This document shows positions 1 through 38,508 of a stretch of DNA of 38,508 nt, one piece after another. Source of the DNA: Blastocatellia bacterium. GTDB lineage: Bacteria > Acidobacteriota > Blastocatellia > UBA7656. Each line of letters starts with the position of its first letter. The stretch's first letter is position 1. A program made the translations under genes and the position numbers. The notes under the pieces were generated by a model, which saw only the letters and a list, made by a program, of their open reading frames with translations, was not told the DNA's origin and did not search any database. The DNA lies in the NCBI GenBank assembly GCA_023265195.1, contig JAHFUG010000003.1:10210-48717 (forward strand), in the 5' to 3' direction.

Positions 1-15
1 ATTCATAGGGGCCGA

Positions 16-1008
16 TCACCTGCCGCTTAGCCAACCGCGGCGTTTGTTCTTGGAACCGTAATAGTAGGTCGCTTCTTCGTTGAATACTTCGGCGACGTTA
101 AGTACGACTCCCACCCGTCTCTCTTTTGGAACGAGCTTGAGGGCGTCCGTAACCGCGCTATGATGAGTTCGGCATGCTCGAACCACCAGCACCGTTCCAT
201 CCGCCAATGAGGCCAGTCTCTGCGCATCGGCGAATTCCGTGATCGGCGGCGCGTCGATTATCACGAAATCGAAGAGAGACTCGATCTCATCCAGCACGCC
301 TTCGACTCTTGACGACGTAAGCACGTCGCCCGCCGAAAGATTCGGCGCGTCCCCGATGCTTCGATCGGCTAGCACGTACATGCCGTGCGGCTTGATTCTC
401 ACTATCGAGTTGAGCACGGTGGACCGGCCTTCCACGACGCCCATCAGGCCGTGTGGCGATCTAAGGCCGAGCATTCGACAGATCGAAGGGCGCCGGAGAT
501 CCGCGTCGAGCAATAACACTCTCTTGCCCGACTGTTTGGCCATCACCCACGCTAGGTTGGCAGCCACGGTTGTCTTGCCCTCGCCTTCGAGAGCGCTCGT
601 GATTAGCAGCGACTTACGCTTGTGTTTCGCCCCAAGATTGATCAGGCGAACGGCCAGCGTGTTGTACCGTTCTCTTGCCAGGTCTTCCCGCTCGATAAGC
701 CCGGCGAGATGTTGATCGACCTTGAGGTCGCTAATGGAGAAGGATTGCAGCGGCTCTACGAACTCCGGCATGCCCCTGGAAAAATCGCCCACCCTCAAAT
801 TAGATCCGGCCGAGCTTGGACGGCTTTCCCCTCTGCTTGTCCGCGAACGATCTCGTTCGGCGCCGGTCTGCTCGGACAACAACTCCGCGTGCAGATTGAA
901 ATCACTGGCGGCGTTGGCGTCTACAGCGCCTCGAGGTTCGGCTGGGGACCGGTGTAGTTCATCGGTTATTCGTCCAGCTTTGACCAACGCTTTATAAACT
1001 CTTCCCAT
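16..1008 (-). CDS. CpsD/CapB-family tyrosine-protein kinase (exopolysaccharide biosynthesis)
   Basis: Walker A SALEGEGKTTVAANLAW, Walker A' VLLLDADLRRP, Walker B FVIIDAPP; C-terminal tyrosine cluster ATYYYG; next to ExeA-type ATPase and GumC/Wzz genes. Confidence 0.88.
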   Translation of the reverse strand: MGRVYKALVKAGRITDELHRSPAEPRGAVDANAASDFNLHAELLSEQTGAERDRSRTSRGESRPSSAGSNLRVGDFSRGMPEFVEPLQSFSISDLKVDQHLAGLIEREDLARERYNTLAVRLINLGAKHKRKSLLITSALEGEGKTTVAANLAWVMAKQSGKRVLLLDADLRRPSICRMLGLRSPHGLMGVVEGRSTVLNSIVRIKPHGMYVLADRSIGDAPNLSAGDVLTSSRVEGVLDEIESLFDFVIIDAPPITEFADAQRLASLADGTVLVVRACRTHHSAVTDALKLVPKERRVGVVLNVAEVFNEEATYYYGSKNKRRGWLSGR

Positions 1009-1033
1009 TGAATCCGTTCCCGTTCAGGCGGTC

Positions 1034-2092
1034 TTATGTCCTTGCCACGCGCGCGCGCGAAAAGAAGCGTTGAGAAGCGTCGGGCTGCGCACTAACTCGC
1101 GCCTCGCTCGATTCGACGCCGGGCCGCCCGGAGCCGGACGCGCTAAGGTCTCGCCTTATGTAGCGAACATTTGTCGGCGGCCGCGCGTCGCGGTTGGCCG
1201 CCACAGCCGCTTCTTCGTTCCGATGCGTTTGATTCGACGCCGAGTCCGAGAGATCAATCCGCCCCGTCAGTGGCGACGAAATATCCGCTGCGTCAAGGTC
1301 CAACAAGTCGACCACCTCGTGGATAATCGAGGGCGTGATTACTTTGCAGCCGCTGCTGAATCCGCTTAGCAGCGCGTTATCGCAAATGTTGTTGATGATT
1401 CGTGGTATCCCGGCTGAGAACCTATAAACAGCCGCGATTGACTCAACCTCGAAGATGTTCGGGTCAATTGCCCCCGCGATTCTCAATCGCCAGGCTATAT
1501 ACTCGGCCGTCTCGCGTGGGGTCAGCGGCTGAATCTCGCTCCTTAAACTTATGCGCTGTTTGAGCTGCCTAAGCTCCGGCTGAGCGAACACGTCTCGAAG
1601 CTCGGGCTGACCGCACAGTATGATTTGAAATAGCTTTTCGCGGTTGGTTTCATAGTTCGACATCAGCCTGATCTCTTCCAGGAGGGGTCGCGGCAGCAGG
1701 TGCGCTTCGTCCACGACAAGGACCGTCCGAAGTCCTCGCTGGTGACGGGTCAGCAGGAAGTAACCGAGCATTCTCAGCGTCTCGGCCTTCGAGGGTTGAT
1801 GACGGAGGCGGAACTCGCTCGCCAGCATAGCGTAGAAGTCGCCAGTGCTCAGCAGAGGATTGAATATGTACGCCGCCGCAACGGAGTGATCCAGCGACTG
1901 GAGCATCGAGCGAAGCACGAGGGTTTTTCCAGTGCCGACCTCTCCGGTCATGAGCACTACGCCTTTGCCGTGCTCGATGCAATACTGAAGGTTTGCGAAA
2001 ACTTCCAACAGGCTCTCAGTTCGGAAGAGATATCTTGGATCAGGAGCCAGGCTGAACGGTACGTCATGCAATCCGTAGAAGTGTCGATACAT
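1034..2092 (-). CDS. ExeA/XrtA-associated type AAA ATPase
   Basis: N-terminal MYRHFYGLHDVPFSLAPDPRYLF, Walker A TGEVGTGKT, Walker B VLVVDEAH; located between CpsD-like and Wzz-like genes. Confidence 0.88.
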   Translation of the reverse strand: MYRHFYGLHDVPFSLAPDPRYLFRTESLLEVFANLQYCIEHGKGVVLMTGEVGTGKTLVLRSMLQSLDHSVAAAYIFNPLLSTGDFYAMLASEFRLRHQPSKAETLRMLGYFLLTRHQRGLRTVLVVDEAHLLPRPLLEEIRLMSNYETNREKLFQIILCGQPELRDVFAQPELRQLKQRISLRSEIQPLTPRETAEYIAWRLRIAGAIDPNIFEVESIAAVYRFSAGIPRIINNICDNALLSGFSSGCKVITPSIIHEVVDLLDLDAADISSPLTGRIDLSDSASNQTHRNEEAAVAANRDARPPTNVRYIRRDLSASGSGRPGVESSEARVSAQPDASQRFFSRARVART

Positions 2093-2153
2093 TGATCCCT
2101 CGTAAGAAATCTGTTTCTTTCGTCAACCTGAAATGGCCAATGGCCCTTCGCTT

Positions 2154-3776
2154 TCACTTCTTTCCGATCAAATTGAACAGGTTGGTAACGACGAACGCCT
2201 TGGCGAGAACCGCCGTAATGGCGGTAGCGGCGGCGGTGCATAATGCGAACTTCAGCCACATACTCCAGGCGTGTAGCCTTTGTTCCTTTGGGGATTCAGT
2301 CAACGGTATCGAGGCAAGGAGGGGCAGCTTGGCGTAATACTCTACGTCCCTTGCGTCCTGCAGGGTGGGTAGCCGCCGCAATTCCGCCGCAAGCCCGAAG
2401 CAAAGTCCCACCGCGAGTCCGGCGGCGGCCGCCACAAGAAAGAGGAGGCGCCGGTTTGGCGACACCGGAAGCTGAGGAAGGTTCGCTTGATCCAGCACTC
2501 TGAACTGTTCGGCGTGCGCGCTGCCAATCGTCTGAAGCTTGAGTTGCGCGTCCTGAAGCTTGCCGATCACTTCCTTGTAATTCTGTTTGAGCCCGAGATA
2601 ATCCTGGGCCATGCGGGCCGAGCCCGCGTCGCGGGGAACGCCGCTCGCGACAGCAGCCCCGGCCGAGGCCGCGATTCGGTTCTGAGGAGGGTTGGCGAGA
2701 ACGCGGTCTATCTCGCGGCCGGCCACTTCCAATTCGATCTTGTAGCGATTACGCTCGCTTTCAAGAGCACGCAGTTCGCGCTCCTCGGCTGTCTGCGTCG
2801 TCATTCCCTGATCCTGCTTCGCCAGTTCGGCAATGGCGCGATTGATGGATGCTATCTGTTCGTCGACCGCGATAACTCTCGGGTGCTTGTCCGTCAGTCC
2901 TTGCTGCTTCACGTAGTTCTCGCGTATGCCTTGCAGTTCCGCGCGCTTCGCCACCAAAGCGCCGTAAGTCGGGTTGTCACGAGGAACCGCGCTCTTCTTT
3001 TGCCGTTCGACAATGGCGCGCTGTTCGGCGATTCTGCGGTCGACATCGGCCATCTGCTGCTGCAGTTTGTACTGCTGGTCTTTCAACGCCCCGAGCGTCA
3101 TTTGCTGGGATCGAATCGCATCCAGCGATGGCTGGACCGATCTCGAGCCGCCCGCGGGCGGCGGCAGGGGCGAGTCTTCCTTCAAGGAGATGAGCCAAGG
3201 CGAGCGCTGCTCGAGGTCATGCAACTGTCCGGAGAGTTCGCCCGCGCGCTTTTGGAGGATCGATATCTCGCCCGATGCTTGTGACGCCATCGCCTGGACA
3301 TTCTCCGCGATCAACTGGTCCGCCAGCGCCGCCGTAACAGTTTGGGAAGTTTCCGGATCGCGGGATCGATAGGATATCGTGAATCCTTCAGTCACCTCCG
3401 GCCGAGTGGAGTTCACGTCCACTTCGATGTCGCTCCGCATACGCGAAATGATGCGATCCGCCGGCTCGCCAGTTTCTTTCAGTTCTTCATACAACCCGTG
3501 ACTCTCGATCAAACCCTCGAGGCGGGTGCGGCTGGTTACTTGTTGGCGGATGGTGGCCAGGCGGCGCGAGACGTCGATTGGCGAGCGCTCGCTGCCGCCA
3601 TCGCTCTGTGGCGATTCCACAATGATGAACGTGGAAGATTCGTATATGTTGGGAATCTGCTTGATTGCTATGAAGGAGGCCACGATGAGCATCAAAGCGG
3701 GAGTTGCTATCAGCAGCTTTCGGCGGCGAGCAGCCTTGATGTAGTCGGTGAGGGATCGAGGTCTGATTGAATCCAT
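2154..3776 (-). CDS. Wzz/GumC-family polysaccharide chain-length determinant
   Basis: N-terminal TM and C-terminal TM flanking a long coiled-coil region; LPQLPVSPNRRLLFLVAAAAGLAVG motif. Confidence 0.85.
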   Translation of the reverse strand: MDSIRPRSLTDYIKAARRRKLLIATPALMLIVASFIAIKQIPNIYESSTFIIVESPQSDGGSERSPIDVSRRLATIRQQVTSRTRLEGLIESHGLYEELKETGEPADRIISRMRSDIEVDVNSTRPEVTEGFTISYRSRDPETSQTVTAALADQLIAENVQAMASQASGEISILQKRAGELSGQLHDLEQRSPWLISLKEDSPLPPPAGGSRSVQPSLDAIRSQQMTLGALKDQQYKLQQQMADVDRRIAEQRAIVERQKKSAVPRDNPTYGALVAKRAELQGIRENYVKQQGLTDKHPRVIAVDEQIASINRAIAELAKQDQGMTTQTAEERELRALESERNRYKIELEVAGREIDRVLANPPQNRIAASAGAAVASGVPRDAGSARMAQDYLGLKQNYKEVIGKLQDAQLKLQTIGSAHAEQFRVLDQANLPQLPVSPNRRLLFLVAAAAGLAVGLCFGLAAELRRLPTLQDARDVEYYAKLPLLASIPLTESPKEQRLHAWSMWLKFALCTAAATAITAVLAKAFVVTNLFNLIGKK

Positions 3777-3979
3777 ATCTTCGTCTTATGTTCTTCCTGA
3801 GAATAGAACTCGGCGGCCTCATCAGCAGGGTTCCGGGCTGGATTGAGGTCACGGCAATGAAAAGTCCAATTTCTTTGGGTTTCCAGACGACATTAGTAAT
3901 GGACCTCCCCAAGCGAGTGATGGTGTCGAGGCGCCAATCATTGACGGCTGAAGCGCTGCCTGTAGTCCGCTAAAAACTG

Positions 3980-4008
3980 TTGACATTGGAGAATTCATAC
4001 CTTATAAA
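3980..4008 (+). promoter_or_regulatory. Sigma70-like promoter (TTGACA, 17 nt spacer, TATAAA)
   Basis: TTGACA at 3980-3985, 17-nt spacer, TATAAA at 4003-4008, in the divergent intergenic region upstream of the LuxR-type gene. Confidence 0.55.
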
Positions 4009-4180
4009 CGAAGCGCGAAGCTGCCGTAAGGTCGATTTGTTTGTGCGTTCGGTCCAGACGGTGTTTTGTTACCCTCCCAAAGCTCCTTGCCCCTCAGAAA
4101 CAGGTTGTCGGCCGGACTATTAGACCCGGTCAAGATGTTTGCTTTCGGCCCTCTGGCTCCCCGCAAAGAGGATTCTTTCT

Positions 4181-4813
4181 ATGTTAGCTCATGGGTCATA
4201 CGTGATTGCAACGGCGGAGAACCTGCCGCCTGCCGAGGGAACTGAGAGATTAGATTGCCTGGCGACCGCATTGAATGAAATCAATGAAGGCGTGATATTC
4301 CTGAACTCGGATCCCCAGATTGTCTGGTACAACCGAGCCTTCGATAAACTCACCGTCGAAAACCGCGAAGGCCTCGTGCTAGTAGCCGCCGTTATCGAAC
4401 TCGCGAAAGACTTTCGGCAAGACCTTCGACTGTCCCACGACATAGGCAAGGACAACAACTCCTACTCCACTTCCCGCAGCGTTGTCGCGGGCGGAATTTC
4501 TCACAGGCTTCACTGCACCCTGATGCCGAAGGGCATGTTCGGCGCGGAAGCGTACCTTCTGTGCCTTGTGAAAAGATCGGCTTCCCGTTGGTCCAGCTAC
4601 GAGCAGCACCTGCGGCAAACCTGGAGTCTGACCGAGCGAGAAGCCCAAGTCGCCGTCGAATGCCTGCAAGGCAAAAAGAACCTCGAGATAGCGGAATGTC
4701 TCAAAATCAGCGTAGAGACCGTTAACAAACACCTGGATAAGGTTTATCAGAAGGTAAGCGTCAGAGGCAGGTCTGAACTGGCTTCAAGATTATTGGACAG
4801 CAGTATCATGTAA
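4181..4813 (+). CDS. PAS-like sensor plus LuxR-type HTH transcriptional regulator
   Basis: C-terminal LTEREAQVAVECLQGKKNLEIAECLKISVETVNKHLDKVYQKVSVRGRSELASRL; N-terminal ALNEINEGVIFLNSDPQIVWYNRAF PAS-like segment; ATG at 4181 preferred over upstream TTG at 4139. Confidence 0.8.
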   Translation: MLAHGSYVIATAENLPPAEGTERLDCLATALNEINEGVIFLNSDPQIVWYNRAFDKLTVENREGLVLVAAVIELAKDFRQDLRLSHDIGKDNNSYSTSRSVVAGGISHRLHCTLMPKGMFGAEAYLLCLVKRSASRWSSYEQHLRQTWSLTEREAQVAVECLQGKKNLEIAECLKISVETVNKHLDKVYQKVSVRGRSELASRLLDSSIM

Positions 4814-5051
4814 CATGTTGTAACTTGGAATTGAAATGGCCGCCGAAGCGGCTCGGTCCCAGAGTATGCAGCAGACTCTACGCCGCGCCTTGATCCTTCG
4901 CACAACGCATCACTTCATGCAACGGTCACGGAGCGCCGAACCGCGGCAGTCAGGCTGAGCCATTTGTTATTGAAACAACTGGCGATGAGTGAAGTCCCTG
5001 GAGACCGCCCTCGGAGCCGTTTGTATGAGTTTCCAAACTGTTGGCATACGA

Positions 5052-5312
5052 TTAAGAGTGGATATCGAAGAAGGCGTCTATGCTCTCCAGCAGTTGATTC
5101 TTTATCTGAGTTTTGGTTCCCTCGATCGTGTGAAGGGTCACCTGCCTGGTCTGCCCGTCATCCATCAAGACCTGCCCGTGCTCAACCGCCGCGACCTCGC
5201 CTTCGCCAACTAGCCTCATTCCATACACAAGCGTCAATCGATCCAAGGTCACCTCCCTGGCGCCGCAAATTATGGCGCCGGTTCTTCCACAACTCTCCTG
5301 GCCATTCTCCAC
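5052..5312 (-). CDS. Hypothetical small protein (possibly starting at an internal ATG)
   Basis: 86-aa ORF with balanced composition, no homology recognised. Confidence 0.3.
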   Translation of the reverse strand: MENGQESCGRTGAIICGAREVTLDRLTLVYGMRLVGEGEVAAVEHGQVLMDDGQTRQVTLHTIEGTKTQIKNQLLESIDAFFDIHS

Positions 5313-5647
5313 CCTCGAGTTCCGCGTCTTTCCAACATCGAAGGGCCAAAGGCCGTTTCGCGGTTCAGCGTATGATCCGGAAGATCAAGGGTACGGCAAG
5401 AACCGGCCTCCCTTGCTCGCCCCTACTTTGAGCCAAGAGAGTCGTTTTCTCAAGAGAGTTCGGTACGAGCCAGTCCCTGCGACCTGGCCATCACTATGGA
5501 GATGTAAAGAATAAGTTCCCGTCTTGAGAGTCTGCGCGAGAATGAATGTGCGGACCGCCCAGAAAAAAAATACCCCGGCATTTGGTTGATGAAAAGCTCG
5601 ACCGCAATCATATTCATAGACTGCGAGCCGGTGGGCCACACTTCTAT

Positions 5648-6193
5648 ATGGAAATCGTGACTTCAAACTGTCCTGGTTGCGGCGCTGAACTGGAGCTTCC
5701 GCTTTCATTCGACAATGTAATCTGCCGAAGGTGCGGCGCCGCCTACCGAGCATCCCATCACAAGAACGCCGTGCACCTCCATCGCATAGATCGTTTTGCC
5801 GATAGCGAAGAAGCCGAACTCGCTGCTGAACTGGACTCCGCCATTGTTGAAATCGACGAACAGATAGCCAACATCAAAGAGGAAATCGAGACAATTCGCA
5901 GCCGCGAGCAGGGGGCCTCATTGCAATTGGGCTGCGCGGTCTTCGGCGCATTCGGAGCGGTGATCATAGTCCTGGCCATTTTTGTGACCGTCGGCCGCGG
6001 CTACTTCGGCGGCGTCTTATTCTACTCGGCGCTGGCCGCGGTCTTGATTATGGCCGGAATGCGACTGAAGACCAAGCTCCTGACCCGTCCCCAAAAGGAG
6101 ATGCTGCGTCATGAAAGACGCGATATGGAGCAGGCGCTCGCCGCGCTAGCGTCGGATCGCGAAAGACTGGCCGGTCTCAGAGTCGAAGAATAA
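5648..6193 (+). CDS. Zinc-ribbon, coiled-coil and transmembrane hypothetical protein
   Basis: CPGCGAEL...CRRCGAAY zinc ribbon, glutamate-rich coiled coil, two hydrophobic helices. Confidence 0.65.
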   Translation: MEIVTSNCPGCGAELELPLSFDNVICRRCGAAYRASHHKNAVHLHRIDRFADSEEAELAAELDSAIVEIDEQIANIKEEIETIRSREQGASLQLGCAVFGAFGAVIIVLAIFVTVGRGYFGGVLFYSALAAVLIMAGMRLKTKLLTRPQKEMLRHERRDMEQALAALASDRERLAGLRVEE

Positions 6194-6413
6194 CGGTTCA
6201 CAAAAGAGGCCGGAGCCCTCACGCAGGCTCTTCGTTTCCCGCATCAGGTCGAGCCAATACAATCGCCGGAAGAACACAGGCGCCGCACGGACAGCCCTCC
6301 GGCCGCTTTTCGCATCAAAAGCGTCGGTGACAACAAGAAGACGGGTAGAAGCAAAAGGCTGCCGGAAGGAAGTAGAGGAAGTGGATGAGAATCCAAGGAG
6401 GTGTCAGACAGTC

Positions 6414-6968
6414 ATGTTTAGAAAGAGCGGCATAACAATAATGCTGGTAGCTATCGCGCTTTCGGCGATGCGAGTGGCTGCGGCTACGCCGGAACCCAAC
6501 CCACAGTCTCTCAACGATCTCCAACGGAACGAACGTATTCGCAAGGAACTCGCGACGTTGCCTTACTACGGTGTTTTCGACAATCTCTCCTTTGAAGTAA
6601 ATGGCGGAACCGTGACCCTGACTGGGCAGGTTGTTCGCCCAATCACAAGATCCGGCGCCGAGCAACGAGTCACGAAGACGGCGGGCGTGACCAACGTAAT
6701 CAACAACATTGAAGTACTTCCGCTTTCGACCTTCGATGACTCGATTCGACTGGCGGCCTATAGGGCGATATTCCGAACAGATGGTCTCTACCGGTACGCG
6801 ATGGGAGCGAACCCCGCGATCCACATTGTGGTCAATCATGGCCACATCATACTGGAAGGGGTTGTGTCGAGCGCGTTCGAAAGTCAAACGGCCTTCCTGG
6901 CGGCGAATGGGGTGTCAGGCGTCTTCTCCGTAACAAACAACTTGCGTGTCGAGCATGCAAGAACTTAA
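6414..6968 (+). CDS. Secreted BON-domain protein
   Basis: Signal peptide; two BON-like repeats (VNGGTVTLTGQVVRPITRSGAEQRVTKTAGVTNVINNIEV and VNHGHIILEGVVSSAFESQTAFLAANGVSGVFSVTNNLRV). Confidence 0.82.
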   Translation: MFRKSGITIMLVAIALSAMRVAAATPEPNPQSLNDLQRNERIRKELATLPYYGVFDNLSFEVNGGTVTLTGQVVRPITRSGAEQRVTKTAGVTNVINNIEVLPLSTFDDSIRLAAYRAIFRTDGLYRYAMGANPAIHIVVNHGHIILEGVVSSAFESQTAFLAANGVSGVFSVTNNLRVEHART

Positions 6969-6976
6969 GGTATTCA

Positions 6977-7005
6977 GGGCGGGTCAACCGGGCCCGCCCC
7001 TTTTT
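6977..7005 (+). terminator. Rho-independent terminator after the BON gene
   Basis: GGGCGGG (6977-6983) / CCCGCCC (6993-6999) stem followed by a T run. Confidence 0.75.
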
Positions 7006-7076
7006 GGACCCAACTCGCGGATGACGCGAAGGCGGAAGGTCCGGCGAATCAATTGCTCCGGAGGTCAAGGAATAGA

Positions 7077-8549
7077 ATGAGTCAGAAACTTGGAGTCACG
7101 CTTAATCGCTTGTCTCGCGCACGGGTCATTGCGTATTCCCTTGCGCTTTTGTTGGTAGTAGGGGCGGGCATAGCCGGCCATCGCATTGTGCTGAGTCAGC
7201 AAGCTCAGCCAGCCCAGTTGCCGGCGCCTTCCGACCTTTCTCGCGCGTTCATCAGCGTTGCAAAGCAAATCAAACCCGCGGTGGTCAATATAGACGTCAA
7301 GGAAAAGGCGAAGCGCTCGCGCTTCGAGAACATTCCACAGATACCTGGGTTCCCGCCCTTCGATGGTCAACGCGGACCGCAGCGGGGGACCGGCTCTGGG
7401 ATAATCATCAGCGCGGACGGCTACATACTTACGAATAATCACGTGGCGGGTGAGGCTGACGAAATCAAAGTCAGGCTCTCCGACAGCCGCGAATTCAAAG
7501 CAAAACGCATCGGAACCGATCAGGACACGGACCTCGCGGTCATCAAAATAGAAGCCGAGGGCTTGCCGTTCGCGAGACTCGGCAACTCCGACAAGGTCGA
7601 GCAGGGAGAGTGGGTGATCGCGCTAGGCAGCCCGTTCGGTCTGGAGCAAACAATGACCGCGGGCATTATCTCCGCGACTGGACGCGACATTTCACCAGAC
7701 CCCACCAAGCAATTTCGAGACGTCAGTTATATTCAAACCGATGCATCGATCAATCCGGGTAACTCCGGAGGACCGCTGGTCAACATGAACGGCGAGGTTA
7801 TCGGCATCAATACGTGGATAGTCTCGGGGACCGGGGCGAGTTCCGGCGTCGGCTTCGCTATACCGGTCAACACCGCGTCGAAGGTTTATTCCCAGCTCGT
7901 GAAGTCCGGCAGGGTAACGAGGGGCTACCTGGGCGTTTCCATGCAGGCGGTGAACCCAGCCATCGCTAAAAACAATGGCTTGAGCGGCACTGACGGCGCC
8001 TTGATCAACGACCTGGCTCAAGACCCGGGGACGCCAGCGGCCAAGGCGGGATTGCGGAGCGGCGACGTGATCGTCGAGTTTGATGGCAAGCCGGTCAAGT
8101 CTCCAAAGAACCTTACTGAGTTCGTTGCGGAAACACCCGTTGGTAAGGTTGTTCCGCTCAAGTATGTTCGCGATGGCAAAATGGAAATCGCGTCGGTGAA
8201 GATCGCCGAGAGACCTCACGACACCGAAATCGCAAAGGGCGAAGGGGCCGAGGATAATCAACCAACCGGTAAGCTTGGCATTTCGGTCTCGCCGGTAACT
8301 CCCGAGCTTGCCCGTGAACTCAAGCTGAGGGTTGGCGGCGGAGTCGTTGTGGAGAACGTTGATCCGAATGGACCTGCCGCTGACGCAGGGTTGCGGCGCG
8401 GCGACGTTATTCACAGGGTCGATCGGATTCCGGTTAATTCGAGAGGCGAACTCGTGAGCGCGCTTAACGCGGTCAAGGGCGAGAAGGAAATCGTGCTACA
8501 GGTCGAGCGCGGAGGGCAGCTTTCTTTCGTGACCGTCCAGTTCGAATGA
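7077..8549 (+). CDS. HtrA/Deg-family periplasmic serine protease with two PDZ domains
   Basis: Catalytic triad motifs LTNNHVAG, DTDLAVIKI, INPGNSGGPL; two PDZ regions (GYLGVSMQAV..., GKLGISVSPV...). Confidence 0.95.
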   Translation: MSQKLGVTLNRLSRARVIAYSLALLLVVGAGIAGHRIVLSQQAQPAQLPAPSDLSRAFISVAKQIKPAVVNIDVKEKAKRSRFENIPQIPGFPPFDGQRGPQRGTGSGIIISADGYILTNNHVAGEADEIKVRLSDSREFKAKRIGTDQDTDLAVIKIEAEGLPFARLGNSDKVEQGEWVIALGSPFGLEQTMTAGIISATGRDISPDPTKQFRDVSYIQTDASINPGNSGGPLVNMNGEVIGINTWIVSGTGASSGVGFAIPVNTASKVYSQLVKSGRVTRGYLGVSMQAVNPAIAKNNGLSGTDGALINDLAQDPGTPAAKAGLRSGDVIVEFDGKPVKSPKNLTEFVAETPVGKVVPLKYVRDGKMEIASVKIAERPHDTEIAKGEGAEDNQPTGKLGISVSPVTPELARELKLRVGGGVVVENVDPNGPAADAGLRRGDVIHRVDRIPVNSRGELVSALNAVKGEKEIVLQVERGGQLSFVTVQFE

Positions 8550-8580
8550 TAGACCGGTTCCGGGATATAAACGGCGGAAG

Positions 8581-8608
8581 GGGCAGTCCGTTGCAGGCTG
8601 CCCTTTTT
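8581..8608. terminator. Rho-independent terminator between convergent genes
   Basis: GGGCAG (8581-8586) / CTGCCC (8598-8603) stem followed by TTTTT. Confidence 0.6.
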
Positions 8609-8621
8609 CGTTGCGCCTCGA

Positions 8622-8999
8622 TTACTTGAATTCGAGCCCGCAGTTGAGACACTTATTTGGTTCTTTAACCAGGAGGAAGAGCAGCGAGAAGCAGAGCACT
8701 AACAGGAAGCCAACCACACTCGCTATGATGGCCCATACCGGAATTCCTCCCTTGAGAATACTGGTGGAGCCGCATCGCGGACACGCAATCTGGCCGGCCG
8801 CGCGCCTTGAAACTCTTTGAGGAAGAGGTGGCGGCGCCGCAGGAGGATAGTAGCTCCCGTATGAGTTGGCGTTAGCTGGAGGAACCGAGGGAATGTACCC
8901 GGAAATAGGATCTTGGACGGCTTGCGTCAGTGAAGCGGAACAGTTGCGGCAGAAGTTAGATCCCTCCCGGTTCTCGGCTAAGCACTTTGGGCATTGCAT
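8622..8999 (-). CDS. Zinc-ribbon membrane protein
   Basis: MQCPKCLAENREGSNFCRNC, second CPRCGS...CLNCGLEFK zinc ribbon, one TM helix. Confidence 0.7.
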   Translation of the reverse strand: MQCPKCLAENREGSNFCRNCSASLTQAVQDPISGYIPSVPPANANSYGSYYPPAAPPPLPQRVSRRAAGQIACPRCGSTSILKGGIPVWAIIASVVGFLLVLCFSLLFLLVKEPNKCLNCGLEFK

Positions 9000-9347
9000 A
9001 GTTCTTTTCTACCTGATTCCGCGTTTCCAATCAGAAACCAGCTTCCTGTTTAAGCTTCAAAAATAGTTTTTGCAATGATCTGAGTAAACGAAAAGCTCGC
9101 CACGCAGATTAATCTCTGTTTCGGTTGAAGTCAACGCCCATCCCGCGCTCGGGTGTTTAGCGGTAGTGAGCGACTGCATGGGATGTCTAAACGAACTGCC
9201 CGCTTGTCGTCATTTTTCGGTTCATTTCCTAGTTGAGCCCGTGGAGTAATGCGGCAAGCCATCAACTTTCTCGCACGTCCACGGCCGTCCATCGCCACTA
9301 TTGAAATCCTCCGCGGCTCCAAGTGACGCGGCTTTCAAGCCCGAAGG

Positions 9348-9589
9348 GGTCTGGAGTTTGGCCATTTATTCCTCCCCTCCGTAGGAGGGTCATGTTTATA
9401 GTACGTGTGGTGGGACGCTCCGCCCTCCGTAGGAGGGCCATGTGTTCTCTGAAATGGAGGCAGCCTTTATTGTTCGCTTGAAATACAGATGGACATGGCC
9501 CTCCTAACGGAGGGCGGAACATCCCGCCACACTACCATAAACATTGCCCTCCTACGGAGGGCGGAAGAAAAATGGCCAAGCTCCAGACC
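9348..9589. repeat. ~97-bp imperfect inverted repeat, each arm carrying two CCCTCCGTAGGAGGG-type hairpins at 48-bp period
   Basis: Left arm 9348-9443 and right arm 9493-9589 are near reverse complements; palindromes at 9375-9389, 9423-9437, 9499-9514, 9547-9561. Confidence 0.9.
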
Positions 9590-9785
9590 TCACGGAAGTG
9601 AGGTGTTAATGAGAGCGGCGCACAACCTGAAAGGCCACCGCGCTGCCAATCTGCTCACTGAGGCAAAGCCGCACTTCTGATTGCACCAGATTTGACCTGT
9701 TCTCCTTCGACTCTCTTCTCTCTCTTTGACTAGACTCCGGCGCTATGTTAATTTCACGAACCTGAGTAATCGGATCGGAGGCGCT

Positions 9786-10121
9786 ATGGACATAAGAGAA
9801 CGAGTCGTAAACGGAATCAGCGTGCTGGACATCTCGGGCAAGATAAGCCTTGGTGAGGGCGATTTGCAGATCAAGGACAGAATCAAGGATCTGCTGGCTG
9901 ACGGCCAGCGCCGCATTCTTTTGAATCTCGCCGATGTCAGCTACATGGATTCGGCCGGCTTGGGCTCGCTCATCAGCAGCTACGCCACCGTCAAGCGAGA
10001 GGGCGGGAATTTGAAACTCGTTAACCTGACCAAGCGCGTCAAGGATTTGCTTGTTATTACGAAACTCATCACCGTCTTTGACACATTTGAAGACGAGGCC
10101 TCCGCCGTGGGTAGCTTTTGA
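9786..10121 (+). CDS. STAS-domain anti-sigma factor antagonist
   Basis: ILDISGKISLGEGD...RILLNLADVSYMDSAGLGSLISSYATVKREGGNLKLVNL; ATG at 9786. Confidence 0.88.
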   Translation: MDIRERVVNGISVLDISGKISLGEGDLQIKDRIKDLLADGQRRILLNLADVSYMDSAGLGSLISSYATVKREGGNLKLVNLTKRVKDLLVITKLITVFDTFEDEASAVGSF

Positions 10122-10142
10122 AAATGACGGACCAACATCTCT

Positions 10143-11240
10143 CTACCGCTGTTGGGACATCAGCGCCTTAACCCGGTCGATGCTCTGCTGTATTGAATGA
10201 TCATTCGAGCCACTGGCCGCGAGGGCCTTTTCGTAGATTCTAAGAGCTTGCTGATATTGTTTGTCGCTCTCGTAGACATAAGCAAGCTCGGACAAAGCTG
10301 GAATCGAACCTGGGATCATCTGAATCGTCATCTCCAGCGCTTCCATCGCCTTTCTCATTTGGCCGCTGCGCGAAAGCGATACGCCGTAATATAGCCACGC
10401 CTGGCCGTCGGAAGGAGTTGCTTTCGCGATCTTCTCGAGTGGCGCGACGGCCTTATCGAATTGACGAGCCCCCATGCAGGCGCGTCCCAAAATGTCAGCG
10501 CTCCTCAGATCGTCCCTTAACGCGGCCAGGCGCTCGCCGGCCGCAACCGCCTCAACCCACGCCGGCTTGGCGGCAGTCTTACCGGCCTTGCGCATGAGAC
10601 TGTTAGCAAGCAACTCGAGCGTGTTGATATCCTCAGGATTGGTTTTGACAGCCTCTTTCAAGGCCGCCGCGGCCCGATCGTCGTCCTCGCGCTTGAAGTA
10701 CATCGCTCCAAGATAATAGTAGTCCGCGCTTGCTTCCTTGCCCTGGTCCCCCGCCCGCGAGCTCGCCGCCAGCAGCGGCGCGGCTTCGTCATAACGCTCG
10801 AGGAAGAAGTATGACCTGCCCAACGCGCGACGCGCGCTGGGATCCACTTCGTGCTTTGACGAAGTAGCGATTTCGATGTAACGGCTGAGCGGCTTCAGAG
10901 CAGGTTCGTATTCCTTCAGCAGGTAGTGAGCGAAACCGATCGTGTACCATGCGCCTTCGATATCCTGCGACGAAGGCGACTGAATCTCGAGCAGATCGAT
11001 GGCGTGAGTCAAGGGAACCTCGACTCCGTTGTATCGCTTGAGCTTGAACCGGCACAGCCCGATGTAATACCAGGCCCCGGCGGCGTCGGGCCGCTCCGTG
11101 GCGATATCTTGAAACTCCGCCAACGCCCGGTCATACTCACCCTTCTTGTAAAGCGAGACTCCACGTTCCCAATCGGCGGCTGATGCGGACACTGCGAGCA
11201 GAATCAGAAATGCGGCGGCGGATCGGATAGCGCGAATCAT
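10143..11240 (-). CDS. Secreted TPR-repeat protein
   Basis: Signal peptide and multiple TPR units (GVSLYKKGEYDRALAEFQDIATERPDAAGAWYYIGLCRFKL...). Confidence 0.85.
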   Translation of the reverse strand: MIRAIRSAAAFLILLAVSASAADWERGVSLYKKGEYDRALAEFQDIATERPDAAGAWYYIGLCRFKLKRYNGVEVPLTHAIDLLEIQSPSSQDIEGAWYTIGFAHYLLKEYEPALKPLSRYIEIATSSKHEVDPSARRALGRSYFFLERYDEAAPLLAASSRAGDQGKEASADYYYLGAMYFKREDDDRAAAALKEAVKTNPEDINTLELLANSLMRKAGKTAAKPAWVEAVAAGERLAALRDDLRSADILGRACMGARQFDKAVAPLEKIAKATPSDGQAWLYYGVSLSRSGQMRKAMEALEMTIQMIPGSIPALSELAYVYESDKQYQQALRIYEKALAASGSNDHSIQQSIDRVKALMSQQR

Positions 11241-11309
11241 AAGGTCGAATTATTGCACGGCCCTCAGCAACTGTCGAAGAGAGAAGTCATTGTCTAAGTG
11301 GGCTTAAAG

Positions 11310-11485
11310 GAAATGAGTTCCCTTTTTCGAGGGATGTTCACCGCGGAGGCAAGGGACCGCGGAGATGGACGCAGAGTAGTCTTACTCTACGCGGCTTTCC
11401 GCCACTCCGCGGTGAGGTCCTCACTTCACCGCCGGTCCTCATCTCGTGCTGCCGCATAACTCAAAAACGGGAAGTTATGTTTTTT
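11310..11485 (+). repeat. Dispersed repeat family C, copy 1
   Basis: AGTTCCCTTTTTCGAGGGATGTTCACCGCGGAG...CCGCGGTGAGGTCCTCACTTCACCG...CATAACTCAAAAACGGGAAGTTA, shared with copies near 20.8 and 30.1 kb. Confidence 0.85.
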
Positions 11486-11526
11486 CAATTCCTACGGTAA
11501 GTTATTCTTTTGCGCCCTCTCTAAGG

Positions 11527-12492
11527 CTAAACGGGCGGGCGGAGCTTGGGTTTGAATATCTGGCGTAAATCGCGTTCCGGCGTCTTCTTCTCCGATTCTC
11601 TTGTAATCGGATCCGCGCCGCGGCTCCGCCGGAAGTTGTACCTAATCAACGCGCGCACGCTGACCGGTTCGCCGTTCCGAATGGCTGGAGTGAACTTGAG
11701 TTGCTTTATGGCCCGAACGGCGGAGCTTTCTAGTCCATAACCCGCCCACCGAATAATCTCGACCTCACCTATAACGCCGTCCGAGCTAAGAACCACCCGC
11801 GCCTCGACGGTAGCGCTCACGTCCGCGCGGTCGGCTTCTTCGGGATAGTCGGGCCTGACTCTGTTCAGAAACTCCGGAGCCTTGAAGCCTTCCCGGCGTG
11901 GAGAGTCCTCATCAGGCATGTCTTCGATTAGTTCGCCCGAGCGCAGCGCCGCTTTTCGCCCACGCGACGATTCCCATTGAACAACCTCATTGATGTAGGT
12001 TGAGAAGCGGGCGCCGAGATCTTTTGCGGCGCTCCCCGACGCGGATTCCGTGCTTGCTGCTTTATCAGCAATAAAGTCAAACAGAACCATCTCCCCGGCG
12101 CGGCCGTCAACGATGAACACGCCAACCAGAGCCTCAACGAAAGAGGCGTTCTCTCGATCGCTCCGGGTTATCAACTCGGCTTTTCCGATTATGAAGAAAT
12201 CGCATCCGACGGCGGAGCCCAGCCGCCTCGCCTCTTCACGGCTCAGGTTTATTGAACCGTCGTAGAGCGCTCCCCTGACCGCCGCCAGGACCTGACCTGG
12301 ATCTATGATCGATATACGCTCGTCACCGGCCAAGGCTTCGGTGATTACGCGCTCAACCGGCGTCTTGGCGTTCCCCGTGAATCCTATTAACGCCACGCGA
12401 GGCGGCTGGTTTGATTGAGTAATCGGTGGGTCAGAACCCAGGCGCCCAGGCGAGAGAAGGAGAAGAAAGAGCAAAGCCCGGAATCGAATCAT
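11527..12492 (-). CDS. Protein with CsgG/FlgO-like N-terminal region and TonB C-terminal domain
   Basis: N-terminal VALIGFTGNAKTPVERVITEALAGDERISIID; C-terminal VRPDYPEEADRADVSATVEARVVLSSDGVIGEVEIIRW...AVRAIKQLKFTPAIRNGEPVSVRALIRYNF. Confidence 0.78.
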   Translation of the reverse strand: MIRFRALLFLLLLSPGRLGSDPPITQSNQPPRVALIGFTGNAKTPVERVITEALAGDERISIIDPGQVLAAVRGALYDGSINLSREEARRLGSAVGCDFFIIGKAELITRSDRENASFVEALVGVFIVDGRAGEMVLFDFIADKAASTESASGSAAKDLGARFSTYINEVVQWESSRGRKAALRSGELIEDMPDEDSPRREGFKAPEFLNRVRPDYPEEADRADVSATVEARVVLSSDGVIGEVEIIRWAGYGLESSAVRAIKQLKFTPAIRNGEPVSVRALIRYNFRRSRGADPITRESEKKTPERDLRQIFKPKLRPPV

Positions 12493-12508
12493 CTACTCAA
12501 GCTTGCCG

Positions 12509-13606
12509 CTATCTGTTCAAGAACGCAAACAAAACGATTAACGGCAGACCTACTATGTATGCGAGATACAAATAGGCTCTCTTGTTCCCAAAATTCATCG
12601 TGTACCCGATCCCCAGCCGCTTCTCCACAAACAGCGACGGGTCATCAGGGTTGCAGTAAACCAGTCCTCCGCTGTACCAGCGCGCCGCATCCCGGCTGGT
12701 TTCAACGTAGACTCGCCCAGTCGCGTTTTTGAGATCGTGATTGATCTTGAACAGGCGAATGATGTAATACCCCGTTACCGTCACCATTGCCGCGGACGAG
12801 ATCATCGTCGTTATTGTGATCACGCCCTTCATGAATTGGAATTGACTCATCGTCGTGAAGATCATGTTGAGCGACAGGCCGGCAAACATCACCGTGACCG
12901 TTACTCGGATCCAGTCCATCAGCCTCATCGTCGCAATCAAAGATTGTTCTTTGAAATGATAATATTCTTCGGTGTGCTCCGCCGGCAGAGTGATCTTCAC
13001 TTCCATCAAGCCTTGTTTCATCATGAAGAAAAGGCCCTGCATGTATACCGTCATGAAGGGCAACATGAACACCATGCCCACGCTTTTTCGAGCCCAGCCG
13101 TCCGCGTCTCCCCGAAAATTGTAGTGAATGGGAACCCTCGCGGGTATCTCCGGATAGAAATAGATCAAGACGAGGAACGGAGCCACGGCAAGAGCCGCTA
13201 TCGCCACTTCGAAAGGGATCGACGTGTGATCGTGAAACCTCCGCGGCTCCAGCGAAGAAGCGAACCGCTGCTTCTCTTCGGCCATTTCGAACGTCTTCAC
13301 CTGTCTGTAGAAGAGCGCGTAAAAGATGATCCCTGCCGGAAGCAGCAACCAGACAGACGCCATCCTCGCGAGCGTGACCTCCGGCCTATAGAAGGAAACC
13401 AGCGCCGCCAGAACTTCGATCTCAACGAAGGTCATGACCAGCCAGAACCGGTAACGGTGTAGAATTCGCCGGCCCTCGCCCTGGTACACTTCCGGGCTGA
13501 CACGAACGCCGAAGAACGCGTCTTCTCCCTTCATCACGGGCAGCGCCATCAGGCTGATGAGCAGGCCCAGATCGATGATGAAAACAAGAATGAATGCTGC
13601 TGACAT
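12509..13606 (-). CDS. DUF1648/DUF5808-type membrane protein
   Basis: YPEIPARVPIHYNFRGDADGWARKS (DUF1648-like) and NPDDPSLFVEKRLGIGYTMNFGNKRAYLYL, multiple TM helices. Confidence 0.75.
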   Translation of the reverse strand: MSAAFILVFIIDLGLLISLMALPVMKGEDAFFGVRVSPEVYQGEGRRILHRYRFWLVMTFVEIEVLAALVSFYRPEVTLARMASVWLLLPAGIIFYALFYRQVKTFEMAEEKQRFASSLEPRRFHDHTSIPFEVAIAALAVAPFLVLIYFYPEIPARVPIHYNFRGDADGWARKSVGMVFMLPFMTVYMQGLFFMMKQGLMEVKITLPAEHTEEYYHFKEQSLIATMRLMDWIRVTVTVMFAGLSLNMIFTTMSQFQFMKGVITITTMISSAAMVTVTGYYIIRLFKINHDLKNATGRVYVETSRDAARWYSGGLVYCNPDDPSLFVEKRLGIGYTMNFGNKRAYLYLAYIVGLPLIVLFAFLNR

Positions 13607-13630
13607 ATTCCACCCGGCCTAACGCGGACT

Positions 13631-13688
13631 CTAGTCGTTTATGCTGATCGTTACGAGAAGCCTGTTCGCGTTTCCCGCAAGTACCACC
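13631..13688 (+). repeat. Dispersed ~58-bp repeat family F, copy 1
   Basis: CTAGTCGTTTATGCTGATCGTTACGAGAAGCCTGTTCGCGTTTCCCGCAAGTACCACC matches the reverse complement of 33401-33458 with about 8 mismatches. Confidence 0.9.
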
Positions 13689-13693
13689 CCGAG

Positions 13694-13763
13694 CTCCGAA
13701 CTCCGCACTCCGAACTCCGAACTCCGAACTCCGCACTCCGAACTCCCAACTCCGCACTCCGCC
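13694..13763 (+). repeat. Tandem heptanucleotide repeat CTCCGAA/CTCCGCA, 10 units
   Basis: Units read directly at 13694, 13701 ... 13757. Confidence 0.95.
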
Positions 13764-13769
13764 TCTGCG

Positions 13770-15620
13770 TTACATCTTTTTCGTGTGAGCGACGATCCAA
13801 TCTCCCATCGTCTCGAGCGCTATTGGAGCAATCGTCTCCTCGATCCTTCCATATTCAGCAGGCGATCCGGTAGTGCTCGTTTGAAACAGATGATTCAGCC
13901 CCGGCAGCAACACCGTCTTATAATCCTTGTTGCCGCCCTCAGCCAGCGCCTTTGCTATCTCCGAGAGGTCTTCTTTAGGCGGCACCTGAAGATCGCGTTC
14001 GCCATTCACGGCCAGGACTGGACACTTCACGCTCTTCAACACGGTGCGCGGGTCATAGACCAGGAAATAGCGAAACCAGGGCGACAGCACGGTCTTGAAC
14101 TGGGCGTCGAGCGCGCCGGGACTCCCAATCGCCTTCTTCTGATCCTCAGGCAGTTGCTCCATCAACTTTGAAACGCTTTCTCTCATCCGCTTTTCCGCGA
14201 CGCCGTTGTCTTTCTCTTCCTTGAGTATGGTGAAGATAGCGCGCTGAACCTTCTGGTTCGCCGCGATCGCATCATCGCCGGCTCCTGAAGCCTTCTCGAT
14301 AAGAGCGGATTGGAGATAGAGAATCTCCTCGCCGGTCAGTCCGGTTCCAGCCATCAACACGATGAATGCAATGTCCTTCGATTTAGCCGCCGCCATCGGC
14401 GCGATGATCCCGCCCTCGCTGTGGCCGATCAGACCGATTTGACTCGGGTTGATCTCTTTTCGGCTTTTCAGGAACTCGACGCCCGCCAGAACGTCTCCGG
14501 CGAAGTCCTCGCAGGTTGAACTCATAATGTTGCCCGTCGAGCCTCCAACGCCTCGGTCGTCAACGCGCAGCACCGCAATGCCGCGCCTGGTGAGGTAATC
14601 CGACAGCACTAAGAAAGGCTTGTGACCCATCAGCGCTTCATTGCGATCCTGCGGGCCGGAGCCGGTGATCAGCAGCACGGCGGGAAACGGTCCTTTCTCT
14701 CTCGGCAGGGTTAGGATACCGGCGAGATGAACGCCGTCGGCTTTATTGTTGTAAGCGACTTCTTCTTCATTATACGGATAGGGTTTCTTCGGCTCCTGCG
14801 GCCGCAGGACCGGGGCTAAGGGTTTTGTCGTCCGCTTGAAGGTCAGCGGCAAGCTCAAGGCGCCTTGCTTCCACTCGCCGGTCATCTCCGAGTCGTCCTT
14901 GTTCAGCTTTCCATCGTAAGCCCCTTGGATGATCTTTAACTCGAAGTTAACCGAGTCGTCCTTCTGAACCACCGAGCTTACCGGAATGTCGCCGGCGCCC
15001 TGGTCCGGGCTGTCCATCTTCGCGGTCAGCGCGCCGTCGCTACCCTTCGCCACTTTCAGTATGAGCCGGAGCTTAACGCCGTTGATATCGAGCGTTCCTT
15101 CCCAGTTGCCTTCGACGCCGCGGCTGGCTTGAATACTCGAGGACTCGGCGGGCTTGGCCGGAGGCGCGGAGCCGAGTTGGGCGGAACCCTTTCGTTCGAG
15201 CTTGAACGGAACATTCGCGCCTCCCTGTGATAGCTCACCGATTATCTTGGAACCGTCATCGGAGAGTTTGCCTTTGAAAGCCGGATCGCCCGGAACGCCC
15301 GCCATCGCGAACGCGACGTCCGAGCCTTGAGCCGTAATTCCTGAAAGTGGAAAGTCCTTTAATCCCTGCGGTGGAACCGCGATCGCGCCCTTCCATTTGC
15401 CGTCTTTGTCTTGATCGAGATCGACGATAATCTCGAGATTCATACTTGGAACTTCGATCGCGCCTTCCCAGTGGCCTCGCGCATCCGGCTTCTGAGCCAA
15501 TGCGGACGCCGTGAAAAGAAGAAGCAGCAGCAAAGTTGATACCAACAACTTGATTTTCATTGATCCTCCAATCCTGGTAACGATCCCATATCGAGAGTAC
15601 TGGCCCACAAGAAAGCACAA
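13770..15620 (-). CDS. Secreted alpha/beta hydrolase with two N-terminal GxWEG-type repeat domains
   Basis: GSGPQDRNE, GLIGHSEGG nucleophile elbow; N-terminal GHWEGAIEV... and GNWEGTLDINGVKLRLILKV... repeats. Confidence 0.85.
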   Translation of the reverse strand: MCFLVGQYSRYGIVTRIGGSMKIKLLVSTLLLLLLFTASALAQKPDARGHWEGAIEVPSMNLEIIVDLDQDKDGKWKGAIAVPPQGLKDFPLSGITAQGSDVAFAMAGVPGDPAFKGKLSDDGSKIIGELSQGGANVPFKLERKGSAQLGSAPPAKPAESSSIQASRGVEGNWEGTLDINGVKLRLILKVAKGSDGALTAKMDSPDQGAGDIPVSSVVQKDDSVNFELKIIQGAYDGKLNKDDSEMTGEWKQGALSLPLTFKRTTKPLAPVLRPQEPKKPYPYNEEEVAYNNKADGVHLAGILTLPREKGPFPAVLLITGSGPQDRNEALMGHKPFLVLSDYLTRRGIAVLRVDDRGVGGSTGNIMSSTCEDFAGDVLAGVEFLKSRKEINPSQIGLIGHSEGGIIAPMAAAKSKDIAFIVLMAGTGLTGEEILYLQSALIEKASGAGDDAIAANQKVQRAIFTILKEEKDNGVAEKRMRESVSKLMEQLPEDQKKAIGSPGALDAQFKTVLSPWFRYFLVYDPRTVLKSVKCPVLAVNGERDLQVPPKEDLSEIAKALAEGGNKDYKTVLLPGLNHLFQTSTTGSPAEYGRIEETIAPIALETMGDWIVAHTKKM

Positions 15621-15739
15621 GAGTCGCGTGGTTGCTTGACTTCCCCAAGCCGCATTGGCTACTACGCCAGCGGCCTGCTTCCGGTTCTTCTCTCGTCACT
15701 CCCTTCCATCATTTTGAGGCTCTTGTGCTTCTTTGTGGC
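15602..15739. repeat. Inverted-repeat element family I, copy 1
   Basis: 15602-15625 GGCCCACAAGAAAGCACAAGAGTC vs reverse complement of 15718-15739 GCCACAAAGAAGCACAAGAGCC. Confidence 0.7.
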
Positions 15740-15824
15740 TATTTTGTTCCCATGTGACGGCCATCCGGAATATTCCTGACGGCCTCTCGAGTGTATCCAG
15801 AAGTCCGTTCGGAGCATGGCTGAT

Positions 15825-16205
15825 TCACCTCGTTCCTTTCAGCAGCGCCTTCAATTCATCGGCAACGATGCTCAAGATTCTCGTTTTCGGCAGTCCGGCC
15901 AGCACCAACTGAGTCAGCGCCGCTCGAAGCGGCTTGCGCAATTCATCATCCCCGGTGTTATTCGAGATCTTCGAGGCGACTACCGCCCCAGACCCGTGCC
16001 TGACGGTGATGAGCCCTTCGTTCTGCAATTCTCTATAAGCGGTGGCGATAGTATTGAGGTTGACGCCGAGATCGGCGGCAAGCTGCCTGACCGGCGGAAG
16101 CTGCTCACCCTCTTCGAGCGACCCGCCCGCGATCAGGGCTTTTATCTCATCGACCACCTGCTGATAAATAGGCCGCCTGTCATCTTGGTCCACAGTTATA
16201 AACAT
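15825..16205 (-). CDS. GntR-family (YtrA-like) transcriptional regulator
   Basis: PIYQQVVDEIKALIAGGSLEEGEQLPPVRQLAADLGVNLNTIATAYRELQNEGLITVRHGSGAVV; short C-terminal domain; ATG at 16205. Confidence 0.88.
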   Translation of the reverse strand: MFITVDQDDRRPIYQQVVDEIKALIAGGSLEEGEQLPPVRQLAADLGVNLNTIATAYRELQNEGLITVRHGSGAVVASKISNNTGDDELRKPLRAALTQLVLAGLPKTRILSIVADELKALLKGTR

Positions 16206-16230
16206 CGCTCTTCCCAGTACGAAGAAAAGG

Positions 16231-16256
16231 TGTCTAGTGTTTCTATACACTAGACA
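16231..16256. promoter_or_regulatory. Candidate GntR operator: perfect 10-bp inverted repeat
   Basis: TGTCTAGTGT-TTCTAT-ACACTAGACA located 26 bp upstream of the GntR ATG. Confidence 0.65.
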
Positions 16257-16284
16257 ATTTCGATGTCAACGAAAAGAAAAGACA

Positions 16285-16983
16285 CTCAACTCGGTGGCAA
16301 GTGATGGGACAGGAAGCAACGGGCTGTATACACAGGAGCTGTTAAAGTACATTCAACTGCCGGATTTGAGCATCGAGCAAGTCTTCAAGCAGGTGCGTAT
16401 TGCCGTGCGGAGCCAGACTCAGAGCAAGCAGATACCCTGGGAGTCATCTTCACTTGAAGGCGATTTTTATTTCTCTGTTCCGGCATCAGCCTCAAGTGGG
16501 ACAATGAATAACCCGCCAGCTACGGTTGACCCGGCGCCTGCTGAGTTGAGCTTTTGGGAAACAATAAAGAACAGTAACAATCGAGACGATTTTAAGGCGT
16601 ACCTAAGGGAATACCCAAATGGCAGATTTGCTTCATTGGCCAAAATACGGGCTAATCCCGACCCACAGCAGCTAGCGGCCGAGTTACAGGGAAAATGGGA
16701 AGGTGTCCTTAAACCTGCGGATAATCTTTCGCTAAGGGTCGTTCTTAGAATATCTAAAACTACTGATGGCCGGTACATTGGTCGATTGATTAGCCCTGAC
16801 CAGGATTCCAATGAGTTTTCCATAGACAAGTTGACGCTTACCAATAGAGTCCTACGCTTGGAGATAAAAACAATAGATTCTGTCTACGAAGGTAGGATTA
16901 ACGAAGCTGGCACTGAAATATCCGGCAACTGGAAACAAGCAGGTCAATCTTGGCCTTTAATATTTAGACGGGCGACCCAATAA
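16285..16983 (+). pseudogene. 5'-truncated caspase-family (peptidase C14) protein, C-terminal part with GxWEG domain
   Basis: Begins abruptly at NSVASDGTGSNGLYTQELLKYIQ...FKQVRIAVRSQTQSKQIPWESSSLEGDFYF (end of a caspase domain); catalytic His/Cys region absent; upstream DNA is the GntR promoter. Confidence 0.65.
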
Positions 16984-17223
16984 GACATGATAAGAAAAAT
17001 GATGGAATGATAGACATCCGTTTGAATCTCTACGAATATGGTGCGGCGGTGAAACTCGCTCCGTCGATGTTGCCCGCGTTGGCGTTGCCAACAGTCATAC
17101 GGAGCGCCCAACTCAAAAGCATAAGGAACCATAGGCCACTTAGCGAAACAACCTTGCAAAAACATTTTCGATATTTCAAGCGGCCAACGCAAAGCCCAAA
17201 AGCTGGCCGCGACTAGTGGTGCG

Positions 17224-17385
17224 TGGCGGAAGTTTTATGGCCACAAAAAGGCGCAGAAGTCACAGAGACGAGAAAACAGACGGCACACCCCGGTTGGCCC
17301 CTGCTTTCGTAGCTTGGGCCACTTGCCATTCCCTTCCGTCTTGTGATTCTGTGCATCTTTGTGGCAGGCGGTTTATTTCCGCCGA
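17224..17385. repeat. Inverted-repeat element family I, copy 2
   Basis: GGCGGAAGTTTTATGGCCACAAAAAGGCGCAGAAGTCACAGAGACG vs reverse complement of the right end GGCGGAAATAAACCGCCTGCCACAAAGATGCACAGAATCACAAGACG; shares CAYTCCCTTCCRTC with copy 1. Confidence 0.75.
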
Positions 17386-17399
17386 GCACAACTAGAACG

Positions 17400-17933
17400 T
17401 CAATGTTCCGCTCCAGCCACCGGCGCTCCCTTGCACCGGCCGCCCATTCTATCGGGATGATTGAGCCACTTCATCAATAACTCCGGCTCGATCTTGACCT
17501 GCACCACGGTCGCTTCCCGAGGCTCGATAGTGACAACCAATAACTTCACGTCGTTTCCAGCTTCCCTTGCGTAGATCCGAGTCCACTCACCTTGATCTCG
17601 TGAGAAAATCCGAACCAGTGGCCGCCAGTCCGGTCCAAGCGATGTCTCAATGTCGGCGTCGAATCCGGTGATGTCCGGCAGGACGCTGAAGTCCTGGTCT
17701 TCAAACACCGCCAGCTTGAACTCTTTCACGCCGCCGGGTTTGGCGGCCTTGACGAAGACGTTAGCGAGTCCAAGGAACGGTATCCTGGTGCGGCGAGCAT
17801 TGTAGCGTGACTCGATGTGGCGGACGACACGATCGAACTCATGGTCCATCGCCCAGACCGTGGCCGGCCCCGCCGCCAGAACCAGCACGAAGATCACAAA
17901 CTGGAGCGCAACTCTGTTCCGTAGTCTCATCAC
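17400..17933 (-). CDS. DUF4252-like protein
   Basis: Signal peptide; GGVKEFKLAVFEDQDF...RDQGEWTRIYAREAGNDVKLLVVTIEPREATVVQVKIEPELLMKWL; adjacent paralog. Confidence 0.65.
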   Translation of the reverse strand: MMRLRNRVALQFVIFVLVLAAGPATVWAMDHEFDRVVRHIESRYNARRTRIPFLGLANVFVKAAKPGGVKEFKLAVFEDQDFSVLPDITGFDADIETSLGPDWRPLVRIFSRDQGEWTRIYAREAGNDVKLLVVTIEPREATVVQVKIEPELLMKWLNHPDRMGGRCKGAPVAGAEH

Positions 17934-17936
17934 GGC

Positions 17937-18509
17937 TTACTCCTTTTTTGATTTCTTCCCTTTGTCCAGTTTCGGTATGCCGAATGCGCCGCCCAGATTG
18001 ACGAGTCTTTCCAGATCGACCGGGCCAACAATATTGACTATGGTGAACTCCTTTGGTTCGGCGGACAGGACGGCCAAGCCGGTCATCGCGCCGCCTTCGG
18101 TCATAGCGTAAACCTCAACGTTATCGCCCCCCTGTTTGCTGAGCACGCCCACGATCCGCGACCAGCCTGGTCCCTTGAGAAGAGAGCGGACCGCTTCCAC
18201 GTCTTCCTTCGAGTACTCCCCCTCTTTATCGAACTCGAAGCTCTTGACGTAGACGCCCTGTAGTTTTTCGACCAATTCCTTGGCCTTAGCTTCGTCCGAC
18301 GATTTGTCATTAGACAAGAACCGGCCGGCCAGCTTGAGCATCTGGCCGTCAAGCGACACATCCACGACTTCACGAGCCTTGGCGTGAAGGTGTTCCAGAT
18401 TCGGCAACTGTAGCTTCGCCGCCTGGGCAAACGCGTTAGCTTGCGCGGCGATCAAACAAAAGGCCGCAACGGCGGCTGTCCTCAATAGAATTGTCGTGAC
18501 TGATTTCAT
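17937..18509 (-). CDS. DUF4252-like protein
   Basis: Signal peptide; GVYVKSFEFDKEGEYSKEDVEAVRSLLKGPGWSRIVGVLSKQGGDNVEVYAMTEGGAMTGLAVLSAEPKEFTIVNIVGPVDLERL. Confidence 0.72.
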   Translation of the reverse strand: MKSVTTILLRTAAVAAFCLIAAQANAFAQAAKLQLPNLEHLHAKAREVVDVSLDGQMLKLAGRFLSNDKSSDEAKAKELVEKLQGVYVKSFEFDKEGEYSKEDVEAVRSLLKGPGWSRIVGVLSKQGGDNVEVYAMTEGGAMTGLAVLSAEPKEFTIVNIVGPVDLERLVNLGGAFGIPKLDKGKKSKKE

Positions 18510-19072
18510 GATTTCCTCCGTTGTTCTTGCTGGTAATCAAACAAAAGCGCGTTAGCCCCCTCGTCGCTCGACTTCAGGCGCTGAATGACTTCGAGCTTGC
18601 CGGTGACCAGCTTGAGGGCGGCCAGGAGATCTTCGCTCGGGCGATCAACGCGGCTCGCGCGCGGCTTGCGGCGCCGCTCCGCCGGGCGGTTCTGATTGGA
18701 CTCGATTTCGCGCTCCACCGGCTGTGGCGGCGCGCCGATCTCGGAGACTCTTCGCTGGGCGATATTAATTTTTTCGCTCGCCACCCCGAGAGCGAGCATG
18801 AGTTGGTTTTTGGCTGCTTCGGCCTTCGCGGCTTCTTTCGCCCGTTCAATCTGGAGCGCGAAAAGGCCGGAGATCACGCACAGCAGCGCGACGCCTGCCG
18901 CCAATCGAACCAGCGGCGATCTGAAAGGGGACAACAGCGTTCTCCAAAAAATGACGCGCGGTTTCTCATACCGTTGCGTTTCCGGCTCGACCCTGGCCAT
19001 GACTTTTTCGGCGAATCCCGGCGGCGGTTCGGTTCGCTTCAATGCGGATTTCAACTCTTCATCGAGGTTCAT
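18506..19072 (-). CDS. Single-pass membrane protein, putative anti-sigma factor
   Basis: Short N-terminal cytoplasmic part, TM RLAAGVALLCVISGLFALQI; overlaps the DUF4252 gene by 4 nt (ATGA) and follows the ECF sigma gene. Confidence 0.55.
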   Translation of the reverse strand: MNLDEELKSALKRTEPPPGFAEKVMARVEPETQRYEKPRVIFWRTLLSPFRSPLVRLAAGVALLCVISGLFALQIERAKEAAKAEAAKNQLMLALGVASEKINIAQRRVSEIGAPPQPVEREIESNQNRPAERRRKPRASRVDRPSEDLLAALKLVTGKLEVIQRLKSSDEGANALLFDYQQEQRRKS

Positions 19073-19075
19073 GCA

Positions 19076-19780
19076 TTAGCTCCAACTTCTTGCTTCTAGT
19101 CTCGCTACTTTTTCCCGCAGGATCGCGAGCGACCTGCGCAAATGGCTTTTCACGGTGTTGAGCGGCATTCCAATCACCTCGGCGATCTCAGCGGGTTCAA
19201 GGTCTTCCTGATAGCGAAGAATGACAATCATTCGGGCCTTTTCCGGAAGCGCGCCTACCAGGCGCTTAAGCATTCGCTCCACAAACGGATCCTTCGTGAG
19301 ATCCGGGGCTTGAGGCTCGGCGACGTCTTCGAGGCTTATCTGTGGCCTTGCGCTGATCCTTCGGGTGTGGTCAATGCACCGGTGACTGGCGACTTTGCGA
19401 AGCCAGAACCGCAAATGCTCCGGTGATTTGATAGTGGGCAGATTACGATACAGGTGGAAAAAGACGTCTTGGGCGAGGTCTTCCGCCAGGGCGCTGTCTC
19501 CTAAAAAATGATAGGCGATGCTGTAGACCATGCCTTGATGCTCTCGAACGATCGCGGCGAACGCAGCCGGGTCACTCGCCGCTGATTTCAGCAGCCTCTC
19601 ACTGGTCCGGCGCACCGTTGGTTTGCTCAAATTGCGATTCCTTCCGGCCCCACCAGATACTATTACGCTGGGCGCGTTGAATCGAACGCAAAACAACGTT
19701 GCTGTCGCCCTAATCAGCGGCTTATCCGGAATGACAGACTCAGGTCCGTGGCGCTCGAGAGGGGAAGGCGCTGAGGCCAT
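19076..19780 (-). CDS. ECF RNA polymerase sigma factor (start uncertain, likely internal)
   Basis: AFAAIVREHQGMVYSIAYHFLGDSALAEDLAQDVFFHLYRNL...LPEKARMIVILRYQEDLEPAEIAEVIGMPLNTVKSHLRRSLAILREK. Confidence 0.9.
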   Translation of the reverse strand: MASAPSPLERHGPESVIPDKPLIRATATLFCVRFNAPSVIVSGGAGRNRNLSKPTVRRTSERLLKSAASDPAAFAAIVREHQGMVYSIAYHFLGDSALAEDLAQDVFFHLYRNLPTIKSPEHLRFWLRKVASHRCIDHTRRISARPQISLEDVAEPQAPDLTKDPFVERMLKRLVGALPEKARMIVILRYQEDLEPAEIAEVIGMPLNTVKSHLRRSLAILREKVARLEARSWS

Positions 19781-19860
19781 TAGTTCTTCAAGCTCGAGTT
19801 AGCGATCAGTTCTTTGATTGGGTTGCGTTGCTTCGCCTCCGTCACTAGCATTGTCTGCTT

Positions 19861-20724
19861 ATGCCAATAGAACCTCGAGAATCTTACAAAGCTGAATTTG
19901 AATTGCGAAGACGCGACGTGGAGACCGCTTCGGGGAAGGTCTCGATTTCTTATGTGGTCTGCGCGCCGCTCGAGGACGCCGGATTCCTCAACGCATTCAG
20001 CACCCGAGCCGGCGGCGTCAGTCCGTTGCCGTCGGGCTCGCTCAATCTCGCCGAGTTCAATGGTGATACGGCCGAGAACGTCTTGGAGAATCGCCGCTGC
20101 TTCCTGAGCGCAATAAACGCCGAACGAGCGAACCTGATCACCGCCCGCCAGACTCACTCGACGGACCGATACCGCATCGAGTCGCGAACTCAACCGGGCA
20201 ACGTCGGACCAGACTGTGATGCAATGACAACCCGGCTGACCGGTGTGATGCTTGGCATTCAAACAGCGGACTGTTTGCCGATTCTGATTGGCGACACGAA
20301 GACGAAGACGATGGCCGCCGTTCACGCGGGATGGCGCGGGACCGCCGGCCGCATCACCGAGCGGACGGTCGCTGACTTGATCCAAGGGTATGGGGTTGAT
20401 CCGCGGAATTGTATAGCGGCGCTAGGCCCCGCGGCATGCGTCGAATGCTACGAGGTGGGCCAGGACGTCATTGGGCTCTACAAGAAAGAGTTCGGTTACT
20501 GGCGGAACCTCATTGTTAACGTCCAGGAGAACGGCAAAGCGCATTTGGACATCACGTCGGCTAATGTTCAACAACTCGCTTTCTGCGGATTCAGTCCCGA
20601 TCGAATTCATGTCGCGCCGTATTGCACGATGCATCAAAACGATTTGTTCTTTTCGTATCGGCGGGAAAACAGCAGCCGGCCTTTGGGGGTCGGAAGGCTT
20701 CTCTCGGTCATCAGCTTGCGATAA
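19861..20724 (+). CDS. pgeF: Peptidoglycan editing factor PgeF / YfiH-type laccase-domain protein
   Basis: FSTRAGGVS, ARQTHSTDRY, QTADCLPILIGD, AAVHAGWRGTAGRI, GPAACVECYEVGQDV, HVAPYCTMHQNDLFFSYRR. Confidence 0.9.
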   Translation: MPIEPRESYKAEFELRRRDVETASGKVSISYVVCAPLEDAGFLNAFSTRAGGVSPLPSGSLNLAEFNGDTAENVLENRRCFLSAINAERANLITARQTHSTDRYRIESRTQPGNVGPDCDAMTTRLTGVMLGIQTADCLPILIGDTKTKTMAAVHAGWRGTAGRITERTVADLIQGYGVDPRNCIAALGPAACVECYEVGQDVIGLYKKEFGYWRNLIVNVQENGKAHLDITSANVQQLAFCGFSPDRIHVAPYCTMHQNDLFFSYRRENSSRPLGVGRLLSVISLR

Positions 20725-20815
20725 GCCCCCGGTCACTGAAGTCGGCCTTCCCGCCGGCCGAGCATCGCCCCTGGTCTTCGAGCGGCATGGCCGTTGTTTC
20801 AAGAAGGTTCTTAGG

Positions 20816-21005
20816 ACGCGTAAAAGAAATAGGTTCCCTTTTTCGAGGGAGTTCACCGCAGAGACCGCGGAGAGGGACGCAGAGGCGGCTTATTCTCCGC
20901 GGCTCTCTCCGCGATCTCCGCGACTCCGCGGTGAAGTCCTCACTTCACCGGCGGTACTCGTTTCGTGCCGACGCATAACTCAAAACGGGAAGTTAACTTT
21001 TTTAC
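20816..21005 (+). repeat. Dispersed repeat family C, copy 2
   Basis: CGTAAAAGAAATAGGTTCCCTTTTTCGAGGGAGTTCACCGCAGAGACCGCGGAGAGGGACGCAGAG...TCCGCGGTGAAGTCCTCACTTCACCGGCGGTACTCGTTTCGTGC...GCATAACTCAAAACGGGAAGTTA. Confidence 0.88.
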
Positions 21006-21100
21006 GCCTCCTTAATCAAAAAGAAGGAGAGGCCAAAGAGGACCGCCCGTACATTGTTCTGGAGAAACGAGTGCGGGGTTAGGACTCTGTAGCAAACGCC

Positions 21101-22129
21101 TCAAGATTCCTTCTGGGCGAAATAGCCGCGGCGATGCCTTACGGTTAGATCCTTCTGGTTCTTTATGCGTAGTTGAATCGTTCTGAACGAACCGTCCTTT
21201 GCATCGTTAGCCGGTTGGTACGCAAGAATGTATTGCGATCTGAGATCCTCGTCGATCTTCGCGTAAGCAACGTCCTGGTCTTCCCTGTTGCGAGGGAAGA
21301 ACGCCCTGCCTCCGGTGTCGTCACAAATCTTCTTCAAGACCCCCGAGGCTATATGGAAATGGTAAGGGTCGCCTATGCCGATCGCATAGCAAATGATCTC
21401 GCTGCGCCAGGCGCGCTCGATGGCTTCTTTCATCTTCGTTCGGCTGGAGGTGTCGTCGCCGTCGGTGACCAGTATTATTACGCGGCGGCCGGCCTCGCGC
21501 CTCAACAAATCGGAAGACACCGCATAGATGGCGTCATACATAGCCGTAGAACCTGCTCCACTATCGTTTATAGGAGGCGTGCCCGTAACCGTTCCGACGC
21601 GCGCTCCGGCCGCCGATATCCTAACGCTCTCCAGCGCCCGCTGCAGCTTCTCTAGACTGGAAGTGAGGCCCTGCAGGAGCTCGGCGTCATTCTCGAACGT
21701 CACCACCGCCGCGGTGTCTTTGTCGGGCCTGAGCACTCTTCGGAAGAACTGCTCTCCGGCCAGTATCTCGTCTCGCAGCGTGTATTGCTGGCTGAGCGAT
21801 ATGTCGATCAGCATCGCGATCGTAATTGGAAGATCGGTTTGCCGCTCGAATGAGAACACCTCTTGAGGCTTGTTGTCTTCGAATACCTCGATGTCATTCT
21901 TGGTGAGATCGTTTATGTACCTGTTCTGTTTGTTAGTAACGTTGAATGGCACGGTCACCAGCGAAGTTCCCAGTTTGAGCGACTGCTCTTCTTCGGGTTT
22001 CTTTTCCTGTTCGGTCTTCTGCTGCTGTTTTGGATCTTTTGATTGGCCGCCGCTGGCTGAATAAAGCAAGACCGGAGATAGGAGCGATGCAATGACCAGA
22101 CCGACTTTGATGAACTTCATTTTTGTCAC
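21101..22129 (-). CDS. Secreted VWA protein (VWFA-related Acidobacterial-type)
   Basis: Signal peptide, MIDAS ITIAMLIDISLS, VIILVTDGDDTSSRTKMKEAIERAWRSEIICYAIGIGD, C-terminal LRSQYILAYQPAN...RTIQLRIK. Confidence 0.88.
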   Translation of the reverse strand: MTKMKFIKVGLVIASLLSPVLLYSASGGQSKDPKQQQKTEQEKKPEEEQSLKLGTSLVTVPFNVTNKQNRYINDLTKNDIEVFEDNKPQEVFSFERQTDLPITIAMLIDISLSQQYTLRDEILAGEQFFRRVLRPDKDTAAVVTFENDAELLQGLTSSLEKLQRALESVRISAAGARVGTVTGTPPINDSGAGSTAMYDAIYAVSSDLLRREAGRRVIILVTDGDDTSSRTKMKEAIERAWRSEIICYAIGIGDPYHFHIASGVLKKICDDTGGRAFFPRNREDQDVAYAKIDEDLRSQYILAYQPANDAKDGSFRTIQLRIKNQKDLTVRHRRGYFAQKES

Positions 22130-22130
22130 T

Positions 22131-23372
22131 TCATTTCTTTATGTCTTCGAGAGGGGCGTAGTACCCCCGCCGATGAATGACGCGAACGTCAGCACGGTTG
22201 GCGATGTTGACCTCGATACGCCGGAACGCGCCGTCCCTGGCGGTGTTGGAAGGCTCGTATGCAATCAGATACTGGCTTCGCATCTCGTTTTCAATCTGAC
22301 GGAAGCCGCCTAGAAGCTCGTCGGGGTTTCGCGGGAAATAAGCGCGGCCCCCGGTTTCGGAGGACATCTTTCTCAACACATCTTCTCTTACGCCCTCGAA
22401 GCGGAATCGGTCACCGATTCCTATCGAGTAAATCATTACGCCCGAGCGCCATGCCCTGTCTATTGCGTCCTCGAGCTTGCGGTTGCTGGCGTTGTCGACC
22501 CCGTCCGTCAACAAAATGATAGCGCGCCGCGCGTTCGCTTCATCGCCTGACGCGCGAGCCTCGCCTCGCCCCAGAACCTCGTCGACCGTTATATAAACGG
22601 CGTCGTACAGCGCCGTGGCTTGGTTGCGCGGCGAAGTCGAAGCGAACCGCCGCGAGAACTCTATCTGATCCAGCGCGCGATTGACGGTCTCGATGCGAGA
22701 CGTGAGTCCCTGAGCCAGTTCAACGTCTTCTCTGAAGGTCAGTATGGCCGCAAGATCCGAGCTTGCGCGAATGATCGAATGAAGGAAGTATGCGGCGGCC
22801 ATCTTTTCCTGTGGAAACGTGAACTCCTGGCTGCCCGAGAGATCGATCAGAATCGCGATGCGGATAGGGAGATTGACCTCGCGCTTGAAGGTGAACACGG
22901 ACTGCGGGCGGCCGTCTTCGAGCACCTTGACGTCTTCTTGCCGCAGATCCCCTACGATGTGGTTCATGCGGTCGACGGCGCTGAAAACCACGTTCACCAG
23001 ATCGGTCCCAAGACGAACCGCCTGGTCTGACACAGGTATATCGGCGTCCGTTGTTTCTTTGTTCTGGTCTTTTCGGGCATCCTGCGATTTCGTTTGTTGA
23101 GGAGCCGGACGCGTCACCGGCTTTTGTCCGGGCTTCGTGCTTTGGGCGAGGGTAATCGACGCCAAAAGGACGAATGGGATCAAAGCCGCGGCTAAAGCCA
23201 ACTTGGGGAATTGATGATTGATGAACGGGAATTGGGAATTGATGATTGATGATTGATGAACGGGAATTGGGAATTGATGATTGATGATTGATGATTGATG
23301 ATTGATGAACGGGAATTGGGAATTGATGATTGATGAACGGGAATTGGGAATTGATGATTGATGATCTTTCAT
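22131..23372 (-). CDS. Secreted VWA protein (VWFA-related Acidobacterial-type) with repeat-encoded N-terminus
   Basis: MIDAS RIAILIDLSGS, AIILLTDGVDNASNRKLEDAIDRAWRSGVMIYSIGIGD; start ATG 23372 (or 23462) precedes a tandem repeat array and then a hydrophobic signal segment LALAAALIPFVLLASITLAQ. Confidence 0.85.
   Translation of the reverse strand: MKDHQSSIPNSRSSIINSQFPFINHQSSIINHQFPIPVHQSSIINSQFPFINHQFPKLALAAALIPFVLLASITLAQSTKPGQKPVTRPAPQQTKSQDARKDQNKETTDADIPVSDQAVRLGTDLVNVVFSAVDRMNHIVGDLRQEDVKVLEDGRPQSVFTFKREVNLPIRIAILIDLSGSQEFTFPQEKMAAAYFLHSIIRASSDLAAILTFREDVELAQGLTSRIETVNRALDQIEFSRRFASTSPRNQATALYDAVYITVDEVLGRGEARASGDEANARRAIILLTDGVDNASNRKLEDAIDRAWRSGVMIYSIGIGDRFRFEGVREDVLRKMSSETGGRAYFPRNPDELLGGFRQIENEMRSQYLIAYEPSNTARDGAFRRIEVNIANRADVRVIHRRGYYAPLEDIKK
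23203..23365 (+). repeat. Tandem repeat array D1 with variable TGATGAT heptamer counts
   Basis: AAT(TGATGAT)n...CGGGAATTGGG units with heptamer counts 2-3-5-2-2. Confidence 0.93.
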
Positions 23373-23512
23373 GTCTATTTGTCCTCGCTCTGCTTCATAG
23401 CGCCGTCCCCGCTTCACACCGTTATTCCGGCCAGTGATCAACTTGTTGACGTTCTCATCCAATGAGCTAAAAGCTAAACAGTCTCATTGAAAACTCCGCA
23501 TTCATTGATTCG

Positions 23513-23614
23513 CAATCATCAATCCCCCATTCCCCTCCCCGTTCATCAATCATCAATCTGCAATCATCAATTCCCCCATTCCCCTCCCCGTTCATCAATC
23601 ATCAATTCCCCTAA
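23513..23614 (-). repeat. Related repeat D2 in opposite orientation, two copies of CAATCATCAATYCCCCCATTCCCCTCCCCGTTCATCAATCATCAAT-like unit, period 48
   Basis: Units begin at 23513 and 23561; reverse complement reads ATTGATGATTGATGAACGGGGAGG... Confidence 0.9.
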
Positions 23615-24678
23615 TACGTGTATCCCTGCTTGTGGAAGAGATGTCCGTCAGCGGAAATCAGTTTGACTTTGATCGAGCGTTTTTTGCCGGTCCGATCTTG
23701 ATTATCAGGCCTGTAGTTCAGCACATATTCATGCCGGAGATCGTCAGCGACATAGCTGAAGGACCTGAACAACTCGAGCTTCTGAGAGGGCAGAAACACC
23801 TGACCTCCGGTCTCCTCGCACAAGCGGCGAAGATCTCGATCATCGGAGCCCTCGACGTTGCCGCTGGTAATGCCTGATATGTTTTTGGTGCTGATCCCGA
23901 ACACCGTCACATCGTACCGCTGAGCGATCTCGATGGCTTCCTTCAGCGAGCGCTCGCTGGCGGTGTCTTCTCCGTCGGAGATGATCAGAACTATGGCTCG
24001 CGCGTCGGAGCCCGCCAGACTGGCCATCTTTTCCTCGATGATGCGGTGGACGGCGTCGTACATTCGAGTGTAGCCGCCCGCCTTCACTTTCTTGATGCCT
24101 TTGATCAGCAATTCTTGCGAGTCAGTGAAGTCTTGATGCATCTCGACGTTAGAATCGAAGGTCGCGAACAATACGAGATCTCTGCGCCGGTAGTTAGTCA
24201 CGGTCGATACGAAGTCTTCCGCGGCGTCCTTCTCGAAAGGAAGTTTGAGCTTGACGCTTTCGCTGGAGTCCATCAATAGCGCGACTCTGAGTGGAAGCTG
24301 GCTCGGCGACTGAAACGAGTCTATTACTTGCTTCTTGTTGTCCTCGTAGACCTCGAAGTTCCGCTGGATAAGGCCGGGAACGAACTTATTCTTCTGTTTG
24401 ACTGATATTGGAAGGCGCACTGAAAGGATGCCGATGCGCTGAGCCTTGTCGTCCTGGCCGGATTTGGTTTTTGTCTGATCCGGCTTGGATTCGGGCTTTT
24501 GCGCGATCACGGCTCCGCAGGCGAGCATCAGACAAATAGTAGCTGAGTTTATCAGTCGGGTTGAGCGTCGCATTGGTGTTCGGAAGCCCTCCGGTGCAGT
24601 CGCTAAGATGTCACTGATGTTGGAGCGCGATGCTCTAGACGAAAAAAAAGTATAGAGGCGCGTTTGAAGGGGTGTCAA
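23611..24678 (-). CDS. Secreted VWA protein (VWFA-related Acidobacterial-type)
   Basis: MIDAS RVALLMDSSES, AIVLIISDGEDTASERSLKEAIEIAQRYDVTVFGIST, DDLRHEYVLNYRPDNQDRTGKKRSIKV. Confidence 0.87.
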   Translation of the reverse strand: MTPLQTRLYTFFSSRASRSNISDILATAPEGFRTPMRRSTRLINSATICLMLACGAVIAQKPESKPDQTKTKSGQDDKAQRIGILSVRLPISVKQKNKFVPGLIQRNFEVYEDNKKQVIDSFQSPSQLPLRVALLMDSSESVKLKLPFEKDAAEDFVSTVTNYRRRDLVLFATFDSNVEMHQDFTDSQELLIKGIKKVKAGGYTRMYDAVHRIIEEKMASLAGSDARAIVLIISDGEDTASERSLKEAIEIAQRYDVTVFGISTKNISGITSGNVEGSDDRDLRRLCEETGGQVFLPSQKLELFRSFSYVADDLRHEYVLNYRPDNQDRTGKKRSIKVKLISADGHLFHKQGYTY

Positions 24679-25097
24679 TCAGAGCGCCGCAGTTCCCGGC
24701 GACGGATATGAATTGGCCGCGGATCCTATCCTTGATGCAGTATGCGGTCGAAGCGCTCAAAGTCGGAAACATCATCGTCCGCGGCCAATACGGATGCGGT
24801 GGAGTCCAGGGTGCGATCGCGACGAGCGGGTTAGGATTGATTGACAACTGGCTGCGGCGTGCAAGACGTGATGCAGAAACATACATCCGTACTCTATGGA
24901 ATTACAGGGGAGTCGCAGAGGGTGCGAGCGTCTGTGAGGTGAATGTCATCGAGCAGGTCGTGAATGTGTGTCATATGACTGGGGTGCGGGAGGCGTGGCG
25001 GAGGGGAGAAGAATCGAGAGTCGATGGATTGACTTATGGGTTGGAGGATGGACTATTGCCCGTTTTGGGAATATGCGTGACCGTCAGGAGTAGATGA
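24672..25097 (+). pseudogene. Beta-carbonic anhydrase remnant (N-terminus missing, Zn-ligand His replaced by Gln)
   Basis: ILSLMQYAVEALKVGNIIVRGQYGCGGVQGAI...LGLIDNWLRRARR...VCEVNVIEQVVNVCHMTGVREAWRRGEESRVDGLTYGLEDGLLPVLG resembles the C-terminal two-thirds of beta-CA; CxDSR region absent; HYGCGG is QYGCGG. Confidence 0.8.
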
Positions 25098-25467
25098 CGG
25101 CCGGTTATGAAAGGGCCATTGAGGAATGATGCAGAGAAGTAGGCGCTTAGCGGAGACTGGCTTGATCGAGCGTTCCCGATGTAATTACGCAACGCCCGGG
25201 TCAACGGGACTTACGGTGTCTTTCAGTGATTCACAAGTGATGGGCTGAAATAGGAATGACTGATGCAGGTCGAAATCCTGCATCTCAGTTCCAACGGCCG
25301 CGGATTGACGTGATCGGTTCGCTATGATTGGATCGAAGGGAAGTGGCCCAAGGTGTGGCAATTTCCCTGAGGGGCCGTTTAGCGTGGAATCGCCCCCGCC
25401 ACACGGAAGTGACTATACACGAGTGCTTTGCTGAAGTAACCTGTGGCGATGAAGATAGTTACGGACC

Positions 25468-25743
25468 CTAGTCGTTGCCTACGACCTTGCGCCGAGCCGG
25501 CCTATACTTCTCCTGCAGCGCTTCCTTGAAGCTATCCAGCGTGCTGCGTCTGGACCGGTTCGCGGTTGATTCAATCTCTAGGAACTGTATGGCGACCCGA
25601 GCTATTACCTGCGCGACCGTTATATACTCGCTCTTGGCTATCTGCTCGTACTGAGTGTAGACATCGTTGGGCAGGAGTATTCCGACTTTCTTCGATCCTT
25701 TTGCCTCGGCAACCTTCTCTATTCTTTCCCTGTTCTTGATCAT
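25468..25743 (-). CDS. Small hypothetical protein, possibly ribbon-helix-helix-like
   Basis: 91-aa ORF, KKVGILLPNDVYTQYEQIAKSEYITVAQVIARVAIQFLE. Confidence 0.5.
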   Translation of the reverse strand: MIKNRERIEKVAEAKGSKKVGILLPNDVYTQYEQIAKSEYITVAQVIARVAIQFLEIESTANRSRRSTLDSFKEALQEKYRPARRKVVGND

Positions 25744-25878
25744 AACCCTCCTTCCACTACCCTGTTCTTATAGCACAGAGTAGGAAGCTGCTCAACGCCT
25801 TTGTTCGGAATAGCCTACTATTATTCCCCTTGACATTGCGGGAACCAATAGTAATATTACTACCAACGTATCCAAATA

Positions 25879-26124
25879 TTGATGTATTGGTCCTATGGGA
25901 GTGAGGTTTTGGGGAGCAAAGGTAACAAATTCTGTCCTGTTTGCGGTGGAACCGGCGTAGTCAACTACTGGAGCGAATATCTTACCCTGGACGACAGGCG
26001 TTGTTGTTCCGACTGTGAGTCGGGACGAGCTCTGGGCGAAAGGATTGGCAGAATCGTTCAGCGGATGACGTCGGAGCAACAGTCGGACGAAATCAAACGT
26101 TATAGCCTGTTCGCGATTCCCTAG
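25879..26124 (+). CDS. Small zinc-ribbon hypothetical protein
   Basis: 81-aa ORF with CPVCGGTGVVNYW...CCSDCESGRAL (DnaJ-type CxxCxGxG-like). Confidence 0.45.
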   Translation: MMYWSYGSEVLGSKGNKFCPVCGGTGVVNYWSEYLTLDDRRCCSDCESGRALGERIGRIVQRMTSEQQSDEIKRYSLFAIP

Positions 26125-26390
26125 GATTGAATCGGATTCAGTGGAGCGGCGAGGCCAGGGCAGATCGCTTCGCGGTAGGTGACGTGTCAACGGCCACCGG
26201 TTGGGAGAGGTTTTCAAGGCTGGCTAGATCGTACTATGTACTCAGTTCTGCTCATCGAAGGCGATGCTATTGTGTGAGCTTTCGGAGGCGTGGGTACAGA
26301 GCATACGGGCGGAGCGGCGGTGGGCCGAGAGCAAGATTCTTGCATCGTGCGACTGGGGTAGCTTTGCCCCGGCGAGCGGTTGAGGCGCCG

Positions 26391-27115
26391 TCAGGCGGCC
26401 ATGTCCAACTCAATCAAGGTAGTCGTGTAGTTCCACGGCATCCAGCGGGCGGGTGCTCGCGCCAGTTCAGCGCCGTGTCCCGGCAGTTGGGTAAGATAAT
26501 CGAAAGGGTTGGCGCCGCTTAACTCGGCCGTGTAGATCAGGCTCATGAACAAATCGCCAACGGGCGCTCCGTTTTTCGTTCGGTAGAATAACGAGTTTTT
26601 GCGATGCAAGACCGCTTTCTTCAACGCACGTTCGCAGAGGTTATTGTCAATGGGGGCTCCGGGGCGCCGGAGAAAGAGGGTCAACTTGCGCCAAGTGGTT
26701 GAGCAGATATTGAATGGCCTTGCCCAGGCCGGAGTTGGGCTCTAACCTCGCGCTCAAGGAACTGCTGGCGGCGCCAGGCGTTCAACTGATCCATCAACGG
26801 ACTGCTGTGCTGCCGGTGGAAGCGCGGCCGCTGATCAGGATCACGCTGCTGGCGCGCCAATGAATCATAATGAAAGACCTCTCCCAGTGTTTCCAGCACG
26901 TAACGGCACTGGCCGGGAAAGCTGTTCACCACGTCGACGAAGTGGCGACGGCCATGCGCCAGGCAGTTGGCCGGGATGACTGGTAGCGAGCCGGGAGCGT
27001 CGCGAGAAAGCGCGTCACGCATCTGAATAGGCGGCTCCATGTCCTGGGCGCGCTGCTTTAGCACGTCCATCAGATTCTCGCCCGCGCATGCTGACGGCCG
27101 GTAAAGAACAGCGCA
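26391..27115 (-). mobile_element. IS66-family transposase remnant (5' half missing, frameshifted)
   Basis: ALFFTGRQHA / GENLMDVLKQRA...IQMRDALSRDAPG...NCLAHGRRHFVDVV...FLRRPGAPIDNNLCERALKKAVLHRKNSLFYRTKNGAPVGDLFMSLIYTAELSGANPFDYLTQL, in at least three frames. Confidence 0.85.
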
Positions 27116-27201
27116 CTAGCTTGAGTTGCTGAGAAACTCTTACCGCTGTGTTTTGGCTGTAGTTGCCTGTTCCGCCCTCTAACGCGACTTTGACGGCGCA
27201 T

Positions 27202-30030
27202 TTAGCGTTGTTTGGTTCGTTTGCCCGCGCGTGATCGCGCACGGCGTAGCGCGTCGACAACTCCCACCTCTTCGGTCTCGAGCGTCGGCGTTGCTTCTGG
27301 GCGTTTTGATGGCGTTTCTTCTTTTCGAGGCTGGCTAAGCGCGCTCTCTTCGTTTGGAGCAGCCTTGCGCTTCAAGGCGAAACGGAACCTCGGCGCGCGA
27401 GCCGGCGCAGCTTCGCGTGAGGCGATACTCTCTCGTTTAATCATCGGGAGACGAAGGTTGGACAATCCGGTTCGGGTCAGGCTAACCAATCCGGTGCGGC
27501 GTTCGATGACTTCGAGCAGAAATAGCAGCACAGCCAGCGTCAGAAGCCAGGGTGATGTCTCGGCCATTCGAGCCTGATCGGGCATGTCCTTCCATAAGCC
27601 CGCGAGGTTTGTTCTCTCCTTGCCGTTTGTTGCGCGAGCTATGCGATCTAGCGCCGACAATCCTTCATCGGCCTCGACCGGCTTGAACTCGGGCGCGTAT
27701 GGCAAACAAACCGGCGACAGCGTCAGCCTTCCCGCGCCTGCCGCTTCCACCGTCGAAAGCAGCGTCTCACCTCCACGCAACGGGATTTCAGCTTCTAGCG
27801 TGTCGGCCGAGGTCCAATGGAAGTCGAGCTTATCTACGGCGGGCGCCGACCCCGGCAGACCATGCAGAGCAGTGAGCGTCGGAGGATCGGAGAACGGTTC
27901 GGCGGCCCTTTCGGGATCGAGATGAACCGTGACGACGGCGGCGCCGTTCTTAACCTCCTGAGTCACCAGCATTCCTCCGGCAAGCGTATTGACGCCGCCT
28001 GCCGACCAGCGCGCGAGACTCGTAAACAATTCGCCAACCTGGCTCCATTTGGCTATCGGTCCGCTGTAGGCCCCGTCAGCTTCTCCGGCATAGCAGAGCA
28101 CCCGTCCCGCGCCCGCTTGCCACGAAGCGATCATTGGCGCCGTGTACTCATCCAGCGTCACTGCCCCTTCATTGGCGCCGGGCCGAACATAGCAAAGATT
28201 GTAACCACCGACCGCGGGCGGCGATTCGAACTGCTTACCGGTCATGCCGATCAAGCCGCCGGTGAATTTGATCGCGGTGGGCTCGTCTACGAAGGTGCTG
28301 CGGGCAACGACGATGGTGTCTTGCGCAAAGAGCCGCGGAAGTTCTTCGGGATTGTCCGTGAAGAAGCAGCGGCCTCCGCCCCGCCGCGCTATGTCGCGAA
28401 GCAGTTCCGCGTCCTTATCCGACGTTTTGCCGAGCCCGACTACGCTTACGGTTATGCCTGCTTGCTGGCACTTCGCGATCAATTCCTCGTACTGGCCAGG
28501 TTCTTCGGAATCGGCTGCGTCCGCGAATAGGATGATGTGGCGAGTTCCGGCCTTGGCGTCCAGCATCATGCGAGCCGAAGCGGCGAGCGCTTCGTAGATA
28601 AATATTCCGCCTCCGCCCGCGTCTACTCTCAGAATATCGCCGCGAACTCGGGCGGCGTCGGAGACCGGCGCGAGATCGGCTATGATGTGAGGCGCGCTGT
28701 CGACGGCGATAACTCCAAACTCATCGGCAGGGCTCATCATGTCGAGCACTTGAACCGCGGCGAGGTCAGCTAGATCCATCTTGGTCTTGCCTCCCCCGGC
28801 GCTCATGGCCATACTGCCGGATCGGTCCATCGCCACGACTATAGCCATCGCAAGCTTGCGGTGCTCCTGTCTCAACTCCATCGATACCGGCATGATCGGC
28901 TCGAGCGCCGAACGGAAATAGCCGCCAGGGCCGTAGGCGTTCTTGCCGCCGGTCATCATCAATCCCGATCCAGTTTCTTTCACCCACGCGGCGATGTTTT
29001 CCATCCCTCGCGAGCCGAGTTTTTCAGCCGGAATGTTTTCGATCAACACCGCTGAATATTTCGATAATTCGTCCAGCGGCCAGTTGACCGACTCGGGCCG
29101 AGCCGAGATTACTTTTAATCCTCCCGCGGCTAAAAGACGGACCAGGCCGGAGTCCGGGGACGCGCTAACGCAGAGAACAGGTTTGGGTCCTTCGATGCCG
29201 ACCAGAAGCTTGGCCGCGTTGTTCTCGGGAAGAGGATCGTCTCCGGCGTTGACTCGTAGCGTGTAGGAATAGGCTCCGGGCTCGCCCGCCTGATCGCGAA
29301 ACGTCAATCGGTTCAAGCCCGCGGTCAACATCGTCTTGCCCGCGGCCAATCGTTGGCCTCCGCGTTGCAGTTCTACGGAAGCCTCTTGCTGGATTGGCGA
29401 GCGAACCCAGGCAGTGATGATGAAGGACTCACCGGGACTGACGGTGTTCGGCGAATCGACTTGAGCGATCGCCAGGTCGCCCGCCGTCGAGCGTTGAGTA
29501 GACCGGTAATCAACGGCGACTCCACGCGCGGCGCATCGGGCCGCGGAAGCAGCCGGGTCTCGGCCCGTCCATCGCCCATCGGAGAGGACGAGGATTCTTC
29601 CGGGCGATCCGCGAGGTATCATCGCGAGCGCCTTGTCGATTGCATCCGCGAGGTTGGACTCGTCTCGGCCGACGTCGTTGACGAAGCCGGGGAATTCTCC
29701 GGGCTGCGGAGGCTGTTCGATGGCCGCGGTCCTGCCGAACGAAACAACTCCGAGCCGCTGGCCGCTGCCAATCGCGCCGTGGAGCAAGCCGATGGCTTCC
29801 TTGTGTGAGGCGTCACTGCCGTTGGGCATCGAATCGCTTCGGTCGGCGACTACCACCAGGGTTCCCGCGCGGCTCGGCAGTTTGATTGCGAGCCCCGCCA
29901 TGCCGAGCAACGCCAGCGCGAGCGAAGCGATCCGCAGATTGCGCAACAGCGGCGATGGCATTCGCCATGCCCACAGAGCCGCTCCGAGCGGAATGGCCAG
30001 CAGCAACCAGATTGGATTATGAAGGAACAT
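27202..30030 (-). CDS. Large membrane protein with two VWA domains
   Basis: N-terminal TMs, first MIDAS LVVVADRSDS, second MIDAS AIVVAMDRSGS, TMTGGKNAYGPGGY-like region (read as LMMTGGKNAYGPGGY), C-terminal TM and basic tail. Confidence 0.82.
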   Translation of the reverse strand: MFLHNPIWLLLAIPLGAALWAWRMPSPLLRNLRIASLALALLGMAGLAIKLPSRAGTLVVVADRSDSMPNGSDASHKEAIGLLHGAIGSGQRLGVVSFGRTAAIEQPPQPGEFPGFVNDVGRDESNLADAIDKALAMIPRGSPGRILVLSDGRWTGRDPAASAARCAARGVAVDYRSTQRSTAGDLAIAQVDSPNTVSPGESFIITAWVRSPIQQEASVELQRGGQRLAAGKTMLTAGLNRLTFRDQAGEPGAYSYTLRVNAGDDPLPENNAAKLLVGIEGPKPVLCVSASPDSGLVRLLAAGGLKVISARPESVNWPLDELSKYSAVLIENIPAEKLGSRGMENIAAWVKETGSGLMMTGGKNAYGPGGYFRSALEPIMPVSMELRQEHRKLAMAIVVAMDRSGSMAMSAGGGKTKMDLADLAAVQVLDMMSPADEFGVIAVDSAPHIIADLAPVSDAARVRGDILRVDAGGGGIFIYEALAASARMMLDAKAGTRHIILFADAADSEEPGQYEELIAKCQQAGITVSVVGLGKTSDKDAELLRDIARRGGGRCFFTDNPEELPRLFAQDTIVVARSTFVDEPTAIKFTGGLIGMTGKQFESPPAVGGYNLCYVRPGANEGAVTLDEYTAPMIASWQAGAGRVLCYAGEADGAYSGPIAKWSQVGELFTSLARWSAGGVNTLAGGMLVTQEVKNGAAVVTVHLDPERAAEPFSDPPTLTALHGLPGSAPAVDKLDFHWTSADTLEAEIPLRGGETLLSTVEAAGAGRLTLSPVCLPYAPEFKPVEADEGLSALDRIARATNGKERTNLAGLWKDMPDQARMAETSPWLLTLAVLLFLLEVIERRTGLVSLTRTGLSNLRLPMIKRESIASREAAPARAPRFRFALKRKAAPNEESALSQPRKEETPSKRPEATPTLETEEVGVVDALRRARSRAGKRTKQR

Positions 30031-30062
30031 CGTGTTGAACTAGCGGCTGCTACTTGAGCAGA

Positions 30063-30235
30063 CGTAAAAGAAATAAGTTCCATTTGTCGAGGGAGTTCAC
30101 CGCAGAGCCGCGGAGACCGCGGAGAGGGACGCAGAGGGGAGTTTACTCTCCGCGGCTCTCTCAGCGATCTGTGCGTCTCCGCGGTGAAGTCCTCACTTCA
30201 CCGGCGGTACTCATCTCGTGCTGGCCCGCGGCGCA
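30063..30235 (+). repeat. Dispersed repeat family C, copy 3
   Basis: ACGTAAAAGAAATAAGTTCCATTTGTCGAGGGAGTTCACCGCAGAG...TCCGCGGTGAAGTCCTCACTTCACCGGCGGTACTCATCTCGTGC. Confidence 0.88.
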
Positions 30236-30311
30236 TCAAGAGGGGCGGGCACGGAGACCCGCCCGTACATTCATCCAAAAGCGCGCGCAAACAACACCCA
30301 TTTAGCAGGCG

Positions 30312-32096
30312 TCAATTTGATCCGCGCAGGCGCACCGCGCCGCCGCGAGACGCGAGAACCAAGTGCGCCGCAAGCACGATCAAAGCGAGTAGCACCAGGA
30401 CCCATGCAATGCTTCGTTGTTGAATGTCCTGGACGCCGGCGTTCCAACCGTCCCAACTTCCCGATGCGCACTTCGTCAAATCCGATTCCTGCCGCGACAG
30501 CGCATTAGCCGCGAAGTTGTACTTAACGCCTCCAGCCGTCACTTCGTAGACACCCCAGGTTTCGGCCTTGATCGCAAGCGACTGGCCGCCGGCGGGGACT
30601 TCGGAAGCGGCTCCGTTCGGGGGCTGGATGTTGATCGTCCTTACGCCTTCTCTCACGGTAAGCACCGCCGATGAGCCGAGACGAACGTTGGCTTGTTTGA
30701 AGCCCGGCGCCTGAGACGCGCGCCAGTCGATTAAGTTCCAGATCAGGACCGGCCACGCTGGGGTGTCCTGAAGCGTCGACAGATCCGGCTTCAAACGCCA
30801 CCTGAGATTGTGCGAGCCCGCGCGTTCGACGTCGGTCAGCAACGCGACGTCGCCGGCCGTAATGATCGGTCTTCCGGCCGACGGCGTCCGGCCGGCCGCC
30901 CATACGACTCCATCAAGCGAAAGCCCCTCCGCCAGCGGATGCCCACGATCGATCACGAACGGCCCGGCATAGCTCACTGCGTCATGCTCGGCTATGAATT
31001 GAACCGTCCACGTCTCGGATCCGCGCTCCGTGATCTGCTCGTCATCGGCGAAGACAAGTTCGGCGCTCCGTGAGTTCAACTCCGCGATCCCGGCGGCCAG
31101 CAAGGCTTTTTCAACTGACGCTTTCAGCTTCTCGTCACCTATGCGTAACTCGACGCGAACATGCTTTCGCGATTGGGGCAGCAACACCGCCACGTTGTCA
31201 ATCGCAAGCGCGTCGTCGGCTATTCGCGCGCGCATTGGTCCGGCTCCGGGTTTCAGGTTGAAGACCACGCGGTTGCCGGCATTGGGTGCGAGATCGAGAT
31301 CATAGGCCGCAAGTTGACGAGCCTGCGTAGCGGCCAGGTCAGCATAATCTTCGACAACGAGTGTCGCCTTAGCAGCCTCGCGAGATAGATTCACTATCTC
31401 GATCATGCATCTCTCACCGGCGTCGTTAGCGGTTCGAGTCGCGTTCACAATTGCAACGTTCGAGCTGTCTTTTCCAAAGGCGAGCCATCGCAAGCGGGTG
31501 TTCGCCTCGGCATCCGCTAGATGAGATTGCGGGTGGTCGGTCAACACCAAAACTCGGCCACGGCTTCCAGCAAGCGCGAAAGCAAAGGCGATTGCTTCTT
31601 CAAGATTCGCCGACGGCTCGGGGCAGTTCCATCTAGCAAGCAGTGGTCTGATTTGTGCGGGCCGGCCGCCGGCTTCACCGAGCAGTGAAGGCTTCTCACC
31701 GGCCAACACGATTTTGACGGAATCATAACCGCCGCTCTCCAACTCTTCTTCGGCGGCCGCCGCGGCCCTGTTCCTCGGTGAATCGGCGCGGCCGGCAAGC
31801 ATCGAGAACGAGTCATCAAGAACGATGGTCAGAACTCCACCCTCGGCTCGAGCGTTGACCATAGGGCCTGCCGCCGCCAAGGTCAGCAACAAGATCGCGA
31901 GAAGCTCGAGAAAAAAAGTCAGTGGAGTCCGCAGCCGATCGAGAACAAGCCCGCCTTCCTTTGGCTTACCCTCGTCAGCCCACAGCATCAAGCTGGAGAC
32001 AACCTGGCGGCGATGTTTGTTGCGTAGCCAGTAGACGGCGACAAGCGCCGGAACAGCTAGCAGACCGAAGAGCGCGATTGGAAAAGCAAGAGTCAT
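30312..32096 (-). CDS. BatA-type N-terminal plus VWA membrane protein
   Basis: MTLAFPIALFGLLAVPALVAVYWLRNKHRRQVVSSLMLW, MIDAS LTIVLDDSFSM, C-terminal TM; ATG at 32096. Confidence 0.82.
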   Translation of the reverse strand: MTLAFPIALFGLLAVPALVAVYWLRNKHRRQVVSSLMLWADEGKPKEGGLVLDRLRTPLTFFLELLAILLLTLAAAGPMVNARAEGGVLTIVLDDSFSMLAGRADSPRNRAAAAAEEELESGGYDSVKIVLAGEKPSLLGEAGGRPAQIRPLLARWNCPEPSANLEEAIAFAFALAGSRGRVLVLTDHPQSHLADAEANTRLRWLAFGKDSSNVAIVNATRTANDAGERCMIEIVNLSREAAKATLVVEDYADLAATQARQLAAYDLDLAPNAGNRVVFNLKPGAGPMRARIADDALAIDNVAVLLPQSRKHVRVELRIGDEKLKASVEKALLAAGIAELNSRSAELVFADDEQITERGSETWTVQFIAEHDAVSYAGPFVIDRGHPLAEGLSLDGVVWAAGRTPSAGRPIITAGDVALLTDVERAGSHNLRWRLKPDLSTLQDTPAWPVLIWNLIDWRASQAPGFKQANVRLGSSAVLTVREGVRTINIQPPNGAASEVPAGGQSLAIKAETWGVYEVTAGGVKYNFAANALSRQESDLTKCASGSWDGWNAGVQDIQQRSIAWVLVLLALIVLAAHLVLASRGGAVRLRGSN

Positions 32097-32285
32097 CCGA
32101 GAGCCCGTAGATTTCGCCTTCCGATTTGACCGCGCGCCGCTGGAGCTTTGCATTGCTCCCGACCCTGCAGTTGGGGGATCGTTCAATACCAGCCTGCTAG
32201 CGGCGCTGGGCCATCAACGAATCTCCAAGGCGATCCGAGCCCTTGTTAGCGTGCCCACGAACGCTCGCGCGTTGGATAGGCTGCA

Positions 32286-32392
32286 TATGAACCATCCACC
32301 AGCTCCGTTGGGGGTATTTCAAGAAAAAGCCGCGGTGCGCCGTCTGTAGCGAGCGAATGAACGTATCCCCCAACTGCGTTGGGGGTATTCTC
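32286..32392. repeat. 71-bp hairpin repeat family B, two diverged units
   Basis: TGAACCATCCACCAGCTCCGTTGGGGGTAT and CGTATCCCCCAACTGCGTTGGGGGTAT; GTTGGGGG arms at 32307 and 32378, spacing 71. Confidence 0.8.
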
Positions 32393-32641
32393 GGGTCTCG
32401 AGATCTTTCTCTAGCGAGCAACACGGAATTAGGACACTACTGGATGGCTAGCCTGATTGACAAGAATGATGTAATGAGCAACTAGAGCGGCTATGTAGTA
32501 GGCATCTCGATTACAAGGGTGGCTTTTTATGACTATTATGGATCCAGAGGGCGCGGGCGCCAACGGAACTCGTACCTTCTGGACGATTATCAGCGCAAAT
32601 CGGCGGTCATTCCGGAAGGCGGGCGCGCGGGTGCGATAGAA

Positions 32642-33244
32642 TCAAACTAAGCGAAGGCCTGGTTTTACATACAGAGCGTGGCAGTCCGGGCACACGCTAT
32701 GGCTGAACTTGACGTCCGCGTGCTTAGCCACATAGCTCTCGACTTGCTGCCAGTAATTCTGATCGTCTCGAATCTTCTTGCAGTAGGAACAAATGGGAAG
32801 CATACCCTGGAGTTGCGATACCCGCGACAGCGCGTTCTCCAACTCCATCACGCGGTCACGCGATCTTCTCTCCAGAGCGATGACTCGCTCTCCAACTCGC
32901 ACGCGAGCCCGAAGCTCGTTGTGATCGAAAGGCTTGACAACGTAGTCGTCGGCGCCGGCCTTTAGACCCTCGACTATATCCACGCGCCGCCCCTTCGCCG
33001 TGAGCAAGATGATGTATAGCGGTGCGCAACGGCCTTCATTGCGAGTCTTTCTGATGACCTCGACGCCGTCCATGCCCGGCATTACCCAGTTGAGAATCGC
33101 GAGCATCGGGACGTCGGTAGTCGCCAGCGTTTTCCACGCTTCGAGGCCGTCGCAGCAAAGAACGACTTCCCAGCGAGGATCCTGTACGGTCGCTCCCACC
33201 AGCCGCCTGATTACCGGATTGTCGTCGGCAATGAGGATACGCAT
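32642..33244 (-). CDS. Response regulator (REC domain plus CxxCKKIRDD C-terminal motif)
   Basis: MRILIADDNPVIRRL, LAILNWVMPGMDG, DDYVVKPFDHNELRARV, ICSYCKKIRDDQNYWQQVESYV; ATG at 33244. Confidence 0.88.
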   Translation of the reverse strand: MRILIADDNPVIRRLVGATVQDPRWEVVLCCDGLEAWKTLATTDVPMLAILNWVMPGMDGVEVIRKTRNEGRCAPLYIILLTAKGRRVDIVEGLKAGADDYVVKPFDHNELRARVRVGERVIALERRSRDRVMELENALSRVSQLQGMLPICSYCKKIRDDQNYWQQVESYVAKHADVKFSHSVCPDCHALYVKPGLRLV

Positions 33245-33400
33245 TGAAGAACTTGCTGTTACCGGCGCGAACATATTGTTGTTTCCGCGGAAGCAGTCAT
33301 TCGCACGATTGAATCGCGGGCGGCTTGGACCGGCGCAGACCGGCAAACTAGCCAAGGGCTACCGCCCTTCCTATCCCAAGTGCGGAATGCCGGATCACGC

Positions 33401-33458
33401 GGTGGTCCACGGGGGAAACGCGAACAGAATTCTCGTAACGATCGGCATAAGCGACTAG
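33401..33458 (-). repeat. Dispersed ~58-bp repeat family F, copy 2
   Basis: Reverse complement matches 13631-13688. Confidence 0.9.
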
Positions 33459-33533
33459 GCTTTTTCGCAGACTGCGCTGCGAAAAAAATGGCCCTTCGGG
33501 CAACCGATTATACCGCGCAGTCCGCGAAAAAGC
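33459..33533. repeat. Inverted repeat with nested hairpin
   Basis: GCTTTTTCGCAGACTGCGC (33459-33477) vs GCGCAGTCCGCGAAAAAGC (33515-33533), one mismatch; inner GCCCTTCGGGC. Confidence 0.8.
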
Positions 33534-33682
33534 GCGATCAGCTTTCAGCCGTCAGCGCTCAGCTTTTGGATTAGTCCGGTGAGCATGCGTTTTGAGCTCG
33601 ACGACGCGGTAAGCCGTTTGCTCATAGGCTTTTATATTTAGGAACCAACTTGTTGTCGTTCTTATTTCCATAAGCGGCTAAT

Positions 33683-34090
33683 TTAGTCACAAAAGCCTCC
33701 TTCAAGCTCGAGCGCGGCTCTGACGTTCTCGAATTCGACTTCGATTCTCGCAGCCAGTTCCGCCGCCCCCGCTGTCCCTGTCGAATACTCCAGCAACGCG
33801 CAAAGGGCCGCCAGGGCATTGGCGCCGAGATTGGCGCTGCTGCCTCTCAATGCGTGTGCGGCTCTTCTGATTTGCGCGGGATCGCCGATCGCGACGGTCC
33901 GGTTGATCTCGAACAGCCGGGCGGTGGAATCCTCGAGATAGATGCTTATCAATTCGCTGACTATGTTCGGATCCCCTTCACACTGTAGTGCTCGAATCGA
34001 ATCCCAAACCGAGCGGTCGAGCGAGCTCGACGCCTCCGATCCGCAATCGAGAGGCGGGGAGGCGTCGCTCGTGGCCGTCAATCGCTGCAT
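33683..34090 (-). CDS. Stand-alone Hpt domain protein
   Basis: IRRAAHALRGSSANLGANALAALCALLE Hpt motif. Confidence 0.8.
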   Translation of the reverse strand: MQRLTATSDASPPLDCGSEASSSLDRSVWDSIRALQCEGDPNIVSELISIYLEDSTARLFEINRTVAIGDPAQIRRAAHALRGSSANLGANALAALCALLEYSTGTAGAAELAARIEVEFENVRAALELEGGFCD

Positions 34091-34174
34091 GACAATCTCC
34101 TTCGATGGCCCAAGGTAAACGCCATTGATGGCTGGCGGCGGAGCCTGGGCCGTTTCGCAATCCTCGATTCACCT

Positions 34175-35552
34175 CTATTGGGCGGAGCCAACTGGTATGC
34201 TCCGCTCGGGGTCGAGGGCGTTCCGCACTCGGTAGAATTCAGCTTCGAGGCTGGAGGCGAGCGGTAAGGGTTCCTGGGGTCCGGCCCTGCCTATCAACCG
34301 GCGTTCGATCCCGCCGCATATCTCGGACATGGCTCCGGCGCCGAGGCAGGCGCAACTGCTCTTCAAAGTGTGCGCGAGCCGTCTGATCTCTTCCCGTGCG
34401 CCGTTCTCGACGGCGCGCCTTAGAGCGGACACATTGATTGGAGCGTCTACGAGGAAGCGGTCGACAATTTCTTCCACGATGTCGCCCCCGTCCTTACTTT
34501 GTATGTCGCGGAGGGAAGCAAGGGCCGTCTTGTTTATCGCGCCCGGAGTCTCCGCCGCCCGATTCTTCGGACCGCTGGACCCGGCGCGTTCGAGAGCCGC
34601 CTGCCGCGCCCCTGTCTGTACCGGCTTTGAAATGTAGTCGTCCATCCCCGCCTGAAGGCGTTCCTCGCGGCCGCTTTGCATCGCATTGGCGGTCATGGCG
34701 ACGATGATCGGGCGCGCTTCTCTTGGCCACCGGCGGCAAATCTCGCGCGACGCCGCGAGACCGTCCATATCGCGCATTTGTATGTCCATAGGAACGACGT
34801 CGTGGGGCTGCCGCTCGAGCGCTTGGATCGCCTCGATCCCATTGCCCGCTATATCAACGCGGTAGCCGAGCCGCTCCAACATCTTCGTGGCGGCCTTCTG
34901 ATTCACGACGTTGTCCTCTGCAAGTACTATGCGAAGAGGCAGCCGCTCGGCGAGGTGGGGATCGAACTGGCCCTTGGCCGCCGGTTCTTTCGGCGCCGGC
35001 ACTTGCTCGAGGAACAATTGGATTAACACGTCATAGAGTTGGGACGGCTTGACTGGTTTCGTTAGAAATGCGGCAAACTCAGGTTCATTCGTTCCGGACG
35101 GAGCCGCGCTCCGCCAGCGGAGGGACGTCAGCATGACGAGTGGAAGCTGTTTCGGACCGCGATATCTCTGAATCTCATTCGCGAGGGTAAGACCGTCCAT
35201 TTCCGGCATGTCCATGTCCAGGATGGCCACGTCAAAAGGGTCCCCGTTTGTGACCCATTCGAGGGCAGTGATTCCACCCCTCGCAAGCCCGTGGCGACCC
35301 CACGATCCCGTTTGCAGATTCAATATCCTTCGATTCGTGGCGTTGTCATCGACAATCAGCACGCGCCGCCCCTTCAGTTGAGGTTGCGCTCCGCGCAAGT
35401 ACAAGCGGGCGGGACTCGGCGCGGCCTGCGCCACGATGTTGAAGTTGAATGAGGAACCCGAGCCAACTTCGTTGTCGACGGTCATTGTCCATCCCATCAT
35501 TTCACACAGCCGGTTGCTGATAGCCAGCCCAAGCCCCGTCCCTCCCCAAATC
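34175..35552 (-). pseudogene. C-terminal remnant of hybrid histidine kinase (partial HATPase G2 box, REC, REC, Hpt)
   Basis: Homology begins at GGTGLGLAISNRLCEMMG; REC1 RRVLIVDDNATNRRIL/LDMDMPEMDG, REC2 RIVLAEDNVVNQKAA/MDIQMRDMDG, Hpt RRLAHTLKSSCACLGAG; HisKA and most of HATPase absent, replaced by repeat array. Confidence 0.8.
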
Positions 35553-35915
35553 CCCCACACGGCAGTGTGGGGATAGTTCAGGCTCAACCTACAAGAACGC
35601 CGCCTTCTTCCGCTTCCCAAACCCCCCATACGGCAGTGTGGGGATAGTTCAAGCTTCGCGTACAAATGGAGGGCCGGCCTTCCCTGTTCCCTTCTCCCCA
35701 AGGGCGCGTGAAAGGGCTTTCCACAGCGAAGGCTAAGCTTGAACCATCCACCCACTGCCGTGGGTGGGATTAGGGAAGGGGAGCAAGGCCGCCGTTTGTG
35801 TTGGCTATGCTTGAACCATCCACCCACTGCCGTGGGTGGGATTAGGGAAGGGAACAAGGCCGCTGTTTGTGTAGGCTATGCTTGAACCATCCACCCACTG
35901 CCGTGGGTGGGATTT
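35540..35915. repeat. 71-bp hairpin repeat family B: two units in one orientation, three in the opposite
   Basis: CCCCACACGGCAGTGTGGGG at 35553-35572; CCCCATACGGCAGTGTGGGG at 35624-35643; GCTTGAACCATCCACCCACTGCCGTGGGTGGGATT at 35737, 35809, 35880. Confidence 0.95.
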
Positions 35916-36025
35916 CGCGAAGCGCTGCATCTCCGTGCGGCCGCCGGTTGAGAATCGAGCGGCCTTCTGATAAAAGTTGAGCCGCCACCACCGGAACGTT
36001 CAGAGCGAGTTTGGCGAAGGGTCCG

Positions 36026-36793
36026 ATGAGAATAGCTACATGGAACGTCAATTCGGTTCGCACGCGGCTGCCGCGGCTGATTTCCTGGCTGGGCCGCCGC
36101 CAGCCGGACGTCGTGTGCCTGCAAGAAACCAAAGTAGTGGATGAAGCGTTCCCGCTAGCCGATATCGAGGCGTTGGGGTATCACTGCTTGCTGAACGGCC
36201 AGAAAACCTACAACGGCGTCGCTATACTCTCCCGCGTTCCGCCCTCCGGCGCCGTGCGGCTCTTGCCCGGGGACGAGTCTGACGCCGAACGGAGAATCTT
36301 GATCGCAACCATAGACGGAATTCATATCGTGAATGTATATGCGCCCAACGGTGGCGACGTTGGATTGCCGAAGTACGCATATAAGCTCGAATGGTATCGC
36401 CGCCTTCGTGAGTTTTTGGAAAGTTCGTTCGACGCATCCGATGACGTGCTCATATGCGGCGACTTTAATGTTGCTCCCGAAGACCGCGATGTCTGGGATC
36501 CACAAAAGTGGCGCGGTCAGATATTGTGCAGCGGCCCTGAAAGAGAAGCTCTGCGAAACCTGACGTCGTGGGGACTCAAGGACGCGTTAAGGCTGCATAG
36601 TTCGGAGGGGGGGCTTTATACGTGGTGGGATTATCGGGCGGGCGCGTTTCATCGGGGTTGGGGATTGCGGATCGATCACATCCTGGTGACCGAGCCGCTT
36701 GCCAAACGTTGCACCGATGTCGAAATCGACCGGAACGAACGCAAAGGAGAGAAACCTTCCGATCACGCTCCGGTCATCGCAACGCTGGAGTGA
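36026..36793 (+). CDS. xthA: Exodeoxyribonuclease III
   Basis: MRIATWNVNSVRTRLPRLISWLGRRQPDVVCLQETK, NVYAPNGG, ICGDFNVAPEDRDVWDP, LRIDHILVTEPL, SDHAPVIATL; ATG at 36026. Confidence 0.93.
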   Translation: MRIATWNVNSVRTRLPRLISWLGRRQPDVVCLQETKVVDEAFPLADIEALGYHCLLNGQKTYNGVAILSRVPPSGAVRLLPGDESDAERRILIATIDGIHIVNVYAPNGGDVGLPKYAYKLEWYRRLREFLESSFDASDDVLICGDFNVAPEDRDVWDPQKWRGQILCSGPEREALRNLTSWGLKDALRLHSSEGGLYTWWDYRAGAFHRGWGLRIDHILVTEPLAKRCTDVEIDRNERKGEKPSDHAPVIATLE

Positions 36794-37007
36794 GACGCGG
36801 GTGACGTAGGAAGGCAAAGGCATGGGAAAATAGAAACCACGAAGTTCACGATGGGCGCGAAGCAAGGAGGACTATTGCTTCACCCTTCGCGATTAAATCG
36901 CCAACCTCGGGCCGAATCTCGAGCGTCCGCGCGACCCAGCGGGCCCGATGTTCATAGCCCCTCGAGTCAGGTGGAACTGCCCGATGACACGCGTAGCCGG
37001 GCCATGC

Positions 37008-37280
37008 AGTATCTTCGATACATGGGCTTTGGCCATTTCGAGCTTCGCCTTTGGCAGGAAGATATTGGTTGGGTTCGCCAAACATCAAAAAGTCACGGGT
37101 GGGGGGGAAGAGGGACTTATCCCTGCTCCTTGCCTTGCTACAAGTTCGAGTGAACCGTAAGCTGAAGAGCTGGGATAAATACCTCTTCCCGACGTGTGAT
37201 TTGGCTGAAGCCGCCCGCGGAATTTCGATTTGGTCTTCCCCAAAAATGGCCAAACTCCAAGAGTATCTCCGATACAAGGT
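37008..37280. repeat. Imperfect long inverted repeat
   Basis: Left CAGTATCTTCGATACATGGGCTTTGGCCATTT...TCAC...GAAGAGGGACTTATCCCTGCTC vs reverse complement of right TTGTATCGGAGATACTCTTGGAGTTTGGCCATTT...TCAC...GAAGAGGTATTTATCCCAGCTC. Confidence 0.65.
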
Positions 37281-37285
37281 AAGAC

Positions 37286-38005
37286 TTGAAAACGCCGTTC
37301 CAAAAAGCCGATCTCGAATCCGCGTTAGCCGGCCGTTTCGGCTCGGCCGCCAAGTTGCGCGATAAACCGCCACAAGAATCCGCGTTGTTCGGGATCGAGG
37401 AAGTTGATTCGATAACAAGCGGACTGCCGCGCGGCGCTCTCTCGGAGTTTGTCGGGCCGGCGTCGTCAGGACGCACCAGCCTGATGCTGGCGGCTCTGGC
37501 CGCCGCAACGGCTCGCGATGAAGTCTGCGCGCTGGTCGACGTGAGTGACGCATTCGACGCCGTGTCCGGGGAGGCCGCCGGCATTGACCTGGATAGACTG
37601 CTCTGGATCCGATGCGGCGGAAATGGAGAGCACGCGCTCAAGGCCGCCGACCTGCTGCTGCAAGGCGGCGGCTTTGGCTTGGTTGCGCTCGACCTCGGTG
37701 ACGTCTCACCGCACGATCTTCGTCGAATCCAGCCGGCGTGGTGGTTTCGCTTTCGGCGCGCGATAGAAAACAAGTCAACGGTGATGCTGGTAGTCGCTCA
37801 GGAATCATGCGCCCGCTCTTCCGCGTCACTGGTGTTGGAGATGAAAAGAGAAGAGGCCGCATGGTCATCTCCCTTGGGATCTGAGGCGCGGCAATCGATT
37901 CCAGTCTGCTCTAATCTATTGCGCGGCTTCCAGATTCGAATCGAGCGCAACAAGCCAAACAAACTCGGTAAGAGAAGCGTAAGGATCAAGGCGATAGTCC
38001 AGTGA
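37286..38005 (+). CDS. RecA/ImuA-like ATPase (TTG start)
   Basis: GIEEVDSITSGLPRGALSEFVGPASSGRTSLMLAALAAAT...EVCALVDVSDAFD...LLWIRC...FGLVALDLGDV. Confidence 0.72.
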   Translation: MKTPFQKADLESALAGRFGSAAKLRDKPPQESALFGIEEVDSITSGLPRGALSEFVGPASSGRTSLMLAALAAATARDEVCALVDVSDAFDAVSGEAAGIDLDRLLWIRCGGNGEHALKAADLLLQGGGFGLVALDLGDVSPHDLRRIQPAWWFRFRRAIENKSTVMLVVAQESCARSSASLVLEMKREEAAWSSPLGSEARQSIPVCSNLLRGFQIRIERNKPNKLGKRSVRIKAIVQ

Positions 38006-38087
38006 GTGCGAAATCCCGCGCGGACAAGCCCGGGCGCATTCTTCCCGCCATCAGGAGGGCGCTGTTATAGAAGAGATCGGCGTGAGC

Positions 38088-38130
38088 ATCCGCCCTCCGT
38101 TGGTAGGGCCGGCCCTCCTACAGAGGACGA
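38088..38130. repeat. Diverged family A hairpin pair
   Basis: CATCCGCCCTCCGTTGGTAGGGCCGGCCCTCCTACAGAGGACG resembles the 9.4 kb CCGCCCTCCGTAGGAGGGCC units, placed head to head. Confidence 0.65.
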
Positions 38131-38190
38131 AAAGTTCTCGGCGCGCATGAACTTTCTTTGCTTCCGCATAGCGTGGTAGGATGCCGCCCT

Positions 38191-38508
38191 ATGCCCCACA
38201 AAGAAGCGGTTCGGCCAGTCAAGCTACTCTGTTTTCCCAAGACCAGCATCCTGACAAGCTCATTGTTCGCCCTGGTTTTTCTTTGCCTCATGCCTGCCGA
38301 GCTTTTCGCCCAGGACGCGAAAACAAAGGACGACAAGAAGGAAGAAAAGCAGCCCGAGCAATTCCTCGTTAAGAAGGTCACGCAGGGAATGGGCCTCGAT
38401 CGAATAGGTCCGTTGTCACCGGACGGAAAATCGGTCTTGCTGATAGGAAAGAAGCCGGATCGCATGCCGGCCCTGTACATAATGGATATCGCCGGCTTTG
38501 CGATTCGC
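38191..38508 (+). CDS. Secreted protein, N-terminal part only (TolB/WD40-like beta-propeller start, runs off window)
   Basis: MPHKEAVRPVKLLCFPKTSILTSSLFALVFLCLMPAELFAQDAKTKDDKKEEKQPEQFLVKKVTQGMGLDRIGPLSPDGKSVLLIGKKPDRMPALYIMDI; no stop before window end. Confidence 0.6.
   Translation, partial: MPHKEAVRPVKLLCFPKTSILTSSLFALVFLCLMPAELFAQDAKTKDDKKEEKQPEQFLVKKVTQGMGLDRIGPLSPDGKSVLLIGKKPDRMPALYIMDIAGFAIR

Follow-up and report, generated by a model that had tools for sequence, protein, structure and literature searches.

An inverted array of REP-like hairpins in a Blastocatellia genome and its association with genes for two-domain Y1 transposases

Introduction

How REP sequences originate and multiply is a standing question, and the TnpA_REP enzymes have rarely been caught moving anything. 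In transposase dimers of the IS608 type, the HUH motif of one subunit is paired with the Tyr of the other. The closest described systems are the REP/BIME repeats with their RAYT transposases, in which short multicopy palindromes preceded by a GTAG motif 0-2 nt from the hairpin occur as inverted copies around a Y1 gene encoding one HUH-Y domain (PMC2817692, PMC8266576). In REPINs the repeats form inverted doublets with a palindromic middle, and tandem clusters are also known (PMC3116915). Within the Acidobacteria, the Class 3 HuH proteins, with about 600 atypical hairpins in Solibacter, have been placed between insertion sequences and REPtrons; the same study cites earlier work on active-site sharing, and set aside unusually long proteins, taking them for fusions or errors of annotation (PMC6006769). 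Here we describe an inverted hairpin array in a 38,508-nucleotide stretch (the window) of the genome of a Blastocatellia bacterium, and the transposase genes found with the same kind of repeat.

Results

The array at window 35540-35915 contains five hairpin units at a spacing of 71-72 bp, two on the (-) strand and three on the (+) strand, which stand back to back and are directed outward from a 90-bp centre. The features of the region are as follows.

32272..32389, (+) strand: two degenerate units, CCACCAGCTCCGTTGGGGG and CCCCCAACTGCGTTGGGGG, 71 bp apart
34175..35545, (-) strand: hybrid histidine kinase remnant with the end of HATPase_c, two receivers and Hpt; 5' part missing
35540..35915: whole inverted array; folds as a single DNA strand at -104.7 kcal/mol against -64.9 +/- 4.0 for shuffles (z -10)
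35541..35611, (-) strand: unit B1; hairpin 35553-35572, CCCCACAC-TGCC-GTGTGGGG in functional orientation; GTAGG at 35588-35592
35612..35682, (-) strand: unit B2; hairpin 35624-35643 with one C-A mismatch in functional orientation; GTAGG degenerate
35651..35740: REPIN-like doublet core, the 90-bp centre between the two innermost GAAC motifs, whose starts are 91 bp apart
35702..35773, (+) strand: unit A1; hairpin 35748-35767, CCACCCAC-TGCC-GTGGGTGG
35774..35844, (+) strand: unit A2; hairpin 35820-35839
35845..35915, (+) strand: unit A3; hairpin 35891-35910
36029..36793, (+) strand: exonuclease III-like gene, downstream of the array

Read along the window, the first two hairpins are CCCCACAC-GGCA-GTGTGGGG and CCCCATAC-GGCA-GTGTGGGG (spacing 71), and the other three are CCACCCAC-TGCC-GTGGGTGG (spacing 72 and 71). 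None of 100 dinucleotide shuffles matched the window hairpins at up to three mismatches, far below what the window contains. The array in two orientations described in the initial annotation lies where it was placed, with five units rather than the proposed 5-7 and the two degenerate ones at some distance. Reverse-complementing the GGCA-loop set aligns the flanks of both sets as GTAGGTTGAGCYTGAACYATCC-hairpin-GGGATT, as had been claimed, and in the common orientation the order in every unit is GTAGGTTGAGCTTGAACNAT-hairpin-GATT and then a variable stretch rich in purines. The compensatory changes between the two stem types are likewise real, A-T becoming C-G at position 3 and C-G becoming A-T at position 5. 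The T-G wobble attributed to another unit exists on the (+) strand only; on the strand that reads GTAGG...GAAC-hairpin it is a C-A mismatch, and this unit loses its hairpin when folded in the functional orientation.

Comparison of the stems found beside different transposase genes (see below) extends the pairing well past the window. Across genes, 125 of 128 positions pair, as against a mean of 78.9 with permuted arms (0 of 20000 as high), and in the 16-sequence alignment 97.7% of cells are paired with a covariation score of 0.479 against 0.132 +/- 0.030 when shuffled (0 of 500), these statistics overstating the number of events since related sequences are counted as independent. Within the dominant type A, isolated single changes often break a pair. 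The data thus support conservation of the pairing between subfamilies and less so among individual copies, where it is not policed copy by copy, and the earlier proposal of a conserved folded form is supported at the former level and less so at the latter. Covariation of this kind could also be expected of a structured non-coding RNA transcribed from the arrays, as had been suggested; a single-stranded DNA substrate would give it equally, however, and the repeat has no Rfam match. Furthermore, one array has units in both orientations, the wobble in the window is a mismatch on the functional strand, and the layout of GTAG and hairpin is that of the single-stranded DNA substrates of Y1 transposases. 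We therefore regard an RNA family as very improbable.

The window array lies between the kinase remnant and the exonuclease gene, extragenic location having been looked at here only. The ATPase domain of the remnant retains only Pfam positions 71-107 of 111, with its GGTGLGLAI motif at about 35518-35544, and the break coincides with the start of the array. No N-box or G-box motif of the missing 5' half was found in the 34 array loci, and a search for kinase orthologues returned paralogue-like matches only (at most 52% identity). Genome G006, of the same genus, has an exonuclease orthologue (84% identity) with degraded kinase/Hpt sequence upstream and no array. The array is therefore in a decaying gene region and, from this comparison, would have been either gained in the present lineage or lost in G006. 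Since kinase/Hpt remnants also lie upstream of the G006 orthologue, an assembly artefact at the kinase-array-xthA junction is less likely, though the exact length of the window array is uncertain. In the genome G004, a REPIN doublet (C8:190500-190686) is situated just upstream of the exonuclease orthologue with an apparent tRNA gene between; as its neighbours differ, it is probably an independent insertion.

The window also contains other repeats: a second hairpin family, CCCTCCGTAGGAGGG / GGCCCTCCTAACGGAGGGC, at 9375-9565 and 38079-38110; a composite intergenic repeat, CTCCGCGGTGAAGTCCTCACTTCACCG, in three copies about 9.2-9.5 kb apart (11303-11493, 20819-21055 and 30063-30271); and heptamer-based tandem repeats (ATTGATG; ACTCCGA) at 23175-23606 and 13686-13762.

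The same genome (7.5 Mb, 686 contigs) contains about 157 matches to one unit, mostly in inverted tandem arrays at more than 30 separate loci, and a separate fuzzy scan of the 34 array loci and the window gave, by coincidence, 157 as well. Since the assembly is fragmented at these arrays, the number of copies in any one of them may be misjudged. Unit spacing is mostly 70-72 bp. Of the adjacent opposite units up to 200 bp apart, 16 pairs are arranged -/+ and 5 are +/-; the five come from loci that are nested or rearranged (C552, C100, C461, C101 and C468). The arrays reach seven same-orientation units outward on either side of a centre. The innermost GAAC starts are 92-95 bp apart in the C15, C136 and C461 arrays. 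A GTAGG motif occupies a constant position in 134 of the 153 units, roughly 16 nt away from the hairpin. At the inner edge of an array CCAAGG often takes its place, and the second stem type is frequent in the outermost units. G004 and G005, two more distant genomes, carry this unit in the form of isolated inverted doublets, about 190 bp in length and with a palindromic middle, and the site of one G004 doublet is empty in G007, where the two flanking genes adjoin directly. Same-genus G006 has zero unit matches.

The tandem 70-72 bp register and the near-identity of neighbouring units are what would be expected if recombination and slippage alone had spread a common tandem repeat, with the hairpins retained for a host role such as a terminator, a gyrase or IHF site or mRNA stabilisation, and host proteins are known to bind BIMEs (PMC2817692). 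Such a repeat would not readily account for the many separate loci, the consistent inverted layout, the association with Y1 genes or the absence from G006, and no T-run follows the hairpins in the sequences inspected. We consider this explanation quite unlikely. The suggestion in the initial annotation of a REP-like family is supported and extended, by the copy number, by the inverted doublets and arrays and by the cognate Y1 genes.

The likely driver of the repeats lies outside the window, in Y1 transposase genes that such arrays enclose or adjoin. There are 18 Y1_Tnp matches in the genome, and three of these genes (on contigs C279, C290 and C533) each encode two fused Y1/HUH (IS200-like) domains. 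The C279 and C290 genes sit between inverted hairpin arrays, type A for C279 and type D for C290, and the unit flanking C279 is the same as that in the window array; the C533 gene is bordered on one side by five 66-bp units. The three copies have diverged, two of them sharing 52% and 38% identity with the first, where autonomous movement of an insertion sequence would leave near-identical copies. The protein scores 130 bits against the NCBIfam IS200/IS605 transposase model NF033573 (cut-off 55) and 64.6 bits against the REP-associated REP_Tyr_transpos model, below the cut-off of 80.

In the nine near-complete aligned homologues the residues Y122, Q126, H207 and H209 are invariant. Domain 1 retains YxxxQ and has a broken HUH in all nine, and domain 2 retains HUH and has the Tyr replaced in eight, the ninth (L097) lacking the Gln. 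Matches to both domains are the ISDra2 and IS608 chains, with a Phe of domain 2 aligned to the catalytic tyrosine of ISDra2 TnpA. From this arrangement a single composite active site would be expected in each protein, with Tyr and Gln from domain 1 and HUH from domain 2, and since IS608-type dimers pair HUH and Tyr across subunits, one working site per chain would be the natural reading. In the tree, one branch separates the D1 domains from the D2 domains, which is consistent with a single fusion event behind the family. An AlphaFold model of L083 with L084, from a two-sequence alignment, has a pLDDT of 56, too low to bear on the composite site. In L031 (1415-2656) and L092 the open frames of the double-Y1 genes continue in frame through upstream hairpin units, and annotation may therefore add repeat-encoded N-termini.

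The double-Y1 family is rare. Within the class, 8 of 162 genomes have homologues, and the Pyrinomonadaceae MAG SH2 and the Armatimonadetes MAG CG2_30_59_28 also have them; a draw of 396 genomes within the phylum gave none in any other class, and plasmids gave only weak matches (<60% identity), the annotated ones being ordinary IS200/TnpB genes. At the level of the order, the gene is found in three of four genomes with unit matches versus none of four without; G005 (92% complete, 520 contigs) has about 17 unit matches and no gene found. Among homologues with flanking sequence present, hairpin units adjoin the gene in L083/L095, L084, L088, L089, L091, L096, L097, L098, L100 and L101, and the scan detected no unit at L099, which is at a contig end. 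The units beside homologues are 66-73 bp and in most cases inverted on both sides. As in a REPtron, the Y1 genes of C279, of C290 and of the majority of homologues whose two flanks are present stand between inverted copies of their own repeat. Nearly every gene has its own stem sequence (for example CCACCCAC, CCCCCAAC, CCATCGG, CCACCAAC, CCCCAACC, CCACCGCG and CCCCACGT), with 7-8 bp of pairing retained.

Another enzyme could in principle be responsible. The sequence GAGRCTGTGTGAAAA, with 49 copies in the genome (control 0), forms the ends of 149-204 bp elements, and these ends bound the type C doublet, so that the hairpins and Y1 genes might be passengers or targets of classical TIR MITEs moved by a DDE transposase. 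A TIR-bearing MITE does carry some hairpins in this genome and may move them by another route. Elements with GAGRCTGTGTGAAAA ends are inserted within hairpin loops at L129, L143, L148, L153 and other loci; as part of the loop is present on both sides of several inserts (L129, L148 and L153), the MITE appears to target REP-like loops, which suggests that it uses the hairpins as targets. Since the GAGRCTGTGTGAAAA ends are absent from the window array and many others, and in other genomes the hairpins flank double-Y1 genes, a MITE origin of the arrays seems unlikely.

Discussion

We propose that the array in the window is a non-autonomous mobile repeat of the REP/REPIN type, the unit of which is probably a substrate of the two-domain Y1/HUH transposase. 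The substrate would be a single strand of roughly 71 nt comprising GTAGG, about 8 nt, TGAACNAT, the 8-bp hairpin and GATT, and the gene at C279:1415-2245(-) is the best candidate for its cognate enzyme. In this model the enzyme would bind the hairpin in single-stranded DNA, for example on the lagging-strand template, and nick next to it with the one composite site. Inverted doublets would then move to new intergenic or non-essential sites, and repeated strand transfer, rolling-circle copying or slippage may add units outward, leading to arrays of the form (-)n-centre-(+)n. The analysis establishes the family with its copy number and layout, the covariation, the link between transposase genes and arrays and the conserved split of the catalytic residues; cleavage, mobilisation by the double-Y1 enzyme and the route of amplification are inferred.

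A further possibility, which we put forward tentatively and with slightly more doubt than belief, is that the family is a distinct Y1 lineage in which fusion replaced dimerisation and complementary decay then left exactly one trans-type active site per chain, and that the resulting asymmetric enzyme would nick single strands in turn and drive amplification of the hairpin arrays. If so, an asymmetric fused Y1 enzyme would represent a working route from insertion sequence to maker of genome repeats. This rare family unites a dimer whose asymmetry is built in, enzymes that nearly all have a hairpin of their own, and a visible progression from doublet to array. It supplies enzymes and substrates in matched pairs, on which recognition, nicking and the growth of arrays can be studied, and it lets one ask, in a case provided by nature, whether the jobs of the two active sites in an IS200-type dimer can be separated.

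Compared with the Class 3 HuH proteins, which are likewise acidobacterial, accompanied by many atypical hairpins and intermediate in character, the present enzymes have two domains rather than one, Y---Q rather than Y----Q, and GTAG rather than a CnGA foot (PMC6006769). They share the domain family and the YxxxQ/HUH motifs of the IS200/IS605 TnpA proteins IS608 and ISDra2, whose dimers share active sites between subunits, but here there are two domains per chain, each without the opposite half of the motif set. The doublets of G004 and G005 resemble REPINs (PMC3116915), and both these and the window array (z -10) would form a long hairpin, whereas here whole arrays extend up to seven same-orientation units outward on each side. 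The short high-copy palindromes, the GTAG 5' of the hairpin, the inverted copies around a Y1 gene, the gene-specific repeat type and the palindrome kept by paired changes are as in REP/BIME with RAYT; in contrast, two defining features differ: RAYTs as described have a single domain with intact HUH and Y where here two fused domains split the catalytic residues, and the GTAG of known REPs is 0-2 nt from the hairpin rather than about 16 nt (PMC2817692, PMC8266576). We found no description of a fused Y1 pair of this kind in the REP/RAYT/HuH literature compared, and an earlier description elsewhere is possible. The array and enzyme are therefore of the REP/RAYT (REPtron) kind in a new form, with a two-domain enzyme, GTAG 16 nt from the hairpin and tandem amplification around a doublet.
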